This document shows, in pieces, positions 1-64,000 of a stretch of 64,000 bases of DNA. How positions within the stretch are numbered: the first letter of the stretch is position 1; every line of letters starts with the position of its first letter. A program made the position numbers and the translations under genes. The notes below the pieces were generated by a model. It saw nothing but the letters and a program-made list of their open reading frames with translations, did no database searches and was not told the DNA's origin. Source of the stretch: Komagataeibacter xylinus (GTDB lineage: Bacteria > Pseudomonadota > Alphaproteobacteria > Acetobacterales > Acetobacteraceae); contig NZ_QQBI01000010.1 in assembly GCF_004302915.1 (NCBI RefSeq), positions 1-64,000 of the forward strand. The letters are read 5' to 3'.

Positions 1-73
1 CGCCACCTGTCATCCTGTTCCGTTCCATACCAACACACGGAATCATATCTCGCATCAAAACACAACTGTAGTG

Positions 74-613
74 CTAGAACCCGTTCACCGTCGTCTGCCC
101 TGTCGCCATGGAATACGAGCAGGCCCGGTCCCCATCGGTTACCACCAGCCAGATGATGTTGCGCAGCCCGGTATAGAACTGCCCCGCATCGCGCAGCGAG
201 GTATAGCCATGGTGGCGGAACCACGCGGCGATGATAGTGGTGGGCTGGTTGCCAAACGATTTGCGGATCGTATCAAGCAGCTTGTCGCATTGCGGGCGGC
301 TGAAGCTGTCATGGTTCTGGTACCATATGCCCACCAGGATGCTGTTGCGCCTTGGGTCGAAATCGGCCACCGGCACCATGTCGCTGTCATAGGTGTCGGG
401 CAGGCTGTCAATTTCGTGCTGCATGGCGCGCTCGGCGCGGATCAGGCCAAGGTCCATCATGGTCAGCTTGTCGGAAAACAGGGTGCTGATGACCTGTGAG
501 GCCGGTGTCTGGGCAGCAGCGGTGGCACACCCCCATCCCAGCAGGGCAAGAAACACGAACAGATGGCGCAAGATATCCCCCATGGCGGACTGGCTGTGGT
601 TCATCCTTGTCAT
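74..613 (-). CDS. hypothetical secreted protein
   Basis: About 180 residues, no family recognised. The N-terminus has a hydrophobic core (LFVFLALLGW) followed by GCATAAAQT, a good signal peptidase I site, so the product is probably exported to the periplasm. The mature part is mixed and soluble-looking, with no repeats or membrane segments; it contains several tryptophans and the motif WYQNHDSFSRPQCDKLL. Starts are possible at 613, 604 and 583; all keep the signal peptide, and 613 is an arbitrary choice. It stands alone, divergent from the small gene at 740, with about 125 bases between them. Confidence 0.6.
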   Translation of the reverse strand: MTRMNHSQSAMGDILRHLFVFLALLGWGCATAAAQTPASQVISTLFSDKLTMMDLGLIRAERAMQHEIDSLPDTYDSDMVPVADFDPRRNSILVGIWYQNHDSFSRPQCDKLLDTIRKSFGNQPTTIIAAWFRHHGYTSLRDAGQFYTGLRNIIWLVVTDGDRACSYSMATGQTTVNGF

Positions 614-739
614 GGATGGGCGGCCATGACGGTGCCCCGGGTAACGGCCAGCCCTCATGTCATGACAGGAATTAAATAAAAATAACCTTTCAGGCCATAT
701 ATGTTGACTTGAATGTCATGCACATAAAGCCTATCTGCC

Positions 740-1012
740 ATGAATATAATGACTGACATGGCGGTGAACGGGAGTGCGCGCGATATGACACGGATGAAGC
801 TTGCCCTGCGTGGCTGGTTGCAGGTGGTGTGGGGCCAGATCGTGCGCGAAACCGGTTATGCCATCAGCCATGAACGCCTGCAGCGCCGTGGCCTGCTGAT
901 TGAAAAGCTCGGCCATGGCCTGCTCTACCGCGCCCACAGGCTGGGGGCGGCATCTGCTGCTGCCTCGGTGGCCGACCCTTATGCCACGCCCTCACGCGCA
1001 ACCGAAGGCTGA
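740..1012 (+). CDS. small hypothetical protein, weakly CsbD-like
   Basis: Up to 90 residues; in-frame ATGs at codons 1, 4 and 7 make the start uncertain. The middle has spaced glycines in the pattern W-G-Q-I...E-T-G...E-R-L-Q..G......G, which recalls the short amphipathic repeats of CsbD-type stress proteins, but the match is by eye and weak. The C-terminal third is alanine-rich and low complexity. A competing minus-strand frame covers part of it (731-937); the plus frame is preferred for its cleaner start region and helical pattern. It is followed by a palindromic repeat and then a converging efflux gene. Confidence 0.4.
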   Translation: MNIMTDMAVNGSARDMTRMKLALRGWLQVVWGQIVRETGYAISHERLQRRGLLIEKLGHGLLYRAHRLGAASAAASVADPYATPSRATEG

Positions 1013-1165
1013 AGCCGGGCAGGCCATCGTGCCTGTTATTTGAAGGATTCGTGACAAACGTGCCCGTTTTCCCCTGTTTCTGACAGGTCTTTCCACAGGG
1101 TTGCCCGGACATCCTTCCCCCGAATCTGGGGATAAATGCGCACCCGCAGCACGGATGGAAAAGAA

Positions 1166-1224
1166 GAAAAGTTTTTGGTGAAGCTTTGCCTTTTTTGAAA
1201 AAAGGCGACACCCAAGAACTTTTA
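1166..1224. repeat. intergenic palindromic repeat, copy 1
   Basis: Starts AAAAGTTTTTGGTG, contains GAAGCTTTGCC and CCTTTTTTGAAAAAAGG, and ends CACCCAAGAACTTTT. The outer ends are inverted copies of each other. It lies between converging genes (the small gene at 740 and the HlyD gene at 1240). It belongs to the family described in the findings. Confidence 0.75.
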
Positions 1225-1239
1225 TCATTTCACCGGCTC

Positions 1240-2190
1240 CTAACGGTGCCCCGCAAGGTGCTGCATGTCATCGCCCACATGGCGCAGCGCGTCGCGCACC
1301 GACATGTGGCGGCGGTTCCCTGCCTCTGACACGACCGTGACGGTGGCCGTCATGCCGGCTGCCAGCACGAGGCCGGACGGCACGCTATCGATATGCACCC
1401 GCACGGGAATGCGCTGCGCCAGCCGCACCCAGGTATAGACCGGGTCCACCGCGGGCAGCCCCTGTATGGAGGTGGCGGCGTTGTTGCTGGCAATGCCGCG
1501 CGTAATGCTTTCCACATGGCCGAACAGGGGTTCATGAAATCCCATCAGGTCCAGCCGCACGGGTTCGCCTTCGCGGATGGAATGGATTTTCGTCTCCTCG
1601 AAATACCCGTCCACCCAGTAGGAATCCGCATCGATGATCTGGATGTTCACATGCCCGGCACTGGCATAGTCGCCCGCGCGCATGGTCAGGTTGGTCACAT
1701 AGCCGTTGAGCGAACTGCGCACCTCGGTGCGCTCAAGGTCGATGCGCGCCTGCCGCAGGTCGGCCAGGGCCGCGGCGTATTGTGCTTCCGCCTGCTGGGC
1801 CACGGCCTCGAACTGCTGCTTTTCCTCGCCAGATACCGCCACACCGGAAATCTTCTGCCGGCGTTCGTATTGCGAGGTCTTGAACTCAAGGTCGGCGCGG
1901 CGTTCGTTGACCGCCGCCTCGGCAATATCCACCTTCACCCGGAAATCGAACGGGTCGATCACGTACAGCACGTCGCCCTTGTGCACGAACTGGTTGTCAT
2001 GCACGCGCACTTCATTGACCTGGCCCGAAATGCGCGGCGCGATATTGGCCACCTGCGCGCGGACCTGCCCGTTCCGTGTCCAGGGTGAGGCGGTATAATA
2101 ATCCCACAGCACGATGACCACGATGGCCGCGACACAAAGAATGGTCGCGGTAATGGCCAGGCGTACGAAGCGGTTTGCATATGCGAACAC
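1240..2190 (-). CDS. HlyD-family membrane fusion protein, AaeA/EmrA-like
   Basis: 316 residues. It links the inner-membrane pump to the outer membrane in export of aromatic acids or drugs. One N-terminal membrane helix (about residues 10-30) is followed by the lipoyl half-motif NIAPRISGQVNEVRVHDNQF, a coiled-coil hairpin (about 80-150) and a beta-barrel region containing YWVDGYFEETK. The start is GTG at 2190, 12 bases after the stop of the DUF1656 gene, so it is the last gene of the FUSC-DUF1656-HlyD operon. This order matches E. coli aaeB-aaeX-aaeA in content. The substrate cannot be read from the sequence. Confidence 0.85.
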   Translation of the reverse strand: MFAYANRFVRLAITATILCVAAIVVIVLWDYYTASPWTRNGQVRAQVANIAPRISGQVNEVRVHDNQFVHKGDVLYVIDPFDFRVKVDIAEAAVNERRADLEFKTSQYERRQKISGVAVSGEEKQQFEAVAQQAEAQYAAALADLRQARIDLERTEVRSSLNGYVTNLTMRAGDYASAGHVNIQIIDADSYWVDGYFEETKIHSIREGEPVRLDLMGFHEPLFGHVESITRGIASNNAATSIQGLPAVDPVYTWVRLAQRIPVRVHIDSVPSGLVLAAGMTATVTVVSEAGNRRHMSVRDALRHVGDDMQHLAGHR

Positions 2191-2202
2191 GTCAGCAGTC
2201 TT

Positions 2203-2397
2203 TCACAACATCAGGGTATACAGGCCGACAAGGCAGATCAGCAGGCCGAACTGGGCCAGCGGCGGGTTCCACACAAAGCGCCACAGGTTGAACCACGAGA
2301 GTGCGGCCCGCAGCACGAGCAGCGTGCACAGCGCCAGCCCAAGGTTCATGACAAAGGCCGAGACCAGCACGCCTTCCACATCCACGACCTGCCGCAT
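2203..2397 (-). CDS. DUF1656 (AaeX-like) small membrane protein
   Basis: 64 residues with two hydrophobic helices (about 10-32 and 42-62) and the family pattern F-V-W-N-P in between. Its ATG overlaps the FUSC stop codon as ATGA at 2396, so translation is probably coupled. Proteins of this family sit between FUSC pumps and their fusion proteins; their role is unknown. The assignment rests on size, topology and position. Confidence 0.8.
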   Translation of the reverse strand: MRQVVDVEGVLVSAFVMNLGLALCTLLVLRAALSWFNLWRFVWNPPLAQFGLLICLVGLYTLML

Positions 2398-4466
2398 CAG
2401 CCTGCCTTTTCCATTTTGATGATGCCGTAATGGCGCAGCCGGGGCTGGGCCGCGCGCCATGCGTGCAGCACCCCGTCCAGCCCGGCCAGCAGGTTGATCG
2501 CCGCCACCTGCTCGGGTTGTGGCAGGTAGGGGGAGGGAGCGGGCACGGCGTCACAGGCGTGTTGCAGGCGCGCGTCAAGGTCGCCCCAGGGCGCGTGCAG
2601 GCGCAGTTCGCGTGCGGCCAGTTCAGCCGCAGGCCGCAGCAGGGCATGGCCTTGCGCCTGGCGGGCATAGGCCCGCGCCCGCGCCAGCGCGCCATCGAGT
2701 TCGGTAAAGGCGGTGAAGCTTTCAAGCTGCCGGGCGCCGCTGGGGCTGGGCGGCAGGCGGTCGTTCCAGAACTGCATCTGGGCCAGCCGGTCATAGGCGC
2801 GGGTGAGGCGGGTCGGCCCATCGGCCTCGCCCCGGCCCGCCATCTGGCGTTCAAGCGCGCGCACGATGGTCGATGCCATCCAGAAGCGCTGCCTGCGGGC
2901 CGAGGGCGGAAACAGCAGCACGAGGATGATGAAGGCCAGCAGGGCGGCGAGCAGGTAGAAGATGTTACGATTGAGGAATTCGGTGGGGTTGTAGCTCTGG
3001 TGGTTGTCCAGCCCCAGCATGGCGAAGAAGAACACCCCGTAATTGAACCCGATCGCAGCCGTGCCCGGCCGCATGAGCAGCAAGCAGGCCAAAAAGGTCT
3101 GCGGCAGGAGCGCCAGTGCGAGGAAGGGCATGTCCGCCCCGTGCAGCAGCACGAAGAAGTTCAGCGCCGCCGCCGCCAGCACGCTGCACGGAATGCCGAT
3201 CACCGCCCCCATGCCAAAGCGGGCCGTATCGACATTGGTGGCCGCCAGCGTCAGGGTCAGCGCGGTCTGGGCCAGGGCCACGGTCGCCCCCGGCAGGCCG
3301 GTGATCACGCATACTGCCGCCGCGAACGAGAAGCCTACCAGCACCCGCAGCGCCCCGATGAAGGCGAGCAGGATGTTGGGCTGCGTTGCGATGGCAATGG
3401 TCTTGCTGTCGGCAGCGCTGCCGGTGCCGTCCACCAGCATCTGCTGGCCTGCATGCAGCCGCACGCGCGCGGTGAGCATGCGGGCCGCGCGCTCGATGGC
3501 GAAGGCTTCATCGGCATTGGGCACATGGCCGGGAAGCGCTTCGCGGATGGCCTGAAGGATGCGCAGCGTAAACCCCGCCTGGTCCAGCCGCAGGTCGGTC
3601 TGGCGCGCGATGCGGGCAATGGTCTCCTCAACAGCGGGGTCGATGTTGCCGTGGCCTGTGTGGCGGCCAAGGCCGCGCGCGCAGTCGAGCACCGTCAGCA
3701 TGGACACCATGGCCAGCCGCGCCCCGTTGGCCCGCATGCCGCCACGCTCGAATTCCGTGCGGGCGTAGGACAGGCGCGTGGTCAGCGCCAGAATGCCCCC
3801 GGCCAGCTTGATGTCGGCCTGTGCGCCGCGGTCATACAGGTGTTGCAGGGCCGCGCGCGCAGTCTCGCTGATGGGGCGGGTGAGCTGCTTCAGCCCGTTG
3901 GCCAGGCCGCGCGTGGCCTCGGGCGAGCCGGAGAGGATATTGACCACCGCCACCGCGAACACCCCAATGGTGATGGCCGAAGCCCGCGAGACTGCAATAT
4001 TGAACACATTCTGCGGCGTGTCGATGCAGTTGACCGCCACGAGTGCCACCGTATAGCCCGACAGCAGCGCGCCATAGGAGCGGAAGTCACGCTCGAGCGA
4101 CCCCACGAACGCACACGCCGCCAGCCACAGCGCAACCCCGCCCAGAAACGGCCCGCGCTGCTGGTTCCACACCGCCACCAGCACGATGGACACACCCATG
4201 CCCACCACCGTGCCGATAATGCGGTAAAATGCCTTGGAGAGCGCCTGCCCGCGCAGCGGCTGCGCCAGGATCATCACGGTCACGCCCACCAGGAGTGGGT
4301 TGTCAATCTGGACCCAGAACGCCGTGGCCAGCCCGATGACGAGCGAGCACCACGTGCGCAGGCTGAAGCCCAGCCACCCCGCAGGCAGCCTGTCAGCCCA
4401 GGGAAAATAGAGACGTGCCATGTCGCGCAGGCGCTGCCCTGCGTTTGCTGCCGCTGTGTCGGACAT
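2397..4466 (-). CDS. FUSC-family inner-membrane efflux pump, AaeB-like
   Basis: About 689 residues. The topology is duplicated: a block of transmembrane helices at about residues 30-170, a cytoplasmic helical domain, a second block at about 370-515, then a C-terminal soluble tail. This is the FUSC/AaeB arrangement. The N-terminal part has the family-like segment WVQIDNPLLVGVTVMILAQP. Translation most likely starts at ATG 4466 (MSDTAAANAG); AGGGAGG lies unusually close upstream, so an upstream ATG at 4502 is possible. First gene of the three-gene export operon. A second, distinct FUSC gene lies at 38895. Confidence 0.85.
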   Translation of the reverse strand: MSDTAAANAGQRLRDMARLYFPWADRLPAGWLGFSLRTWCSLVIGLATAFWVQIDNPLLVGVTVMILAQPLRGQALSKAFYRIIGTVVGMGVSIVLVAVWNQQRGPFLGGVALWLAACAFVGSLERDFRSYGALLSGYTVALVAVNCIDTPQNVFNIAVSRASAITIGVFAVAVVNILSGSPEATRGLANGLKQLTRPISETARAALQHLYDRGAQADIKLAGGILALTTRLSYARTEFERGGMRANGARLAMVSMLTVLDCARGLGRHTGHGNIDPAVEETIARIARQTDLRLDQAGFTLRILQAIREALPGHVPNADEAFAIERAARMLTARVRLHAGQQMLVDGTGSAADSKTIAIATQPNILLAFIGALRVLVGFSFAAAVCVITGLPGATVALAQTALTLTLAATNVDTARFGMGAVIGIPCSVLAAAALNFFVLLHGADMPFLALALLPQTFLACLLLMRPGTAAIGFNYGVFFFAMLGLDNHQSYNPTEFLNRNIFYLLAALLAFIILVLLFPPSARRQRFWMASTIVRALERQMAGRGEADGPTRLTRAYDRLAQMQFWNDRLPPSPSGARQLESFTAFTELDGALARARAYARQAQGHALLRPAAELAARELRLHAPWGDLDARLQHACDAVPAPSPYLPQPEQVAAINLLAGLDGVLHAWRAAQPRLRHYGIIKMEKAG

Positions 4467-4564
4467 GGCCTCCCTGACCGTTCGGTGGTCTTGGCATTCC
4501 ATACAATGGAAGTTGCAGCAAATTCATAACAAATGATGTACGGCGTCCTGCCCTGCGGCAGGTT

Positions 4565-5962
4565 TCATGCAGGCGAGAGCACCCGGTGGCGCACCACTTC
4601 GCCCACGATGATCAGCGCGGGGCTGGCCACGCCTGCTTCGGCGGCTTGCGCGGGCAGGTCGCCCAGCGTGCCGGTCAGTACGCGCTGGTCGGCCCGCGTG
4701 CCGCGCTCGACAATGGCGGCGGGCCACTGGGGCGGCAGGCCGTGCTCGACCAGTTTCGCGCACAGGGCAGGCAGGGCGGAGACACCCATGTAGATCACCA
4801 CCGTCTGGCCGGGGCGGGCCATGCTGTCCCATGGCAGGTGCAGCGTGCCGTCGGCGCGGGCATGGCCGGTCACGAACAGGCAGGCCTGTGCGCAGTCGCG
4901 GTGGGTGAGGGGAATGCCCGCATAGGCAGCACAGCCATTGGCCGCCGTAATGCCCGGCACCACCTGGAAGGGAATGGCGGATTCAAGCAGCGCCTCGATT
5001 TCCTCCCCGCCACGGCCAAACACGAACGGGTCGCCGCCCTTGAGCCGCAGCACGCGCTGGCCCGCCTGCGCGCGGCGGATCAGTTCGGCGTTGATCTCTT
5101 CCTGCGGCATGGTGTGGTTGTTGCGCCGCTTGCCCACGAACACCAGCTCCGCATCGCGGCGCACGCGGTCGAGCAGGGCGGGGGAGAGAAGCTGGTCATA
5201 CAGCACGCAATCGGCATTCTGCATCAGGTGCAGGGCGCGCAGCGTGAGCAGGTCCGGGTCACCGGGGCCTGCCCCCACCAGCCAGACCTCGCCGCGCGTG
5301 GCGGTGGTGGCGATGATGTCATCAAGCACCGCGCGCGCGCGGGTGGCATCGCCATTGCGGGCGGCCTGCGCGCCCGCACCATCAAGAAAGGTTTCCCATA
5401 CCTGCCTGCGCCGCGAAATATCGGGGCAGGCGGTACCCACATGCTCGCGCTGCTGCTGCATGAACACGGCCAGCGCGCCCGTGCCCTCGGGTATGGTGCT
5501 TTCCACCTGCTCGCGCAGGCGGCGCGCCAGAACGGGGGCGGCACCCCCGGTGGAAATGGCAATGCGCACCAGCCCGCGATGGATCTGGGCAGGCGTGATG
5601 AAGGTGGAAGGCTGCGGGTCATCAACTGCGCAGACGGGAATGTTCATGCCGCGCGCAATCGCGGCGGCCGCACGGTTGACATCACGGTCATCGGTCGCGG
5701 CATAGACCAGCCGGCAGCCGGGCATGGCGGCGCGCAGCGTTGCCTCATCCGCCGTGGAAGCGATGCGGGTGATGCTGCCTTCGTCCTCCCAACGCTGCAT
5801 CTCGGCATCGAGGCGGCCTGCGATCACCTCAACCCGGGCGCGGTGGGCAAGCAGGAGGCGCACCTTGTTGGCGGCGATCATGCCGCCCCCCACCACCAGC
5901 ACCCGGACACCGTCCAGCCGCAGCGCGATGGGAAACCATGCGGGTTCGGAAATATTGGTCAT
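4565..5962 (-). CDS. cysG: siroheme synthase CysG
   Basis: 465 residues, the usual length for the fused enzyme that makes siroheme from uroporphyrinogen III for sulfite and nitrite reductases. The N-terminal Met8-like half (1-215) has the NAD-binding loop VLVVGGGMIAANKV and acts as dehydrogenase/ferrochelatase. The C-terminal half is the SAM-dependent methyltransferase, with LVGAGPGDPDLLTLRA, the LRLKGGDPFVFGRGGEE motif and VVPGITAA. It is transcribed alone; cys genes are not adjacent. Confidence 0.95.
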   Translation of the reverse strand: MTNISEPAWFPIALRLDGVRVLVVGGGMIAANKVRLLLAHRARVEVIAGRLDAEMQRWEDEGSITRIASTADEATLRAAMPGCRLVYAATDDRDVNRAAAAIARGMNIPVCAVDDPQPSTFITPAQIHRGLVRIAISTGGAAPVLARRLREQVESTIPEGTGALAVFMQQQREHVGTACPDISRRRQVWETFLDGAGAQAARNGDATRARAVLDDIIATTATRGEVWLVGAGPGDPDLLTLRALHLMQNADCVLYDQLLSPALLDRVRRDAELVFVGKRRNNHTMPQEEINAELIRRAQAGQRVLRLKGGDPFVFGRGGEEIEALLESAIPFQVVPGITAANGCAAYAGIPLTHRDCAQACLFVTGHARADGTLHLPWDSMARPGQTVVIYMGVSALPALCAKLVEHGLPPQWPAAIVERGTRADQRVLTGTLGDLPAQAAEAGVASPALIIVGEVVRHRVLSPA

Positions 5963-6043
5963 GCGCTTGAAATCACCGGGCGTGCCGGCATCCTGTCAAC
6001 TGGGGAGGCGTGTCTGGTCCGTGCCGGGCGGCGTGAGATGGGT

Positions 6044-6193
6044 TTAGTGGGAGGCGACGTTCTTCACCCCTTCGGCATAGCCCCAGCGTGCCCATGTCGA
6101 GCGGTCCTTGACCGATCCCGGCGTGTTGGTGGCACAGGCGGCCAGTGACAGCACGATGGCACAGATGCCAAGAACGGGAAGAAAACGGGCCAA
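6044..6193 (-). CDS. 49-residue predicted lipoprotein
   Basis: Read directly from the minus strand: TTG start at 6193 with AGGAGG six bases upstream, and a TAA stop at 6044. The protein begins MARFLPVLGICAIVLSLAAC, so the signal sequence ends in a textbook lipobox (L-A-A-C, Cys20). The mature part is only 30 residues and contains RSTWARWGYAEGV. The ribosome binding site and lipobox together make this a convincing gene despite its size. It lies between cysG, which runs the same way, and the divergent panC. The function is unknown; small entericidin-like or outer-membrane-anchored peptides are comparable only in size. Confidence 0.75.
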   Translation of the reverse strand: MARFLPVLGICAIVLSLAACATNTPGSVKDRSTWARWGYAEGVKNVASH

Positions 6194-6368
6194 AAAAACC
6201 TCCTGCACGACGCAGCCCCCAGCCTAGCAGAAAAGCCCCGCCATCACCACGCCCCGTGTGAAGGGATGTGCATGCACCCCGCCTCTCGCCGGCCACGGCC
6301 AAAAGATGGTAAGCCGCACAGGCCCTGCCACGTGGCGTGCCGGGGCACGAACAGGGGGATTGCCGCTG

Positions 6369-7226
6369 ATGGAAACCGTAAGCACCGTTGCCGAACTGCG
6401 CCAGCATGTCCGTGCATGGAAAAAGGCAGGCGCGCGCGTGGGTGTGGTGCCGACCATGGGGGCGCTGCATGAGGGCCACCTTTCGCTGGTGCAGGCCGCG
6501 CGCGCGCGGGCGGACCGGGTGATTGCCACGGTTTTCGTCAATCCCATCCAGTTCGACAACGCTGATGATCTGGCAACCTACCCCCGCACGCTGGCGGAAG
6601 ACGGGCGGCTGCTGGCCGAGGCCGGGGTGGACCTGTTGTATGCGCCCACCGTGGCGCAGATGTACCCGCCCGGCTTCGCTACGCGCATCAGTGTATCGGG
6701 CGTGTCGGAGGGGCTGTGCGGTGGCGCCCGCCCCGGTCATTTTGATGGCGTGGCCACCGTCGTGTGCAAGCTGTTCATGCAGACGCTGGCCGAGTGCGCC
6801 TTTTTTGGCGAGAAGGATTTCCAGCAGGTGCAGGTCGTGCGCCGCATGGTGACCGATCTCGACCTGCCCATCGAGATCATCTCCTGCCCCACCCTGCGCG
6901 AGGCGGACGGGCTGGCGCTCTCCTCACGCAACCGGCGGCTGACCGCAGCGCAGCGGCAGGCGGCGGTGGCGCTGCCCCGCGCCCTTGCGGCCTGTGCCGA
7001 GGCGATTGCCACCGGCGCGGACGTGGCCACGGCGCTGGAGCGCGTAGCGAAGCAGGTGCGTGCTGCAGGTTTCGGCCCGGTGGATTATGTGGAACTGCGC
7101 CATGCAGAGAGCCTGCAACCGCTGGTCACCTGCCCGCCGGGCACGCCCGCGCGCGTGCTGGCGGCGGCATGGCTGGGCGATGTGCGGCTGATAGACGGCA
7201 TGGCTGTGCCCACGGTAGCGGGCTGA
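6369..7226 (+). CDS. panC: pantothenate synthetase PanC
   Basis: 285 residues. Condenses pantoate with beta-alanine, using ATP, to form pantothenate in CoA synthesis. The HIGH-like signature is [10 protein letters not shown] near residue 32, FVNPIQF follows, GEKDFQQ lies near 150, and the KMSKS-like loop is LALSSRN. The ATG at 6369 ([10 protein letters not shown]) has GGGGGAT just upstream and matches the usual N-terminus; the open frame reaches further back to 6258 but that part is not family-like. panB is not adjacent. Confidence 0.95.
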
Positions 7227-7234
7227 ATAAGGAT

Positions 7235-7284
7235 AAAAGTTTCTGGGTGCCGCCTTTTTTCAAAAAAGCTTCACCAGGAACTTT
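7235..7284. repeat. intergenic palindromic repeat, copy 2
   Basis: AAAAGTTTCTGGGTGCCGCC, a TTTTTTCAAAAAA turn, then GCTTCACCAGGAACTTT. The halves are hybrid: the left arm is the GGTGCCGCC type, the right arm the GCTTCACC type. It lies between the converging panC and Trm112-like genes. Confidence 0.75.
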
Positions 7285-7292
7285 CATTCTAT

Positions 7293-7487
7293 TCAGGCAT
7301 CCAGCCTGCGGGCTTCATCGGGCAGCATGATGGGAATGCCGTCGCGCACGGGAAAAGCCAGCCCGGCGCGCTTGCTGATCAGTTCGCCCGCCTCGCGGTC
7401 ATAGACCAGCGGCCCCTTGGTCACGGGGCAGACGAGGATGGACAGCAGCCGGGGGTCGAGGGGCGGCGCGAGGGGCTTTTCGGTCAT
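7293..7487 (-). CDS. Trm112-like/YcaR-family small protein
   Basis: 64 residues from ATG 7487 (69 from 7502). It contains [14 protein letters not shown], which keeps one Cys of the first CxxC pair of Trm112 zinc-ribbon proteins, and ends [15 protein letters not shown], the family's diagnostic tail. In bacteria these proteins are small partners or chaperones of methyltransferases or are uncharacterised. Missing cysteines suggest that it no longer binds zinc, as is common in the YcaR group. Follows the LON-domain gene on the same strand after about 36 bases. Confidence 0.85.
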
Positions 7488-7523
7488 GGTGGCGGGTTCC
7501 ATGCAGTTTGCGGTGGGTAATGG

Positions 7524-8294
7524 TTATGCGGGGGATGCACCCTCATCGGGTTCCTGTCCAGACCCTTCCAGCAGATCGCGCAGGATGCGCGCGCGGTCGG
7601 CAGGCGTAGGGGCCTCGAGCATTTTCTGGCGCGGCGCCGTGCCAAAGGGGCAGATCATGGGCAGGGTGACCAGTAGCGCTGCGTCATCCATCTGGTGCAG
7701 CGCGTCCCACTGGGTGCTGACGCCCTGTGCCTCGCAGAAGTCATGCAGCGCGTTGAGCAGCCCCTCGCGGTCGAAGGGGATGTTGTCCTCCACATCGGTC
7801 AGGTCGGACACGAAGGACGAGGTATCGACCCGCGCCACCCGGTAGCCACGCCGCAGCCCCGTCTCGCGCAGCAGGCGGAAGCGCGCGATGCCGGTCAGCG
7901 TGATGGCGTAGGTACCGTCCGCGCGTTCGGTCATGGCGGTGATGCGGCCCACGCAGCCAATGGTGTACAGCGGCGGGGTGTGGCTGTAGCCATCATCCAT
8001 GCCGGGGTCATCAGCCCCCTCATCAAGCGGGGTGTCATCCATGCCATCGAGCAGGCGGGGCTGGATCATGCCGATCAGCCGGTTGCCGGCCAGCGCGTCC
8101 TCCACCAGCGCGATGTAGCGCGGCTCGAACACATTGAGCGGCAGCCGCCCGTGGGGCAGCAGCAGGGCCTCATCAAGCGGGAACAGCCCCAGCTCGGCGG
8201 GGAAGTCCGCCAGCGTCATTTCGCTCACCAGCGGGATGCGGCGCGGGATGTCATCATGAATGACGACCACCCCGCTTTCGTCATGCCGCGTCAC
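7524..8294 (-). CDS. LON peptidase substrate-binding-domain protein
   Basis: 256 residues. Has the N-terminal LON-type domain without ATPase or protease parts: ELGLFPLDEALLLPHG, then PLNVFEPRYIALVEDAL, IGCVGRIT and GIARFRLL. Its role in bacteria is not defined. The GTG at 8294 overlaps the thioredoxin stop as GTGA, so it is probably translated by coupling; the open frame extends to 8357 inside the thioredoxin gene, which argues against the longer start. The pairing of a CnoX-like thioredoxin with this protein is frequent in alphaproteobacteria. Confidence 0.88.
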   Translation of the reverse strand: MTRHDESGVVVIHDDIPRRIPLVSEMTLADFPAELGLFPLDEALLLPHGRLPLNVFEPRYIALVEDALAGNRLIGMIQPRLLDGMDDTPLDEGADDPGMDDGYSHTPPLYTIGCVGRITAMTERADGTYAITLTGIARFRLLRETGLRRGYRVARVDTSSFVSDLTDVEDNIPFDREGLLNALHDFCEAQGVSTQWDALHQMDDAALLVTLPMICPFGTAPRQKMLEAPTPADRARILRDLLEGSGQEPDEGASPA

Positions 8295-9259
8295 GAAAAC
8301 AGCAGCGAGGACATGCGCCGCCGCGCGGCCACGGTGTCGGGGTCGGTCTGGCCCCATGCCTCGAACAGGCGGATGAGCTGCAGGCGGGCGGCATCATCAT
8401 TCCACTGCCGGTCCTCCTTCATGATGGTCAGCAGCTCATCGGCGGCTTCCGCGCGCTTGCCCGCGGCATTCAGCGCAGCGGACAGCTCGAATCGGGCGGC
8501 GTAATCCTTCGGGTTGGCGGCAATACGGGCACGGATTTCCTCGGCTTCCTCCGCAGCCTTGCGGCCTTCGCGCTTGAGTTCGAGCGCGGCGCGCGCACCC
8601 GTTATCTCGGCATGGCTGGCAATGGCGGCGGGCGCGTCGGCAAGTGCCGTCTCGGCCCCTTCCTCATCGCCCATCTCGATCAGCGCGCGGGCCAGCCCAC
8701 CCCAGGCGGCGGGGTTTTCGGGCTCGATCTCGAGCACCTGCGAGAACAGGCCCGCCGCCGCTTCCGCGCGGCCTTCGGCCATGTCCATCCGGGCGGCCTC
8801 GATCAGCTCGGCTGCGGGCAGGACGCCGCCGCCCGCGGCCTTGAGGGCGTTCTCGACAAAGCGCCGCACTTCGCTCTCGGGCTTGGCGCCCTGCATCATG
8901 TCCAGGATCTGGCCCTGCCAGAACACGGCCACGAGCGGGATCGACTGCACCGGCAGGCCGATCTGGCCAAGCTGCTGCACCAGCGCGCGGTTGGCATCGA
9001 CATCAATCTTGACCAGCCGCACGCGCCCGCGCGCCGCGCGCACCACTTTTTCCAGCACCGGGGTGAGCTGCTTGCACGGGTTGCACCACGTGGCCCAGAA
9101 ATCGACCAGCACCGGCATGTCGCGGCTGGCTTCCACCACGTCGCGCATGAAGGTGTTCTGCGTGCCGTCCATGACCGGGTCGGGGCCGCCGCCAGGTGCA
9201 GCAGCGCCTGCGGGGCCCGCACTGGCAGGGCGGGGGGTCTGGCCGATGATGTAGTCCAT
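8291..9259 (-). CDS. thioredoxin-domain chaperone, CnoX/YbbN-like
   Basis: 322 residues. Thioredoxin fold at about 25-140 with the active site FWATWCNPCKQL, followed by a TPR-like helical C-terminal half (about 150-320). This is the CnoX/YbbN architecture, which protects client proteins under oxidative stress and passes them to GroEL. Unlike E. coli CnoX it keeps both redox cysteines (WCNPC), so it may be redox-active. The start is ATG 9259 (MDYIIGQTPR); upstream codons lack family character. First gene of the thioredoxin-LON-Trm112 run. Confidence 0.88.
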   Translation of the reverse strand: MDYIIGQTPRPASAGPAGAAAPGGGPDPVMDGTQNTFMRDVVEASRDMPVLVDFWATWCNPCKQLTPVLEKVVRAARGRVRLVKIDVDANRALVQQLGQIGLPVQSIPLVAVFWQGQILDMMQGAKPESEVRRFVENALKAAGGGVLPAAELIEAARMDMAEGRAEAAAGLFSQVLEIEPENPAAWGGLARALIEMGDEEGAETALADAPAAIASHAEITGARAALELKREGRKAAEEAEEIRARIAANPKDYAARFELSAALNAAGKRAEAADELLTIMKEDRQWNDDAARLQLIRLFEAWGQTDPDTVAARRRMSSLLFS

Positions 9260-9473
9260 ATGGTCGCATATCCTGTCGGTCTGGCGGCAGGCATGGGCGG
9301 GTCGCTTGCGCATGGCCCGTCCTGCCGGTTTTCATTCTTGTGCAATAGATTGGCATTCCCCGCGAGTGTCGCAACCGCCTTGTGGGGGGATGAAAAAAAA
9401 CTTCAGAAAATGCATTTTTCCCCCTTGCGGCCCCCACGGGTTTACCGTAAAACCCGCTTCACCGACACGGAGC

Positions 9474-9548
9474 GCGGGCGTAGCTCAGGGGTAGAGCGCA
9501 ACCTTGCCAAGGTTGGGGTCGTGGGTTCGAATCCCATCGCCCGCTCCA
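9474..9548 (+). tRNA. tRNA-Gly (anticodon GCC)
   Basis: Full cloverleaf with encoded CCA. Acceptor GCGGGCG pairs with CGCCCGC; the D-loop contains AGCTCAGGGGTAGAGC; the anticodon loop is TTGCCAA; the T-arm is GTGGGTTCGAATCCCAT. It lies alone after the thioredoxin gene's divergent start. Confidence 0.97.
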
Positions 9549-9574
9549 GATTGTAAAAAATCAGTTGGATACGA

Positions 9575-9598
9575 GAAAGCCACCGCAAGGTGGCTTTC
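9575..9598 (+). terminator. hairpin terminator after tRNA-Gly
   Basis: Perfect 10-bp stem GAAAGCCACC/GGTGGCTTTC closed by a GCAA tetraloop, followed by CGTCGTTT. Only a weak T tract, but the position 26 bases past the tRNA suits termination. Confidence 0.7.
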
Positions 9599-9675
9599 GT
9601 CGTTTCAGGGCGTTTTCCTGCCTGCCGCCCTGCCTCGCGGGGCAACCCGCTGGAGCGACAGGCGTTGGCGCGGTG

Positions 9676-9900
9676 ATGGATGATGGGAAGGATCAGGCCA
9701 TGATGCATGATGACCCCGAAAAATCAGGCCCCGGCGATGGCGAAGGCGCGCGCTATCCCGCGCCCGGCGTCAGTTCGCCGCCCGAGGCCCGGCCAGACCC
9801 GGATGCAAAGAAACCGCCCCGCCCCGAACCCGTTCCCACCGACCTGCCTGATCCGCTCACCCTGCCGCAGCATGATGGCGAGGAGGATACGGCAGGCTGA
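9676..9900 (+). CDS. small proline-rich hypothetical protein
   Basis: 74 residues from ATG 9676, or 66 from 9700. The composition is Pro, Asp and Glu heavy (for example KKPPRPEPVPTDLPDPL), with no hydrophobic segment, so it is likely a disordered cytosolic peptide. No family recognised. Reading frame use is GC-rich like its neighbours. Its stop is 14 bases from the converging CorA-type gene. It could be a chance frame. Confidence 0.4.
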   Translation: MDDGKDQAMMHDDPEKSGPGDGEGARYPAPGVSSPPEARPDPDAKKPPRPEPVPTDLPDPLTLPQHDGEEDTAG

Positions 9901-9914
9901 AGCCGGGTGCAGGG

Positions 9915-10976
9915 CTAGAGCAGCTTCATGACCTTGAGCAGGAACCACGTAATCATCATGAAGATGAAGCAGATGCCGCCTGCTTCCACCGTGCCCATGC
10001 CGCCCGAGGCCAGGAACATGCCGCCGGTGTTCATGCCAAAGAAGCCGGTCACGAAGGTGGCGGGCAGCATGAGCGTGGTCACGATGGAGACGGTGTAAAG
10101 GCGGCGGTTGGTTTCTTCCGCCTGGCCTGATGCCAGTTCATCTTGCAGCGAGCGCGCGCGGTCCTGTAGCGCCAGGAGGTCATCGAGGGCCGCGTGGATC
10201 TGGCGCTGCGAACGGTCGCGTATGTCATCTTCCGCCCATTCGGGCAGTTCCAGGTCCTCGTTGTGAAAGATGCGGTCCACCGGCGAGATCACACGCCGCA
10301 ATTCGGTCGAGCGGCGGCGCACGCGCCCGATCAGCCCGCTGATGCGCCCGAAATCGGTGTGCTGGTCCAGTGTCAGCAGCAGGTCCTCGGCGCGGTCGAG
10401 CTGGTCATCGAGCATGGCGATGTTGCGCCGCACGGTATCGGCGAATTCCAGCAGCGTGTGGTCCACGACCTCGGCGGGGGAATCAAAGGATTCATGGCGT
10501 TGCAGCGCGCGGTACACCACGCCAAGCGCAGGCACCGGCTGGCGGCGGGTGGTGATGAGCAGGTCGGGCAGCACGGCAAAGCGCCAGGCGGAGAGGTTCT
10601 TGTCATCCTCCGACATGGCATCATCAAAGCCGGGCAGGGCGCCGTACACGATGTCGCCTTCCGCCTCGACATTGGTGCCGCGATCGGTGCTGCCAAGGGC
10701 AAGGCGCACTTCCTCCGGCAGGCAGGGTATGGCCTGGATATGGGCGCGGCTGGCGGTGTGGACGATATCGTAATGCAGCCAGACCCATGAATCGGGGGTG
10801 GTGGGCGAGCCGCCTTCAAGCGCCCGCGTGATCTGGTCATCATTGAGCCGCACGGGGCGGTGGCCGGACTGGCAGCCAATGGCCCAGACCAGCCCGTTCG
10901 AGATGGATGTGGCGGGCGGCCTGCCCTCCATCGGCATGGCGGCGTCGGCTACGGGAAAGTCGGGAACGGTTTCCAT
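9915..10976 (-). CDS. CorA/ZntB-family divalent metal transporter
   Basis: 353 residues. A long soluble N-terminal domain (about 1-285) with the helical stalk is followed by two C-terminal helices; the first ends in the signature FFGMNTGGM (the GMN motif), and the tail is TWFLLKVMKLL. The sequence after GMN and the long acidic N-terminal domain look more like ZntB (zinc) than Mg2+ CorA, but this cannot be settled by eye. The ATG at 10976 has GGAGGG eight bases upstream. Monocistronic. Confidence 0.85.
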   Translation of the reverse strand: METVPDFPVADAAMPMEGRPPATSISNGLVWAIGCQSGHRPVRLNDDQITRALEGGSPTTPDSWVWLHYDIVHTASRAHIQAIPCLPEEVRLALGSTDRGTNVEAEGDIVYGALPGFDDAMSEDDKNLSAWRFAVLPDLLITTRRQPVPALGVVYRALQRHESFDSPAEVVDHTLLEFADTVRRNIAMLDDQLDRAEDLLLTLDQHTDFGRISGLIGRVRRRSTELRRVISPVDRIFHNEDLELPEWAEDDIRDRSQRQIHAALDDLLALQDRARSLQDELASGQAEETNRRLYTVSIVTTLMLPATFVTGFFGMNTGGMFLASGGMGTVEAGGICFIFMMITWFLLKVMKLL

Positions 10977-11091
10977 CGCTTGTCCCTCCATCATGCCGCC
11001 TGCTGCGGCTGTCGTGTCCGGGTGGGCTGACATGAAAACGGGCGGGCGGCGGCCACAGGCCACGCGTCCGCCCGCTTCATGCAACCGCGCC

Positions 11092-11484
11092 TTATTTCAT
11101 CAGGTCAGGGGAAACCTTGCCGCCATTTTCTGCCAGCTTCTGCATGACCTGCTTGATCAGCCAGACATTCATGGAAGCGGAATCGTTCATGTCACCGCTG
11201 TAATGCAGCTCGGTGGCCAGTTCCTTGCGCGCGGCAAGCGAGCTGTCCAGCCCGAGCAGCTTCATCAGGTCAACGATCGAGGTCTGCCAGTTCAGCTTCT
11301 CGGGGTTCTTGGCGGCCAGCGCGCTCAGCACGGCATCCACGTCAACCGGCTGGGCCGGGGCCGCGGGGGCTGCTGCGGGGGTTGCTGCAGCAGGAGCGGC
11401 CGCAGCGGCGGTGGCCGCCGGGGTTGCGGCGGCAGCGGTGTGGCTGCCAAAAATCTTGGACAGGATCGTACCGAAAATGCTCAT
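11092..11484 (-). CDS. DUF3597 family protein
   Basis: 130 residues. Begins MSIFGTILSKIFG, followed by a low-complexity Ala/Pro linker (about 17-50), then a compact helical domain with DVDAVLSALAAKNPEKLNWQ, SIVDLMKLLGLDSSLAAR and ELATELHYSG. This is the DUF3597 layout, related to LysM-adjacent small proteins of unknown function. The start ATG 11484 has GGAG upstream; the longer frame (11505) begins before that site. It follows ahcY in direction but lies downstream of it by 65 bases, so it may share its transcript. Confidence 0.8.
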   Translation of the reverse strand: MSIFGTILSKIFGSHTAAAATPAATAAAAAPAAATPAAAPAAPAQPVDVDAVLSALAAKNPEKLNWQTSIVDLMKLLGLDSSLAARKELATELHYSGDMNDSASMNVWLIKQVMQKLAENGGKVSPDLMK

Positions 11485-11549
11485 GGTATCTTTCAACTCC
11501 ATCAAATGGGCCCGGCGGGCGCCGGGCCTTTCAGGCCGCGTGGCTGGCC

Positions 11550-12848
11550 TCAGTAGCGGTAGTCCTTGTTCTTGAACGGACCGTTGACCGGCACGTCAAT
11601 GTATTTCGCCTGCTCGTCCGTCATGCGCGACAGGTGGGCCCCGACCTTGGCCAGGTGCAGGAAGGCCACCTTTTCATCAAGATGCTTGGGCAGGGTGTAG
11701 ACCCTGTTCTTGTAATGGCCCTTGGGCGCCTGCCACAGTTCGAGCTGCGCCAGCGTCTGGTTGGTGAACGACGCGGACATCACGAACGAGGGGTGGCCCG
11801 TGGCGTTGCCAAGGTTCACCAGCCGCCCTTCGGAGAGCACGATCAGGCGCTTGCCGTCGGGGAAGACGACCTCATCGACCTGCGGCTTGATGTTGTCCCA
11901 CGTGTAGTTGCGCAGGGCATTGATCTGGATCTCGGAATCGAAATGCCCGATGTTGCACACGATGGCGCGGTGCTTCATCTCGCGCATGTGCTCGATGGTG
12001 ATGATGTCGATATTGCCCGTGGCGGTGACGAAGATGTCGCCGCGCGGCGCCGCCTCTTCCATCGTCACGACCTCGTAGCCTTCCATCGCGGCCTGCAGCG
12101 CGCAGATGGGGTCGACCTCGGTCACCAGCACGCGGCAGCCCGCGTTGCGCAGCGATGCGGCGGAACCCTTGCCCACGTCGCCATAACCGGCCACCACGGC
12201 CACCTTGCCCGCCATCATCACGTCCGTGCCACGGCGGATGGCGTCAACCAGGCTTTCGCGGCAGCCGTACAGGTTGTCGAACTTCGACTTGGTCACGCTG
12301 TCATTGACGTTGATGGCCGGAACCTTCAGCGTGCCCTTCTTTTCCATCTCCCACAGGCGGTGCACGCCGGTGGTGGTCTCCTCCGACAGGCCGCGCACGT
12401 TCTCGAGCAGTTCGGGATACTTGTCGTGCATCATGACGGTCAGGTCGCCGCCATCATCGAGGATCATGTTGGGCGTCCAGCCATCGGGCCCATGGATGGT
12501 CTGCTCGATGCACCAGTTGAACTCGTCTTCCGTCAGGCCCTTCCAGGCGAACACGGGCACGCCGGTCGCGGCGATGGCGGCGGCGGCCTGGTCCTGGGTC
12601 GAGAAGATGTTGCACGACGACCAGCGCACCTCGGCGCCAAGCGCGGTCAGGGTCTCGATCAGCACGGCGGTCTGGATCGTCATGTGCAGGCAGCCTGCGA
12701 TCCGCGCGCCCTTGAGCGGCTTCTCTTCACCATGTTCCGCGCGCAGCGCCATCAGGCCCGGCATTTCGCCTTCAGCGATCGAGATTTCCTTGCGGCCCCA
12801 CTCGGCGAGCGAGATGTCCTTGACCTTGTAGTCGGTGCTGGTGGTCAT
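11550..12848 (-). CDS. ahcY: S-adenosylhomocysteine hydrolase
   Basis: 432 residues. Splits S-adenosylhomocysteine to adenosine and homocysteine, clearing the product of SAM-dependent methylation. Visible marks: the N-terminal substrate region with [15 protein letters not shown], the [10 protein letters not shown] loop, the NAD+ site [13 protein letters not shown], and the C-terminal [11 protein letters not shown] that reaches into the neighbouring subunit. AGGAT precedes the ATG, and that site lies inside an inverted repeat (12853-12883) that could fold in the mRNA. Confidence 0.97.
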
Positions 12849-12852
12849 GTTT

Positions 12853-12883
12853 TATCCTGTATTCGTTAATTCGGCACAGGATA
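12853..12883 (-). promoter_or_regulatory. inverted repeat covering the ahcY ribosome binding site
   Basis: On the minus strand TATCCTGT (12883-12876) and ACAGGATA (12860-12853) are exact reverse complements separated by 15 bases. The downstream arm contains the AGGAT Shine-Dalgarno sequence five bases from the ahcY ATG. It could be an operator or a translational hairpin. It does not resemble the SAH riboswitch. Confidence 0.5.
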
Positions 12884-12927
12884 TACCCGTTTGGGCGCGA
12901 CTGATCCAGAGCGGGCGGGATTTGCGT

Positions 12928-13953
12928 TCACGCGATCGTGCGGGCGACCGCATCGGCCTGGTCGAGCAGGCGCAGGAAGTTTTCGCCCCACAGGGCTGCG
13001 ATCTGGGCGTGGTCATAGCCCCGGCGCAGGAGTTCGGCCGTGAGATTGCCTGATTCGGAGGCATCGGCCCAGCCGCGAATGCCGCCGCCGCCATCGAAAT
13101 CCGATGAGATGCCGACATGCTTGATGCCGATTCGCTGCACGGCGTAATCGATATGGTCCACGAAATCCGCTACCGTGACGGAGCGGATGTCGCGCACGTC
13201 GCGCGGGCGCAGGAAGGCGTCCATGGCGGTGATGTGGATCACGCCGCCACACGCGCGCAGCGCATCAAGCTGGCCATCATCGAGGTTGCGGGGGTGATCG
13301 CACAGGGCCCGCACGCACGAATGGCTGGCAAAGACCGGCGCGCGCGAGAGTTCGACCGCCTGCATCATGGTGTCGCGCGCGGTGTGTGACACATCGATGA
13401 GCATGCCGGTGCGGTTCATTTCCGCAATCGCGGCCCGCCCCAGCGCCGACAGGCCGCCATGCAGGCTCTCGGGGTCGTTGAGGTGGTGCATGGGGCGCGC
13501 CGAATCGGCCAGGGCGTTATGGCCGTTATGGGTCAGTGTCATGTAGCGCGCGCCCAGGGCGCGGAACTGCCCGATCAGCGAGAGGTTGTCGCCCATCGCG
13601 TAGCCGTTCTCCACGGCGGGCACGATGGCGATGTCACCGGCTTCATATGCCGCGCGCACGCCTGCCGCCGTATCGCACACGCGCACGCCCTCGATCCGGC
13701 CCGCATCGTTGATTACGCGCAGCATGGCCAGCGCGCGTGCCGAGGCCGCTGCATGCCCGGCTGCATCGCATGCGCCCTGGCCCACATAGGCCACGAGGCA
13801 GGCCGCCCGCAGTCCGCCCGCGCGCATGCGCGGCAGATCCACCCGCCGCGAGGGTGCGCCTGTGGCGAAGTCGCCCCGGTCGGGCCACGGAATGTCGACA
13901 TGGGTATCGAGGGTCAGGATCGTGTGGTGCAGGTCGGCGGATGTATCGGTCAT
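12928..13953 (-). CDS. membrane dipeptidase, M19 (renal dipeptidase) family
   Basis: 341 residues. Zinc-dependent dipeptidase; family members cleave dipeptides including D-residue or beta-lactam-like substrates. Metal-binding signatures are visible in order: LDTHVDIPW (HxD), AVENGYAM (bridging Glu), IDVSHTARDT and FASHSCVRAL, then SSDFDGGGG. No signal peptide from ATG 13953, which has AGGAC just upstream; the frame extends to 14205 but that part is not family-like. Upstream of ahcY on the same strand, 79 bases apart. Confidence 0.9.
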   Translation of the reverse strand: MTDTSADLHHTILTLDTHVDIPWPDRGDFATGAPSRRVDLPRMRAGGLRAACLVAYVGQGACDAAGHAAASARALAMLRVINDAGRIEGVRVCDTAAGVRAAYEAGDIAIVPAVENGYAMGDNLSLIGQFRALGARYMTLTHNGHNALADSARPMHHLNDPESLHGGLSALGRAAIAEMNRTGMLIDVSHTARDTMMQAVELSRAPVFASHSCVRALCDHPRNLDDGQLDALRACGGVIHITAMDAFLRPRDVRDIRSVTVADFVDHIDYAVQRIGIKHVGISSDFDGGGGIRGWADASESGNLTAELLRRGYDHAQIAALWGENFLRLLDQADAVARTIA

Positions 13954-14140
13954 TCGGTCCTCGTCTGGTGCTGATAATGAACCACATGCAGCCCAGTCCT
14001 GAAAACTGGGCATAAAACAAAAGCCGCGTGATGTCGTTAGGGTAACAGACGGCGACACGTCCTGCCCCGGCCTGGTCGCCACCCTGCCGCCCTTGCGCCG
14101 GGGCACCATGCACGCCGGGGCGCCAGGCGAAGGAACGACC

Positions 14141-14974
14141 ATGACCACCATCCCCCTGCTGACCCTCAATGACGGACGCAAGATCCCCGCGATCGGGTTT
14201 GGCACCTACCCTCTCGACAACCCACAAGCCGAGGCTGCCGTGCGCGAGGCGCTTACCGCAGGCTACCGCCTGTTCGACACGGCAGCGCGCTACGGCAATG
14301 AAAGCGGGGTCGGCACCGGCCTGCTCAGCTTTGATGTGGGGCGCGAGGATATTTTTGTCACCACCAAGCTGCGCGGGGCCGAGCAGGGCTTTGACAGCAC
14401 GCTGCGCGCGTTCGAGGCCAGCCTCGAGCGGCTCAAGATGAGCTATGTCGATATGTACCTCATCCACTGGCCGCTGCCGAGCAAGGATCTGTACGTGGAG
14501 AGCTGGAAGGCGATGATCCGCCTGCAAAAAGAAGGGCGGGTGCGCTCCATCGGCGTCTCCAACTTCCTGCCCGAGCACCTGCAGCGCCTTGTGGACGAAA
14601 CCGGGGTGACGCCGGCCGTCAACCAGATCGAGATGCATGTCGATTTTGCCCAGGCCGCACAGCGTGAAGTCGATGGCAAGCTGGGCATCCTCACGCAGGC
14701 CTGGAGCCCGCTGGGGCGCGGCGCGATCCTCAAGGACCCCACCCTGGCCCGCGTGGCCGAGCGCCATGGCCGTACGCCCGCGCAGGTCATGCTGCGCTGG
14801 GTGGTGCAGACGGGCTCGGTGCCCATTCCCAAAAGTGCGCACCCCGAGCGCATGCGCGCCAACCTGCGCGTGTTCGATTTCCAGCTGACCGATGAGGACA
14901 TGCGCGACCTCGCCACCCTCGATTCCCCGGCCCACCGCACCGGCGGCGACCCGGCCACCTATATCGAGGAATAA
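14141..14974 (+). CDS. aldo/keto reductase (2,5-diketogluconate reductase type)
   Basis: 277 residues, a compact NAD(P)H-dependent (alpha/beta)8 barrel. The tetrad is visible: Asp and Tyr in FDTAARYGNE, Lys in VTTKLRG, and His in YLIHWPLPS. The cofactor-binding end includes SVPIPKSAHPERM. Length and spacing fit AKR5-type enzymes that reduce keto-sugar acids, plausible in an acetic acid bacterium, but specificity is not readable. ATG 14141 has AAGGA upstream. Divergent from the dipeptidase across 187 bases. Confidence 0.88.
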   Translation: MTTIPLLTLNDGRKIPAIGFGTYPLDNPQAEAAVREALTAGYRLFDTAARYGNESGVGTGLLSFDVGREDIFVTTKLRGAEQGFDSTLRAFEASLERLKMSYVDMYLIHWPLPSKDLYVESWKAMIRLQKEGRVRSIGVSNFLPEHLQRLVDETGVTPAVNQIEMHVDFAQAAQREVDGKLGILTQAWSPLGRGAILKDPTLARVAERHGRTPAQVMLRWVVQTGSVPIPKSAHPERMRANLRVFDFQLTDEDMRDLATLDSPAHRTGGDPATYIEE

Positions 14975-15137
14975 CCGCGCCGTTCCTGCCCTGCCGCTGC
15001 CCGGAGGCGGGGGCTGCGGGGCAGGATTGCACAAGCCGGAACCACGCTGTTATGGTGCGGCGCCCGTTCCCTGCCGGGCGGGCCATGTCGGCACGTCCCT
15101 CATGGGTGCGCGGGCATGAGCAGGATCACGGCACGAC

Positions 15138-16271
15138 ATGGCAGTAGCGCAGGCATACGCAGCATCCGGTGAAGCGGGCAACCGGGTTGGCTGGCCATTC
15201 AACCCTTCGCCCCGCCGCCTTTTGCGCTGGCTGGCGCTGGGGCTTGCGGGCGCGCTTGCCGCCTGCGCCCATAATGGCGCGGGCAACATGAGCGAAGAGC
15301 AGATGATTCACGAGGCCGAGTCCTATCGCGCCCGTGCCCATACCAATTACACCCCGCCCGGCCCGCCCGATGACCCATGGGGCCCCTACATTACCGAGGC
15401 CTCGCAGCGCTTTGACGTGCCCGCGGTGTGGATACGCGAGGTGATGCAGCGCGAGTCGGGTGGCCAGCTTTACCGTAACGGGCAGTTCGTGACCTCGCTG
15501 CCCGGCGCGATGGGGCTGATGCAGCTCATGCCGCCCACCTATGATGAGATGCGCGCGCGCTACAATCTTGGCCCCGACGCCTTCGAGCCGCATGACAACA
15601 TCACGGCGGGCACCGCCTATATCCGCGGGATGTATGACATCTATGGCTCGCCCGGCTTCCTGGCCGCCTATAATAGCGGGCCGGGGCGGCTGGATGATTT
15701 TGTCGATCACTATCACACCCTCCCCAAGGAAACGCGCGACTACGTGGCCGCCATCGGGCCGCGCATCGCGGGGAGTTCGCCCGTCAACCGCTCGCAGGCC
15801 GACCTGCTGATCGAGGCGCGCGCCCTGGCCCGCGCGCAGGCCGCCCAGAACAGCCGGGGCAGCCGCAGTCGGGGGCGGCAGCTGCTGGCCTCCGTAGCCA
15901 AGGGTGCAGCACCCGAAGCGCCCTCGCCCGAGGCCTCCGCCGTGCGGGCGGCCTGGCGTGCCCGCGCGCAGGATGGCATGGCCCCGATGTCGGCCGCAGG
16001 CGAGCACCCCGGCGTGATCAGCATGGCCAGCGGGCATGGCTGGAGCGTGCAGGTGGGTGCCTATGGCTCGGCAGGGCAGGCGGAGCACGCGGCGGGGCAG
16101 GCGCGGGCCAAGGTTGCGCTCAGCGGCGTGCGCACGCAGGTCGCAAGCGTTGCATCGGGGCATGGTCATGTCTATCGTGCAAGGCTGACCGGCCTTTCGC
16201 ACGATGCGGCCCAGCAGTTGTGCCAGAGGCTTGGCGGTTCAGGCTGCCAGGTCGTGCCGCCTGCCACATGA
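15138..16271 (+). CDS. lytic transglycosylase lipoprotein with SLT and SPOR domains
   Basis: 377 residues. A basic N-terminus and hydrophobic stretch end in the lipobox ALAAC (Cys about 43). The SLT domain (about 80-200) has the catalytic Glu in IREVMQRESGGQ, then GAMGLMQLMPPTYDE and FLAAYNSGPGRLDD. A basic, Ala-rich linker leads to a C-terminal SPOR domain (about 300-375: WSVQVGAYGSAGQAEHA) that binds denuded glycan at the septum. It should cut peptidoglycan to 1,6-anhydro products at division sites. The start is ATG 15138, though the SD is weak. Confidence 0.9.
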   Translation: MAVAQAYAASGEAGNRVGWPFNPSPRRLLRWLALGLAGALAACAHNGAGNMSEEQMIHEAESYRARAHTNYTPPGPPDDPWGPYITEASQRFDVPAVWIREVMQRESGGQLYRNGQFVTSLPGAMGLMQLMPPTYDEMRARYNLGPDAFEPHDNITAGTAYIRGMYDIYGSPGFLAAYNSGPGRLDDFVDHYHTLPKETRDYVAAIGPRIAGSSPVNRSQADLLIEARALARAQAAQNSRGSRSRGRQLLASVAKGAAPEAPSPEASAVRAAWRARAQDGMAPMSAAGEHPGVISMASGHGWSVQVGAYGSAGQAEHAAGQARAKVALSGVRTQVASVASGHGHVYRARLTGLSHDAAQQLCQRLGGSGCQVVPPAT

Positions 16272-16305
16272 TGGCATCGGCCTGTGTAACGCGGTGTGAG
16301 GAAAC

Positions 16306-16920
16306 ATGAGGTATTTTTACAGGCGTCCGCGCGGGGCATTGCCGGGGCTGTGCCTGCCGCTTGTCGGCCTCCTGGCCTTTGCCGGGTTCATCTGCTTCTC
16401 GCCCGCGTGGGCCGCCCTGCCGGTGGGCAGCGAGGCGCCGCTGTTCGATGCCCAGGCCACGCGCAATGGCAGCGAGTTCAGCTTCCGCCTGGCTGATGCG
16501 CTCAGGCAGGGGCCGGTGGTGCTGTATTTCTACCCCGCCGCCTTCACCCGTGGCTGCACCATAGAAGCGCATGACTTCGCCGATGCCATGGACCAGTACA
16601 AGGCCCTCGGCGCCACGGTCATTGGCGTTTCCACCGATGACATGCCCACACTGGACCGTTTTTCGGTCAGTGAGGGCCATGGCCGCTTTGCCGTGGCGGC
16701 CGATCCGCATGGCGAGATCGCGCGCAAGTATGACAGCCGCCTGCCGCTGCTCAACCGCGCGAGTCGCACCTCCTATGTCATCGCGCCCGATGGCAAGGTG
16801 ATCTATGCCTACAGCGCGCTTTCGCCTTCGGGCCACGTGGGCAGGACGCTTGAGGCGCTCAGGCAGTGGAAGTCCGCGCAGGGCCAGGCCACCAGGGTGT
16901 CGCTGCCCGCGGCCCGGTAG
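16306..16920 (+). CDS. exported peroxiredoxin (AhpC/TSA, BCP-like)
   Basis: 204 residues. A signal peptide (cleavage after SPAWA) is followed by a thioredoxin-fold peroxidase. The peroxidatic cysteine lies in YFYPAAFTRGCTIEAHDF, the P-x-x-x-T-x-x-C motif. GVSTDDMPTLDRF, FAVAADPHGEIARKY and RTSYVIAPDGKVIYAY follow the BCP order. No clear resolving Cys near the first one, so it may be a 1-Cys type. Export is unusual for the BCP group but recurs in Acetobacteraceae-type genomes as far as I know. Starts 35 bases after the transglycosylase gene, possibly on one transcript. Confidence 0.88.
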   Translation: MRYFYRRPRGALPGLCLPLVGLLAFAGFICFSPAWAALPVGSEAPLFDAQATRNGSEFSFRLADALRQGPVVLYFYPAAFTRGCTIEAHDFADAMDQYKALGATVIGVSTDDMPTLDRFSVSEGHGRFAVAADPHGEIARKYDSRLPLLNRASRTSYVIAPDGKVIYAYSALSPSGHVGRTLEALRQWKSAQGQATRVSLPAAR

Positions 16921-16923
16921 GCC

Positions 16924-16963
16924 ACAAGTTTCCGGGTGCCGCCTTTTTGCAAAAAGGCGGCGT
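16924..16963. repeat. intergenic palindromic repeat, copy 3 (half unit)
   Basis: CAAGTTTCCGGGTGCCGCC, TTTTTGCAAAAA, GGCGGCG: the GGTGCCGCC hairpin only. The following GTTGTTTCGGGTTTCTGGC may be a degraded second half. Lies between the peroxiredoxin gene and the cobalamin riboswitch, in tandem orientation. Confidence 0.65.
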
Positions 16964-17039
16964 TGTTTCGGGTTTCTGGCAAAAAACGGTTCCTGAAATC
17001 GCCTCCTGCCGGCCCTTCGGGGTGCTGGCGGCGGCTGGC

Positions 17040-17190
17040 GTGCGTGCGCGCCCCGACATTGACTTGGCACGCCCGCGCGGTATTGACTGCCCGCTCACCC
17101 CGCAGCGGGGGGAAGCCGGTGGGATTCCGGCACGGTCGCGCCACTGTGCACCGCATGGACCATGCGGAAGTCAGACCTCCCCGCCAGTTC
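17040..17190 (+). promoter_or_regulatory. cobalamin (B12) riboswitch
   Basis: The core at about 17104-17145 reads GGGGGAAGCCGGTGGGATTC then CGGCACGGTCGCGCCACTGT, matching the conserved GGGAA-GCCGGTG-A-ATTCCGG-C-CGC-ACTGT block. The 3' element GCGGAAGTCAGACCTCCCC (about 17163-17181) corresponds to the usual AGCCAGGAGACCTGCC region. The 5' limit is approximate. It directly precedes the cbtA transcript; B12 riboswitches commonly control cobalt transport (cbtAB) and B12 synthesis. Confidence 0.88.
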
Positions 17191-17243
17191 ACATGCCTCA
17201 TTTCCGTTACGGGACGCGCTTTCCCGACAGGAGCACAGTCATC

Positions 17244-17288
17244 ATGATTTTTCCCTCATCCTCCCCTTCGCGCCGGGGCGTGGCCTGA
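17244..17288 (+). CDS. 14-codon leader reading frame before cbtA
   Basis: ATG at 17244 preceded by AGGAG (17230-17234 region), product MIFPSSSPSRRGVA, stop TGA overlapping the cbtA ATG as TGATG. The good ribosome binding site serves this frame, whereas cbtA itself has only a weak GGGGCG. It occupies the place where cbtB normally lies. It may couple cbtA translation, be a stub of cbtB, or be fortuitous. Confidence 0.4.
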   Translation: MIFPSSSPSRRGVA

Positions 17289-18019
17289 TGGCCGGTCGCC
17301 TGCTGCTGCGTGGCATGCTGGCCGGTATCCTGGCCGCCTGCCTTGCCTTTCTCTTCGCCCGCGTGTTTGGCGAGCCCCAGGTCAACCTTGCCATTGGCTA
17401 TGAAGCCGCGATGGATGCCGCGGCGGGCGAGCCGCCGGAGGTAGAACTTGTCAGCCGCGCGGTGCAGGCCACGGCGGGGCTGCTGACGGCGGCAGTCATG
17501 TACGGCGCGGCCTATGGCGGGGTGTTCGCGCTGGTCTTTGCCACCGCTTATGGCCGCATTGGTCGTTTTTCACCGCGCATGCTGGCCATGCTGCTGGCGG
17601 CGGGAGGTTTTCTGGCCGTGGTGCTGGTGCCTGACCTCAAATACCCCGCCAACCCGCCCGGCGTGGGCAATCACGAGACGATCGGCCTGCGCACGGCGGC
17701 CTATTTCGAGATGGTGGTCTTTTCCATCTGCGCCCTGATCATGGCGGTGCTGGCCGGGCGCTCGCTTGCCGCAAGGCTGGGCAACTGGAACGCCAGCCTG
17801 TGCGGCACGGTGGCGTTTGTGGTGCTGGCAGGCCTGCTGCAATGGGCGCTGCCCACCGTCAATGAAGTACCGGACAACTTCCCCGCCCAGGTGCTGTGGC
17901 ACTTCCGTGAGGCGGCGCTGGGCACGCAGCTGGTGCTGTGGGGTGGCATGGGCTTTGGCTTCGGCCTGCTGGCCGAGCGCGTGCTGGGCCGCCCGCACGG
18001 CCTACGCCATTACGGCTGA
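17288..18019 (+). CDS. cbtA: CbtA-family cobalt transporter subunit
   Basis: 243 residues with five to six hydrophobic helices: MAGRLLLRGMLAGILAACLA at the N-terminus, then about 65-90, 98-118, 143-160, 172-190 and 215-235. The order and the DLKYPANPPGVGNHETIGLR segment between helices 3 and 4 are typical of CbtA (proposed cobalt permease). It is controlled by the upstream B12 riboswitch. CbtB, the short His-containing partner usually encoded just before, is absent. Its last 10 bases overlap the converging gene at 18010. Confidence 0.88.
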   Translation: MAGRLLLRGMLAGILAACLAFLFARVFGEPQVNLAIGYEAAMDAAAGEPPEVELVSRAVQATAGLLTAAVMYGAAYGGVFALVFATAYGRIGRFSPRMLAMLLAAGGFLAVVLVPDLKYPANPPGVGNHETIGLRTAAYFEMVVFSICALIMAVLAGRSLAARLGNWNASLCGTVAFVVLAGLLQWALPTVNEVPDNFPAQVLWHFREAALGTQLVLWGGMGFGFGLLAERVLGRPHGLRHYG

Positions 18020-19212
18020 GCCTGCGGGCGATCCGCCCCGGCCGCATCGCCCGCGGGTTGCGGTGTGGCCATGCTGGCGGGTGTGGGCGGGCTGGCCGCC
18101 GGGGTATCCTTCATCACGTCCGCCCACAGCGCGCGCAGTTTCGCATCCATCGCATCATCCACGATGGGGAAGGGGTGGCTTGCCGCGATATAGGCAGGCT
18201 GCTGCGCCCAGTGCAGGGCAGCGCGCGTCGTGTCATCAAGCGGCGCGCGCGTGTTGGCGGGCATGCCCCAGTAGCATGATGACGTGGCCAGCCTTGCCTG
18301 GGCTTCGGGCGTGCGCAGGTATCTGGCAAATGCCAGCGCCAGCGCCTTGCGCTGCGAGGCCTCGACGATCGAGATGCCATGCTGCCAGCGGATGCCGCCC
18401 TGCCGGGGCACGGTAAAGGTCAGGTCCGGCCTGGGCTGCGGGGCATGGGCATCGGCTGTTGTCACGGTGCCGCCTTCATCCACGCCTGCCGTGGTCCAGC
18501 CGCCGCCACCCACCACGATATCCACCTGCCCGTCGGCCAGGGCCTGCTGCACGGTGGCGGTATCGCCCACCAGCGTGGCGTTGGCGCGCAGTGCCGCAAG
18601 CTTGTCATGCAGGGCGGGCAGGTCGGCCTCGGTCAGATGGGCGGGGTCAAGGCCGAGTGCCAGCGCCACGTAGGACAGGATGGGCAGGTAGCTGTCATAG
18701 ATGGCGATGCGCCCGTTATGGCGCGGCTGCCACGGCGCGTTGATGTCGTCCATCTCGGCGGCGGGCACGCGGGCCTGGTTGAAGGCCACGGCATGGAAGC
18801 CGTATTTTTCCGGCACGGAATAAAGCTGCCCCTGATACGACCCGCCTGCGGGGCTGGCGATGGCGGGGGGAATGTCGGTGTTCGGGAAATCCGCGGGGTC
18901 GAGCGGGGCCAGCAACCCTGCCGCCGCAAGTTGCGGGGCGGCGGTTTCCTCCATGATGACCACATCCCAGTCACCGGCCTGTGCCTGGCGCAGGATGCCG
19001 CGCACCGCCCCGGTGCTGTCGATATCCTTGAAGTGGATGCGCACCCTGTTGGCCTGTTCGAACGGGCCGAGCAGTTCGGGGTCCTCATGGTCGCACCATG
19101 TCAGCACGTTCAGGACCTCGTCAGCCGCCCGTAGCGGCGCGGGGGCCATGGCGGCAAGGAGCGAGAAGGCGGTCGCGGCAGCAAGGGCGCTGCGACGGCT
19201 GCGTGCGGACAT
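18010..19212 (-). CDS. periplasmic binding protein, PotD/PotF-like (orphan)
   Basis: 400 residues. The signal peptide ends APLRAADE. The mature part follows the spermidine/putrescine-binding fold: EVLNVLTWCDHEDPELLGPF, DWDVVIMEETAAPQL, YSVPEKYGFHAVAFN, VDIVVGGGGWT and an IRWQHGISIVE segment near the hinge. A Pro/Ala-rich tail (about 370-400) is unusual. The ATG at 19212 has GGAGGAG upstream. No ABC permease or ATPase is nearby, so it either works with a distant transporter or has another binding role. Confidence 0.82.
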   Translation of the reverse strand: MSARSRRSALAAATAFSLLAAMAPAPLRAADEVLNVLTWCDHEDPELLGPFEQANRVRIHFKDIDSTGAVRGILRQAQAGDWDVVIMEETAAPQLAAAGLLAPLDPADFPNTDIPPAIASPAGGSYQGQLYSVPEKYGFHAVAFNQARVPAAEMDDINAPWQPRHNGRIAIYDSYLPILSYVALALGLDPAHLTEADLPALHDKLAALRANATLVGDTATVQQALADGQVDIVVGGGGWTTAGVDEGGTVTTADAHAPQPRPDLTFTVPRQGGIRWQHGISIVEASQRKALALAFARYLRTPEAQARLATSSCYWGMPANTRAPLDDTTRAALHWAQQPAYIAASHPFPIVDDAMDAKLRALWADVMKDTPAASPPTPASMATPQPAGDAAGADRPQAQP

Positions 19213-19406
19213 AGGAAATTCTCCTCCAGGATCAACCCCCAGCATGAACGGGTCGGCGGGGCAGGTCCAGTGTACAGGTGGGGTTTCGTGCGGTCGTTCC
19301 GCACCCACAACGGGCGGGTGCCCGTGTCATGACAGGCGTGGCGTGCAGGACACGCCGGGCTGCCTGCCCGTTTGCCCCATATTGTCGCGCGCCATGATGG
19401 CGGGCT

Positions 19407-20540
19407 ATGGATAGCCGCATGATCGCCGATTTCATCCGCCGCCTTGCCCGGCGTCGTTCCCCGTCACCCGCCATGTCCCGATCCGCCCTGCGCGCCTCGC
19501 GGCAGGTGATCGCGCCCCGCCCGGGCTCGGAGGCGGCGCGCGCCATCGCCACCACCACGGTCATGCCCACCGGCCACCTGCGTGAATATGCCCGGACAGC
19601 GCGTGGCGTGGGGCGGCTTGCGGCCATTACGGTGTGGGTGCCGCTTTCGGTCGGGTTCGAGGCGGTGCTGCTGCTCGTGCCCGGGACCGCCAAGATCCGC
19701 TGGACGCGCATGGTCTGGGGCGGGCTGTGCCTGCTTCTGTCGCTGCGCATCCGCGTGGTGGGGCGCAGGGCCGGTGGCGTGGGTGGGCGCAAGGCGCGCC
19801 AGAATGGCGAGCGGCCTGTCATCTACGTCTCCAACCATTCCACATGGCTTGACGTGCCGGTGCTTGGCACGGTGCTGCCATCCAACTTCGTGGCCAAGGG
19901 CGATATCGAGGGGTGGCCCATCATGGGGCTGGTCTCGCGCATTGGCCGCACCATATTCGTCAGCCGCCAGCGCAGCACTACGGGGCGCGAGCGCGACGAG
20001 ATGCTGCACCGCCTGATGGTGGAAGGGGACAACCTGATCCTGTTCCCCGAGGGCACGTCATCGGATGGCTCAAGGGTGCTGCCCTTCCTTTCGGCCTTTT
20101 TCGCCATTGCCAAGCCGCCGCGCCTGCCCAAAGGCAAGGGGCCGGTCGCGCCCGACAGCGAGGCCGCCGCCATTGCCGCGCGCCCGGGCATGACGCCGCT
20201 GATCCAGCCGGTCTCGGTCGTGTATGACGAGCTTGAGGGCCTGCCGGTCAACCACGCCCGCCGCCCGGTCTTTGCGTGGTATGGCGACATGGAGCTTGGC
20301 CCGCATGTGTGGCAGCTCCTCAAATGGCGCTCCATGCGCGCAACCGTGCTGCTGCACCCCGCGCTCGACCCCGATGACTTTCCCAGCCGCAAGGCGCTGG
20401 CGCAGGCGGCCTGGCGGGCGGTGGCGGCGGGTGCGGCAGAGCTGCGCCAGAACCAGCCCCAGCCCGAGCAGGACAGCGCCTATGCCTGCCGCCCGCTTGC
20501 AGGCATGCTGCCCCAGGACCTTGAGCGCCACGACGGCTGA
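19407..20540 (+). CDS. 1-acylglycerol-3-phosphate acyltransferase (PlsC-like)
   Basis: 377 residues, longer than typical PlsC because of a charged N-terminal extension (about 1-65) and a C-terminal tail. One or two membrane helices (about 70-115) precede the acyltransferase core: VSNHSTWLDVPVLG (NHxxxxD catalytic motif), GRTIFVSRQRSTTGRERDE, and NLILFPEGTSSDG (FPEGT substrate motif). Acylates lysophosphatidate or another lyso-lipid, possibly lyso-ornithine lipid, which uses similar OlsA enzymes. Start at 19407 has no strong SD; 19419 is an alternative. Confidence 0.88.
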   Translation: MDSRMIADFIRRLARRRSPSPAMSRSALRASRQVIAPRPGSEAARAIATTTVMPTGHLREYARTARGVGRLAAITVWVPLSVGFEAVLLLVPGTAKIRWTRMVWGGLCLLLSLRIRVVGRRAGGVGGRKARQNGERPVIYVSNHSTWLDVPVLGTVLPSNFVAKGDIEGWPIMGLVSRIGRTIFVSRQRSTTGRERDEMLHRLMVEGDNLILFPEGTSSDGSRVLPFLSAFFAIAKPPRLPKGKGPVAPDSEAAAIAARPGMTPLIQPVSVVYDELEGLPVNHARRPVFAWYGDMELGPHVWQLLKWRSMRATVLLHPALDPDDFPSRKALAQAAWRAVAAGAAELRQNQPQPEQDSAYACRPLAGMLPQDLERHDG

Positions 20541-20759
20541 GGCGCCGCGGTGGCGGCTTTGTGTCAAGATTGAGGCATGTCATGTTTCCGCATGGGCATA
20601 AATCATAGTATGATGGCTGTGCCGAGTGGCCCGGTGCCCGTTGTCGCATGGCCATGATCGAATCTGGCAGCATGATGACGCGCCGGGCGGATGCCTGCCC
20701 AGGTCAGGAAAATGATCTCACATGGCGCGGTTGGTCGTGCCGATGTTCTGGAGTTTACG

Positions 20760-22949
20760 GTGGATCAGCCGAAGATTAGCGCCGATGTCCTGCTTTCTGC
20801 GATGGAGCAGGCCATTGATCCCATGGTCGTGATTGATGAGCATAACCTCATCATCTTCTTCAACACGGCAGCCGAGAAGATATGGGGCCGCTCGCGCGAA
20901 GAGGTCATGGGCCGCAATGTCAGCTGCCTCGTGCCCGAACCCGAGCGCGACCGCCATGACGACTACATCAACCGCAACCGCGAGACCGGGATCGGCCGGA
21001 TTGTCGGCACCTCGCGCGAGGTCGAATTCCGTCGCGCCAATGGCGAGTATGTCTGTGGCGAGCTGTCCATCTCGCGCGTGCAGGTGAATGATTGCGGCAG
21101 GATCTACTACATCGCGGTCATGAAGGACGTGACCGAGCCCAGCCGCCAGCGCAAGATCCTGGTGCTGCAGAATGACGTGCTCCAGGCCCTCGCATCCGAC
21201 ATGAGCATGGAGGAAGTGGGCGACCTGCTGTGCCGCCGGGCGGACAGTTTCGTGCCCGGCGCGGTTGGCGCGCTGATGCTGATCGACCGCTCGGGCAAGC
21301 TTTCGGTCAGTGCCTCGCCCTCCATGCCCAAGCGCTACCGCGCCGCACTCGACAGCATGGAACTCACCCCCGGGCAGCTCGAAACGCTGCGCGCCAACCC
21401 CGCCGCCAGCAACACCGTGGTGTGGGATGGCTACGCCTCGCTTGCCCGTTCGCTGGGGCTGGAGCGGTGCTGTTCGTCCACCATCGTCTCGCGCACGGGG
21501 CAGGTCATGGGCGTGTTCGCGCTGTACATGCGCGGCGATGAGGCCGATCTGGCCTGGGCGCAGCGCGTGGTCTCGACCAGCATGCCGTTCTGTGCGCTGG
21601 CCATCGAGCAGAGCGAGACGCGCCAGCATATTGCCCAGCTTTCCAATTTCGACAGCCTGACCGGGCTGCTCAACCGCACCTCGCTGCACAATATCATCGA
21701 GCGCCTGATCATGCGCGGCGGCGACAGCCAGTTCTCGCTGTTCATGGTCGATATCGACCGCTTCCGCGATATCAACGACGCGCTTGGCCATGTGAACGCC
21801 GACCGCTTCCTCATCGAGATCGGCCGCCGCATCCGCCATCTGGTCAAGGATGAATACATTGTCAGCCGCTCCGGTGGCGATGAGTTCATCATCGTCGTGC
21901 CCGAATGCTCGCATGAGCGCGCCGAGAAGTTTGCCGAGAACCTGATCAACGCCATCGCCAAGCCGCTGCAGGTGGGCGAGAACACGCTCAGCATCTCGTG
22001 CTGCGTTGGCATCAGCACCTTCCCCGCCAACGGGCCGGACAGCGAATCCCTGCTCAGCCATGCCGATGCCGCCACCCGCCAGGCCAAGGAGGACGGGCGC
22101 GGCCTGTTCCGCTTCGCCGGCCAGGAAAAGAACCAGGTGGCGCAGGACCGGCTGGTGCTGGGCTCGGCGCTGCGCGATTCGCTCTCCAAGGGCATGCTCA
22201 ACCTGCATTACCAGCCGCAGGTCGAGACCATGACCGGCGGGCTTTACGGGGTGGAGGCACTCTCGCGCTGGCACCACCCCACGCTGGGCAACATCTATCC
22301 CTCCCGCTTTATTGCCGTGGCGGAGGAAACCGGGCAGATCGAGGCCATTGGCCGCTGGTCGCTTGAGGAAGCGTGCAGCCAGATGGTGAAGTGGGACCGC
22401 GACGGCGTGCGGGTGCCGACCGTGGCGGTCAACCTCTCTGCCGTGCATTTCCGCAATCGCGGCCTGCCCGAGCACATCGCCAACCTGCTCAAGCACCATG
22501 GCCTGACGCCGGACCGCCTGACGGTGGAAATAACCGAGAGCGTGATGATGGACAGCAGCAGCGAGACCGAGGAGGTGCTGCATGCCATCCGCAGGCTCGA
22601 TGTCGGGCTGTCGATGGATGATTTCGGCACCGGCTACTCCTCGCTCTCGCGCCTGACCCGCCTGCCGCTGACCGAGATCAAGATCGACCGCAGCTTCATC
22701 AACGATTTCGAGCATGATACCAACGCTCAGGCCGTGACCATGGCGGTAATCGGCATCGGCTCGCGGCTGGGCATGACGGTGGTGACCGAAGGCGTGGAAA
22801 CCGAGCAGCAGTGGCGCCTTCTGGAGGAATTGCATTGCGATGTGATGCAGGGCTATCTTTTCTCCAGGCCATTACCCCCAGCGGAACTGGAAAAATGGTT
22901 CCGCGAGCGGCAGGAGCGTGGCTCTTTCCTCATTCCAACGACGGCATAG
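20760..22949 (+). CDS. PAS-GGDEF-EAL c-di-GMP phosphodiesterase, PdeA/Dos-like
   Basis: 729 residues. N-terminal PAS (about 8-130) close to the heme PAS of K. xylinus PdeA1 and FixL, including AAEKIWGRSREEVMGRNVS and RDRHDDYINRNRETG, where the His aligns with the heme ligand. A GAF-like middle (about 150-310) precedes GGDEF (SRSGGDEF, no RxxD inhibitory site) and EAL, which is intact: GVEALSRW, AVNLSAVHF, VEITESV, MDDFGTGYSSL, KIDRSF, TEGVE. It is probably an oxygen-sensing c-di-GMP hydrolase. The GTG at 20760 has GGAG six bases before it and gives the PdeA1-like N-terminus; an ATG at 20691 is possible. Confidence 0.9.
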   Translation: MDQPKISADVLLSAMEQAIDPMVVIDEHNLIIFFNTAAEKIWGRSREEVMGRNVSCLVPEPERDRHDDYINRNRETGIGRIVGTSREVEFRRANGEYVCGELSISRVQVNDCGRIYYIAVMKDVTEPSRQRKILVLQNDVLQALASDMSMEEVGDLLCRRADSFVPGAVGALMLIDRSGKLSVSASPSMPKRYRAALDSMELTPGQLETLRANPAASNTVVWDGYASLARSLGLERCCSSTIVSRTGQVMGVFALYMRGDEADLAWAQRVVSTSMPFCALAIEQSETRQHIAQLSNFDSLTGLLNRTSLHNIIERLIMRGGDSQFSLFMVDIDRFRDINDALGHVNADRFLIEIGRRIRHLVKDEYIVSRSGGDEFIIVVPECSHERAEKFAENLINAIAKPLQVGENTLSISCCVGISTFPANGPDSESLLSHADAATRQAKEDGRGLFRFAGQEKNQVAQDRLVLGSALRDSLSKGMLNLHYQPQVETMTGGLYGVEALSRWHHPTLGNIYPSRFIAVAEETGQIEAIGRWSLEEACSQMVKWDRDGVRVPTVAVNLSAVHFRNRGLPEHIANLLKHHGLTPDRLTVEITESVMMDSSSETEEVLHAIRRLDVGLSMDDFGTGYSSLSRLTRLPLTEIKIDRSFINDFEHDTNAQAVTMAVIGIGSRLGMTVVTEGVETEQQWRLLEELHCDVMQGYLFSRPLPPAELEKWFRERQERGSFLIPTTA

Positions 22950-22960
22950 AGCATGTGGTG

Positions 22961-23001
22961 CCCCGCGCATGGTGTTGGCGTTCTGGTGCCATGCGTTGGG
23001 G
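22961..23001 (+). promoter_or_regulatory. hairpin between the two c-di-GMP genes
   Basis: CCCC-GC-GCATGG pairs with CCATGC-GTT-GGGG around a loop of 16 bases. It lies 12 bases after the PDE stop and 59 before the next gene. No T tract follows, so attenuation or mRNA stability control is as likely as termination. Confidence 0.4.
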
Positions 23002-23059
23002 CGGTTTGAGTTCATGAAGCATAACAGTTTGTCTTTTATTACGGATTCCAGGCGGGAAC

Positions 23060-24784
23060 ATGGCATTGCAACACGATGATCGGCTGCGGGCCCTGACGCA
23101 TCAGGATGCGGATTTCTGGGCTGATCTGGTTGATAATGTCCTCATTGTCGCGATTACGGATAGCGAGGGGGTCATCACCTATGTCAATGACCGCTTCTGC
23201 GAGATAAGCCAGTACTCGCGCGAGGAGCTGGTGGGCTCGACGCACCGGATCGTCAATTCCGGTTATCATGATGCTGATTTCTTCCGCGATCTGTACCGCA
23301 CCATCAAGGCGGGGCAGCTGTGGCGCGGCAATATCTGCAACCGTGCCAAGGATGGGTCGCTGTACTGGGTGGCCACCACCATCATCCCCAAGATCGACCG
23401 GCAGGGCACGATCACGGGGTACGTGGCCAGCCGGTTCGAGATTACCGAACTCATGAACACGCGCGACCGGCTGTGTGAACTGGCCGAGACCGATACCCTG
23501 ACCGGGCTGCTCAACCGTGGTGGCTTCAACACCGCGCTGGCCGATGAGATCGCGCGCTGCCGCGAGCCGGGTATGACCGCCCACCCGGCACTTGCCATGT
23601 TCGACCTTGATGGTTTCAAGCAGATCAATGACGTGCACGGCCACCATGCGGGTGACATCGTGCTGCGCGCCATCGCCTCGCGGCTGATCGAACTCACCCA
23701 CCCCGATGATCCGGTCAGCCGGCTTGGCGGCGACGAGTTTGCCGTCATCCTGCACCGCACGCTCGAGGATGTATCGCTCGAGCGGTACATGGACCGCCTG
23801 CAGGCCATCCTTGAGCGCCCCATCGATATCGAGACGGTAACGGTCAGCGTTGCGGGCAGCATTGGCGCGGTGCTGCTTGATGGCACCGACACGATGGAAG
23901 ACGTGCAGAAAAACGCCGACATGGCCATGTATGCCGCCAAGCGCGCGGGCGGCAAGCAGTCGCAGATGTTCACCAAGAACCTGCGCGAGCGTGCGCAGGC
24001 GCGTGTCTCGATCCTGAGCGAGGCGCGGTGCGGGGTCGTGCGCAACCAGTTCGAGGTCTATTACCAGCCGATCGTGAACTGCAACACGATGGAGGTGGAC
24101 CAGATCGAGGCGCTGCTGCGCTGGCAGCACCCCGAGCGCGGGCTGCTCGCGGCGGAAGACTTCTCCGACGTGTTTACCGATGCCGGGCTGGCCCAGGCGA
24201 TGGGGCCGCGTATGATCGAGGCGTTCCGGCGCGATGTGTGCATGTGGAACGAGAAGGGCCAGCCGCCCCGCCAGCTTGCCATCAACCTCTCGCGCATGGA
24301 CCTGATCCGTGATGACTACCAGCGCGAGCTTGAGGAATCGCTGCGGCGCTTCAACATGTCACCTGACAGCTTCGTGCTGGAAGTGACCGAAGCCATGCTG
24401 CATGGCCGCCGGGCCGAGCAGGGCATCCGCAACCTGCGTGAACTGGCGCGGGCGGGTTTCCGTATCGCGCTCGACAATTTCGGCAAGGGCATCACGGTGC
24501 TGAACCACCTGCGCGAGCTGCCGTTCTCGCAGGTCAAGATCGACCAGAGCATGGTGGCGAACATCGTGGGCAACCCCGATGCCTGCATGGTCCTGTCCAG
24601 CCTGATCGACATGGGGCAGGGCTTCAACATGGAAGTCACGGTCGAGGGGGTTGAAAACCGCGAGCAGTTTGATCTCGTCAAGGCGCTCAGGCCCGAGCGC
24701 ATCCAGGGCTTCTTTGTTTCCTCGGCGCTGTCCTCGCAGGACATTCTCAAGCTGCCTGCCCGTTTTGAAGGGGTGACGCTGTGA
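23060..24784 (+). CDS. PAS-GGDEF-EAL protein, diguanylate cyclase (Dgc-like)
   Basis: 574 residues. The N-terminal PAS (about 15-130) has NICNRAKDGSLYWVATTIIP, the signature of FAD-binding PAS domains such as Aer and NifL; K. xylinus DGC2 has such a domain. GGDEF is intact (SRLGGDEFAVIL) with TDTLTGLLNRGGF at its start; the position of the RxxD inhibitory site reads HPDD. EAL keeps QIEALLRW, AINLSRMD, LEVTEAM, KIDQSM and VEGVEN, but the metal-binding DDFGTG is DNFGKG, so hydrolysis may be weak. Together with the upstream PDE it forms a cdg-type operon. Confidence 0.9.
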   Translation: MALQHDDRLRALTHQDADFWADLVDNVLIVAITDSEGVITYVNDRFCEISQYSREELVGSTHRIVNSGYHDADFFRDLYRTIKAGQLWRGNICNRAKDGSLYWVATTIIPKIDRQGTITGYVASRFEITELMNTRDRLCELAETDTLTGLLNRGGFNTALADEIARCREPGMTAHPALAMFDLDGFKQINDVHGHHAGDIVLRAIASRLIELTHPDDPVSRLGGDEFAVILHRTLEDVSLERYMDRLQAILERPIDIETVTVSVAGSIGAVLLDGTDTMEDVQKNADMAMYAAKRAGGKQSQMFTKNLRERAQARVSILSEARCGVVRNQFEVYYQPIVNCNTMEVDQIEALLRWQHPERGLLAAEDFSDVFTDAGLAQAMGPRMIEAFRRDVCMWNEKGQPPRQLAINLSRMDLIRDDYQRELEESLRRFNMSPDSFVLEVTEAMLHGRRAEQGIRNLRELARAGFRIALDNFGKGITVLNHLRELPFSQVKIDQSMVANIVGNPDACMVLSSLIDMGQGFNMEVTVEGVENREQFDLVKALRPERIQGFFVSSALSSQDILKLPARFEGVTL

Positions 24785-25230
24785 GCGACGACACCCCCCG
24801 CACGGTGGCCGCGCGCATTGGCGATGACCTGCCGCGCGTGGACGTGATTGGCCTGGCCAATACGCGGCGCATCATGCATGCGGAGCGCCATAATGATGGC
24901 GCGCGCATGCCGCTGTTCATTCCCACGGCCTCATGGGCGCGGTTGCTGGAGCTGCATTGCACGGGGGAGGGCGACCGGCCCCGCCTCGCGCCCTCGCGCG
25001 TCATGGACGGGCTGGAGCGTGCCCTTGGCCGTATCATGACCGAGGTGGTGCGCCACGATGCGGCGCAGGACGCGCCGCTGCGCCCGGCCTATGAAGTCAC
25101 ATCCGACCTGTTCGGGGCGGAAGGGCCGGTCGAGATCCGCATGCTCGTGGACCGCACGACCGGTGTTGCCTGCATGCTGGCCGGGCCGCCTGCGGATATG
25201 GCGGCGCTGCCGCTCGAGATGACTTCCTGA
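24781..25230 (+). CDS. unknown protein coupled to the c-di-GMP operon
   Basis: 149 residues, no family recognised. The GTG start at 24781 overlaps the cyclase stop as GTGA, so the two are co-translated. It has no signal peptide or membrane helix. Visible features: an acidic N-terminus, LFIPTASWARLLELHC, VMDGLERALGRIMTEVVRH, and a beta-rich C-terminal half with EVTSDLFGAEGPVEIRMLV. The tight coupling suggests a function tied to c-di-GMP signalling (for example a regulator or partner of the cyclase), which is inference from context only. Confidence 0.75.
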   Translation: MSDDTPRTVAARIGDDLPRVDVIGLANTRRIMHAERHNDGARMPLFIPTASWARLLELHCTGEGDRPRLAPSRVMDGLERALGRIMTEVVRHDAAQDAPLRPAYEVTSDLFGAEGPVEIRMLVDRTTGVACMLAGPPADMAALPLEMTS

Positions 25231-25234
25231 TTAT

Positions 25235-25291
25235 AAAAAGCTTCAGGTAATGCCGCCTTTTTGGAAAAAAAGGCGGCACCCAAAAACTTTT
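25235..25291. repeat. intergenic palindromic repeat, copy 4
   Basis: AAAAAGCTTCAGGTAATGCC, then GCCGCCTTTTTGG and AAAAAAAGGCGGC, then ACCCAAAAACTTTT. Lies between converging genes (24781 and 25290). Confidence 0.75.
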
Positions 25292-25892
25292 ATTTTGCGC
25301 TTGCGGGTGCTGGCGTGTCTGGTGTCGGCGGTGTAGCGGGCTGTGCCTCGAGCCTGGGCGAGTGAAAGGCGGAGACAGGGCTGAAAACCCCTTTCTTCAC
25401 ATGCCGCATGGACGCAACCGGCTGGCGCACGCAGCCACGGGTGACGATGGAACACACACCGTCCGTGCCCATCATTTCATCATCATCGCCGCTGTAATGC
25501 ACCTGGGTTACCCGGTCGTTTTCAAAGCGGATATCGGCAACGCAGGTCTTGCCCGCGCCGCCGAGTGTCGTTTCGGTCAGGTTCACGACCGACTGGAGCG
25601 GGATCAGCGTCGAATCATTGGTCGAAGGAATGTTCAGGGTGCGGGAATATTCAAAAATCTGCACTGCATCGCTGATTTTCTTGGTCTTGTCCGGAATGCC
25701 CACGCAGGACTGCACGTCCGTGCTGTTCATGCCGATCATGGTCATCTGCGCGCGATGGGCGGCGCGTGAATCCGTGTAACCACACCCTGAAAGGCCAGCA
25801 AGGCCCAGCAGCCCCACCATAAGTCCACTGGCCTGCCACAGGCGCAGGCGGGGCCACAGGGCGGTGAAACGGGCGGTTATGGGTGCAGTCAT
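25290..25892 (-). CDS. hypothetical lipoprotein
   Basis: 200 residues from ATG 25892. The hydrophobic N-terminal segment ends in LAGLSGCGYTDS, a lipobox (Cys about 39). The mature part has a pattern reminiscent of BamE/SmpA-like proteins (MTMIGMNSTDVQSCVGIPDK, then short strands), ending in a Pro/Ala-rich tail PATPPTPDTPAPASAK. The first segment recalls the small alpha-beta fold used to test outer-membrane assembly partners, but this is only a similarity in layout. The longer frame to 26048 lacks a start signal. Confidence 0.65.
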   Translation of the reverse strand: MTAPITARFTALWPRLRLWQASGLMVGLLGLAGLSGCGYTDSRAAHRAQMTMIGMNSTDVQSCVGIPDKTKKISDAVQIFEYSRTLNIPSTNDSTLIPLQSVVNLTETTLGGAGKTCVADIRFENDRVTQVHYSGDDDEMMGTDGVCSIVTRGCVRQPVASMRHVKKGVFSPVSAFHSPRLEAQPATPPTPDTPAPASAK

Positions 25893-26040
25893 ATGGCCTC
25901 TGTCAAATATCTGGACCCGTGCAGGCCCTGTGTGGCGTGAGCGGGTGCGTGATGCCGGAACAAACCGGTTGGTGATGAAAGCCGCCTGAAAATGTGCGCC
26001 CCACTCCCCCTGCAAACTGCGGGACGCTTGTGGTGAATAT

Positions 26041-26101
26041 TTTTTCAAAAAGCTTTAACGAGCGGCCCTTTTTTGAAAAAAGGCAGCATCTAAAAACTTT
26101 T
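26041..26101. repeat. intergenic palindromic repeat, copy 5
   Basis: TTTTTCAAAAAGCTTTAACG, then CGGCCCTTTTTTGAAAAAAG, GCAGCATCTAAAAACTTT. The right end is the standard one; the left arm is diverged. It lies upstream of the lipoprotein gene rather than at a convergent junction. Confidence 0.65.
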
Positions 26102-26102
26102 A

Positions 26103-26444
26103 CTATTTTTATCAGTGCGTTGTTTCAAAACCATCTCGTGCATCGAAACAATAACGCGACAGGGCGGGGGGAGTTCTCGCCGTGCGCACAGGCGATCTGC
26201 GCGGGCCTGCATATCGTTGCATGTGCAGGCTCGCTCATGCGTTTCGTCATGCCTGCCGATGGTCAGGATGCCATTGAGGGAGGACGCCAGGTTTTTGGGG
26301 AACAGCGCCGAGATTGATCGGGCGCGTTGACGGGCACCATGGCCCTGACGGACCGAAAGTGGCCGCACATGCCCTGGCGGTCTTCCCTGGTCCATGGAGA
26401 CCAGACAACGCAGAACCGTAACAAAAAAATATCTAGGGAAATCA
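26103..26444. other. gene-free stretch, 342 bp
   Basis: No convincing gene. Short frames on both strands lack ribosome sites and family character. One hairpin stands out: GCCTGCA (26205-26211) with TGCAGGC (26224-26230). The end of the stretch (CGTAACAAAAAAATATCTAG) lies just beyond the 3' end of the minus-strand tRNA-Thr; on that strand it reads through CTAGATATTTTTTTG, a possible T-rich terminator tail. Confidence 0.4.
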
Positions 26445-26519
<75 letters not shown>

Positions 26520-26549
26520 ACGGTATGCGGGCTTCCTAACTTTTCCTGC

Positions 26550-26605
26550 ACCGGCTGGCAACCCCCTTTTATCGCCTTTTGGCAAATTAGGGCGTTCCAG
26601 CCGGT
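26550..26605 (-). terminator. long-armed hairpin between dksA and tRNA-Thr
   Basis: ACCGGCTGG (26550-26558) and CCAGCCGGT (26597-26605) are exact inverted copies, 38 bases apart, 11 bases past the dksA stop. The enclosed DNA contains GCC..TTTTGGC. No long T run follows, so it is a probable but atypical terminator or processing site. Confidence 0.45.
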
Positions 26606-26615
26606 TGGGGAGGGG

Positions 26616-27029
26616 TCAGTCGTCGCGGTGGATGCGTTCCATGCGCTCGTGGCGCTCCTGCGCCTCGATCGACAGGGTGGCGATGGGGCGGGCCTCAAGG
26701 CGCTTGAGCCCGATCGGCTCGCCGGTTTCCTCGCAATAGCCATAGGTGCCCGCCTCAACGCGCAGCAGGGCCTGGTTGATCTTGGAGATCAGCTTGCGGG
26801 CGCGGTCACGGGTGCGCAGCTCGAGCGCGCGGTCGGTCTCGACACTGGCGCGGTCGGTAATGTCGGCTTCATGGATGCCGCCTTCCGACAGGCTGGCCAG
26901 CGTTTCATCCGCTTCCTTGAGGAGGTCCGCCCGCCATTTCAGCAGCTTGAGGCGGAAATATTCCACCTGCTGCGGATTCATGAATTCCTCATCATCCGAG
27001 GGGCGATAGTCGGGGGGCAATGTAATCAT
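26616..27029 (-). CDS. dksA: RNA polymerase-binding transcription factor DksA
   Basis: 137 residues. Binds in the RNA polymerase secondary channel and works with ppGpp on rRNA and amino-acid promoters. The coiled-coil region (about 15-90: FRLKLLKWRADLLKEADETL to RDRARKLISKINQALLRVE) is followed by the C-terminal domain YGYCEETGEPIGLKRLEARP. Only one of the four zinc cysteines remains (C-E-E-T, and A-T-L-S for the second pair), the alphaproteobacterial form. Start ATG 27029 (MITLPPDYRPSDD); 27050 is less family-like. Confidence 0.93.
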   Translation of the reverse strand: MITLPPDYRPSDDEEFMNPQQVEYFRLKLLKWRADLLKEADETLASLSEGGIHEADITDRASVETDRALELRTRDRARKLISKINQALLRVEAGTYGYCEETGEPIGLKRLEARPIATLSIEAQERHERMERIHRDD

Positions 27030-27141
27030 ACGAACAGGTCCCTGCGCCATGCTTCCGTGTGGCAGTTACTGGCCTGCCAGTCGGGAACGGGGCGGCTTAT
27101 ACTAGCAAGGGGCGCGCGCGCCAAGCTTTTAACGCAGGCCA

Positions 27142-28776
27142 TCAGGCAGGCTGGCCCGGCGGGGTGGAAGGAGCGGGGGTGGCAGGCGTGCCGCCGGTTG
27201 CAGCCGGGCGGGCCGTGGCGGCAGTGGCCTGCTTGTGGCGCGGCGTGTCGGGGTAGGTGGTCTCCCACCCGCCGCCAAGCGCGTTGTACAGCCGCACCAG
27301 GTTGCCCGATATGGCGGCGGTGCTGGTGGTCAGGTCGGACTCGGCACCCAGGTACTGGCGCTGGGCATCGAGCACGTTGAGGTAGGTCACCATGCCGTTA
27401 CGGTACTGGTTCTGCGCCAGCTCCAGCGCGTGGTGGCTGGCCTGCATGCGCTGCTCCAGGCTGTCATGGCGGCGCTGTTCGTCGGTGTAGGCGGTGAGCG
27501 CGTTATCCACGTCATGCCAGGCGCCGAGCACGGTTTTCTGGTAGTTGATGGCCGCTTCCTTCTGGGCGGCCTTGCGCAGTTCAAGCTGGCCGCGCAGGCG
27601 CCCGCCCTGGAACAGGGGCAGCGTGATGGAGGGGCCGACATTCCACGCCTTGGCGTTCCAGAAGCCAAGGTCACGGAAGGAGAGGGATTCGAAACCAAAA
27701 CCGGCATTGATGGTCACGCGCGGGTAGAACTCGGCCACGGCCTCGCCCACCTGGGCGGTGGCGGCGTGCAGGTTGGCCTCCGCGCGGCGGATATCGGGGC
27801 GGCGGCGGGCCAGCTCAGAGGGCACGCCGACTGGCACGCGCGGTGGCACGGGCGGAATGGCGGAGGCGGTGAGCAGCTCATCGGACAGCGCGCGTGGCGG
27901 CGCGCCCATGAGCAGGCTCAGCGCATTGACCTGCATGGCCAGCTGCTGCTCAAGCTGCGGGATCTGGGCCAGCGTGTTCTCATACTGCGCGCGGGCCTGC
28001 TCCACCTCAAGGTTGCTGGCCAGGCCCTTGGTGTAGCGCTGCTGGTTCAGGTCCAGCATGGATTGCGCCACATCACGGTTTTCCAGCACGATGCGTAGCT
28101 GCTGCTGCGTGTTGCGCAGCTCCATGTAGTCGCGCGCCACTTCCGACTGGCGCGAGATGAGCATGCCGCGGCGGGATTCGTTGACCGCCTGCGAGCTTGC
28201 GGCCGCGGCCTCATATTCACGCCGCACGCGGCCCCACAGGTCGAGCTCCCACGTGGCATCCACGCTGTCGCGCCACTGGTTGAACAGCGGGATCTTGGCC
28301 TTGCCCGGCGTGCCCGCCACCTGGCCGAGCTCCGGGTGTTCGCTCTCGACATCGGTCACGATGCGCTGCAGCATCTTGGTGCTGTACTGCTGGCGGGCGT
28401 AGGAGCCGGTGGCCGACATGGCAGGGTAGCGCTCGGCACCGGCAATGCGCAGTTCGGCCCGGCTCTGGGCCATGCGGTAGGCGTAGGCGCGCACATCAAG
28501 GTTGTCGGTGGCCACGCGCTGCTCGAGCCTGGTCAGCTCGGCATCGTTGAAGATGGTCCACCAGGCGGTATCGGGATCATCGGGCGTGGTCTGGCTGGCC
28601 ACTTCGGCGGGTTTGCCGTTTTTGTCGGTTGCGGCCGCGATGCGGTCCGGGCCGCCATACTGGTTGGGAACCCACGGCTTGGGCTTATGGAAATTAGGGC
28701 CAACCGCACACCCGGCGGTCATGACCGACAATCCGACCACGGCCGTGCGCCATGAAATTCCCCTACCCACCAACAT
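27142..28776 (-). CDS. NodT-family outer-membrane efflux lipoprotein
   Basis: 544 residues. TolC-like outer-membrane channel for RND-type or other pumps. Lipobox SVMTAGC (Cys about 23), then the family opening VGPNFHKPKP, WWTIFNDAELTRLEQ, two repeats of coiled-coil helices, LLMGAPPRAL, and ELARRRPDIRRAEANLHAAT, which is highly diagnostic. A Pro/Thr/Ala-rich C-terminal tail of about 45 residues is longer than usual. No pump subunits are adjacent. The divergent TetR gene at 28935 is a likely local regulator. Confidence 0.92.
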   Translation of the reverse strand: MLVGRGISWRTAVVGLSVMTAGCAVGPNFHKPKPWVPNQYGGPDRIAAATDKNGKPAEVASQTTPDDPDTAWWTIFNDAELTRLEQRVATDNLDVRAYAYRMAQSRAELRIAGAERYPAMSATGSYARQQYSTKMLQRIVTDVESEHPELGQVAGTPGKAKIPLFNQWRDSVDATWELDLWGRVRREYEAAAASSQAVNESRRGMLISRQSEVARDYMELRNTQQQLRIVLENRDVAQSMLDLNQQRYTKGLASNLEVEQARAQYENTLAQIPQLEQQLAMQVNALSLLMGAPPRALSDELLTASAIPPVPPRVPVGVPSELARRRPDIRRAEANLHAATAQVGEAVAEFYPRVTINAGFGFESLSFRDLGFWNAKAWNVGPSITLPLFQGGRLRGQLELRKAAQKEAAINYQKTVLGAWHDVDNALTAYTDEQRRHDSLEQRMQASHHALELAQNQYRNGMVTYLNVLDAQRQYLGAESDLTTSTAAISGNLVRLYNALGGGWETTYPDTPRHKQATAATARPAATGGTPATPAPSTPPGQPA

Positions 28777-28825
28777 GGCCCCCCTGTTGTACCTGAAACA
28801 GCTGATGTAAATTCTGCATTCTTGG

Positions 28826-28868
28826 CATGGTTTTCAAACCATGGCATGAATGACCGATCAGTTCGGTC
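28826..28868. promoter_or_regulatory. paired inverted repeats in the nodT-tetR intergenic region
   Basis: Two palindromes lie side by side: CATGGTTT-TC-AAACCATG (28826-28843, perfect 8-bp arms) and GACCGA-TCAGT-TCGGTC (28852-28868, perfect 6-bp arms). The second matches the general look of TetR-family operators. Both lie between the divergent NodT and TetR starts. Confidence 0.6.
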
Positions 28869-28934
28869 AGTCCCCTAGCCTATCGGCTTTCCTCACGGGG
28901 TCAATCGAAAGTACGCGCCAACCGCGGGAGCAGG

Positions 28935-29633
28935 ATGATTTCAATGGGCACCACGCCAGGCCATACAGGCAAAATGCAGGCTGCCGAGAGCCTGCCCCCG
29001 GGTGCCTCCGCCGCCAAGCGCCAGCAGATCCTGGCGGGCGCCGCGCGTATCTTTGCCCAGAACGGCTACGAGGGAGCCAGCATGTCGGGCATCGCGCGCG
29101 ATGCGGGTGTCTCGAAAGGTACGCTGTACAACTACTTCGACAGCAAGGCCACGCTGTTCTCCGCGTTTGTGGAGCAGTGCGCGTGCGAGAAGATGCCGCT
29201 CCTGTTCAGCCGCATTGATGAAGGGGCGAACCTGACGGAATCGCTCGAGCACCTGGCCGTGGCCATGATCCGGCTGCTGACCTCGCCGCTATCGCTCATG
29301 CTCAATCGTATCATCATTTCCGAGGCAGGCAATTTTCCCGAACTGGCCGAGACGTTCTGGAAGCACGGGCCCCAGAAGGCCATCAACATTCTCTCGGCGT
29401 GGCTGATGCAGCATAATGATTCCGGCGTGCTGAACATCCCCGACCCGGTTTTTGCCGCCGAGCAGTTCTATGCCCTGTGCCAGACCCGCATTGCGGGGCG
29501 CGCGCGCATGCAACTGCCGGTCAATACCGACCAGGCGCATATCGACTTCATCGCCCGTTCGGCAGTGCACACCTTTCTCAACGCCTATCTGCGCGAAGGC
29601 CCGCGCCTGCCGCCGGTGGTGATGGAGGAGTGA
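28935..29633 (+). CDS. TetR/AcrR-family transcriptional regulator
   Basis: 232 residues. Helix-turn-helix at about 25-75: RQQILAGAARIFAQNGYEGA, MSGIARDAGVSKGTLYNYFD, SKATLFSAFVE. The C-terminal ligand domain resembles AcrR/TetR_C groups (LNRIIISEAGNFPELAETFW), often seen beside efflux genes. Two upstream ATGs (28935, 28944) follow GGAGCAGGA. It is divergent from the NodT outer-membrane factor, with palindromes in between, so it probably represses that gene and itself. Confidence 0.92.
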   Translation: MISMGTTPGHTGKMQAAESLPPGASAAKRQQILAGAARIFAQNGYEGASMSGIARDAGVSKGTLYNYFDSKATLFSAFVEQCACEKMPLLFSRIDEGANLTESLEHLAVAMIRLLTSPLSLMLNRIIISEAGNFPELAETFWKHGPQKAINILSAWLMQHNDSGVLNIPDPVFAAEQFYALCQTRIAGRARMQLPVNTDQAHIDFIARSAVHTFLNAYLREGPRLPPVVMEE

Positions 29634-29730
29634 GGACACGCTCTGGCAAATCTGTTTAAAAAAAGCTGCTTGGGTCGGTAGTTTCTTCGACAGTGAAATA
29701 AGAATTTGGAATCAACAGGTTCCACTAAGA

Positions 29731-29760
29731 GTGTTCCCCGCACACGCGGGGATAAAAACG
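29731..29760 (+). CRISPR. single type I-E-like CRISPR repeat (no array)
   Basis: GTGTTCCCCGCACACGCGGG followed by GATAAAAACG. The first 23 bases equal the usual GTGTTCCCCGCnnnnGCGGGGAT start of I-E repeats, with the 3' end diverged (AAAAACG for GAACCG). It is preceded by AGGTTCCACTAAGA, similar to the leader end of E. coli-type I-E arrays. No second repeat follows within the window and no cas gene is present. It lies in a convergent intergenic region. Confidence 0.6.
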
Positions 29761-29806
29761 ACTTTGTTGTTCTCGTAAGACGCGACCTGGTGCTGCAGTC
29801 CGGCAC

Positions 29807-30859
29807 CTAACCGCACTGATAGACAACACGCGCCCGGTCAAACCGGCGGGTTGCGATATCGGTCTTGCGCATCATCACGTAATAGGCCCCGACATCGGCA
29901 AACCGCGCATGCGGGTCTGCCCCGATCTGCACGACAAGCCGCCACTGTGCCGCGGATTCAAGCAGCGCCTTCGCCTGGGCCGTGTTCCATACGTCGCCCC
30001 TGCAGTTCAGGCCATTGGCGGCAAGCTGGCTGCGGGCCTGAAGGCCGTTCTGTAAGGGCTGCGGAAAGCCGCCAAACTGATGGTTGTCACGCTTCCCCTC
30101 ATCAGGTGTGCCAAAAGCGTAGAACCAGTCATTATAGGCTAGGGCTTTCGCACGATCATCAAGGGAGAAGGCATCCCATCCCTTGTCATTAAGTGGCATG
30201 GGCGTGATGACGGAGTGCTGCGTGATCACGGGGGCGGGGGGAAAGATGCAGCTCCATTTATCGTTCGAGATCGCCAGCAGGGCTTGGGGCACCGGCGCGC
30301 GCACCAGTTCAGCCACAGGCGAGGGATCCCATATTACGCGCCACCCCACGGCGGCTTCAGGGGTGAATTCTTCCGGCTCTATCCAGTAATCATAGAATAC
30401 CAGCAGGCGGCCCTCCGTGGGAAAAATCGGGTCAAAACCTGGTGCCTGCGCCAGTTCGGCCAGATTGAACTGGCCGAAGAAGGCCAGCGGGAAATCCGTT
30501 GCCACTGCCCGCGCCTTGGCCCGGTGTTCGTTGCTGAACCATTCGACACCCTTGGTGCGTGCCCATGAGGGCGGATTGGCCAGCAGGTCATCCGCCTTGC
30601 GGTTGTAGTATTGTGCCCGCCTGTCGGCATCGGGGTAGGGCGGGCGCAGGGGCCAGGCCATGCCCTGCGGCAGGTCGGGGCGGCCACCAAGTTTCGAGGC
30701 CCCTGCGGGAATGGTGTCCTCATCCCCCGCCGTGGTGGGCATGAGCACGGCAGGCCGCGCCTGTGCGGCAAGATGGGCCACGACGGCGGCAGGCAGGCCG
30801 GTTGCCTGCAGCGAACGTGCCAGAGTCTCGCGGTCAGGGGGGAGCGGGGTATCGGCCAT
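29807..30859 (-). CDS. DUF1963 (YwqG-like) protein
   Basis: 350 residues, no signal peptide. DUF1963 hallmarks are in order: SKLGGRPDLPQGMAWP near residue 55, FPLAFFGQFNLAELA near 125, GRLLVFYDYW, and a C-terminal HQFGGFPQPLQNGLQ with LVVQIGADPHARFADVGAYY. The family includes B. subtilis YwqG, is often in toxin or mobile neighbourhoods, and has no known biochemical role. It is monocistronic and starts at ATG 30859. Confidence 0.9.
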   Translation of the reverse strand: MADTPLPPDRETLARSLQATGLPAAVVAHLAAQARPAVLMPTTAGDEDTIPAGASKLGGRPDLPQGMAWPLRPPYPDADRRAQYYNRKADDLLANPPSWARTKGVEWFSNEHRAKARAVATDFPLAFFGQFNLAELAQAPGFDPIFPTEGRLLVFYDYWIEPEEFTPEAAVGWRVIWDPSPVAELVRAPVPQALLAISNDKWSCIFPPAPVITQHSVITPMPLNDKGWDAFSLDDRAKALAYNDWFYAFGTPDEGKRDNHQFGGFPQPLQNGLQARSQLAANGLNCRGDVWNTAQAKALLESAAQWRLVVQIGADPHARFADVGAYYVMMRKTDIATRRFDRARVVYQCG

Positions 30860-30914
30860 GCCAGGTTCCTTCCTCAGGAGAGTATTTTAAAATAACGTAT
30901 TGATGAAAATTCAT

Positions 30915-30954
30915 AAAAGTTTTTGGATGCCGCCCTTTTTCAAAAAGGCGGTGT
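30915..30954. repeat. intergenic palindromic repeat, copy 6 (half unit)
   Basis: AAAAGTTTTTGGATGCCGCC, CTTTTTCAAAAAG, GCGGTG. Lies in the divergent region between the DUF1963 gene and the TonB receptor gene, unlike most copies. Confidence 0.7.
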
Positions 30955-31279
30955 TTTCTGAAGCATTATGAATACTGATTTTACCAGGTATTTCCTATAA
31001 TTGTTCAGGATAAATGAAATATTTATATTTAATAATACCGTATTAAAGCAGGACTGCAAACCGTAATAGACCACCGGCAGGTAGCGCAACAGGAGCAGTT
31101 TCCTGTGTGTGCAGCGGCAGTTGCACGGTGCGTCCATCCTGGCCGAAACGTTCTGTTGCATAAATACAACATCAGGCACGCCCGGCGAGGGCCACCGCTT
31201 TTTCATGTTGTTATGTTATATTGTACCAAATAAAGCTGCGCCTCCCGAAACCACCTCACCGGATGCGAGCCTTTCCGCC
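30955..31279. promoter_or_regulatory. AT-rich upstream region of the TonB receptor
   Basis: About 325 bases without a gene. The part from 30965 to 31045 is clearly AT-rich. TGTTG/CAACA arms at 31154-31171 and GTTATGTTATATTGTACC at 31210-31227 are candidate sites: the left half of the latter (GTTATGTTAT) resembles an alphaproteobacterial Zur half-site, the right half does not. No riboswitch recognised. Confidence 0.35.
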
Positions 31280-33499
31280 ATGACGCGCCTATGGTTTTTT
31301 CCCCGTCCCCTTTCCCGTGCCATGCTGGCAGCCATAACCGCGCTGACCCCTGTCGCCACTGCCTGCGCGCAGGGCGTGCCCGCCACCACCACGACCCCCG
31401 ATGACCCGCACGCCACCACCGGGCAGGCGCAGGCGCTCGACCGCGCCTCATCCGCGCCCGAGGCCATGACCGTCACCGCGCGCCTCGACCGCGCGCGCGT
31501 GCAGTTGCAGCCTTCCACGGGGGCAACGGTGCATGCGTTCAGCCGCAAGGCGATCGAGACCATTCCCGGTGGCGACAATACCGGGCTGAACAGCGTGCTG
31601 CTGCAGGCCCCCGGTGTTGCGCAGGACAGCTACGGCCAGATCCATGTGCGTGGTGACCATAACGAGGTGCAGTTCCGCCTCGATGGCGTGCAACTGCCAG
31701 AAGGCATGAACGTGTTCGGCCAGACGCTTATGACCCGCTTTGCCGATAACATGTCGCTCTCCACCGGCGCATTGCCGGTGCAGTACGGCTTCCTTCAGGC
31801 GGCCGTGGTCGACATTACCACCAAGAATGGTGCTACCAACAAGGGTGGCAACGTGTCCATCTATGGTGGTGCGCGTGACTACTTCTTCCCCTCCGCGCAG
31901 TATGGAGGGCAGCATGGCAGGTGGGATTACTTCTTCACCGCCGATTACGTGCATGACCGGGTGGGCATCGAGAACACCACGCCTTCGTTCAATGCGCCGC
32001 ATGACCTGAGCAACCAGTACCATTTCCTTGGCCATGTGCGGTACACGGTGGATGAAAACACGCGACTGAGCCTGATTGCGGGCGTGTCGAACGCCGAGTA
32101 CCAGTTGCCCAATATTGGTGGCCAGACCTTCCCCTGCGCGGGTGATGATTCGCCGTGTGTGTCAGTGCCGGGTTCTCCAAGCGCTTCCAACCTTAATGAA
32201 CGCCAGAAGCAGATCACCGATTTCGGCATCCTGTCGCTGCAAAAGGAGATCGGGGCCTTCTCGCTCCAGACATCGGTGTTCTCACGCTACAGCAGCCTCG
32301 GCTACAGCCCCGACCCCAATCTGGGCGACCTGGCCTATATGGGCATAAGCCAGCATGCCGAGCGTTCGGTCATGTCCACCGGCACCCAGAGTGACGTGAC
32401 CTGGCGCGTGCGGCCCGATCATACCGTGCGTTTCGGCTTTCAGGTCTTTGCCGAGCGCAACATCACCAAGGCCGATTCACTGGTGCAGAACACCGACACG
32501 GGGGCGCTCCAGTCCATCCACACCGGCAATGGCCGCACGGGGGATGTCTACGGCCTGTACGTGCAGGATGAATGGCGGCCGCTGCGCAATGTCACGGTCA
32601 ATTACGGCCTGCGCTTTGATGGCGTGGGCGAATATACCAACGAGCACCAGCTCAGTCCGCGCATCAACGTGGTGTGGCGCGCGTGGAAGGGAGCCACCCT
32701 GCATGCGGGCTATTCGCGCTACTTCACGCCCCCGCCCTTCGAGGTGGTGGGCGGCACCGACCTGCAGCAGTTTGCGGGTACATCGGGTGCGGCAGCCGGC
32801 ACCGGTAGCGATACGGTCAAGGCCGAGCGCGACCATTACTTCGATGCCGGAATCGAGCAGGTCATCCTGCCCGGCTGGCGCGTGTCGTTCGATGCCTATT
32901 ACAAGCTGGCCCATAACCTGATTGACGAGGGGCAGTTCGGCGCGCCCATCATCCTGTCGGGCTTCAACTACCGGCGCGGGCAGGTGAACGGCTATGAGGT
33001 CTCGACTTCCTATGATCGCGGGCCGCTTTCGCTGTATGGCAATTTTGCGTGGTCGCGCGCCATCGGCAAGGACATTACCAGCGCACAGTTCAATTTTGAC
33101 CCAGGTGACCTGGCCTATATCAGCCAGCACTGGGTGCATCTCGACCACGACCAGCGCTGGACCGCTTCAGCCGGTGGGTCCTACACCTTCTTCCACCGCA
33201 CCGGGCACCCGACGCTGCTCTCGGCCACCATGGTCTATGGCAGCGGCCTGCGGCAGGATACGGACACCGTGCCCAATGGCGGCGTGATCCCGCAATACGC
33301 CACGTTCAACCTGGCGCTGGTGCAGTCCTTCCGCGATCTGTTCCATTCCCGCTTCCTGCGCACCACGCAGTTGCGGCTGGACGTGACCAACCTGTTCGAC
33401 CACCCCTACATGCTGCGTAGTGGCTCGGGCATTGGCGTGGGCGCCCCGCAATACGGGCTGCGGCGCACGATCCTGACCGGTATTTCGCAGAACTTCTGA
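31280..33499 (+). CDS. TonB-dependent outer-membrane receptor
   Basis: 739 residues. Signal peptide ending TACAQ, then a TonB-box-like EAMTVTAR, a plug domain (about 70-190: FSRKAIETIPGGDNTGLNSV, HVRGDHNEVQFRLDGVQLPE) and a 22-strand barrel. The last residues are LRRTILTGISQNF, with the terminal Phe that BAM recognises. The ligand is unknown; the plug type is shared with receptors for metals or small metal complexes. The start ATG 31280 (MTRLWFFPRP) gives a clean signal peptide; the frame reaches back to 31109. No TonB/ExbBD genes nearby. Confidence 0.9.
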   Translation: MTRLWFFPRPLSRAMLAAITALTPVATACAQGVPATTTTPDDPHATTGQAQALDRASSAPEAMTVTARLDRARVQLQPSTGATVHAFSRKAIETIPGGDNTGLNSVLLQAPGVAQDSYGQIHVRGDHNEVQFRLDGVQLPEGMNVFGQTLMTRFADNMSLSTGALPVQYGFLQAAVVDITTKNGATNKGGNVSIYGGARDYFFPSAQYGGQHGRWDYFFTADYVHDRVGIENTTPSFNAPHDLSNQYHFLGHVRYTVDENTRLSLIAGVSNAEYQLPNIGGQTFPCAGDDSPCVSVPGSPSASNLNERQKQITDFGILSLQKEIGAFSLQTSVFSRYSSLGYSPDPNLGDLAYMGISQHAERSVMSTGTQSDVTWRVRPDHTVRFGFQVFAERNITKADSLVQNTDTGALQSIHTGNGRTGDVYGLYVQDEWRPLRNVTVNYGLRFDGVGEYTNEHQLSPRINVVWRAWKGATLHAGYSRYFTPPPFEVVGGTDLQQFAGTSGAAAGTGSDTVKAERDHYFDAGIEQVILPGWRVSFDAYYKLAHNLIDEGQFGAPIILSGFNYRRGQVNGYEVSTSYDRGPLSLYGNFAWSRAIGKDITSAQFNFDPGDLAYISQHWVHLDHDQRWTASAGGSYTFFHRTGHPTLLSATMVYGSGLRQDTDTVPNGGVIPQYATFNLALVQSFRDLFHSRFLRTTQLRLDVTNLFDHPYMLRSGSGIGVGAPQYGLRRTILTGISQNF

Positions 33500-33534
33500 T
33501 AAAATAAATCCCTGCTGAAAGAGTAAAAGTTTCC

Positions 33535-33580
33535 GGATGCCGCCTTTTTGGAAAAAGGCGGCATCTTTTCGAAGCTTTTC
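33535..33580. repeat. intergenic palindromic repeat, copy 7
   Basis: AAAAGTTTCCGGATGCCGCC, TTTTTGGAAAAA, GGCGGCATC, TTTTCGAAGCTTTT. First hairpin complete, second partial. Lies just after the TonB receptor gene, before a converging decayed gene. Confidence 0.75.
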
Positions 33581-33618
33581 TTTTTTGTCAGTGATCTGTT
33601 TTTTGAATAATCGCTTGG

Positions 33619-34129
33619 TCAGTCCGCATGCCCGTAAAACCTGCGAAAATTTGCAGACCATGCTGGATCCAGCCTATCGAATGGATCGGTCAGAATTTCT
33701 TTTCTATTCAGGTCATCTGGAAGGATGGCGTGAATTGAATATTTATGCTTTGCAAAAAATTTTATGGTTCCTGCGCCTTTCAGGGAAATAATCGATATGT
33801 CATTATCTCTTTCACTATATATGAACCATTTTCCAGATGTTGATGATAGGGCATATGTATCGACATTATACAGCCACGGTGCCCCATCCGTTTTTTCTGA
33901 TACCAGGCTGATCTGTAATCTGTATATTTATATATGAAACGCTATCTGTTTCATCTTCAGGTAGTGTCATCATATCGACGGCACAAAACAGACTCTCGCC
34001 GTTGAAGTCCATAAGGGATCATATGATGCCGGCGGTCTCATCCTCTGTCAGATAATCAGCCCATTCATCCGCAAACACCATGTCGGGCATGCGTTTTCCT
34101 GCAACCACGCTCTGTTTCATGCGGTTCAT
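33619..34129 (-). pseudogene. decayed AT-rich gene of unknown function
   Basis: On the minus strand three segments read as one protein broken by two lesions: MNRMKQSVVAGKRMPDMVFA to TAGII, then TGA at 34019-34021; SLMDFNGESLFCAVDMMTLP to SVSY; then a frame shift near 33925-33945; and SLVSEKTDGAPWLYNVDTYA to FRRFYGHAD. Total length 511 nt, i.e. one base off a multiple of three. I counted 66 G/C of 180 bases at 33781-33960 (37%), far below neighbouring genes, which suggests horizontal origin. No family recognised; an immunity-protein-like size is not proof of function. Confidence 0.55.
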
Positions 34130-34258
34130 GGGCGGGACACGACAAGTCATCCTTCATTGGTCATCCCGCTCCCTATCCGGGCGTGTTGACAGTCGGGCAA
34201 TACACGACGTGCCACAGGCCCCGCTTCGCGGCAGCGGGCGTGCGCAGGGGGCAGAAAA

Positions 34259-34286
34259 AAAGGGCGGCCCCGCAAGGCCGCCCTTT
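34259..34286 (-). terminator. strong hairpin terminator downstream of amtB
   Basis: AAAGGGCGGCC (34259-34269) and GGCCGCCCTTT (34276-34286) form a perfect 11-bp stem with a 6-base loop, 28 bases past the amtB stop; on the minus strand it is followed by a run of Ts. Confidence 0.85.
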
Positions 34287-34313
34287 CCACATTGTTGCAC
34301 GCAGGCAGGAAGG

Positions 34314-35690
34314 TCAGGAATTGATCCGCTCGCCATGCAGGCTCATGTCCAGGCCTTCCATTTCCTCATCGCGCGTCACGCGCAGGCCGATGGTCAGGTC
34401 AATGGCCTTGAGCAGGATGAAGGTCAGCACCGCGCACCACACCACGGTAATGCCCACCGATTCCGCCTGCGCCACGAACTGGTGGAACGACCCGCTCACG
34501 CCCTCGGGGCTGGCATCGGTGGCTGAAAGCGGGCCATAGGCGAACACGCCGGTCAGCAACGCGCCCACTATGCCGCCAATGCCATGCACGCCAAAGGCGT
34601 CAAGGCTGTCGTCATAGCCCATCATGTGCTTGAGGCCCGTCGCCCCCCAGAAGCAGATCACGCCCGCGATCAGCCCGATCATCAGCGCGCCGCCCGGCAG
34701 CACGAAGCCCGCGGCAGGCGTAATGGCCACAAGGCCACCCACCGCACCCGAGATGATGCCCAGCACGGTGGGCTTGCCGGTCTTGATCCATTCGGCGCAC
34801 ATCCACGACACGCCAGCCGCGGCGGCGGCAATCTGGGTAGTGGCCATGGCCATGCCCGCGCGCCCGTTGGCGCCCCCTGCGGAGCCTGCGTTGAAGCCGA
34901 ACCAGCCCACCCACAGCAGGGATGCGCCAATAATGGCATAGGTCAGGTTGTAGGGTGAGAAGTCGTCCTCCCCATAGCCCTTGCGCCGGCCCATCACCAG
35001 GGCTGCCACAAGGCCCGCGATGCCCGCGTTGATATGCACCACCGTACCACCCGCAAAGTCGATGGCGCCGATCCTGGCCGCCACCCAGCCATCGGGCCCC
35101 CACACCCAGTGGGCCACGGGCACGTACACGATCAGCGACCAGATGATGGTGAACACGCACAGGGCGCTGAACTTCATGCGTTCGGCAAATGCGCCGGTAA
35201 TCAGCGCGGGCGTGATGATGGCGAAGGTCATCTGGAAGGTCATCCAGACACTTTCGGGAATGGTCATGGTGGTGGCGGCAGGCGTGCCCGCGGCCATGGT
35301 GAAGGCCACGTCACTGCCCTTGCTGATGCCTGCGCCCAGCCCGTTGAGCATCACGCGCGACAGCCCGCCAATGAAGGCGTTGCCCGAGGTGAAGGTCAGG
35401 CTGTAGCCCAGCACCATCCACACCACGGTCATGATGCAGCAGATGGAGAAGGACTGCATGAGGGTGGCCAGCACGTTTTTCTTGCGCACCATGCCCGCAT
35501 AGAACAGCGCAAGGCCGGGGATGGTCATCATCAGCACGAGTGCGGTGCTGACCAGCATCCAGGCGGTATCGCCCGTGTCGATGGCGGGAGGGGCATCGGC
35601 CGCCATGGCGGGCAGGCTGGCCATTGACGCGCCAAAAGCCGCGGCCGCCAGCCCGGCATGGCGGGCGCTCTTGCCAATCTTTGTGATCAC
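34314..35690 (-). CDS. amtB: ammonium transporter AmtB
   Basis: 458 residues. Signal peptide (SLPAMA) and 11 membrane helices. Family signatures: DTAWMLVSTALVLMMTIPGL, GNAFIGGL, AHWVWGPDGWV, DFAGGTVVHINAGIAGLVAA, GWFGFNAGSA and DAFGVHGIGGIVGALLTG (with the pore His residues). Conducts ammonium and is blocked by GlnK at high nitrogen. The GTG at 35690 overlaps the glnK stop as GTGA. Confidence 0.95.
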   Translation of the reverse strand: MITKIGKSARHAGLAAAAFGASMASLPAMAADAPPAIDTGDTAWMLVSTALVLMMTIPGLALFYAGMVRKKNVLATLMQSFSICCIMTVVWMVLGYSLTFTSGNAFIGGLSRVMLNGLGAGISKGSDVAFTMAAGTPAATTMTIPESVWMTFQMTFAIITPALITGAFAERMKFSALCVFTIIWSLIVYVPVAHWVWGPDGWVAARIGAIDFAGGTVVHINAGIAGLVAALVMGRRKGYGEDDFSPYNLTYAIIGASLLWVGWFGFNAGSAGGANGRAGMAMATTQIAAAAAGVSWMCAEWIKTGKPTVLGIISGAVGGLVAITPAAGFVLPGGALMIGLIAGVICFWGATGLKHMMGYDDSLDAFGVHGIGGIVGALLTGVFAYGPLSATDASPEGVSGSFHQFVAQAESVGITVVWCAVLTFILLKAIDLTIGLRVTRDEEMEGLDMSLHGERINS

Positions 35691-36025
35691 AGCGCGTTTT
35701 CTCCGGTTTCCTGTGTCCTGATCCGTATGGCCTGCTGCAGGTCGAGAACGAAAATCTTGCCATCGCCGATCTTGCCCGTGCACGAGGCGGACTGGATCAC
35801 TTCCACCACCTTGTCGCACTGCGCGTCGGGCACCGCGATCTCGAGCTTGATCTTGGGCAGGAACTGGATGTTGTATTCTGCGCCGCGATAGATTTCGGTC
35901 TGGCCTTTCTGGCGGCCATATCCCTTCACCTCGGTTGCGGTCAGGGCATCCACCCCGATGGAATGCAACCCTTCGCGTACCTCATCGAGCTTGAACGGCT
36001 TGATGATGGCAATAACGAATTTCAT
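35687..36025 (-). CDS. glnK: nitrogen regulatory protein P-II (GlnK)
   Basis: 112 residues, full length. MKFVIAIIKPFKLDEVREGL at the start, the T-loop GQTEIYRGAEYNIQFLPKIK with the uridylylated Tyr in EYNIQF, and the C-terminal IGDGKIFV element. Binds ATP/2-oxoglutarate and controls AmtB and nitrogen enzymes. Adjacent amtB makes it GlnK rather than GlnB. Start ATG 36025 follows AAGGGGACG. Confidence 0.95.
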   Translation of the reverse strand: MKFVIAIIKPFKLDEVREGLHSIGVDALTATEVKGYGRQKGQTEIYRGAEYNIQFLPKIKLEIAVPDAQCDKVVEVIQSASCTGKIGDGKIFVLDLQQAIRIRTQETGENAL

Positions 36026-36342
36026 CTCGTCCCCTTCCTGCCTTGCCCCTGAAACGTTACCTGTTGGCCTCTGTTCCGTACAGGCAACCATATCGCGAAG
36101 CAATATGATGTTGCTAGCGCCTTTCAGCGCCGTTGTGCAGGGTTCTGGTGTTGCCATTACCGGCATGGCGTGTTCGTTATTTATGATCCGTGGCGCGCGG
36201 CGGGTGGCGTGGCGCTGTCATCATGCGGGCCACCACCCCCGAATCGACGTGGCGCAGGGGCCTGGCGGCACGCATGGTCCCGCCCTGCGCGCGCTAAACC
36301 GGCTTGGCGTGCTCCGCCTTATCCGGCATATCCCATGCCATC
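36026..36342. promoter_or_regulatory. divergent glnK / CLC intergenic region
   Basis: 317 bases. I looked for a sigma-54 -24/-12 element (GG-N10-GC) for glnK and found none with correct spacing. Several GC-rich palindromic stretches occur near 36190-36300 but none stands out. Confidence 0.3.
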
Positions 36343-37674
36343 ATGACCCAACCCGCTTCCGCCCAAGCGCCCCGTGGCGCGCCCACCGCATGGCCGGTCA
36401 TGGCCATGGCGGTCATTGCCACCGGTTTCCTGTCGGGCGTGGGGGGCACGGTGCTGTCCGTGCTGCTGCACACGGTCCAGCATGCCGCCTATGGCTACGG
36501 CCAGCCCGGCGGGCCGCATACCTTCGTGCAGGGCGTGAGTGCCGCCGCGCCATGGCGCAGGGTTGCCGCCCTTTGCGCAGCAGGCGTGGTGGCGGGCGTG
36601 GGCTGGTGGGCGCTGGGGCGTTTTGGCAGGCCGCTGGTCAGCATTGCGGCGGCTGTTGGCAAGACGGGGCTGGGCAAGCCCATGCCCGCGCTGTCCACCA
36701 CGGTGCATGTGCTGCTCCAGATCGTGACGGTGGCCCTTGGCTCGCCGCTTGGCCGCGAGGTGGCGCCGCGCGAGCTCGGCGCGGTGCTGGCCACGGGCAC
36801 CGGTCGCGTGCTGGGGCTTGCGCCTGATGACCGGCGCATCATCATCGCCTGCGGGGCGGGGGCCGGGCTTTCCGCCGTCTATAACGTGCCGCTGGGCGGC
36901 GCGCTGTTCATACTCGAGGTGCTGCTGGGCACGGTGGGGCAGCGCGCGGTGCTGTGCGCGGTGGGTACCTCGGCCATCGGGGCATTCGTGCCGTGGGCGG
37001 TGCTGGGCAACCTGCACCAGTATGACATCGGGCCGATGGCGGTCACGGCCCCCGTGGTGCTGTGGGCGCTATGCGCGGGGCCGGTCATTGGCGTGGGCGC
37101 GCAGATGGCCAAGCGGCTGATGGCCGTGGTGCAGAACCGCGCGGCGCGGGGTGGGGCGCGTATTGCGTGGTGCCTCGTGGTGTTTCCGCTGCTGGGCGTG
37201 CTGTCATGCTTCTACCCGCAACTGCCGGGCAACGGGCGCGGGCCGATGCAGCTTGCGCTGTCGGCACAACTGGGCACGCAGCTTGCCGCCACCGTGCTGG
37301 TGCTCAAGATTGTCGTCATCATGGGCGCGCTGCGGGCCGGGGCCGCGGGCGGGCTGCTCACGCCCAGCCTGACCATGGGCGCGCTGCTGGCCACCGTGCT
37401 GGCAGGGGGGTGGAATGCCTGCCTGCCCGTGGTGGATGTGGGCACGGTGGCGCTGCTGGGCGGCATTGCCTTTCTGGGCACGTTCATGTCCATGCCGCTT
37501 ACCGCGCTGGCGCTGGGCCTCGAGTTCACCCATGTGGGGCATGACATGTGGATCCCGGCTTTCCTCACGCTGGCAGGGGCGCTGCTGGCCTTTCGGGTGT
37601 GCGCCAGGATTGGCCAGCCGCCCGCCGCCCAGACCCAGCCTGCTGCGCCGGGCAGCATGTCGGCCCGGTCCTGA
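36343..37674 (+). CDS. CLC-family chloride channel/antiporter-like protein
   Basis: 443 residues with about ten to eleven hydrophobic helices. CLC motifs: GSPLGREVAPRELGA, where Glu aligns with the gating Glu of GREGP, and CGAGAGLSAVYNVPLGGALFILE, the family's GxAAGLAxAFNAPLxG motif. The first ion-site motif GSGIP is not recognisable (KTGLGKPMP there), so anion selectivity is uncertain. Start ATG 36343 (MTQPASAQ). Divergent from glnK. Confidence 0.85.
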   Translation: MTQPASAQAPRGAPTAWPVMAMAVIATGFLSGVGGTVLSVLLHTVQHAAYGYGQPGGPHTFVQGVSAAAPWRRVAALCAAGVVAGVGWWALGRFGRPLVSIAAAVGKTGLGKPMPALSTTVHVLLQIVTVALGSPLGREVAPRELGAVLATGTGRVLGLAPDDRRIIIACGAGAGLSAVYNVPLGGALFILEVLLGTVGQRAVLCAVGTSAIGAFVPWAVLGNLHQYDIGPMAVTAPVVLWALCAGPVIGVGAQMAKRLMAVVQNRAARGGARIAWCLVVFPLLGVLSCFYPQLPGNGRGPMQLALSAQLGTQLAATVLVLKIVVIMGALRAGAAGGLLTPSLTMGALLATVLAGGWNACLPVVDVGTVALLGGIAFLGTFMSMPLTALALGLEFTHVGHDMWIPAFLTLAGALLAFRVCARIGQPPAAQTQPAAPGSMSARS

Positions 37675-37728
37675 AACACCAAAGGACCATAAGTTTCACC
37701 AAAAGCCTTTAACTGCCGCACGGGCCAC

Positions 37729-37767
37729 AAAAAAGGCGGCACCGTTGCCGATGCCGCCTCTTTTTTC
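37729..37767 (+). terminator. rho-independent terminator after CLC gene
   Basis: GGCGGCA (37735-37741) pairs with TGCCGCC (37752-37758), flanked by AAAAAA and TCTTTTTT, so it can stop transcripts from both directions. The preceding AAGTTTCACCAAAAGCC (37691 on) looks like a fragment of the intergenic repeat family. Confidence 0.8.
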
Positions 37768-37883
37768 TGAGAACAGTCGCTGTTTCAACGAACCGTCAGC
37801 ATCCTTCATCCCATGCGCGGGGGCCTGCCACAACAGGCGCGCCCTCACGTCTGGCTGATCTCACGCCATCGTGGCCTTCGGGC

Positions 37884-38060
37884 CTATTTCTCGGCAAACG
37901 GGTCGAAATCGCCGTCGTTCTCGCGCACGCTCCACCAGCCTTTGTTCCAGTCCTCATAGGCGGGCAGGGTTTCATCAAACGGGTTTTCGATCAGCGGCTC
38001 GCCCCTGGTGGCGGCTGCCTTGCCCTGTGCAAAGGCATCGGGCGGGGTCTGGTCGGTCAT
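37884..38060 (-). CDS. 58-residue RMF/CrpP-like small protein
   Basis: Read from the minus strand: MTDQTPPDAFAQGKAAATRG, then EPLIENPFDETLPAYEDWNK and GWWSVRENDGDFDPFAEK. The spacing AF-x-QG-x2-A-x3-G...NPF...Y-x-DWN-x-GW is that of the ribosome modulation factor/CrpP group, whose short helices pack through Gly/Ala and Trp-Gly-Trp-like ends. E. coli RMF dimerises ribosomes in stationary phase; whether this one binds ribosomes is not shown. It lies between the CLC and a secreted-protein gene, alone. No strong SD (GGAACCCGAC before ATG). Confidence 0.7.
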   Translation of the reverse strand: MTDQTPPDAFAQGKAAATRGEPLIENPFDETLPAYEDWNKGWWSVRENDGDFDPFAEK

Positions 38061-38209
38061 GTCGGGTTCCTGACTTGTGTGCCTGGCAATGTGGCAGGCT
38101 TACACCATGCGCACGCTACCCGCAGCCCCGCATGGCGGAAGGGGGTAATGCGCTGGGCGCAGGTGTGGGCACGCGATTGTGCCCTGCGTGCCATACATCG
38201 CCCGCCATA

Positions 38210-38221
38210 TATCCTAGGATA
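38210..38221. promoter_or_regulatory. 12-bp perfect palindrome TATCCTAGGATA
   Basis: Fully symmetric, 103 bases upstream of the secreted protein gene at 38324. It includes an AT-rich centre-flank (CCATATATCCTAGGATACGT). No matching regulator is known to me; it could be chance or an operator. Confidence 0.35.
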
Positions 38222-38323
38222 CGTGACCGCCCCGGCGCGTTATGGGATAAGGGCGCTGGCACGGGCGCGTTTACGCCCGCCCGGACTGACATCCGTCAAG
38301 AGATTTAGGGAAGAACGACACAT

Positions 38324-38914
38324 ATGAACGTGAAGCTGTTTGCATCCCGCCGCGTGGCGCTGGCGCTGGCCAGCGTGGTTGCGGGCGCGTCTGCTGCCGC
38401 ACTGCCCGCCATGGCGCAGGCCCCGGTCATCGTGGGCAACCAGACGGCGACCGCCACGGTCGAGAGCGTGGACCACGAGGCGGGCATGATCCTGCTGCGC
38501 GACAAGGCGGGCAACCTCGACACCGTGCGCGTCGACCCCGACCTGCGCGCCAAGCTGCCGGTGCTCAACCCCGGTGACAAGATTGGCCTGCGCATTGTCC
38601 GCACCATCGATGCCGCCATCGCGCCCCCCGGCGCGCCGCTGCCGGAATCGACCGAGAACGCCGCCGGCACCCGCACCGGCCCGCACCCGCATGGCATGAT
38701 GGTGTCCTTCAAGCGCGAGCGCGTGAAGGTGACCGGCGTGGACACCACGCGCAACCAGGTCGTGTTTGTCGACCCCGATGACATCACCCGCGTGGTGCTG
38801 GTGCGCCAGAAGGCGATGCAGGATTTCCTCAAGACCCTCAAGCCCGGCGATGAGGTCGACACCACGGTGATGGATGCGGTGTCGTTCTCGGTGCTCAGCC
38901 GGCTTCCGTCCTGA
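38324..38914 (+). CDS. hypothetical exported protein
   Basis: 196 residues. Signal peptide ends AALPAMAQA. The mature chain alternates short strands and two conserved-looking segments, ATATVESVDHEAGMILLRDK and VKVTGVDTTRNQVVFVDPDD, which look like a duplicated OB-like or beta motif; no catalytic residues obvious. The ATG at 38324 has GGGAAG upstream. Its end overlaps the converging FUSC gene by 20 bases. Function unknown. Confidence 0.8.
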   Translation: MNVKLFASRRVALALASVVAGASAAALPAMAQAPVIVGNQTATATVESVDHEAGMILLRDKAGNLDTVRVDPDLRAKLPVLNPGDKIGLRIVRTIDAAIAPPGAPLPESTENAAGTRTGPHPHGMMVSFKRERVKVTGVDTTRNQVVFVDPDDITRVVLVRQKAMQDFLKTLKPGDEVDTTVMDAVSFSVLSRLPS

Positions 38915-41051
38915 CGGCGGCCAGTGGCGGCCGGTGGGCGGCGGGATAGTCCTCCGCCCATTGCAGCGGGCCGCGCTGGTCCAGAAAGCCCGGTATGTCC
39001 TCGATGATCCGCGCGGCCTGCTCAAGGCAGGCCATGGCCTCGACCTGGGCTGCCGGGCGCAGGGTCAGGGCATCTGGCGGGCAGAGTATGGTCGCCGCCC
39101 GCCGCAGGCTGGCCGCCGTGAGCAGCGGGTTGTGCGACAGTTCGCTAAAGGTGCCCAGAGCATCATAAATCGCCGCCTGCTGCGCGCCCATGATGTCGGG
39201 GCTGCCCGCGATGGTGCGGATGCGCTCGATCAGCCGCCCCAGCGAAAGCGTTGCCAGTGCCGCATCGATATATTCATGCATGCTGGCGGGCCGCGCGAAG
39301 AACGATAGGCGCATGGCCAGGCGGATCACCTTCTGCAGTTGCAGGTTCTCCCATACCAGCCATTCCTTGCCCTGCCTGCGGCCTGACAGCGCCAGCCTGC
39401 GCAGGCTGCGCGTGAGCGACATGACCAGGCGCGCGGCATCAAGCCGGTGGTTGGGCGGCAGGATCACGCGGAAGGACAGCACCAGCATGATGCAGCCCAT
39501 GAACAGCGCCATCCACCCGTTGAACAGGCTGATGTCGTTATAATAATGGATGGGGTTGTTGACCTGCAGCATCACGGTGGCGAACACGCCGTAACCAAAT
39601 CCCCCCACGCCGAATTTGGGGTGGAACTGCAGCCACACGCCGGGCAGCAGCATGATGCACAGCGAGAGCCACAGCAGCGGGTAGCCATCGATCTGTGGTA
39701 GCAGGAAGATATGGCACAACAGCCCCGCCGGTATGCCCAGCGCCGTGCCCGCCGCCATCATCCCCGCCGCGCGTGAGGCAGAGGGCAGGGTGGAGAGCAG
39801 GCTCGCCGCCGCCACCACGTACAGCATCATGGTCGGCCCCGCCGTCCAGTGCAGCACGTACCAGATCAGCGTGGTCAGCAGCGTGGTCAGCGACCCGCGG
39901 GCCGCGTTGCGCAGCGCGGTGGGCCATTCAAGGTAGGGTTGCAGCCGCAGCCTGCGCCCCGCACTGCCCCGGCGCGAGAGATCCTGCAGCGCCGTGTCGA
40001 TCTGGCCGAGCAGGTCCTGGATGTCATCAAGGAACAGCAGCGAGCGGGGCGAATGGGTGGCGCGCGCCTCATCGATCATGATGGTCCGCGTGTGCTGGAT
40101 GCGCGCGCAGCCCTGCGTCCACATTGCTTCGAGCGCCTGGTCTTTCGTCAGGTCCAGCAGGATGTGCAGCATGGCCACGATCTCGCCATGTACGGCGCGG
40201 TCCTGCTCCGTGTCGGCGGGGGTGATGGTGTGGGGGTGGTACGAGGCCACGATGCCCGAAAGCCGCGCAAGCCCCGCCCTGATCTCGCGCTGGCGCACGC
40301 TGATGTCGTAATTGTCGGCCGCCGCGTATTCCACCGCGTCCGACAGGCGGGCGATGCGGGTGAGCATGGCAGCCCGGCTGTCATGAAACGTGGTGGGGAG
40401 CGTGCGGAACGTGCTGCCGGGCAGGGCATCGGGGTTTTGCGCGGGCACGTTGCTGTAGCCCTGGTGAAAGGTCAGGATATAGCTGACCGTATCGCGGAAC
40501 AGGCCGTGGATCTGGGTGAACAGCGTGTCCGACCGGCGCGGCGATGTGACCATGAACACCGCCGCCGTGGTGACAATGCCCACCACCACCGCGGCAAGGC
40601 GCGACATGGCCGAGAGGAAGATGCCATCGGGGTTGTCAAACGCGGGGGCGGAGATGATGACGATGGTGTAGCCGGTAAGCACCGCGGCATAGGCGCGGAA
40701 CAGCCGCAGGAAGGTGGCCGCCATGCACGCCAGCCCCACCACCACCGACAGCCCCATGAAATACAGCACCGGCGACTGCACGAACACCGCCATCAGCCCC
40801 ACGCTGATCGTGGCCCCGATGATGGTGCCGATGATGCGCCACACGCTTTTTGAAACCAGCGCCCCCACCGTGGGGTTGGCCACGATCATGACCGTGGTGA
40901 CCGAACTCATGGGCGACTGGAGCTGGAACGAGAAGGCCAGGAACAGCGCAATGCCCACCGAAAGCAGCGCGCGCGCGCTGAACGCCGCCGTGGTGCGCGT
41001 GGCGGCCCATTGGGCATCATCGGAGAAAATGCGCTTGAGGCTGGACAACAT
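38895..41051 (-). CDS. FUSC-family efflux/aromatic acid exporter
   Basis: 718 residues. Again two membrane blocks (about 20-185 and 375-520) with a cytoplasmic domain between, and a C-terminal soluble tail. Early segment SPMSSVTTVMIVANPTVGAL and the second block LLSTLPSASRAAGMMAAGTA are FUSC-like. It is not a close copy of the pump at 2397 and lacks DUF1656/HlyD partners on its own strand; the divergent ABC exporter operon has its own HlyD. Start ATG 41051 (MLSSLKRIF). Confidence 0.85.
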   Translation of the reverse strand: MLSSLKRIFSDDAQWAATRTTAAFSARALLSVGIALFLAFSFQLQSPMSSVTTVMIVANPTVGALVSKSVWRIIGTIIGATISVGLMAVFVQSPVLYFMGLSVVVGLACMAATFLRLFRAYAAVLTGYTIVIISAPAFDNPDGIFLSAMSRLAAVVVGIVTTAAVFMVTSPRRSDTLFTQIHGLFRDTVSYILTFHQGYSNVPAQNPDALPGSTFRTLPTTFHDSRAAMLTRIARLSDAVEYAAADNYDISVRQREIRAGLARLSGIVASYHPHTITPADTEQDRAVHGEIVAMLHILLDLTKDQALEAMWTQGCARIQHTRTIMIDEARATHSPRSLLFLDDIQDLLGQIDTALQDLSRRGSAGRRLRLQPYLEWPTALRNAARGSLTTLLTTLIWYVLHWTAGPTMMLYVVAAASLLSTLPSASRAAGMMAAGTALGIPAGLLCHIFLLPQIDGYPLLWLSLCIMLLPGVWLQFHPKFGVGGFGYGVFATVMLQVNNPIHYYNDISLFNGWMALFMGCIMLVLSFRVILPPNHRLDAARLVMSLTRSLRRLALSGRRQGKEWLVWENLQLQKVIRLAMRLSFFARPASMHEYIDAALATLSLGRLIERIRTIAGSPDIMGAQQAAIYDALGTFSELSHNPLLTAASLRRAATILCPPDALTLRPAAQVEAMACLEQAARIIEDIPGFLDQRGPLQWAEDYPAAHRPPLAAVRTEAG

Positions 41052-41135
41052 TGGGCGAAAAACTCCCGGCGGCGGCGTAGGGGCTACCTGATAAACCCGG
41101 CGGTGGGAAGAGAAAGGCGCACGCAGCCGGAATTT

Positions 41136-41163
41136 ATTGTATGACAATTAATGTCATGTCAAT
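41136..41163. promoter_or_regulatory. imperfect palindrome between FUSC and MarR genes
   Basis: ATTG-T-ATGACA-ATTAA-TGTCAT-GT-CAAT, near-symmetric over 28 bases and AT-rich. It lies between the divergent FUSC and MarR starts, the expected place for a MarR operator. Confidence 0.6.
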
Positions 41164-41289
41164 TATATTGATGCTATCGGTTCCGCCGCCGGGCAGCCAT
41201 CTCCAGAAACGGTCATGATTCCGCGCCCACCGCGTGCTATCGCGCGGCAGGCGCCGTGGCCGCCTGACCAACCAGCACAGGGAATGCCC

Positions 41290-41799
41290 ATGACCGACCG
41301 TTCGCCACTGCCCGATATCGAGGGCACGGGTTTTCAGGACATGCGAATGACCTTCCTCACCATGCGGCTGGCCAATACCTGGCGGCTGGTGCTTGACCGC
41401 GCCCTGCGGGTCGAGGGGATGAGCATGGCGATGATGCGCCCGCTCGCCTACCTGATGATGCTGCCCGATGGCGTGAGCCAGCGCGCGCTTGCCCATGCCA
41501 TGAACACCGACAGTTCGGCCCTGGTGCGCGTGCTCGACCTGCTGGAAGAGGAAGGGCTGGTCGAACGCCGCCCCGACCCCGATGACCGCCGCGCCAAGAC
41601 CCTGCACCTGACCGCACGCGGCACGCGCAAATGCGCAGTCCTGCACCAGATCTGCGCGGGCATGGAGGCCCGCGTGCTCGGTGGCGTGGGGGCAGGGCGG
41701 GTGCAGGCCATGATGGATGTGCTGGCCGTGGTGCTGCGGCAGGCGGAGGGTGTATTGCGCGAGGACGAGGGTGCAGCCTGTGGTGATAACGCGCCCTGA
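41290..41799 (+). CDS. MarR-family transcriptional regulator
   Basis: 169 residues. Winged helix at about 45-120: YLMMLPDGVSQRALAHAMNT, SSALVRVLDLLEEEGLVERR and the wing DPDDRRAKTLHLTARG. Such regulators respond to aromatic or phenolic ligands and often control adjacent pumps. It heads the ABC exporter operon and is divergent from a FUSC pump, so it may govern both. Start ATG 41290. Confidence 0.92.
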   Translation: MTDRSPLPDIEGTGFQDMRMTFLTMRLANTWRLVLDRALRVEGMSMAMMRPLAYLMMLPDGVSQRALAHAMNTDSSALVRVLDLLEEEGLVERRPDPDDRRAKTLHLTARGTRKCAVLHQICAGMEARVLGGVGAGRVQAMMDVLAVVLRQAEGVLREDEGAACGDNAP

Positions 41800-41801
41800 A
41801 A

Positions 41802-41813
41802 TGATGTACATCA
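41802..41813. promoter_or_regulatory. 12-bp perfect palindrome TGATGTACATCA
   Basis: Begins three bases after the marR stop, within the 151-bp gap before the HlyD gene. A candidate operator for an internal promoter of the exporter genes. Confidence 0.4.
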
Positions 41814-41950
41814 GTTCATTGTGCGTCCCGGTTGTATAGAAGATCGGGTTCTGGTGTTTCCGCATTGGCTTTAAGGGTTCCCTCCATGATCGTATTGCTC
41901 CGCCCCGTTGCGACCGGCCCGTGCTTTCCCGGCAACGTGGGGCCTGTGGC

Positions 41951-42937
41951 ATGAAGTGGCGTGACGCCGCGATTGGCGCGGCCCTTGTTGTGGTGGCGGC
42001 GGGGTGTGGCGTGGGGTGGTACGTGGTGCAGCACCGGGGTGAACTGCCGCCGGGGCTGGCGCGCGCCAACGGGCGGCTGGAACTCGCCCGCATCGATGTG
42101 GCGGTCAAATATCCCGGTCGCGTCACCGAACTGGATTTCAATGAGGGTGATGTCGTTGCCGCCGATCAGGTGCTGGCGCGCGAGGATGACATCAGCGCCC
42201 GCGCCAGCCTTGACGCCGCCCGCGCCCACCTGCGCGCGGCCCAGGCCGACGTGGCCCGCGCGCAGGCCGAGCGCGATGCGCGGCAGGCAAGCCAGCGCCT
42301 GGCGCAGCACGACATGGACCACGCGCAGACCATGTTCCGCCAGCACCTTGTCTCTGACATGGAACTGACCCAGCACCAGACCAGTCTCGATACCGCGACA
42401 GCAGCAGCCGAGGCGGCGGCGCGTGCGGTTGATGGCGCGCAGGCGGTGGCTGATGCGGCGCAGGCGCAGGTGGCGCAGGCCCGGTCTGCCGAGGATGACA
42501 TGACCATCCGCGCCCCCGTTGCAGGCCGGATCGAATACCGCATCGTGGAGAAAGGCGCCGTGCTGCCCGGCGGCGGCCGCGTGGCCTCCCTGCTCAACCC
42601 GGCGGACATGTACCTGACCGTGTTCTACCCCGCCCAGCAGGCGGGCCGGCTGCATGTGGGCGACCAGGCGCGCATTGCGCTTGACGCGCTGCACCAGCAG
42701 GTCATTCCCGCCACCATTTCCTTCGTCTCGCCCGAGGCGCAGTTTACCCCCAAATATGTCGAGACCACGACCGAGCGCGACAAGCTGGTCTATCGCGTCA
42801 AGCTGCGGGTCAGCCCTGAAACGGCAGCGCGTTATGGCAGCGTGCTCAAGGCGGGCATGACGGGCGATGGCTACGTGCGGACTGATGCTGCCGCCCACTG
42901 GCCCGCAAGCCTCGATGTAGCCGATGCCCCGCAATGA
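41951..42937 (+). CDS. HlyD-family periplasmic adaptor of the ABC exporter (YbhG-like)
   Basis: 328 residues. N-terminal anchor helix (about 5-25), lipoyl half-motif RIDVAVKYPGRVTELDFNEG, a long coiled coil (about 80-175 with many Ala/Gln/Asp), and the second lipoyl half DMTIRAPVAGRIEYRIVEKG. Its stop overlaps the next ATG (ATGA), so the ABC protein follows by coupling. Start ATG 41951 (MKWRDAAIG). Bridges the ABC pump and the outer-membrane factor at 46837. Confidence 0.92.
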   Translation: MKWRDAAIGAALVVVAAGCGVGWYVVQHRGELPPGLARANGRLELARIDVAVKYPGRVTELDFNEGDVVAADQVLAREDDISARASLDAARAHLRAAQADVARAQAERDARQASQRLAQHDMDHAQTMFRQHLVSDMELTQHQTSLDTATAAAEAAARAVDGAQAVADAAQAQVAQARSAEDDMTIRAPVAGRIEYRIVEKGAVLPGGGRVASLLNPADMYLTVFYPAQQAGRLHVGDQARIALDALHQQVIPATISFVSPEAQFTPKYVETTTERDKLVYRVKLRVSPETAARYGSVLKAGMTGDGYVRTDAAAHWPASLDVADAPQ

Positions 42938-45708
42938 GCGAGGCCACGCCCCATAGCCCGCCGGGCATCCATGTAGCCGGGGTCACGCATCGCTACGGCG
43001 CGGTCACGGCGCTGGCGGATGTGACGCTGGACCTGCCCGCAGGTACCACCATCGGCCTTGTGGGGCCTGATGGCGTGGGCAAGTCCACCCTGCTCGGGCT
43101 GATTGCAGGCGTGCGCAAGCTGCAGTCGGGCCGGCTTGATGTGCTGGGCGCCGATATAGGCGAGCGCCGCGCGCGCGAGGCGTTCCTGCCGCGTGTCGCC
43201 TTCATGCCGCAGGGGCTGGGGCGCAACCTGTATCCCACCTTGTCGGTGTGGGAGAACATCGACTTCTTTGCCCGCCTGTTCGGCATGGATGCCCGCGAGC
43301 GTGATGCCCGCATCCAGCGCCTGCTTGACGCCACGGGCCTTGCGCCCTTCCCCGACCGGGCGGCGGGCCATCTTTCGGGCGGCATGAAGCAGAAGGTCAG
43401 CCTGTGCTGCGCGCTGGTGCATGACCCTGACCTGCTGATCCTTGATGAACCCACCACCGGCGTTGACCCGCTCTCGCGCCAGCAGTTCTGGACACTGGTG
43501 GACCAGCTGCGCCGCGAGCGCCCCACCATGACCGTGATCGTCTCCACCGCCTACATGGAGGAAGCCGAGCGCTTTGCGTGGCTGGTGGCGATGGATGACG
43601 GCAAGGTGCTGATCAGCGACCAGACGCAAAAGGTGCTCGAGCGCACGCACGCCACATCGCTGGAGGCGGCGTATATCTCGCTCCTGCCCGAGGGCAAGCG
43701 GCAGGCGGCCAGTGGCTTTGTCATTCCGCCCTATGCCAATCCCGGCGGGCCGCCCGCCATCGAGGCCGCGCACCTGACCCGCCGCTTTGGCAGCTTTACG
43801 GCGGTGAGCGATGTGAGCTTCACCATCAGCCGGGGCGAGATCTTCGGCTTCCTTGGCTCCAATGGCTGCGGCAAGTCCACCACCATGAAGATGCTGACCG
43901 GCCTGCTCGACGCCACCAGCGGCACGGCAAAGCTGTTTGGCGAGCAGATCACGGCGGGCGACATGCAGACCCGCATGCGCATCGGCTACATGTCGCAGGC
44001 GTTCTCGCTGTATGAGGAACTGACCGTGCGGCAGAACCTCATGCTGCAGGCGCGGCTTTACCGTATTCCGGCCGCGCAGGCGGCGCAGCGCGTGGCGCAG
44101 GCCATTGAATCGTTCGAGCTCGGCGCCTGCGCCGATGTCAGCCCCGCCTCCCTGCCGCTGGGCATCCGCCAGCGCCTGCAGTTGGCTGCGGCGTGCATCA
44201 ACAACCCCGAAATCCTGATCCTTGATGAACCCACCTCCGGCGTGGACCCCGCCGCGCGTGACATGTTCTGGCGGCATCTCATCCGCCTGTCGCGGCAGGA
44301 TCATGTCACGATTTTCGTCTCGACCCATTTCATGAACGAGGCGGCGCGGTGCGACCGCATCTCGCTCATGCATCGCGGCCACGTGCTGGCCGTGGGCACG
44401 CCCGCCGAGCTGGTGAAAAAGCGCAGCGCCCCCAATCTTGAAGCCGCCTTCATCGCCTACCTGCAGGATGCCGAGGCCGCGACCGATGCGCAGGAACATG
44501 CCACAGCACCTGCGCGCCAGAGTGCGGCGCGCACATGGTGGCATGCGCTGGGCGGCAGGCTGGCGGCGCGGTTTGGCGCGCTGGGCGGCGCATGGCTGCC
44601 GCGTGCCTGGGCCTTTGCCCGGCGCGAGGGGGTGGAACTGCTGCGCGACCGCCTGCGGCTGACCTTTGCCCTGATCGGCCCGCTGATCCTGCTGGTGGTG
44701 GCGGCCTCGAGCATCTCGTTCGATGTGGAAGGCGTGCGCTTTACGGTTGATGACCATGACCGCACCACCATCAGCCGCGACCTGATCGACAGTTTTCGCG
44801 GCTCCACCTATTTCCATGAACTGGCCCCCGTGGCGGATGCCGATGCGCTTGACCGCGACATCCGCAATGGCAAGGTGCAGCTTGCGCTCGACATTCCCGC
44901 AGGCTTCGCGCGTGACCTCGAGGCCGGGCGCAGGCCGGAGGTCGGGGTCATCATCGATGGCGCGGTGCCCTTCCTCGCCGCCAACGTGCGTGCCTACGTG
45001 ACCGGCGTGCTGGCGGGTTATGCCGCAACGCTGGGCCGCGCCATGCCGGGCGGCGCCATGATTCCCATCACCGTGGAGCCGCGCTTTTCCTACAACCAGG
45101 AATTCCGCAGCATCTACGCCATGACGCCGGGCGTGATCATGCTCGCCCTCATCCTCATCCCCACCATGCTCACCGCCCTTGGCGTGGTGCGCGAGAAGGA
45201 GGTGGGCTCCATCGTCAATCTCTACGCCTCGCCCGCCTCGGTGGGGCAGTACCTCATGGGCAAGCAGGCGCCCTACGTGGCGCTGGCCACCATCAGCTAC
45301 TTCATGCTGGTGCTCGTGGCCGTGGTGGTGATGGGGGTGCCGCTCAAGGGCTCGCTGCTGGCGCTGAGCGTGGGTGGCGTGCTGTTCGTGCTCTCGGCCA
45401 CCGGGCTGGGGCTGCTCATTTCCACCTTTGTCAGCTCGCAGGTGGCGGCCATTTTTGGCACGTCCATCATCTGCCTCATCCCGGCGGTCAATTTCTCCGG
45501 GCTGCTGTATCCGGCCTCCACGCTCACGGGCATAAGCCGCCTCGTGGGCTTGGGCTTTCCGGCCACGTGGTACCAGCTCATCAGCCTGGGGTGCTTCACC
45601 AAGGGGCTGGGGCTGGCAAGCTTCGGGCCGATGTATCTGGCGCTGGGCGGGTTTGGCGCAAGCTACATGCTGGCCGCCCGCCTCCTGCTGAAAAAACAGG
45701 AAGCCTGA
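42934..45708 (+). CDS. fused double-ATPase/permease ABC exporter, RbbA/YbhFSR-like
   Basis: 924 residues. First ATPase: GLVGPDGVGKSTLL (Walker A), HLSGGMKQKVSLC, LLILDEPTTGVDP. Second ATPase: FGFLGSNGCGKSTT, LPLGIRQRLQLAAA (a non-standard signature, LPLGIRQ), LILDEPTSGVDP. The C-terminal permease (about 560-920) has one helix, a large periplasmic domain with VDDHDRTTISRDLID, then five helices. The layout equals RbbA/YhiH. It is an efflux system with HlyD and NodT-type partners on both sides; the substrate is unknown. Confidence 0.92.
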   Translation: MSEATPHSPPGIHVAGVTHRYGAVTALADVTLDLPAGTTIGLVGPDGVGKSTLLGLIAGVRKLQSGRLDVLGADIGERRAREAFLPRVAFMPQGLGRNLYPTLSVWENIDFFARLFGMDARERDARIQRLLDATGLAPFPDRAAGHLSGGMKQKVSLCCALVHDPDLLILDEPTTGVDPLSRQQFWTLVDQLRRERPTMTVIVSTAYMEEAERFAWLVAMDDGKVLISDQTQKVLERTHATSLEAAYISLLPEGKRQAASGFVIPPYANPGGPPAIEAAHLTRRFGSFTAVSDVSFTISRGEIFGFLGSNGCGKSTTMKMLTGLLDATSGTAKLFGEQITAGDMQTRMRIGYMSQAFSLYEELTVRQNLMLQARLYRIPAAQAAQRVAQAIESFELGACADVSPASLPLGIRQRLQLAAACINNPEILILDEPTSGVDPAARDMFWRHLIRLSRQDHVTIFVSTHFMNEAARCDRISLMHRGHVLAVGTPAELVKKRSAPNLEAAFIAYLQDAEAATDAQEHATAPARQSAARTWWHALGGRLAARFGALGGAWLPRAWAFARREGVELLRDRLRLTFALIGPLILLVVAASSISFDVEGVRFTVDDHDRTTISRDLIDSFRGSTYFHELAPVADADALDRDIRNGKVQLALDIPAGFARDLEAGRRPEVGVIIDGAVPFLAANVRAYVTGVLAGYAATLGRAMPGGAMIPITVEPRFSYNQEFRSIYAMTPGVIMLALILIPTMLTALGVVREKEVGSIVNLYASPASVGQYLMGKQAPYVALATISYFMLVLVAVVVMGVPLKGSLLALSVGGVLFVLSATGLGLLISTFVSSQVAAIFGTSIICLIPAVNFSGLLYPASTLTGISRLVGLGFPATWYQLISLGCFTKGLGLASFGPMYLALGGFGASYMLAARLLLKKQEA

Positions 45709-45712
45709 GCGG

Positions 45713-46840
45713 ATGATGCGCTGGCTGCTCAATGTTGGCCTGCTGTGCGGCAAGGAGCTGCGCAGCCTGGTGCATGACCGGGTGCTGCTCGGGCTGATCG
45801 TGTTCGCCTTTACCGCGGGTGTGCTGCTGGTGGCCAACGGGGTGAAGGTGGAGGTGTCGAACGCCACCATCGCCTTCATCGACGAGGACAATTCCCCCCT
45901 CTCGCGCCGCATGCGCGATGCGGTCCAGCCACCCTACTTCAAGCCACCCGTGATGGTGGACCGTGCCGAGGCACTCGCGGGCATGGACAGGGGAGACTAC
46001 ATCTTCGTGGTCGACATTCCCCCCGGTTTCCAGGCTGACGTGCTGGCGGGGCGCGTGCCTGCCGTGCAGCTGCGCGTGGATGCCACCGCCATGACGCAGG
46101 CCGGGCTGGGCACGGAATACCTCAACGAGATCCTGATGGGGGAGGTGGATGACATGCTGCATGTGCCATCGCCCATTGATCAGGTGCCCTTTGCCGTGCA
46201 GAGCCGTATCCGCTTCAACCCCAACAGTGAATCGAAGTGGTTCACCTCGGTCATGCAGATCGTGACCAACATCACCATCCTGTCCATCGTGCTGGTGGGG
46301 GCGGCGGTTATCCGCGAGCGCGAGCACGGCACGCTCGAGCACCTGCTGGTCATGCCCGTGAGTGCGAGCGAGATCGCGGTGGCCAAGATCGTGACCAACG
46401 GGCTGGTCATCTTTGTCGGCGCCATCCTCTCGCTGTGGCTGGTGGTGCATGTGTGGCTGGGCGTGCCGATTGCGGGGTCGGTGGCGCTGTTTGCGGCATG
46501 CTCGCTGCTGTACCTGTTCTCGGCCACGGCGCTGGGCATCATGCTGGCCACGGTGGCGCCCACCATGCCGCAGTTCGGGCTGCTGGTGGTGCCGGTCTAT
46601 GCGGTGGCCTACCTGCTGTCGGGTGCGGCAACGCCGGTGGAAAGCATGCCGCAGGTGATGCAGGTGGTGGTGCGCTTCCTGCCCACCACGCAGTTCGTCA
46701 ACCTGTCGCAGGCCATTCTGTACCGTGATGCGGGGCTGGAGGCGATCGCGCTGCCGCTGCTGACCGTGACGGTGACGGGCATTGTATTTCTTGTATTCGC
46801 GCTCATGCGCTTCAGATCCATGTTGGCAAGGCAGGAATGA
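45713..46840 (+). CDS. ABC-2 type permease (YhhJ/YbhR-like)
   Basis: 375 residues. One N-terminal helix, a periplasmic domain (about 45-170 with VPAVQLRVDATAMTQAGLGT) and five helices ending FALMRFRSMLARQE. ABC2_membrane signatures: VVGAAVIREREHGTLEHLLV. It is the second permease of the exporter, pairing with the fused ATPase/permease. Starts five bases after it and overlaps the next gene as ATGA. Confidence 0.9.
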   Translation: MMRWLLNVGLLCGKELRSLVHDRVLLGLIVFAFTAGVLLVANGVKVEVSNATIAFIDEDNSPLSRRMRDAVQPPYFKPPVMVDRAEALAGMDRGDYIFVVDIPPGFQADVLAGRVPAVQLRVDATAMTQAGLGTEYLNEILMGEVDDMLHVPSPIDQVPFAVQSRIRFNPNSESKWFTSVMQIVTNITILSIVLVGAAVIREREHGTLEHLLVMPVSASEIAVAKIVTNGLVIFVGAILSLWLVVHVWLGVPIAGSVALFAACSLLYLFSATALGIMLATVAPTMPQFGLLVVPVYAVAYLLSGAATPVESMPQVMQVVVRFLPTTQFVNLSQAILYRDAGLEAIALPLLTVTVTGIVFLVFALMRFRSMLARQE

Positions 46841-48276
46841 TGAGGAACAGATTGGCGCGGGCCGCCCGCATGGGAAGCATTGCGGTGGCCGTGGGGCTTG
46901 TGGCGGGGTGCTCGCCCTTCCGCACGCATGCGCCTGCCTCCCACGTAACGGTGCCGGGGCGGTTCACGCAGGAGGGCATGGCGGCCACGCAGGCCCCCAC
47001 CGATCTTACGCGCTGGTGGGAGGCGTGGCATGACCCGGGGCTGACGCAGGCGGTCGAGACCGCGCTGGCCGCAAGCCCGAACATGCGCATCGCGCGCGAC
47101 CGCGTGCTTGAGGCGCGGGCGATGCATACGGTGGTGCGCTCGGCACTTTACCCCACCGTGGGGGCTACCGGCAGCATGATGGGTGGCGACGTTGACTGGC
47201 GCGATGCCGATGGCCTGCCTGACTCCAACCGCAGCACGGATGGTCACCTTGCAGGCATTACCGCCTCATGGGAGCCGGACCTGTTTGGCGGCCGCCATGC
47301 CGATGCGAAGGCGGCGAAGGATGGCGTGAAGGCGGAGGAAGAATACTTCCACGGCGTGCAGATGGTCATCGCCGCTGATGCCGCCGACAGTTACCTGCGT
47401 GCACAGGGCGTGCAGCGCCAGATCGCCCTGACCGACCGGGGCATTGCTACCCTGGGGCAGTTGCGGGCGTATGGGCAGGCGCGTTTTGCATCGGGGCAGG
47501 CCACGGCGGCGGATGTGCGGCTGATTGACCAGAAACTGTCTGAAATGAAGGCGCGCAGGCCCGTTCTTCTGGCCCGGCTCGACCTCCTGCACCGCAGGCT
47601 TGCCGTGCTGTCCGGCCAGGTGCCGGAGGGGCTGCCCACGCCTGCCGCCCCCCCGGCCTATTTCGTGCCGCCCGCCCCCGTGGGCCAGATGCCTGATACC
47701 GTGCTCGAGCGCAGGCCCGACGTGCGTGCCCGGCGCGATCAGGTGGATGCGGCGCTCAACCGGCTCAAGAGCGCCAAGACCGACCTGCTGCCCCGCTTCG
47801 GGCTAGAATTCTTTGGCGGCGACGGGCGGCTGCATTTTGATGGCATTCCCGGCCTGTCGGGCACTGGCGGCCTGATTGCGCTGACCACCTACCTGCCCAT
47901 ATTCACCGCCAACCGCGTGCAGGCGCGCATTCATGCCGCCAGCGCCTGGCTCGATGCGGCGGTGGCGGGTTATGACAAAAGCCTGCTGCATGCGCTGGCG
48001 GAGGTGGAGGACGGGTATGAAAACCGCCTTGGCCTCGATGCCCGCGATGTGGAACTGACCCGCGCGCAGGCGCAGGCAGGCCAGGTTGCGCATGACCTGG
48101 CCGGTCTGTATGCCGGGGGGCAGCGCACGCTTGGCGACGTGCTCCAGGCCCGCATGCAGGCACTTGATGCGCAGGCGGCGGTGCTGTCCAATCAGGACGC
48201 CCGCACGCAAGCCACCATTCAGCTGGCCCGCGTGCTGGGCGGGGGCTGGCAGGAGGCGACGCCGGTTTCACACTAA
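46837..48276 (+). CDS. NodT-family outer-membrane factor of the ABC exporter
   Basis: 479 residues. Lipobox LVAGC (Cys about 25), then WWEAWHDPGLTQAVETALAA, helical repeats, and LERRPDVRARRDQVDAAL, the TolC/NodT repeat signature, with SGQVPEGLP between. It is the exit channel of the same operon as HlyD and the ABC genes, so a full tripartite pump is encoded here. Overlap ATGA with the upstream permease. Shorter than the NodT gene at 27142 and lacks its long tail. Confidence 0.92.
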   Translation: MMRNRLARAARMGSIAVAVGLVAGCSPFRTHAPASHVTVPGRFTQEGMAATQAPTDLTRWWEAWHDPGLTQAVETALAASPNMRIARDRVLEARAMHTVVRSALYPTVGATGSMMGGDVDWRDADGLPDSNRSTDGHLAGITASWEPDLFGGRHADAKAAKDGVKAEEEYFHGVQMVIAADAADSYLRAQGVQRQIALTDRGIATLGQLRAYGQARFASGQATAADVRLIDQKLSEMKARRPVLLARLDLLHRRLAVLSGQVPEGLPTPAAPPAYFVPPAPVGQMPDTVLERRPDVRARRDQVDAALNRLKSAKTDLLPRFGLEFFGGDGRLHFDGIPGLSGTGGLIALTTYLPIFTANRVQARIHAASAWLDAAVAGYDKSLLHALAEVEDGYENRLGLDARDVELTRAQAQAGQVAHDLAGLYAGGQRTLGDVLQARMQALDAQAAVLSNQDARTQATIQLARVLGGGWQEATPVSH

Positions 48277-48284
48277 GGGCAGAT

Positions 48285-48312
48285 CCAGTTTGAATGGACA
48301 CATTCGAACTGG
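48285..48312. repeat. hairpin after the exporter operon
   Basis: CCAGTTTGAATG (48285-48296) and CATTCGAACTGG (48301-48312) pair with one mismatch around a GACA loop. It begins nine bases past the operon's last stop. No T run follows; may be a remnant end of a mobile element or an mRNA-stability hairpin. Confidence 0.5.
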
Positions 48313-48338
48313 TGAAGAGGCTCGATAAACAATGAGTT

Positions 48339-48377
48339 AGAGCAATTCACTGAGTCAGGGTTCAGTGGAATTGCTCT
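48339..48377. repeat. palindromic element with AGAGCAATTC ends
   Basis: AGAGCAATTCACTGA (48339-48353) and TCAGT-G-GAATTGCTCT (48362-48377) pair over 15 bases with one bulge, loop GTCAGGGT. Followed by GGTTTTAGG. It may be a terminator or a dispersed palindromic repeat. Confidence 0.6.
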
Positions 48378-48413
48378 GGTTTTAGGTAGCGGGCGGGGAA
48401 GGAGAGGCATCGG

Positions 48414-49763
48414 ATGTCGGTCGGAATGGCCCTGCTGCTGGCTGTTGTGGCCATATGTGTTGTCGTTTTCCTCATTGAGCGGTGCAAGCTCAATCCGTTC
48501 CTCGCACTGTTCCTTGCCTCCATGCTGCTCGGCTTTGCCGCCGGCATGCCCGCAGGCCATGTGGTGAGCACGTTCGAGAAGGGGGCGGGGCAGGTGCTGG
48601 GCCAGATCGCCTCGGTCATTGCGCTGGGCACCATGCTGGGCAAGATGCTGGAGGTCTCGGGCGGGGCGGATCGCATTGCCATGACCGTGGTGGCGCTGGC
48701 CGGGCCAAGGCGGCTGGACTGGGCCATGATGGTGATCGGGCTGCTGGTCGGGCTGTCGGTGTTCTTTACGGTGGGCTTCGTGGTGCTGGTGCCGCTGGCC
48801 TTTTCCATCGCCCGGCAGACAAAAATGCCCATCCTGCACGTGGCCCTGCCGGTTACGGCCGCCCTTTCGGTGGTGCAGGGCTACATGCCGCCCCACCCCG
48901 GCACCATGTTCGCGCTGGCCGCCTACCATGCCGATATCGGCCGCCTGATCTGGATGGGTGCCGTGGTCAGCCTGCCTGCCGCCATCATTGCAGGCCCGCT
49001 CTATACCCGCTTCATCGTGCCACGCCTGCCGGCTGATGCCGGTGCCGCCGCCGCAAGCGCGCATGGTGGCAATACGCCGCGCGATCCTGCCAGCCTGCCG
49101 GGTTTTGGCATTACCCTGTTCACCATTCTCGCCCCCATGGTGCTGATGCTGGCGGGGTCTGCCACGCGCTTCATGGGGCCGCAGGCGGGTGCATGGGTGC
49201 AGGTGCTGCGTTTTGCGGGCGACCCGAATGTGGGGCTGGCGCTGGCCGCACTCCTGTCGTTCTGGACGCTGGGGCTGCGGCGCGGCATGACGCGCGAGAA
49301 GGTGCTGGCGTGCTCCAATGAATGCCTTGGCCCGCTGGCGGGGCTGCTGCTCATGATCGGGGCCGGTGGCGGCTTTGGCGCGGAACTGATGGATAGCGGC
49401 ATATCCGATGCCATTGCCCGTGCTGCGGTCGACATGCACGTGCCGCTGCTGGTGCTGGCCTGGGGGCTGGCTGCGGGCATGCGGGTGGCCGTGGGCTCGG
49501 CCACGGTGGCCATGAGCACCACGGCAGGCATCGTGGCGCCCATCATGGCCCATGGCAGCACGGTATCGCCCGAGCTTGTGGTGCTGGCCACCGGGGCAGG
49601 GGCGGTGATGTTTGGCCCCATGAACGATTCCGGCTTCTGGCAGGTGCGCGATGCGCTGGGGCTGACCGTGCCGCAGACCCTGCGCACATGGTCCGTGCTG
49701 GAAACGCTGATTGGCGTGGTGGGGCTTGTGATGTGCGTGCTGCTGCAGGCGTGCGGGCTTTAG
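48414..49763 (+). CDS. GntP-family gluconate:H+ symporter
   Basis: 449 residues with about 12-14 hydrophobic helices. GntP marks: VFLIERCKLNPFLALFLASM at the start, ALGTMLGKMLEVSGGADRIA, SVVQGYMPPHPGTMFALAAY (the conserved PxHPG region), and GSATVAMSTTAGIVAP. It imports gluconate or related sugar acids, consistent with an acetic acid bacterium that oxidises glucose in the periplasm. GGAAGGAGAGG precedes the ATG. No kinase gene adjacent. Confidence 0.93.
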   Translation: MSVGMALLLAVVAICVVVFLIERCKLNPFLALFLASMLLGFAAGMPAGHVVSTFEKGAGQVLGQIASVIALGTMLGKMLEVSGGADRIAMTVVALAGPRRLDWAMMVIGLLVGLSVFFTVGFVVLVPLAFSIARQTKMPILHVALPVTAALSVVQGYMPPHPGTMFALAAYHADIGRLIWMGAVVSLPAAIIAGPLYTRFIVPRLPADAGAAAASAHGGNTPRDPASLPGFGITLFTILAPMVLMLAGSATRFMGPQAGAWVQVLRFAGDPNVGLALAALLSFWTLGLRRGMTREKVLACSNECLGPLAGLLLMIGAGGGFGAELMDSGISDAIARAAVDMHVPLLVLAWGLAAGMRVAVGSATVAMSTTAGIVAPIMAHGSTVSPELVVLATGAGAVMFGPMNDSGFWQVRDALGLTVPQTLRTWSVLETLIGVVGLVMCVLLQACGL

Positions 49764-49862
49764 AAAACGGGCGTGTCCGGTGGCCGCCTGTTGCCAGCCG
49801 CCCTGTCAGGCCGCCTGCATCGGGTCGCAGACAGTGAAGGGAGGGGCAGGAAGTGCCCGAAG

Positions 49863-49920
49863 TGTTACCCTGTTGTTATCCCGCAAAGGGCATATATGCC
49901 TTTTGCTGATTGGGGTAACA
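49863..49920. repeat. nested inverted repeats near tRNA-Thr(CGT)
   Basis: Outer arms TGTTACCC (49863-49870) and GGGTAACA (49913-49920), exact. Inside lies a near-perfect 24-base palindrome, 49883-49906 (GCAAAGGGCATATATGCC, TTTTGC), with one G-T mismatch pair. It is located between gntP and the tRNA 3' end. Low T content on either side argues against a plain terminator. Confidence 0.6.
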
Positions 49921-49951
49921 TCAAGAAAATCAATGATTTCAAGGGGGAAGG

Positions 49952-50026
49952 TGGTGCCGACACTCGGAATTGAACCGAGGGCCTACTGATTACGAATCAG
50001 TTGCTCTACCCCTGAGCTATGTCGGC
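49952..50026 (-). tRNA. tRNA-Thr (anticodon CGT)
   Basis: Minus-strand cloverleaf with CCA. Acceptor GCCGACA/TGTCGGC, D-arm AGCTCAGGGGTAGAGC, anticodon loop TTCGTAA, T-arm CTCGGTTCAATTCCGAG. Second tRNA-Thr of the window. Confidence 0.96.
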
Positions 50027-50120
50027 AGACCTGTGGCGTCTGATAAACGATGGGCTGGCATGATGCAATATATCAAATGCGGCATTCCCCATTTTAATTT
50101 GGTCTATATGGTGGGGGCAG

Positions 50121-51599
50121 ATGAGCATGTCATTTTCCTCCCGGCAGATGCGCTGTGATGATGCGGGTCTCGGGCCCGTGCCCCATATCCGCATTGTTGG
50201 CGGCCTGTCGGAATGTCCCGGCTGCGGGCTGTACCAGCGCCTGCCCGAACTCGCGCCCGGCCAGCAGGCCCTGTGCACGCGCTGCGGGCAGAAGCTCGCG
50301 CGCAGGCGGCGCACGGCGCCCCTGGCAACGCCGCTGGCCTTTTGCATCAGCTCGGCGGCGTTCTACCTCGCGGCCCTCGCCTCATCGCTCATGACGCTGG
50401 ACGTGTATGGCAGGCAGCGCACCGTGGACCTGCTGACCGGGCCGATGGAACTCATGCATGAAGGCTGGGGGGAAGCCGGGATTCTGGTGGGCGCGGTAAC
50501 CGTGCTGGCCCCGGCGGTGGCGATCGGGTTCATGTTCGCCATCCTGTATGCCGCCTCCCGCCCGCTCCTGCCCGACTGGGGGCCGCGCATTCTGGTGTGG
50601 TATGACAAGCTGCGGCCGTGGTCGATGGTCGAGGTCTATATCCTCGGCATCTTCGTGGCCTATACCAAGCTGACCGACATGGCGCATGTGGATGTGGGGC
50701 CTGCGGTGTACCTGATCGGCGCGCTGATGCTGACCATGGCGGCCACCGATTCGACGCTCGATACCGAAATGATCTGGCAGCACCGCCGCATTGACTCGCT
50801 GACCCGCGCCGAAGGCGGCGGCAGGGTGGCAGTTGATTACGTGCATGTGGATGACATCGGCATGCCGCCGGTCGATCATCTGGTGGCGTGCAGCTCATGC
50901 GGGCTGGTGGGGGAACTGGCGCACCCCGTCTCGAACCTGCGCTGCGTGGGGGTGTGCCCGCGCTGCGAGCACAAGGTCTGGCGCCGCCTGCCACAGACCC
51001 TCACCCGCACCACCGCCTTCCTCATTGCGGCGGTCGTGTTCTATATCCCGGCCAATCTCTACCCGGTCATGACGTTTACGCGCATGGGCGGTGGCGGCGG
51101 GCACACCATCATCGAGGGCGCGCTCGAACTGTGGGCCGATGGCATGATCCCGCTGGCGCTGCTGGTGTTCTTTGCCTCCATCACCGTGCCCATGCTCAAG
51201 ATCGCGAGCCTGTGCTGGATGATCATCCAGACATGGCGCGGCGCGCGGGGGCACCTCGTGGCGCGTACGCGGCTGTTCCGGCTGGTTGACATGGTGGGCC
51301 GGTGGTCGATGATCGACGTGTTCATGATCTCGATCCTGGTGGCGGTGGTGCGGTTCAATTTCATGGCCAGCGTCACGGCCAATGCCGGCATGGTGGCGTT
51401 TGCCGCCGTCGTGATCCTGACACTGCTGGCCGCCTGGAGCTTCGACCCGCGCATCATGTGGGATGCGGCGGGGCGTAACGGCCCGGTCACCGATGGCCTG
51501 CCACCCGGCGTGGTGGCGGCGGTTGACCACGATGGTCAGGCCTCTTCCCTTTCGCCGGCGGAAACACGCCCGGCCAGCATGGAGCCAGATCTGGCGTGA
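50121..51599 (+). CDS. pqiA: PqiA-family integral membrane protein
   Basis: 492 residues. Two repeats, each with a CxxC zinc-ribbon before four helices: SECPGCGLYQRLPELAPGQQ with CTRCGQKL in the first, ACSSCGLVGEL with CPRCEHKVWRR in the second. Part of the PqiABC inter-membrane lipid transport pathway, induced by redox stress in E. coli. The pqiB GTG overlaps its stop as GTGA. Confidence 0.93.
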   Translation: MSMSFSSRQMRCDDAGLGPVPHIRIVGGLSECPGCGLYQRLPELAPGQQALCTRCGQKLARRRRTAPLATPLAFCISSAAFYLAALASSLMTLDVYGRQRTVDLLTGPMELMHEGWGEAGILVGAVTVLAPAVAIGFMFAILYAASRPLLPDWGPRILVWYDKLRPWSMVEVYILGIFVAYTKLTDMAHVDVGPAVYLIGALMLTMAATDSTLDTEMIWQHRRIDSLTRAEGGGRVAVDYVHVDDIGMPPVDHLVACSSCGLVGELAHPVSNLRCVGVCPRCEHKVWRRLPQTLTRTTAFLIAAVVFYIPANLYPVMTFTRMGGGGGHTIIEGALELWADGMIPLALLVFFASITVPMLKIASLCWMIIQTWRGARGHLVARTRLFRLVDMVGRWSMIDVFMISILVAVVRFNFMASVTANAGMVAFAAVVILTLLAAWSFDPRIMWDAAGRNGPVTDGLPPGVVAAVDHDGQASSLSPAETRPASMEPDLA

Positions 51600-53260
51600 A
51601 TGACGATTTTCCTCCCGGCAGTTTCAACACCGGCGTGCCGCAGGCCCAGACGCGGCGGTACCGTTTCTCGGTCGTGTGGCTGGTGCCGATCGTGGCCATC
51701 ATCATCGCGGGCTATCTGGGCTGGCGCGGGCTGACCGGGCGCGGGCCGCTGATTGTCATCAGCTTCGACACCGCCGATGGCCTGACCAGCGGCCAGACCG
51801 AGGTCAAGAACAAGGCGGTCTCGCTCGGCACGGTCGATTCCATCCGGCTGAGCGATGACCTGCACCATGTCGAGGTGCGGGTGCGCATGACGGCGGCGGC
51901 AGGCCGCATGCTGACCGACCACGCCCGCTTCTGGGTCGTGCGGCCGCGCATCAACGGCGCGAGCATTACGGGGCTGGAAACGGTCATGTCCGGCGCCTAC
52001 ATCGCCATGGATGCAGGCGAGGCCGGGGGGCATTACGCCACGCATTTTACCGGCCTCGAATCACCGCCGGGCGTGCGCTCCGACCAGCCGGGCCATACCT
52101 ATACGCTCATCACGCAGTCGCTCGGCTCGCTCGGGCAGGGCGCGCCCATCTTCTTCCGTGACGTGGTGGTGGGCGAGGTGCTCGGCTACACCATGCCGCC
52201 CGAAGGGCGCGGGCCGATCAAGGTGCAGATTTTCGTGCAGGCCCCCTATGACAGCTACCTGCGCACCACCACGCGCTTCTGGAATGTATCGGGCGTGCAG
52301 GTTGGCCTTGGGGCGGGCGGGCTCAAGGTCAAGCTCCAGTCGCTCCAGGCGCTGCTCTCGGGTGGGGTGGCGTTTGATCCGCCCGATGAACGCAACGAGA
52401 AGAACACCCTGCCCCCCACGGCCGGGCCGGAAACCGCCTTCCAGCTTTATGACAGTGCGGAAGACGCCAATAGTGCCGGCTACCGCGAGCGCATTCCGCT
52501 GGTCACGTACCTGACCAGTTCGGTCACGGGGCTGACCAAGGGCGGGCGCCTGACCATGTTCGGCATCCAGGTCGGCATGATTGACGACGTGAAACTCCAG
52601 GTCGACCCTGCGACAGGCAGGGCGCATGTGCGCGTGGCCATGGAACTCCAGCCCGAGCGCGTGCTCGATAACCGGCAGGTACCACCCGATGCGCTGGCCG
52701 GGCTGTTGCGCGCGCAGGTGGCATCCGGCCTGCGGGCGTCGGTGCAGAGCACCAGCATGCTGACCGGCGAATCCGAAATCGGGCTGACCTTCGTGAAGAA
52801 TGCAACACCCGCGCAGGTCGAGATGGAAGGTGATGCCATGGTGCTGCCCGGCCAGGCGGGCGGCATGTCGGGCATCATGGATTCGCTCTCGGTGGTGAGC
52901 GACAAGATTGCCGCGATGCCGCTGACCCAGATGGGCGAGAACCTGAACAGCCTGCTGGCCCATGCCGATGCCCGCATCAACAGCCCCGACACCAAGCAGG
53001 CGCTGACCGCGCTGCGCAGTTCGTTGCAGAACCTGCAGGTCATATCGCATGATGCCCGCACCGAAATGCCGCAACTGCTGACCGGCATGGACAAGACGCT
53101 CAAGAGCGCCAACTCGGTGCTGTCGAGCTATGGCGGCGATACCGACTTCCAGCGCAACCTGCAGCAGATGATGCTGCAGCTTAACGATGCCGCGCGCTCG
53201 CTGCGCTTCCTGTCCGACTTCCTGACCCACCACCCCTCGGCACTGATTACGGGACGATAA
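51596..53260 (+). CDS. pqiB: MCE-domain protein PqiB
   Basis: 554 residues, close to E. coli PqiB. One N-terminal helix (about 20-40: YRFSVVWLVPIVAIIIAGYL) then three MCE/MlaD domains, the first with ADGLTSGQTEVKNKAVSLGT, the second beginning GHTYTLITQSLGSLGQGAP, the third about 295-395, and a helical C-terminus (about 410-555) expected to form a periplasmic needle. Carries lipids between membranes. GTG start overlaps pqiA. Confidence 0.93.
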   Translation: MNDDFPPGSFNTGVPQAQTRRYRFSVVWLVPIVAIIIAGYLGWRGLTGRGPLIVISFDTADGLTSGQTEVKNKAVSLGTVDSIRLSDDLHHVEVRVRMTAAAGRMLTDHARFWVVRPRINGASITGLETVMSGAYIAMDAGEAGGHYATHFTGLESPPGVRSDQPGHTYTLITQSLGSLGQGAPIFFRDVVVGEVLGYTMPPEGRGPIKVQIFVQAPYDSYLRTTTRFWNVSGVQVGLGAGGLKVKLQSLQALLSGGVAFDPPDERNEKNTLPPTAGPETAFQLYDSAEDANSAGYRERIPLVTYLTSSVTGLTKGGRLTMFGIQVGMIDDVKLQVDPATGRAHVRVAMELQPERVLDNRQVPPDALAGLLRAQVASGLRASVQSTSMLTGESEIGLTFVKNATPAQVEMEGDAMVLPGQAGGMSGIMDSLSVVSDKIAAMPLTQMGENLNSLLAHADARINSPDTKQALTALRSSLQNLQVISHDARTEMPQLLTGMDKTLKSANSVLSSYGGDTDFQRNLQQMMLQLNDAARSLRFLSDFLTHHPSALITGR

Positions 53261-53264
53261 GAGC

Positions 53265-53915
53265 ATGCAACGCCCCTTCTGGCATTTCATACAGTCCACG
53301 CGGCCCGTGGCCGCAGGCATGGCGGTTGTATCGCTGCTGGCACTTGGCGGCTGCGGGTCAGCCGACCCCACGCTGTACTCGCTGGCCCCCGTGCCTGCGG
53401 CGCAGGCGGGCAGTGCCAGCGCAGGCGTGCCTGCGGTGATCGAGGTGCGCACGCCCGGTGTTACGCCCTCGCTTGACCGGCAGAACATTGTGGGCGTGCA
53501 GGATGACTACAGTGTGACGCCAAGCAGTGGCGCGGCCTGGAGCGAGCCGCTTGCCCCCATGCTCGGCCATGTGCTGGCTACTGATCTGCAGCAGCGCCTG
53601 CCCGGCGTGAGCGTCTTTGCCCAGAACGATGCCACGAGCGCGCCCGCGCAGGGGTTTGTCGAGGTCGAGATTACCCGTTTCGCGCGTGATGCCACGGGCA
53701 TCGTGCATCTGGCGGGCAGCCTGTCGGTGCACCGGGCGGGTGACCCCGAGCATGCCCTGTCGGTGCCACTGGCGCTGACGGCCACGCCCGCAGGCAGCGG
53801 CATGCGGGCCATGGTGGCCTCGCTCAGCCAGTTGACCGGACAGGTGGCGGATATGGCGAGCGCGCGGCTGCAGGCCCTGCCGCCCGCGCCGCAGCCTGCC
53901 CTGCATAAACAATAA
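53265..53915 (+). CDS. pqiC: PqiC-like outer-membrane lipoprotein (ABC-type transport auxiliary, DUF330)
   Basis: 216 residues. Lipobox LLALGGC (Cys about 30), then the DUF330 opening PTLYSLAPVPA, VIEVRTPGVTPSLDRQNIVG, a middle LAPMLGHVLATDLQQRLPGV, and a Pro-rich C-terminus. It anchors the PqiB needle to the outer membrane. Four bases after pqiB. The operon ends in a palindromic repeat. Confidence 0.9.
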   Translation: MQRPFWHFIQSTRPVAAGMAVVSLLALGGCGSADPTLYSLAPVPAAQAGSASAGVPAVIEVRTPGVTPSLDRQNIVGVQDDYSVTPSSGAAWSEPLAPMLGHVLATDLQQRLPGVSVFAQNDATSAPAQGFVEVEITRFARDATGIVHLAGSLSVHRAGDPEHALSVPLALTATPAGSGMRAMVASLSQLTGQVADMASARLQALPPAPQPALHKQ

Positions 53916-53992
53916 AAGTTTTTAGGCGCCGCCTTTTTTCAAAAGGCGGCGTTCTTTCTAAGCTTTTTGAAAAAAGCTTCACCAAGAACTTC
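53914..53992. repeat. intergenic palindromic repeat, copy 8 (full unit)
   Basis: AAAAGTTTTTAGGCGCCGCC, TTTTTTCAAAA, GGCGGCG, then AAGCTTTTTGAAAAAAGCTT, CACCAAGAACTTCT. Both hairpins are present. Starts inside the pqiC stop region and lies between converging pqiC and nusG. Confidence 0.8.
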
Positions 53993-54022
53993 TGAAGGCC
54001 TGCAAAATATTCCGGGCATAAA

Positions 54023-54044
54023 AAAAGCGCCCGAAGGCGCTTTT
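54023..54044 (-). terminator. terminator downstream of nusG
   Basis: AAAAGCGCC/GGCGCTTTT stem with a CGAA loop (54032-54035); on the minus strand it ends in TTTTTT. Stops the secE-nusG transcript 23 bases after nusG. Confidence 0.85.
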
Positions 54045-54066
54045 CAGTTCAGCGGGGAGAGAAGGC

Positions 54067-54597
54067 TCAGACCTTCTCCACCTGGCTGTATTCCAGATCG
54101 ACCGGGGTGGAGCGGCCGAAGATGGAAACGCTGACCTTCAGGCGGCCGCGTTCTTCGTCCACTTCCTCGATCGTGCCGTTGAACGAGGTGAAGGGGCCAT
54201 CGGCCACGCGGATCTGCTCGCCAATCTCGAAGGTAACGGAGGGGCGGACCCGCTCGACACCTTCCTGCGCCTGCTTCATGGCCCGTTCGGCTTCAGCCTT
54301 GGGGATGGGCGTGGGGCGGGTCTTGCTGCCAAGGAAACCGGTGACCTTGGGCGTGTCCTTGACCAGGTGCCATGCCTCATCGGTCAGTTCCATGTTGACC
54401 AGCACGTAACCGGGGAAGAACTTGCGCTCGGCATTGACCTTCTGGCCACGACGCACTTCCGTCACTTCTTCCGAAGGGACGAGGATCTCACCGAAATGGT
54501 CGGCCAGCCCCTTCTGGGCGGCCTGTTCCGTGATGTGCTGGGCAATCTTCTTCTCGAAGCCCGAATAGACGTGGATCACATACCACCGCTTGGCCAT
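54067..54597 (-). CDS. nusG: transcription termination/antitermination protein NusG
   Basis: 176 residues. NGN domain at the start ([43 protein letters not shown]) and a KOW domain at the end ([40 protein letters not shown]). Binds RNA polymerase and Rho or S10. ATG at 54597, eight bases after secE's stop. Confidence 0.97.
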
Positions 54598-54605
54598 GGC
54601 TGAAC

Positions 54606-54800
54606 TCAGCCTCCCAGTCCGAAGAGTTTCCGTACGGCAAGGCCGATCACCTCGTCGACGAGGAAAAAGAAAACCGATGCAAGACCGGCCATGGCCAGCA
54701 CCGCACCCGTTGTCATCAGGGTGGCGCGTCGTGTGGGCCACGTGACTTTCCTGGCCTCGGCCCGAACGTCTTCAACAAATTTCGCGGGACTGACCGACAC
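54606..54800 (-). CDS. secE: SecE subunit of the Sec translocon
   Basis: 64 residues, the short alphaproteobacterial form: amphipathic helix [20 protein letters not shown], then one membrane helix ([20 protein letters not shown]) and a C-terminal [11 protein letters not shown]. Start is GTG 54800 with AGGAAGGG upstream. Lies between tRNA-Trp and nusG, the classic order. Confidence 0.95.
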
Positions 54801-54935
54801 GAAATACCCTTCCTGCAACGCCACGGCGCACCAACCGGATGAACCAGCCGGTGCGGGGCCAAAGAACCGGTGCGGACCATTGTGGCCCGACCCATCGGGT
54901 GCCAGGCCGGAAGGGGAATGCCCGACCGGAAAGAA

Positions 54936-55012
54936 TGGCAGGGGTGGAGGGTCTCGAACCCGCAACCTCCGGTTTTGGAGACCGGCGCTCTAGCCAATTG
55001 AGCTACACCCCT
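54936..55012 (-). tRNA. tRNA-Trp (anticodon CCA)
   Basis: Minus strand with encoded CCA. Acceptor AGGGGTG/CACCCCT, D-arm AGCTCAATTGGCTAGAGC, anticodon loop CTCCAAA, T-arm GCGGGTTCGAGACCCTC. Located directly before secE, as in many bacteria. Confidence 0.96.
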
Positions 55013-55237
55013 GCAAAGCCGCCTGCGAAGGCCCGAAACGCATGGCGTGGCATCTGCCGCGCCGTTTCGGGTCGTCCATGCGAACCCGGCACAGGAAGCG
55101 GAAAAAAGTATGAACCGAGCCGAAAGTCAAGAGGGTGCGCCCATAAAAATACAAGTTTGGTGCGTTTGGCCCTTCGCCCCGGTTTATGGGCTTGCGCGAC
55201 AAAGGGCGGAAACGGTATGGATGGGCCAACCTTATGG

Positions 55238-55311
55238 GCGGGCGTAGCATAGTGGTAATGCAGTAGCCTTCCAAGCTTCTGAGGAGGGTTCGATTCCCTT
55301 CGCCCGCTCCA
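55238..55311 (+). tRNA. tRNA-Gly (anticodon TCC)
   Basis: Acceptor GCGGGCG/CGCCCGC, D-region AGCATAGTGGTAATGC, anticodon loop CTTCCAA, T-arm AGGGTTCGATTCCCT, CCA encoded. Divergent from tRNA-Trp. Second tRNA-Gly of the window. Confidence 0.95.
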
Positions 55312-55399
55312 TGGTCCCCATACAATAAAATCCGTTTCGGCCCTGACCGGATTCGGGCGCGCGCCGCCCGGACGGCATGGTGGGGCAGGGGTGATCTCA

Positions 55400-56830
55400 A
55401 TGGCATCGACCGGCTCTCCTACCCTCCATCCGCGCGTGGTGCTGGCCACATGCTGCCTGAGCCTGCTGCTGGTCATGATGGATGTCACGGTGGTCAATGT
55501 CGTGCTGCCCTCCATCCGCGCGCAGATGCATGGCGGCTTTTCCACCCTGCAATGGGTGGTGGATGCCTACACCCTCATGGTGGCCAGCCTCATGCTGCTG
55601 GTGGGCACGCTGGCCGACCGGTTCGGGCGGCGGCGGATGTTCCTTGTCGGCATTGCGCTGTTCTGCGCGGGCTCGGCCCTGTGCGGGCTGGCGCGCAGCG
55701 TGGAGATGCTGGTGTTCGCCCGCGCGGTGCAGGGGATCGGCGGCTCGATGCTCAACCCGGTGGCGCTGTCGATCCTGACAAGCGTGTATGTCGAGCCACG
55801 GGCGCGCGCGCAGGCCATTGGTACATGGGGCGCTACATCGGGTGTCGCGCTGGCGCTGGGGCCGGTTGTGGGCGGCGTGCTGGTGCACTGGGTGGGCTGG
55901 CAGGCGGTGTTCTGGGTCAATGTGCCGATCGGGCTGATCGCCATCGCGCTGACGCTGCGCTTCGTGCCCGAATCCCGCGGCGGGCGCGGGCGCGGCATTG
56001 ACGCGCCGGGGCAGCTGCTGGCCATCGTGGCGCTGGCCATGATCACCTCTGGGCTGATCGAGGCGCATAATTACGGCTGGTCGTCGCCCGCCATTTCCGG
56101 CTTCCTCGGCTTCGGGGCGCTGTCGGTCGCGGGGTTTGTCATTGTCGAGCGCCGGGCCGCAACACCCCTGATCGACCTGCGCTTTTTTGGCGCATGGCCG
56201 TTCTCGGGGGCGATCATCATCGCCGTGCTGGCCTTTGCCATGTTCAGCGCCTTCCTGTTCCTCAACACGCTTTACCTGCAGGATGTGCGCGGGCTTGACG
56301 CGCTGCATGCCGGACTGTGCACGCTGCCGTTTGCGGCGGGCTCCATGCTGTGCGCCCCGCTTTCGGGGCGGCTGACGGGGCGGTATGGCGCGCGGCTGCC
56401 GCTGCTGCTTTCCGCCATCGGGTTCGGTGCGGGCGCGCTGTTGCTGACAGGGCTGGACGCATCGAGCCCGCTCGGCCTGCTGCTCGCCTCCTACGGTCTG
56501 TGCGGGTGCGGGTTTGGCCTGTGCAACGCGCCCATTACCAATGCGGCCATTTCCGGCATGCCGCGGGCGCAGGCGGGTGTGGCGGCGGCCATTGCCTCGA
56601 CTAGCCGGCAGGTGGGTGCGCTGCTTGGCATAGCGCTTGGGGGCGCCATGAGTGCGTCAAGCGTGCGGGGCGGGGTGGTGGAATGGAGCGCCTTCCCCCA
56701 GGCCACCCATGCGGTGTGGTGGAGCATGGTGGTGGGGGCGGGCTGCATCGCGGCGCTGGGGCTGGTTTCGACCGGACTCCGCGCGCGGCGGAGCGCCCAG
56801 GCGGTCGCGGCGCTGCTTGATTCGGCATGA
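55400..56830 (+). CDS. MFS drug efflux pump, DHA2 (EmrB) type
   Basis: 476 residues from ATG 55400 (479 from GTG 55391) with 14 hydrophobic helices. DHA2 signatures: LLVMMDVTVVNVVLPSIRAQ, WVVDAYTLMVASLMLLVG, LADRFGRRRMFLVG, ARAVQGIGGSML, GPVVGGVLVHWVGWQAVFWV. Proton-driven drug exporter; substrate unknown. Stands alone after tRNA-Gly; no EmrA partner adjacent. Confidence 0.92.
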   Translation: MASTGSPTLHPRVVLATCCLSLLLVMMDVTVVNVVLPSIRAQMHGGFSTLQWVVDAYTLMVASLMLLVGTLADRFGRRRMFLVGIALFCAGSALCGLARSVEMLVFARAVQGIGGSMLNPVALSILTSVYVEPRARAQAIGTWGATSGVALALGPVVGGVLVHWVGWQAVFWVNVPIGLIAIALTLRFVPESRGGRGRGIDAPGQLLAIVALAMITSGLIEAHNYGWSSPAISGFLGFGALSVAGFVIVERRAATPLIDLRFFGAWPFSGAIIIAVLAFAMFSAFLFLNTLYLQDVRGLDALHAGLCTLPFAAGSMLCAPLSGRLTGRYGARLPLLLSAIGFGAGALLLTGLDASSPLGLLLASYGLCGCGFGLCNAPITNAAISGMPRAQAGVAAAIASTSRQVGALLGIALGGAMSASSVRGGVVEWSAFPQATHAVWWSMVVGAGCIAALGLVSTGLRARRSAQAVAALLDSA

Positions 56831-57145
56831 TGCATTATTGATATGCATAATATGCATACCTTGACGGCCATTCCCGACAGCCCGTCGTGCCGGGAAGCGA
56901 CAAAACCGGCGCTTTCCTGTTTCCGAAACGACGCGCGGCATGTATGATCCCGCCATCCTCTGGCACGAGCGTGCCCATATGCGCGAAAACAGGCGGTAGT
57001 GTGGCGCGGCGCGGCGCCAGCGGGCCGCCTGTCTGTTGCGTGTGTCTACGCTGCGTGCTAGAGCCGCGCCAGCAGCGCACGGGGCCTCGGTTTCCGGGCA
57101 GGCGGCTTGTGTTTGAATCAAGATTCTGGATTGGAAAAGCGGACA
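56831..57145. promoter_or_regulatory. upstream region of the atp operon
   Basis: 315 bases without a gene. Tandem ATATGCATA copies at 56841-56858 contain two TATGCATA octamers; TGCATT precedes them. GC-rich, structure-prone DNA follows (57000-57100: CGGCGCGGCGCCAGCGGGCC). Holds presumably the atpH promoter; no -35/-10 pair is convincing. Confidence 0.4.
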
Positions 57146-57727
57146 GTGGATTCGGGTGGAACGACCTCAATACCGATCGCCTCCATTGCCAATGGCCTTC
57201 CCGGTCGTTACGCGACGGCGCTCTATGAGCTTGCGGCTGAACGCCAGCAGCTTGATCCTGTTCTGGAGCAGGCCACGGCCCTTGCCAGCCTGATTGACGG
57301 CAGCGCCGACCTGCGCACCGCCCTTGCGGACCGCACGCTCGACCTGCGCGACAGCGCGCGCGCTGTCGATGCCGTGCTGGCCGCCGAGGGGTTCAGCCCC
57401 CTCATGCGTGATTTTGTTGGCGTGGTGGCGCATAACCGCCGCCTTCCGCGCCTGCGTGAGATTCTTGCCGCGCTGGCGGCTATCGCTGCGGCCCGGCGCG
57501 GGGAAGTGGTGGCGGATGTCGTATCCGCCCACCCCCTGACCGACCTGCAGCGTGTCCAGCTTCGCAGCCGCCTTGCCGAGGCCGGCTATTCCAAAGTCAA
57601 TATCCAGGAGCGTGTTGACGCGGCCCTGCTGGGCGGTCTGGTCGTGCGCGTAGGCGCCCGCCTGTATGACACCAGTCTCAGATCCCGCCTTACCCGCCTG
57701 CACCATGCCATGAAGGGAGCCGCGTGA
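57146..57727 (+). CDS. atpH: ATP synthase F1 subunit delta
   Basis: 193 residues. Peripheral stalk subunit joining F1 to FO. N-terminal helical domain: [21 protein letters not shown]-terminal part ends [36 protein letters not shown], the delta signature. Start GTG 57146 ([10 protein letters not shown]) is the most family-like; a TTG at 57107 is open but weak. First of atpHAGDC. Confidence 0.92.
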
Positions 57728-59265
57728 TGGAAATCCGCCCCTCCGAGATTTCGGATATCCTCAAGCAGCAGATCGCTACGTTCGACAAGGCCGCTGACGT
57801 TGCCGAGACAGGGACCATCCTGTCGGTTGGCGACGGCATTGCCCGTGTCTACGGCCTGCAGAATGTTGAAGCCGGCGAAATGCTGGACTTCCCCGCCAGT
57901 GGCCAGAAGGGCATGGCGCTCAACCTCGAGAATGACAATGTCGGTGTTGTCATCTTCGGTGATGACAGCGCAATGCGTGAAGGCGACACCGTCGCCCGCA
58001 CCGGCAAGGTGGTTGAAGTGCCCACCGGCAAGGCGCTGCTCGGCCGCGTGGTCGATGGCCTCGGCAACCCGATCGACGGCAAGGGTCCGCTCGTGGGTGA
58101 AGTCATCAGCAAGCGCGCGGAAATCAAGGCGCCCGGCATCATGCCGCGCCAGTCCGTCAGCGAGCCGATGCAGACCGGCATCAAGGCGATCGACGCGCTC
58201 GTGCCCATCGGGCGTGGCCAGCGCGAGCTGATCATCGGTGACCGCCAGACCGGCAAGACCGCCATCCTGATCGACACCATCGTCAACCAGAAGAGCGTCA
58301 ACGCGCTGGGTGACGAGAGCAAGTCGCTCTACTGCATCTATGTCGCCATCGGGCAGAAGCGCTCGACCGTGGCGCAGCTGGTGCGCACGCTGGAGGAGAC
58401 CGGCGCGATGGAATATTCCATCGTCGTGGCCGCCACCGCGTCCGACCCGGCGCCGATGCAGTACCTGGCGCCGTATGCCGCCTGCTCCATGGGCGAATAC
58501 TTCCGCGATAACGGCATGCATGCCCTGATCGTGTATGATGACCTGTCCAAGCAGGCCGTCGCCTACCGCCAGATGTCGCTGCTGCTGCGTCGCCCGCCGG
58601 GCCGCGAAGCTTATCCCGGTGACGTGTTCTACCTGCATTCGCGCCTGCTCGAGCGTGCGGCCAAGATGTCCGACAAGTTCGGCGCTGGCTCGCTGACCGC
58701 CCTGCCGGTGATCGAGACGCAGGCCGGTGACGTGTCCGCCTATATCCCGACCAACGTGATCTCCATCACCGATGGCCAGGTCTTCCTTGAAACCGACCTG
58801 TTCTACCGTGGCATCCGCCCCGCCGTGAACGTGGGTGGTTCCGTGTCCCGCGTGGGTTCGGCCGCCCAGATCAAGGCGATGAAGCAGGTTGCGGGCAAGA
58901 TCAAGCTCGAGCTGGCGCAGTATCGTGAAATGGCGGCGTTCTCGCAGTTCGCCTCCGACCTCGATCCCGCGACCCAGAAGCAGCTGGCCCGTGGCGCGCG
59001 CCTTGTCGAGCTGCTCAAGCAGCCCGAAACCTCGCCGTTGTCGGTCGAGGAGCAGGTTGTGGTGCTTTACGCTGGCACGCGTGGCTATATCGATGCCGTG
59101 CCGGTGGCCGAAGTGACCAGCTACGAGAAGCGCCTGCTCGACGATGTTCGCACATCGGGCAAGGATATCCTGGAATCGATCCGGACCCAGCGCCAGCTGA
59201 CGAAGGACATCGAAAGCCGCCTGAACGATTTCCTGACGACATTCGGCCGTCAGTTCGCCAACTGA
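57727..59265 (+). CDS. atpA: ATP synthase F1 subunit alpha
   Basis: 512 residues. [16 protein letters not shown] start, Walker [10 protein letters not shown], and [18 protein letters not shown] near the N-terminus. Non-catalytic nucleotide-binding subunit of F1. ATG 57727 shares its A with the atpH stop (TGATG). Confidence 0.97.
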
Positions 59266-59281
59266 GGAAGATCGGGCAACC

Positions 59282-61671
<2,390 letters not shown>

Positions 61672-61702
61672 ACCCCGGCCCCTGACGCAAGGAAAATAGA
61701 CC

Positions 61703-62128
61703 ATGTCCATTAAGGTCAAGATTGTCAGCCCGGAGAAAGTCCTGTTCGCGCATGACGCTGATATGGCTGTCATGCCGGGGGCGGAAGGCGACATCGCGGC
61801 CATGCCCGATCATGCCCCGCTCATGCTGACGCTGCGCGGTGGCGTGGTTGATATCTATGAAGGCGATGTGGTGACGCATCGCTTCTTCGTGGCGGGCGGC
61901 TTTGCCGATATCGCGCCAAGCCACTGCACCATCCTTGCCGACCGGGCCACCAAGCTCGAAGACCTGTCGGTCGACGATGCGGAAGCCCGCCTGGCGGGTC
62001 TGGAAAAATCCTATGAGGAAGCGGACAAGATGAACGTGCCCGCGCTTGATATCCTCATGGGCAAGATGCAGTCGGCCCGGGCCGAGATCGAGGCGGCGCA
62101 GTCTGCCATTCCGGGCATGTCGCTCTGA
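61703..62128 (+). CDS. atpC: ATP synthase F1 subunit epsilon
   Basis: 141 residues. Beta-sandwich N-terminal domain (MSIKVKIVSPEKVLFAHDAD, GAEGDIAAMPDHAPLMLTLR, FVAGGFADI) and a C-terminal helical pair. Links gamma to the c-ring and inhibits ATPase. Last gene of atpHAGDC; FO genes are elsewhere. Confidence 0.95.
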   Translation: MSIKVKIVSPEKVLFAHDADMAVMPGAEGDIAAMPDHAPLMLTLRGGVVDIYEGDVVTHRFFVAGGFADIAPSHCTILADRATKLEDLSVDDAEARLAGLEKSYEEADKMNVPALDILMGKMQSARAEIEAAQSAIPGMSL

Positions 62129-62184
62129 TACTAGCCAGCCTGCATCCGCTTCCCGCATTGGGGGCGGATGTATAGCCGGACATG

Positions 62185-62209
62185 AAAAGCGCCCTTACGG
62201 GGCGCTTTT
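62185..62209 (+). terminator. terminator of the atp operon
   Basis: AAAAGCGCCC (62185-62194) and GGGCGCTTTT (62200-62209) pair around TTACG, followed by more Ts and an A-T run. Classical rho-independent form, 57 bases after atpC. Confidence 0.9.
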
Positions 62210-62219
62210 TTTATGGATA

Positions 62220-62300
62220 GAAGTTTTTGGTGAAGCTTTTTTAAAAAAGCTTCGAAAAGAATGTCGCCTTTTTGAAAAAAGGCGGCATCCAAAAACTTTA
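62220..62300. repeat. intergenic palindromic repeat, copy 9 (full unit)
   Basis: GAAGTTTTTGGTGAAGC, TTTTTTAAAAAA, GCTTC, then TCGCCTTTTTGAAAAAAGGC, GGCATCCAAAAACTT. Outer ends AAGTTTTTGG and CCAAAAACTT are exact inverted copies. Between the converging atpC and queF; here the GAAGCTTT hairpin precedes the GCCGCC hairpin, the reverse of copy 8. Confidence 0.85.
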
Positions 62301-62318
62301 TTTTTATAAAACAGATAT

Positions 62319-62798
62319 TTAGCCGCGCCCGCGGTAGCCGGGCACGTCCTGTGCCGGGATCCACACGCCTTCCGGCGGCGTGCCGGTCTGCCAGAACACA
62401 TCAATGGGCATGCCGCCGCGCGGGTACCAGTAGGCCCCGATGCGCAGCCACACCGGCTTGAGCAGATCGACGAGCGTTGTGGCGATCTGCATCGAGCACC
62501 GCTCGTGGAAGGCGCCGTGGTTGCGGAAACTGGTCAGGAACAGCTTGAGCGACTTGCTCTCCACGATCCACTCATCAGGAATGTAGTCGATCACGATATG
62601 GGCGAAATCGGGCTGCCCCGTGACCGGGCACAGCGAGGTGAATTCGGGTGCCGTGAAACGCACCACGTAGCGCCGCCCGCGGTCGGGGGCGGGCACGCGT
62701 TCAAGCCGCGCTTCCTCGGGGCTTGCGGGCTGGGCGCTGTTCTGGCCGAGCTGCGTCAGGAACTGGCTGCCATCATCTTGGGTGGGATTGGAGGTCAT
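62319..62798 (-). CDS. queF: NADPH-dependent 7-cyano-7-deazaguanine reductase QueF
   Basis: 159 residues, type I (short) QueF. Reduces preQ0 to preQ1 in queuosine synthesis. Catalytic Cys in [13 protein letters not shown], then [15 protein letters not shown] (ESKSLK signature), and [12 protein letters not shown] with the substrate-binding His-Glu. Start ATG 62798 ([10 protein letters not shown]); no preQ1 riboswitch seen upstream. Convergent with the atp operon, divergent from RNase D. Confidence 0.95.
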
Positions 62799-62938
62799 GG
62801 GCGGGTCCGTCCGCAATGAAAAAAAGGGATAGGGGGCTGATGCCGCAAGGCGTTGGGGGGCGTCAATGGAAATGCGGGGAGGGGACATGCGGTTTTCCCC
62901 GCTTCCGCAACCCGGTGCTGGCATGATAACTGCACGGA

Positions 62939-64000
62939 ATGGCACGTGTATCCCGACCCGAATTTCCCGCTCCTGTGCTGGTTACCACCACGGCGGCGCT
63001 TGAGGCTGTAACCGCGCGACTGCGCCAGGAGCCGTTTGTAACAATTGACACGGAATTCGTGCGCGAGCGCACGTACTGGCCGGAGCTGTGCCTTGTGCAG
63101 CTGGCGGGCGAGAACGAGGTGGTGGTGATCGACACGATCGCCCCCGGCATTGACCTGTCCAGCCTTGGCGAACTGCTTGATGATGCATCTGTGGTGAAGG
63201 TCTTTCACGCAGCAAGGCAGGATCTCGAAATCTTCCTGCACCTGTTCGACCGCCTGCCCGCCGCCCTGTTCGACACGCAGGTGGCGGCCATGGTGGCAGG
63301 CTATGGCGACCAGGTGGGGTATGACAATCTCGTCTCGTCGCTGCTTGGCGTGCAGATCGACAAGTCGCATCGTTTTTCCGACTGGTCGGCGCGCCCGCTT
63401 TCGCCTGCCCAGATCGGCTACGCGGCGGCTGACGTGACCTATCTGCGGCTGGTTTACGGCAAGCTGCTGGCCCAGCTCGAGCGCGAGGGCCGGCTGGACT
63501 GGGTCGCTGCCGAGCTGGACATCCTGAACAATCCCGCCACTTTCCGCCCCGACCCGCTGACTTTGTGGGAGAAGATGCGCCCGCGCACCAATAACCGGCG
63601 CATGCTGGGCATCCTGCGGGCCGTCGCGGCCTGGCGCGAGGGCGAGGCCCAGCGCGTCAACGTGCCGCGCCAGCGCCTGCTCAAGGATGAAAGCCTGATG
63701 GAAATCGCGGCCACGGCGCCCGATACGGTCGATGCGCTGGCCCGCGTGCGCGGCGTGTCGCGCGGGTTTGCCGAGGGGCGCAGCGGGCAATCCCTGCTCG
63801 AGGCGGTGACCGAAGCGCAGGCCGTGCCGGAAGCCGACCTGCCACGCCTGCCCAAGGGGCGGGGCAAGGATGCGCCGCGCCCCTCGGCCGCGCTGATCGC
63901 CCTGCTCAAGGTGCTGCTCGCCACCTGCTGCGAGGCCCATCGCGTGGCCCCGAAACTTGTGGCGTCGTCAGAGGACCTTGACCGTTTCGCGCTTGATGAC
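62939..64000 (+). CDS. rnd: ribonuclease D (partial, cut by window end)
   Basis: At least 354 codons; the frame is still open at the window edge. DEDD exonuclease motifs: [11 protein letters not shown] (DxE), [14 protein letters not shown] and [15 protein letters not shown] (last Asp and Tyr). An HRDC domain begins near residue 213 ([37 protein letters not shown]), then a second helical region. Processes tRNA 3' ends. ATG 62939 ([12 protein letters not shown]). Confidence 0.93.

Follow-up and report, generated by a model that had tools for sequence, protein, structure and literature searches.

The DNA analysed here (hereafter the window) is a stretch of 64,000 nucleotides that opens contig NZ_QQBI01000010.1 of Komagataeibacter xylinus, and the part under study is a span of three same-strand open reading frames (ORFs) of 752, 574 and 149 amino acids, referred to below as pdeA, dgc and orf3 (Table 1). 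Pfam recognizes PAS, GGDEF and EAL domains in both large proteins, which, together with the presence of three such pairs in the genome, bears out the view of the initial annotation that this tandem arrangement is a pdeA-dgc pair of the cdg type. The best NCBIfam model for the predicted phosphodiesterase (PDE) is DosP, with a score of 707.8 bits, below the cut-off of 857. Its start codon is ambiguous: position 20760, previously taken as the start, is indeed an in-frame GTG, but it is codon 24 of an ORF that opens at 20691, and either position may be where translation begins; in six of the 17 PdeA sequences compared the match extends to codon 1. The domain reading PAS-GGDEF-EAL proposed for this protein was correct but overlooked that the PAS and GGDEF domains are separated by a GAF-like domain, which is seen as a match to GAF_2 (E value 5.7e-5, below the Pfam cut-off) and in a structural model of residues 20-310 (pLDDT 70.0), whose best match was DosP and which also matched phytochrome PAS-GAF structures.

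Table 1. Genes, diagnostic codons and the hairpin of the pdeA-dgc-orf3 locus (positions in the window)
Feature	Coordinates	Strand	Description and basis
pdeA (probably pdeA2)	20691..22949	+	752-aa PAS - GAF-like - GGDEF - EAL c-di-GMP phosphodiesterase; Pfam, NCBIfam
His89 codon	20955..20957	+	predicted to be the proximal heme ligand; corresponds to His77 of DosP in the alignment
Thr107-Ser-Arg109 codons	21009..21017	+	Thr at DosP Met95 position, Arg at Arg97 position
dgc (probably dgc2)	23060..24784	+	574-aa PAS-GGDEF-EAL diguanylate cyclase; DD pair of EAL replaced by DN
Tyr79 codon	23294..23296	+	at F-alpha Trp position of MmoS and Aer; alignment
Asn94 codon	23339..23341	+	number matches FAD-contacting Asn94 of AxDGC2; kept in 18/18 rows
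orf3	24781..25230	+	149 aa; family nearly confined to acetic acid bacteria; GTG start, 4-nt overlap with dgc stop
Strong hairpin	25251..25278		3' of orf3, between convergent genes; z -4.5 on + strand, -5.5 on - strand

The hairpin behind orf3 is possibly the end of the transcript; it was absent from the output of a terminator scan, which gave eight sites in the region compared to 3.0 expected. A promoter scan of the same region found none, with 0.9 expected by chance.

In the 3.63-Mb genome of this organism, 15 EAL matches were detected. Six of them belong to pdeA-dgc pairs, of which there are three, on contigs C3 (the window pair), C11 and C17. The PDEs of these pairs are 66-76% identical to one another and the cyclases 55-57%. 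In addition, other EAL genes of the genome occur in tandem, three in a row on C46 (L038) and two on C27 (L039). According to PMC4646962 and PMC6667682, cdg operons have pdeA upstream of dgc and are present as three pairs per genome, of which only cdg1 is accompanied by a Crp/Fnr gene (upstream) and an Rrf2 gene (downstream). The window pair shows the same gene order on one strand, both products having the PAS-GGDEF-EAL architecture, and is one of three homologous pairs. The C17 pair, preceded by a Crp-type gene and followed by two Rrf2 genes, fits the description of cdg1, which leaves cdg2 or cdg3 for the window pair, flanked as it is by an acyltransferase gene and orf3. The two Rrf2 genes behind dgc1 lie in tandem on the minus strand of C17 (L037, 1295-1777 and 2040-2456); the published accounts, in the excerpts consulted, name one (cdg1d).

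When the first PAS domain was compared to the solved heme domains of DosP, the alignment was ungapped around the ligand, with H89 at the position of the axial His, Thr107 at that of Met95 and Arg109 at that of Arg97 (DosP residue numbers follow an excerpt of PMC4263535). These three residues are kept in all 17 PdeA sequences, a set from which an eighteenth (L083) was left out because its locus is cut and the match is the cyclase, and in which L064 and L089 represent the same genome. According to PMC10468136, heme binding in the FixL/DosP group depends chiefly on the F-alpha His, and this residue is present here as H89. The earlier assignment of a heme-type PAS with a His ligand is supported: the axial His, whose absence from a structure-based alignment would have spoken against it, is retained. 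The PAS domain of the PDE is predicted on these grounds to bind heme and to sense O2.

Catalytic potential was judged from nine positions known from EAL structures. The window PDE has all nine, as do 15 of the 17 PdeA sequences. The two N. cocois sequences end at residue 662, short of the last four of these positions. In one of them (L089, 5833-7773) this is where the match ends, while the ORF in L064, from the same genome, has 679 amino acids, and either a true truncation or a sequencing error may be involved. The GGDEF motif of the PDE is also intact (GGDEY in Novacetimonas), and a second activity of this enzyme via the GGDEF domain is conceivable.

The PAS domain of the cyclase could be aligned to the PAS of MmoS (3ewk) without gaps over 101 residues (E value 2.2e-45). 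Its KDGSLYWV loop had been regarded as FAD-type. The loop alone is no proof of FAD, and two residues of the domain gave a divided answer. On the one hand, the Asn of the N-R-(A/R)-KDG stretch (N94) is present in all 18 cyclase rows, and Asn94 of AxDGC2 is reported to contact FAD (PMC12540587, in excerpt). On the other hand, the F-alpha Trp, given as the primary FAD determinant in the accessible part of PMC10468136, is missing: the corresponding position, identified by alignment to MmoS and Aer, is occupied by Tyr79 in the window cyclase and by Tyr in all 18 cdg cyclase rows (L036, L037, L064, L065 and L076-L089). Since AxDGC2 is reported to bind FAD, a Tyr at the Trp position may serve in FAD binding, provided that AxDGC2 shares it. 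FAD binding by the cyclase PAS is predicted, and the Tyr79 observation matters for the recognition of FAD-PAS domains from sequence. The GGDEF domain of the cyclase is intact. The DD pair of its EAL domain (in the DDFGTG motif) has become DN in the window cyclase and altogether in 17 of the 18 rows, whereas the C17 cyclase retains DD but has lost another Glu, a pattern that agrees with cyclases having an inactive EAL domain.

As to which of the two remaining operons the window represents, cdg2 is favoured by the length of the cyclase, 574 amino acids, which we take to be the length of AxDGC2; the other two cyclases of the genome have 578 and 580 amino acids. The window pair is therefore probably cdg2. 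It would be rather surprising, though it is possible, if the pair were cdg3, in which case AxDGC2 would be a paralogue and FAD binding by the window cyclase would have no published test. The residue numbering does not help here, since N94 and the numbers around it are common to all three cyclases. For the same reason, N94 was rejected as a proof that the window cyclase is AxDGC2.

The two sensors had also been supposed to give opposed inputs to c-di-GMP. This part of the initial annotation was not sustained by the published relatives: AxPDEA1 is reported to be inhibited by O2, and AxDGC2 to be activated when its FAD is oxidised (PMC4646962, PMC12405394, PMC8846402, PMC12540587), the kcat of AxDGC2 with oxidised FAD being 7.8-fold that of the reduced form (PMC12540587, PMC4646962, PMC8846402). 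The opposed-input logic is therefore unsupported, and oxygen would raise c-di-GMP both ways; by analogy, it is the enzymes that are opposed, while their inputs should be concordant. Opposed inputs would suit the opposite activities of the two enzymes as well as the behaviour of DosP, the nearest solved PDE, which is activated by O2 in the part of PMC4263535 available, but the window PDE is 66% identical to the C17 (cdg1) PDE and, like it, lacks Met95 of DosP. Together with the reported responses of AxPDEA1 and AxDGC2, this makes opposed inputs very improbable. A rise of c-di-GMP in oxygen through both inputs fits pellicle growth at the air surface. Moreover, the same heme and FAD residues are found in all three pairs of the genome, and such sensing is thus not special to the window operon.

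The feature that distinguishes this operon is orf3, which starts with GTG and shares its first four bases (GTGA) with the end of dgc. In 14 named relatives, read by hand, the two genes overlap in 12 (by 4 nt in 11 of them and by 8 nt in one), and gaps of 8 and 11 nt separate them in the other two. The nearest named relatives of orf3, at 93% identity, are from K. nataicola, K. melomenusus and K. xylinus CGMCC 21569. A coupled unknown gene had been noted here before. The 4-nt overlap agrees with the coupling, and the window protein had no match above the curated cut-offs in Pfam, NCBIfam or PHROGs. Two outgroup members gave one sub-cut-off match each, to different families. The structural model (pLDDT 65.7) is too weak to suggest a fold and had no Foldseek match at an E value of 0.001; the top hit of VIA-align 2 (Z 3.7), a chain of an EF-Tu/CdiA/CdiI entry, was judged not meaningful and set aside.

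The distribution of orf3 is narrow. A single-sequence search detected it in all 19 genomes of the genus and in one of 41 others, and an alignment-based search in 63 of 397 Acetobacteraceae genomes, belonging to 15 of 102 genera, with one match per genome. Among 385 genomes of the class, clear matches were limited to the window genome and one other Acetobacteraceae genome; a weak partial match outside the family in this sample (E value 2.5e-4) was taken as chance. Twelve positions, including a DLF stretch, D124 and C131, are invariant in 11 divergent members. Omega values are 0.09-0.23 in comparison with 13 congeners, and orf3 is under purifying selection. A flagellar role was also considered, as fliJ/fliI-like genes (named by eye) flank orf3 in some outgroups, and was dismissed: the window genome has no FliH match yet retains orf3.

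The chromosomal place of orf3 differs between genera. In Komagataeibacter and Novacetimonas the order is acyltransferase-pdeA-dgc-orf3, with dgc directly upstream of orf3 in 16 of 16 loci and pdeA present in 15 (one locus is cut by the contig end before pdeA, and two loci are from the same genome). By contrast, in the 11 other genera examined, of 13 that have the gene, orf3 always follows an aminopeptidase gene, from which a short gene separates it in some cases. A CtrA-like gene starts within 2.4 kb downstream in 10 of the 11. These neighbours were grouped by blastp clusters; family scans, run for the L040 members only, identified the aminopeptidase as Pfam M29 and gave CtrA as the best model for the regulator (321 bits, below the cut-off of 350). 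Contig C6 of the window genome carries the aminopeptidase gene and the one next to it, and C46 the ctrA-like block, both without orf3, which means that orf3 has changed its place. As the aminopeptidase site has a wider range among genera, it is likely to be the older one, and the move would have been from the aminopeptidase/ctrA side to dgc. The CtrA-like regulator of the window genome itself (L093, 8818-9606, on C46) shares only ~55% identity with its counterparts in two other acetic acid genera, whereas its FtsH-like neighbour (named by eye) reaches about 81-83%.

The moved orf3 is also more diverged than the aminopeptidase and GlmM of the old neighbourhood. Its identity to the outgroup proteins is only 23-29%, compared to a mean of 43% (34.5-57.1%) among the outgroup proteins themselves, and little or no such gap is seen for the aminopeptidase (65-73% vs. 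a mean of 70.3%) or GlmM (68-75% vs. 72.6%). In the phylogenetic tree, the moved orf3 clade is set apart by a branch that has full support and a length of 1.84 changes per site, part of which may belong to the other side because the root is the midpoint. This tempo is compatible with a new role as well as with constraint that was relaxed for a time; the latter could also account for the fast divergence, given the omega of 0.42 in the comparison with N. cocois.

Taken together, the explanation that we consider best, with good though not full confidence, is a cdg operon, probably cdg2, that couples an O2-responsive heme PDE to a redox-responsive FAD cyclase, with both inputs acting in the same direction and with a co-translated orf3 that moved in and diverged. 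The heme PAS of the PDE would sense O2, which is expected to shut the enzyme off, and the FAD PAS of the cyclase would sense the redox state, with the highest activity expected for oxidised FAD, such that oxygen and an oxidised cytoplasm would raise c-di-GMP and activate cellulose synthase. The third gene, probably translated together with the cyclase, would derive from a one-copy acetic acid bacterial family that lies elsewhere beside M29 aminopeptidase and ctrA-like genes, and may have joined the operon and diverged strongly in the ancestry of Komagataeibacter and Novacetimonas.

What orf3 contributes is a matter of two main readings. Because its translation overlaps dgc in most of the named relatives, its product may be synthesized alongside the cyclase as its partner, and a present role as partner or modulator of the cyclase is preferred. 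There is nevertheless a real chance, somewhat short of even, that orf3 is a passenger, an acetic acid bacterial house gene brought behind dgc by a rearrangement, co-translated but unrelated to c-di-GMP, and that the sensor pair has no need of it to function as described in the literature. Such an origin would agree with the occurrence of the family, one copy per genome, in 13 genera where dgc is not its neighbour (11 examined), with cdg1 and the C11 pair, which have no such gene behind dgc, and with the lack of any family or fold link to signalling in Pfam, NCBIfam, PHROGs and the structure comparison. It would explain less well why the overlap with dgc has been retained in 12 of the 14 relatives and why the strong divergence is specific to the moved line while the old neighbours changed normally. 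Similarly, across 150 genomes cyclases >70% identical to the window dgc occur only in the two genera with the moved orf3, the ranges of the two genes being the same. The role as cyclase partner is ranked only slightly above that of an unrelated house gene. A bolder version, which we regard as speculative and rather unlikely, is that orf3 is a new kind of c-di-GMP regulator, which left its ctrA-side locus, was captured by a redox-sensing cyclase gene in the lineage of the principal cellulose-producing genera and evolved there into a co-translated partner that adjusts the activity or the placement of the cyclase. Should orf3 act on the cyclase, a step that controls cellulose production would have been overlooked in an operon family that is among the most thoroughly studied of its field.

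The sensor pair itself is a known system. The cdg1, cdg2 and cdg3 operons of Komagataeibacter (Acetobacter) xylinus were reportedly described by Tal in 1998, AxPDEA1 is said to have been recognized as a heme-PAS phosphodiesterase by Chang in 2001, and AxDGC2 reportedly as a FAD-PAS diguanylate cyclase by Qi in 2009. The window PDE shares with AxPDEA1 and DosP the axial His, the distal Arg and the domain order, in which a GAF-like domain lies ahead of GGDEF, but it differs from DosP in having Thr107 instead of Met95, whereas DosP carries a second PAS and the opposite O2 sign. The cyclase shares Asn94, by number, with AxDGC2; within the FAD-PAS comparison set of MmoS, Aer and NifL, it differs from MmoS and Aer in that their F-alpha Trp is a Tyr here and in all the cdg cyclases compared. 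A literature search covering article passages, those of Tal 1998 not among them, found no third cdg2 gene in print, and orf3 is not claimed to be unreported. In comparison with cdg2 and cdg3, which have two genes each in the review accounts as excerpted, the window operon has a third gene overlapping dgc, and it is this moved, overlapping and conserved gene that adds something, of modest novelty, to an already known pair.
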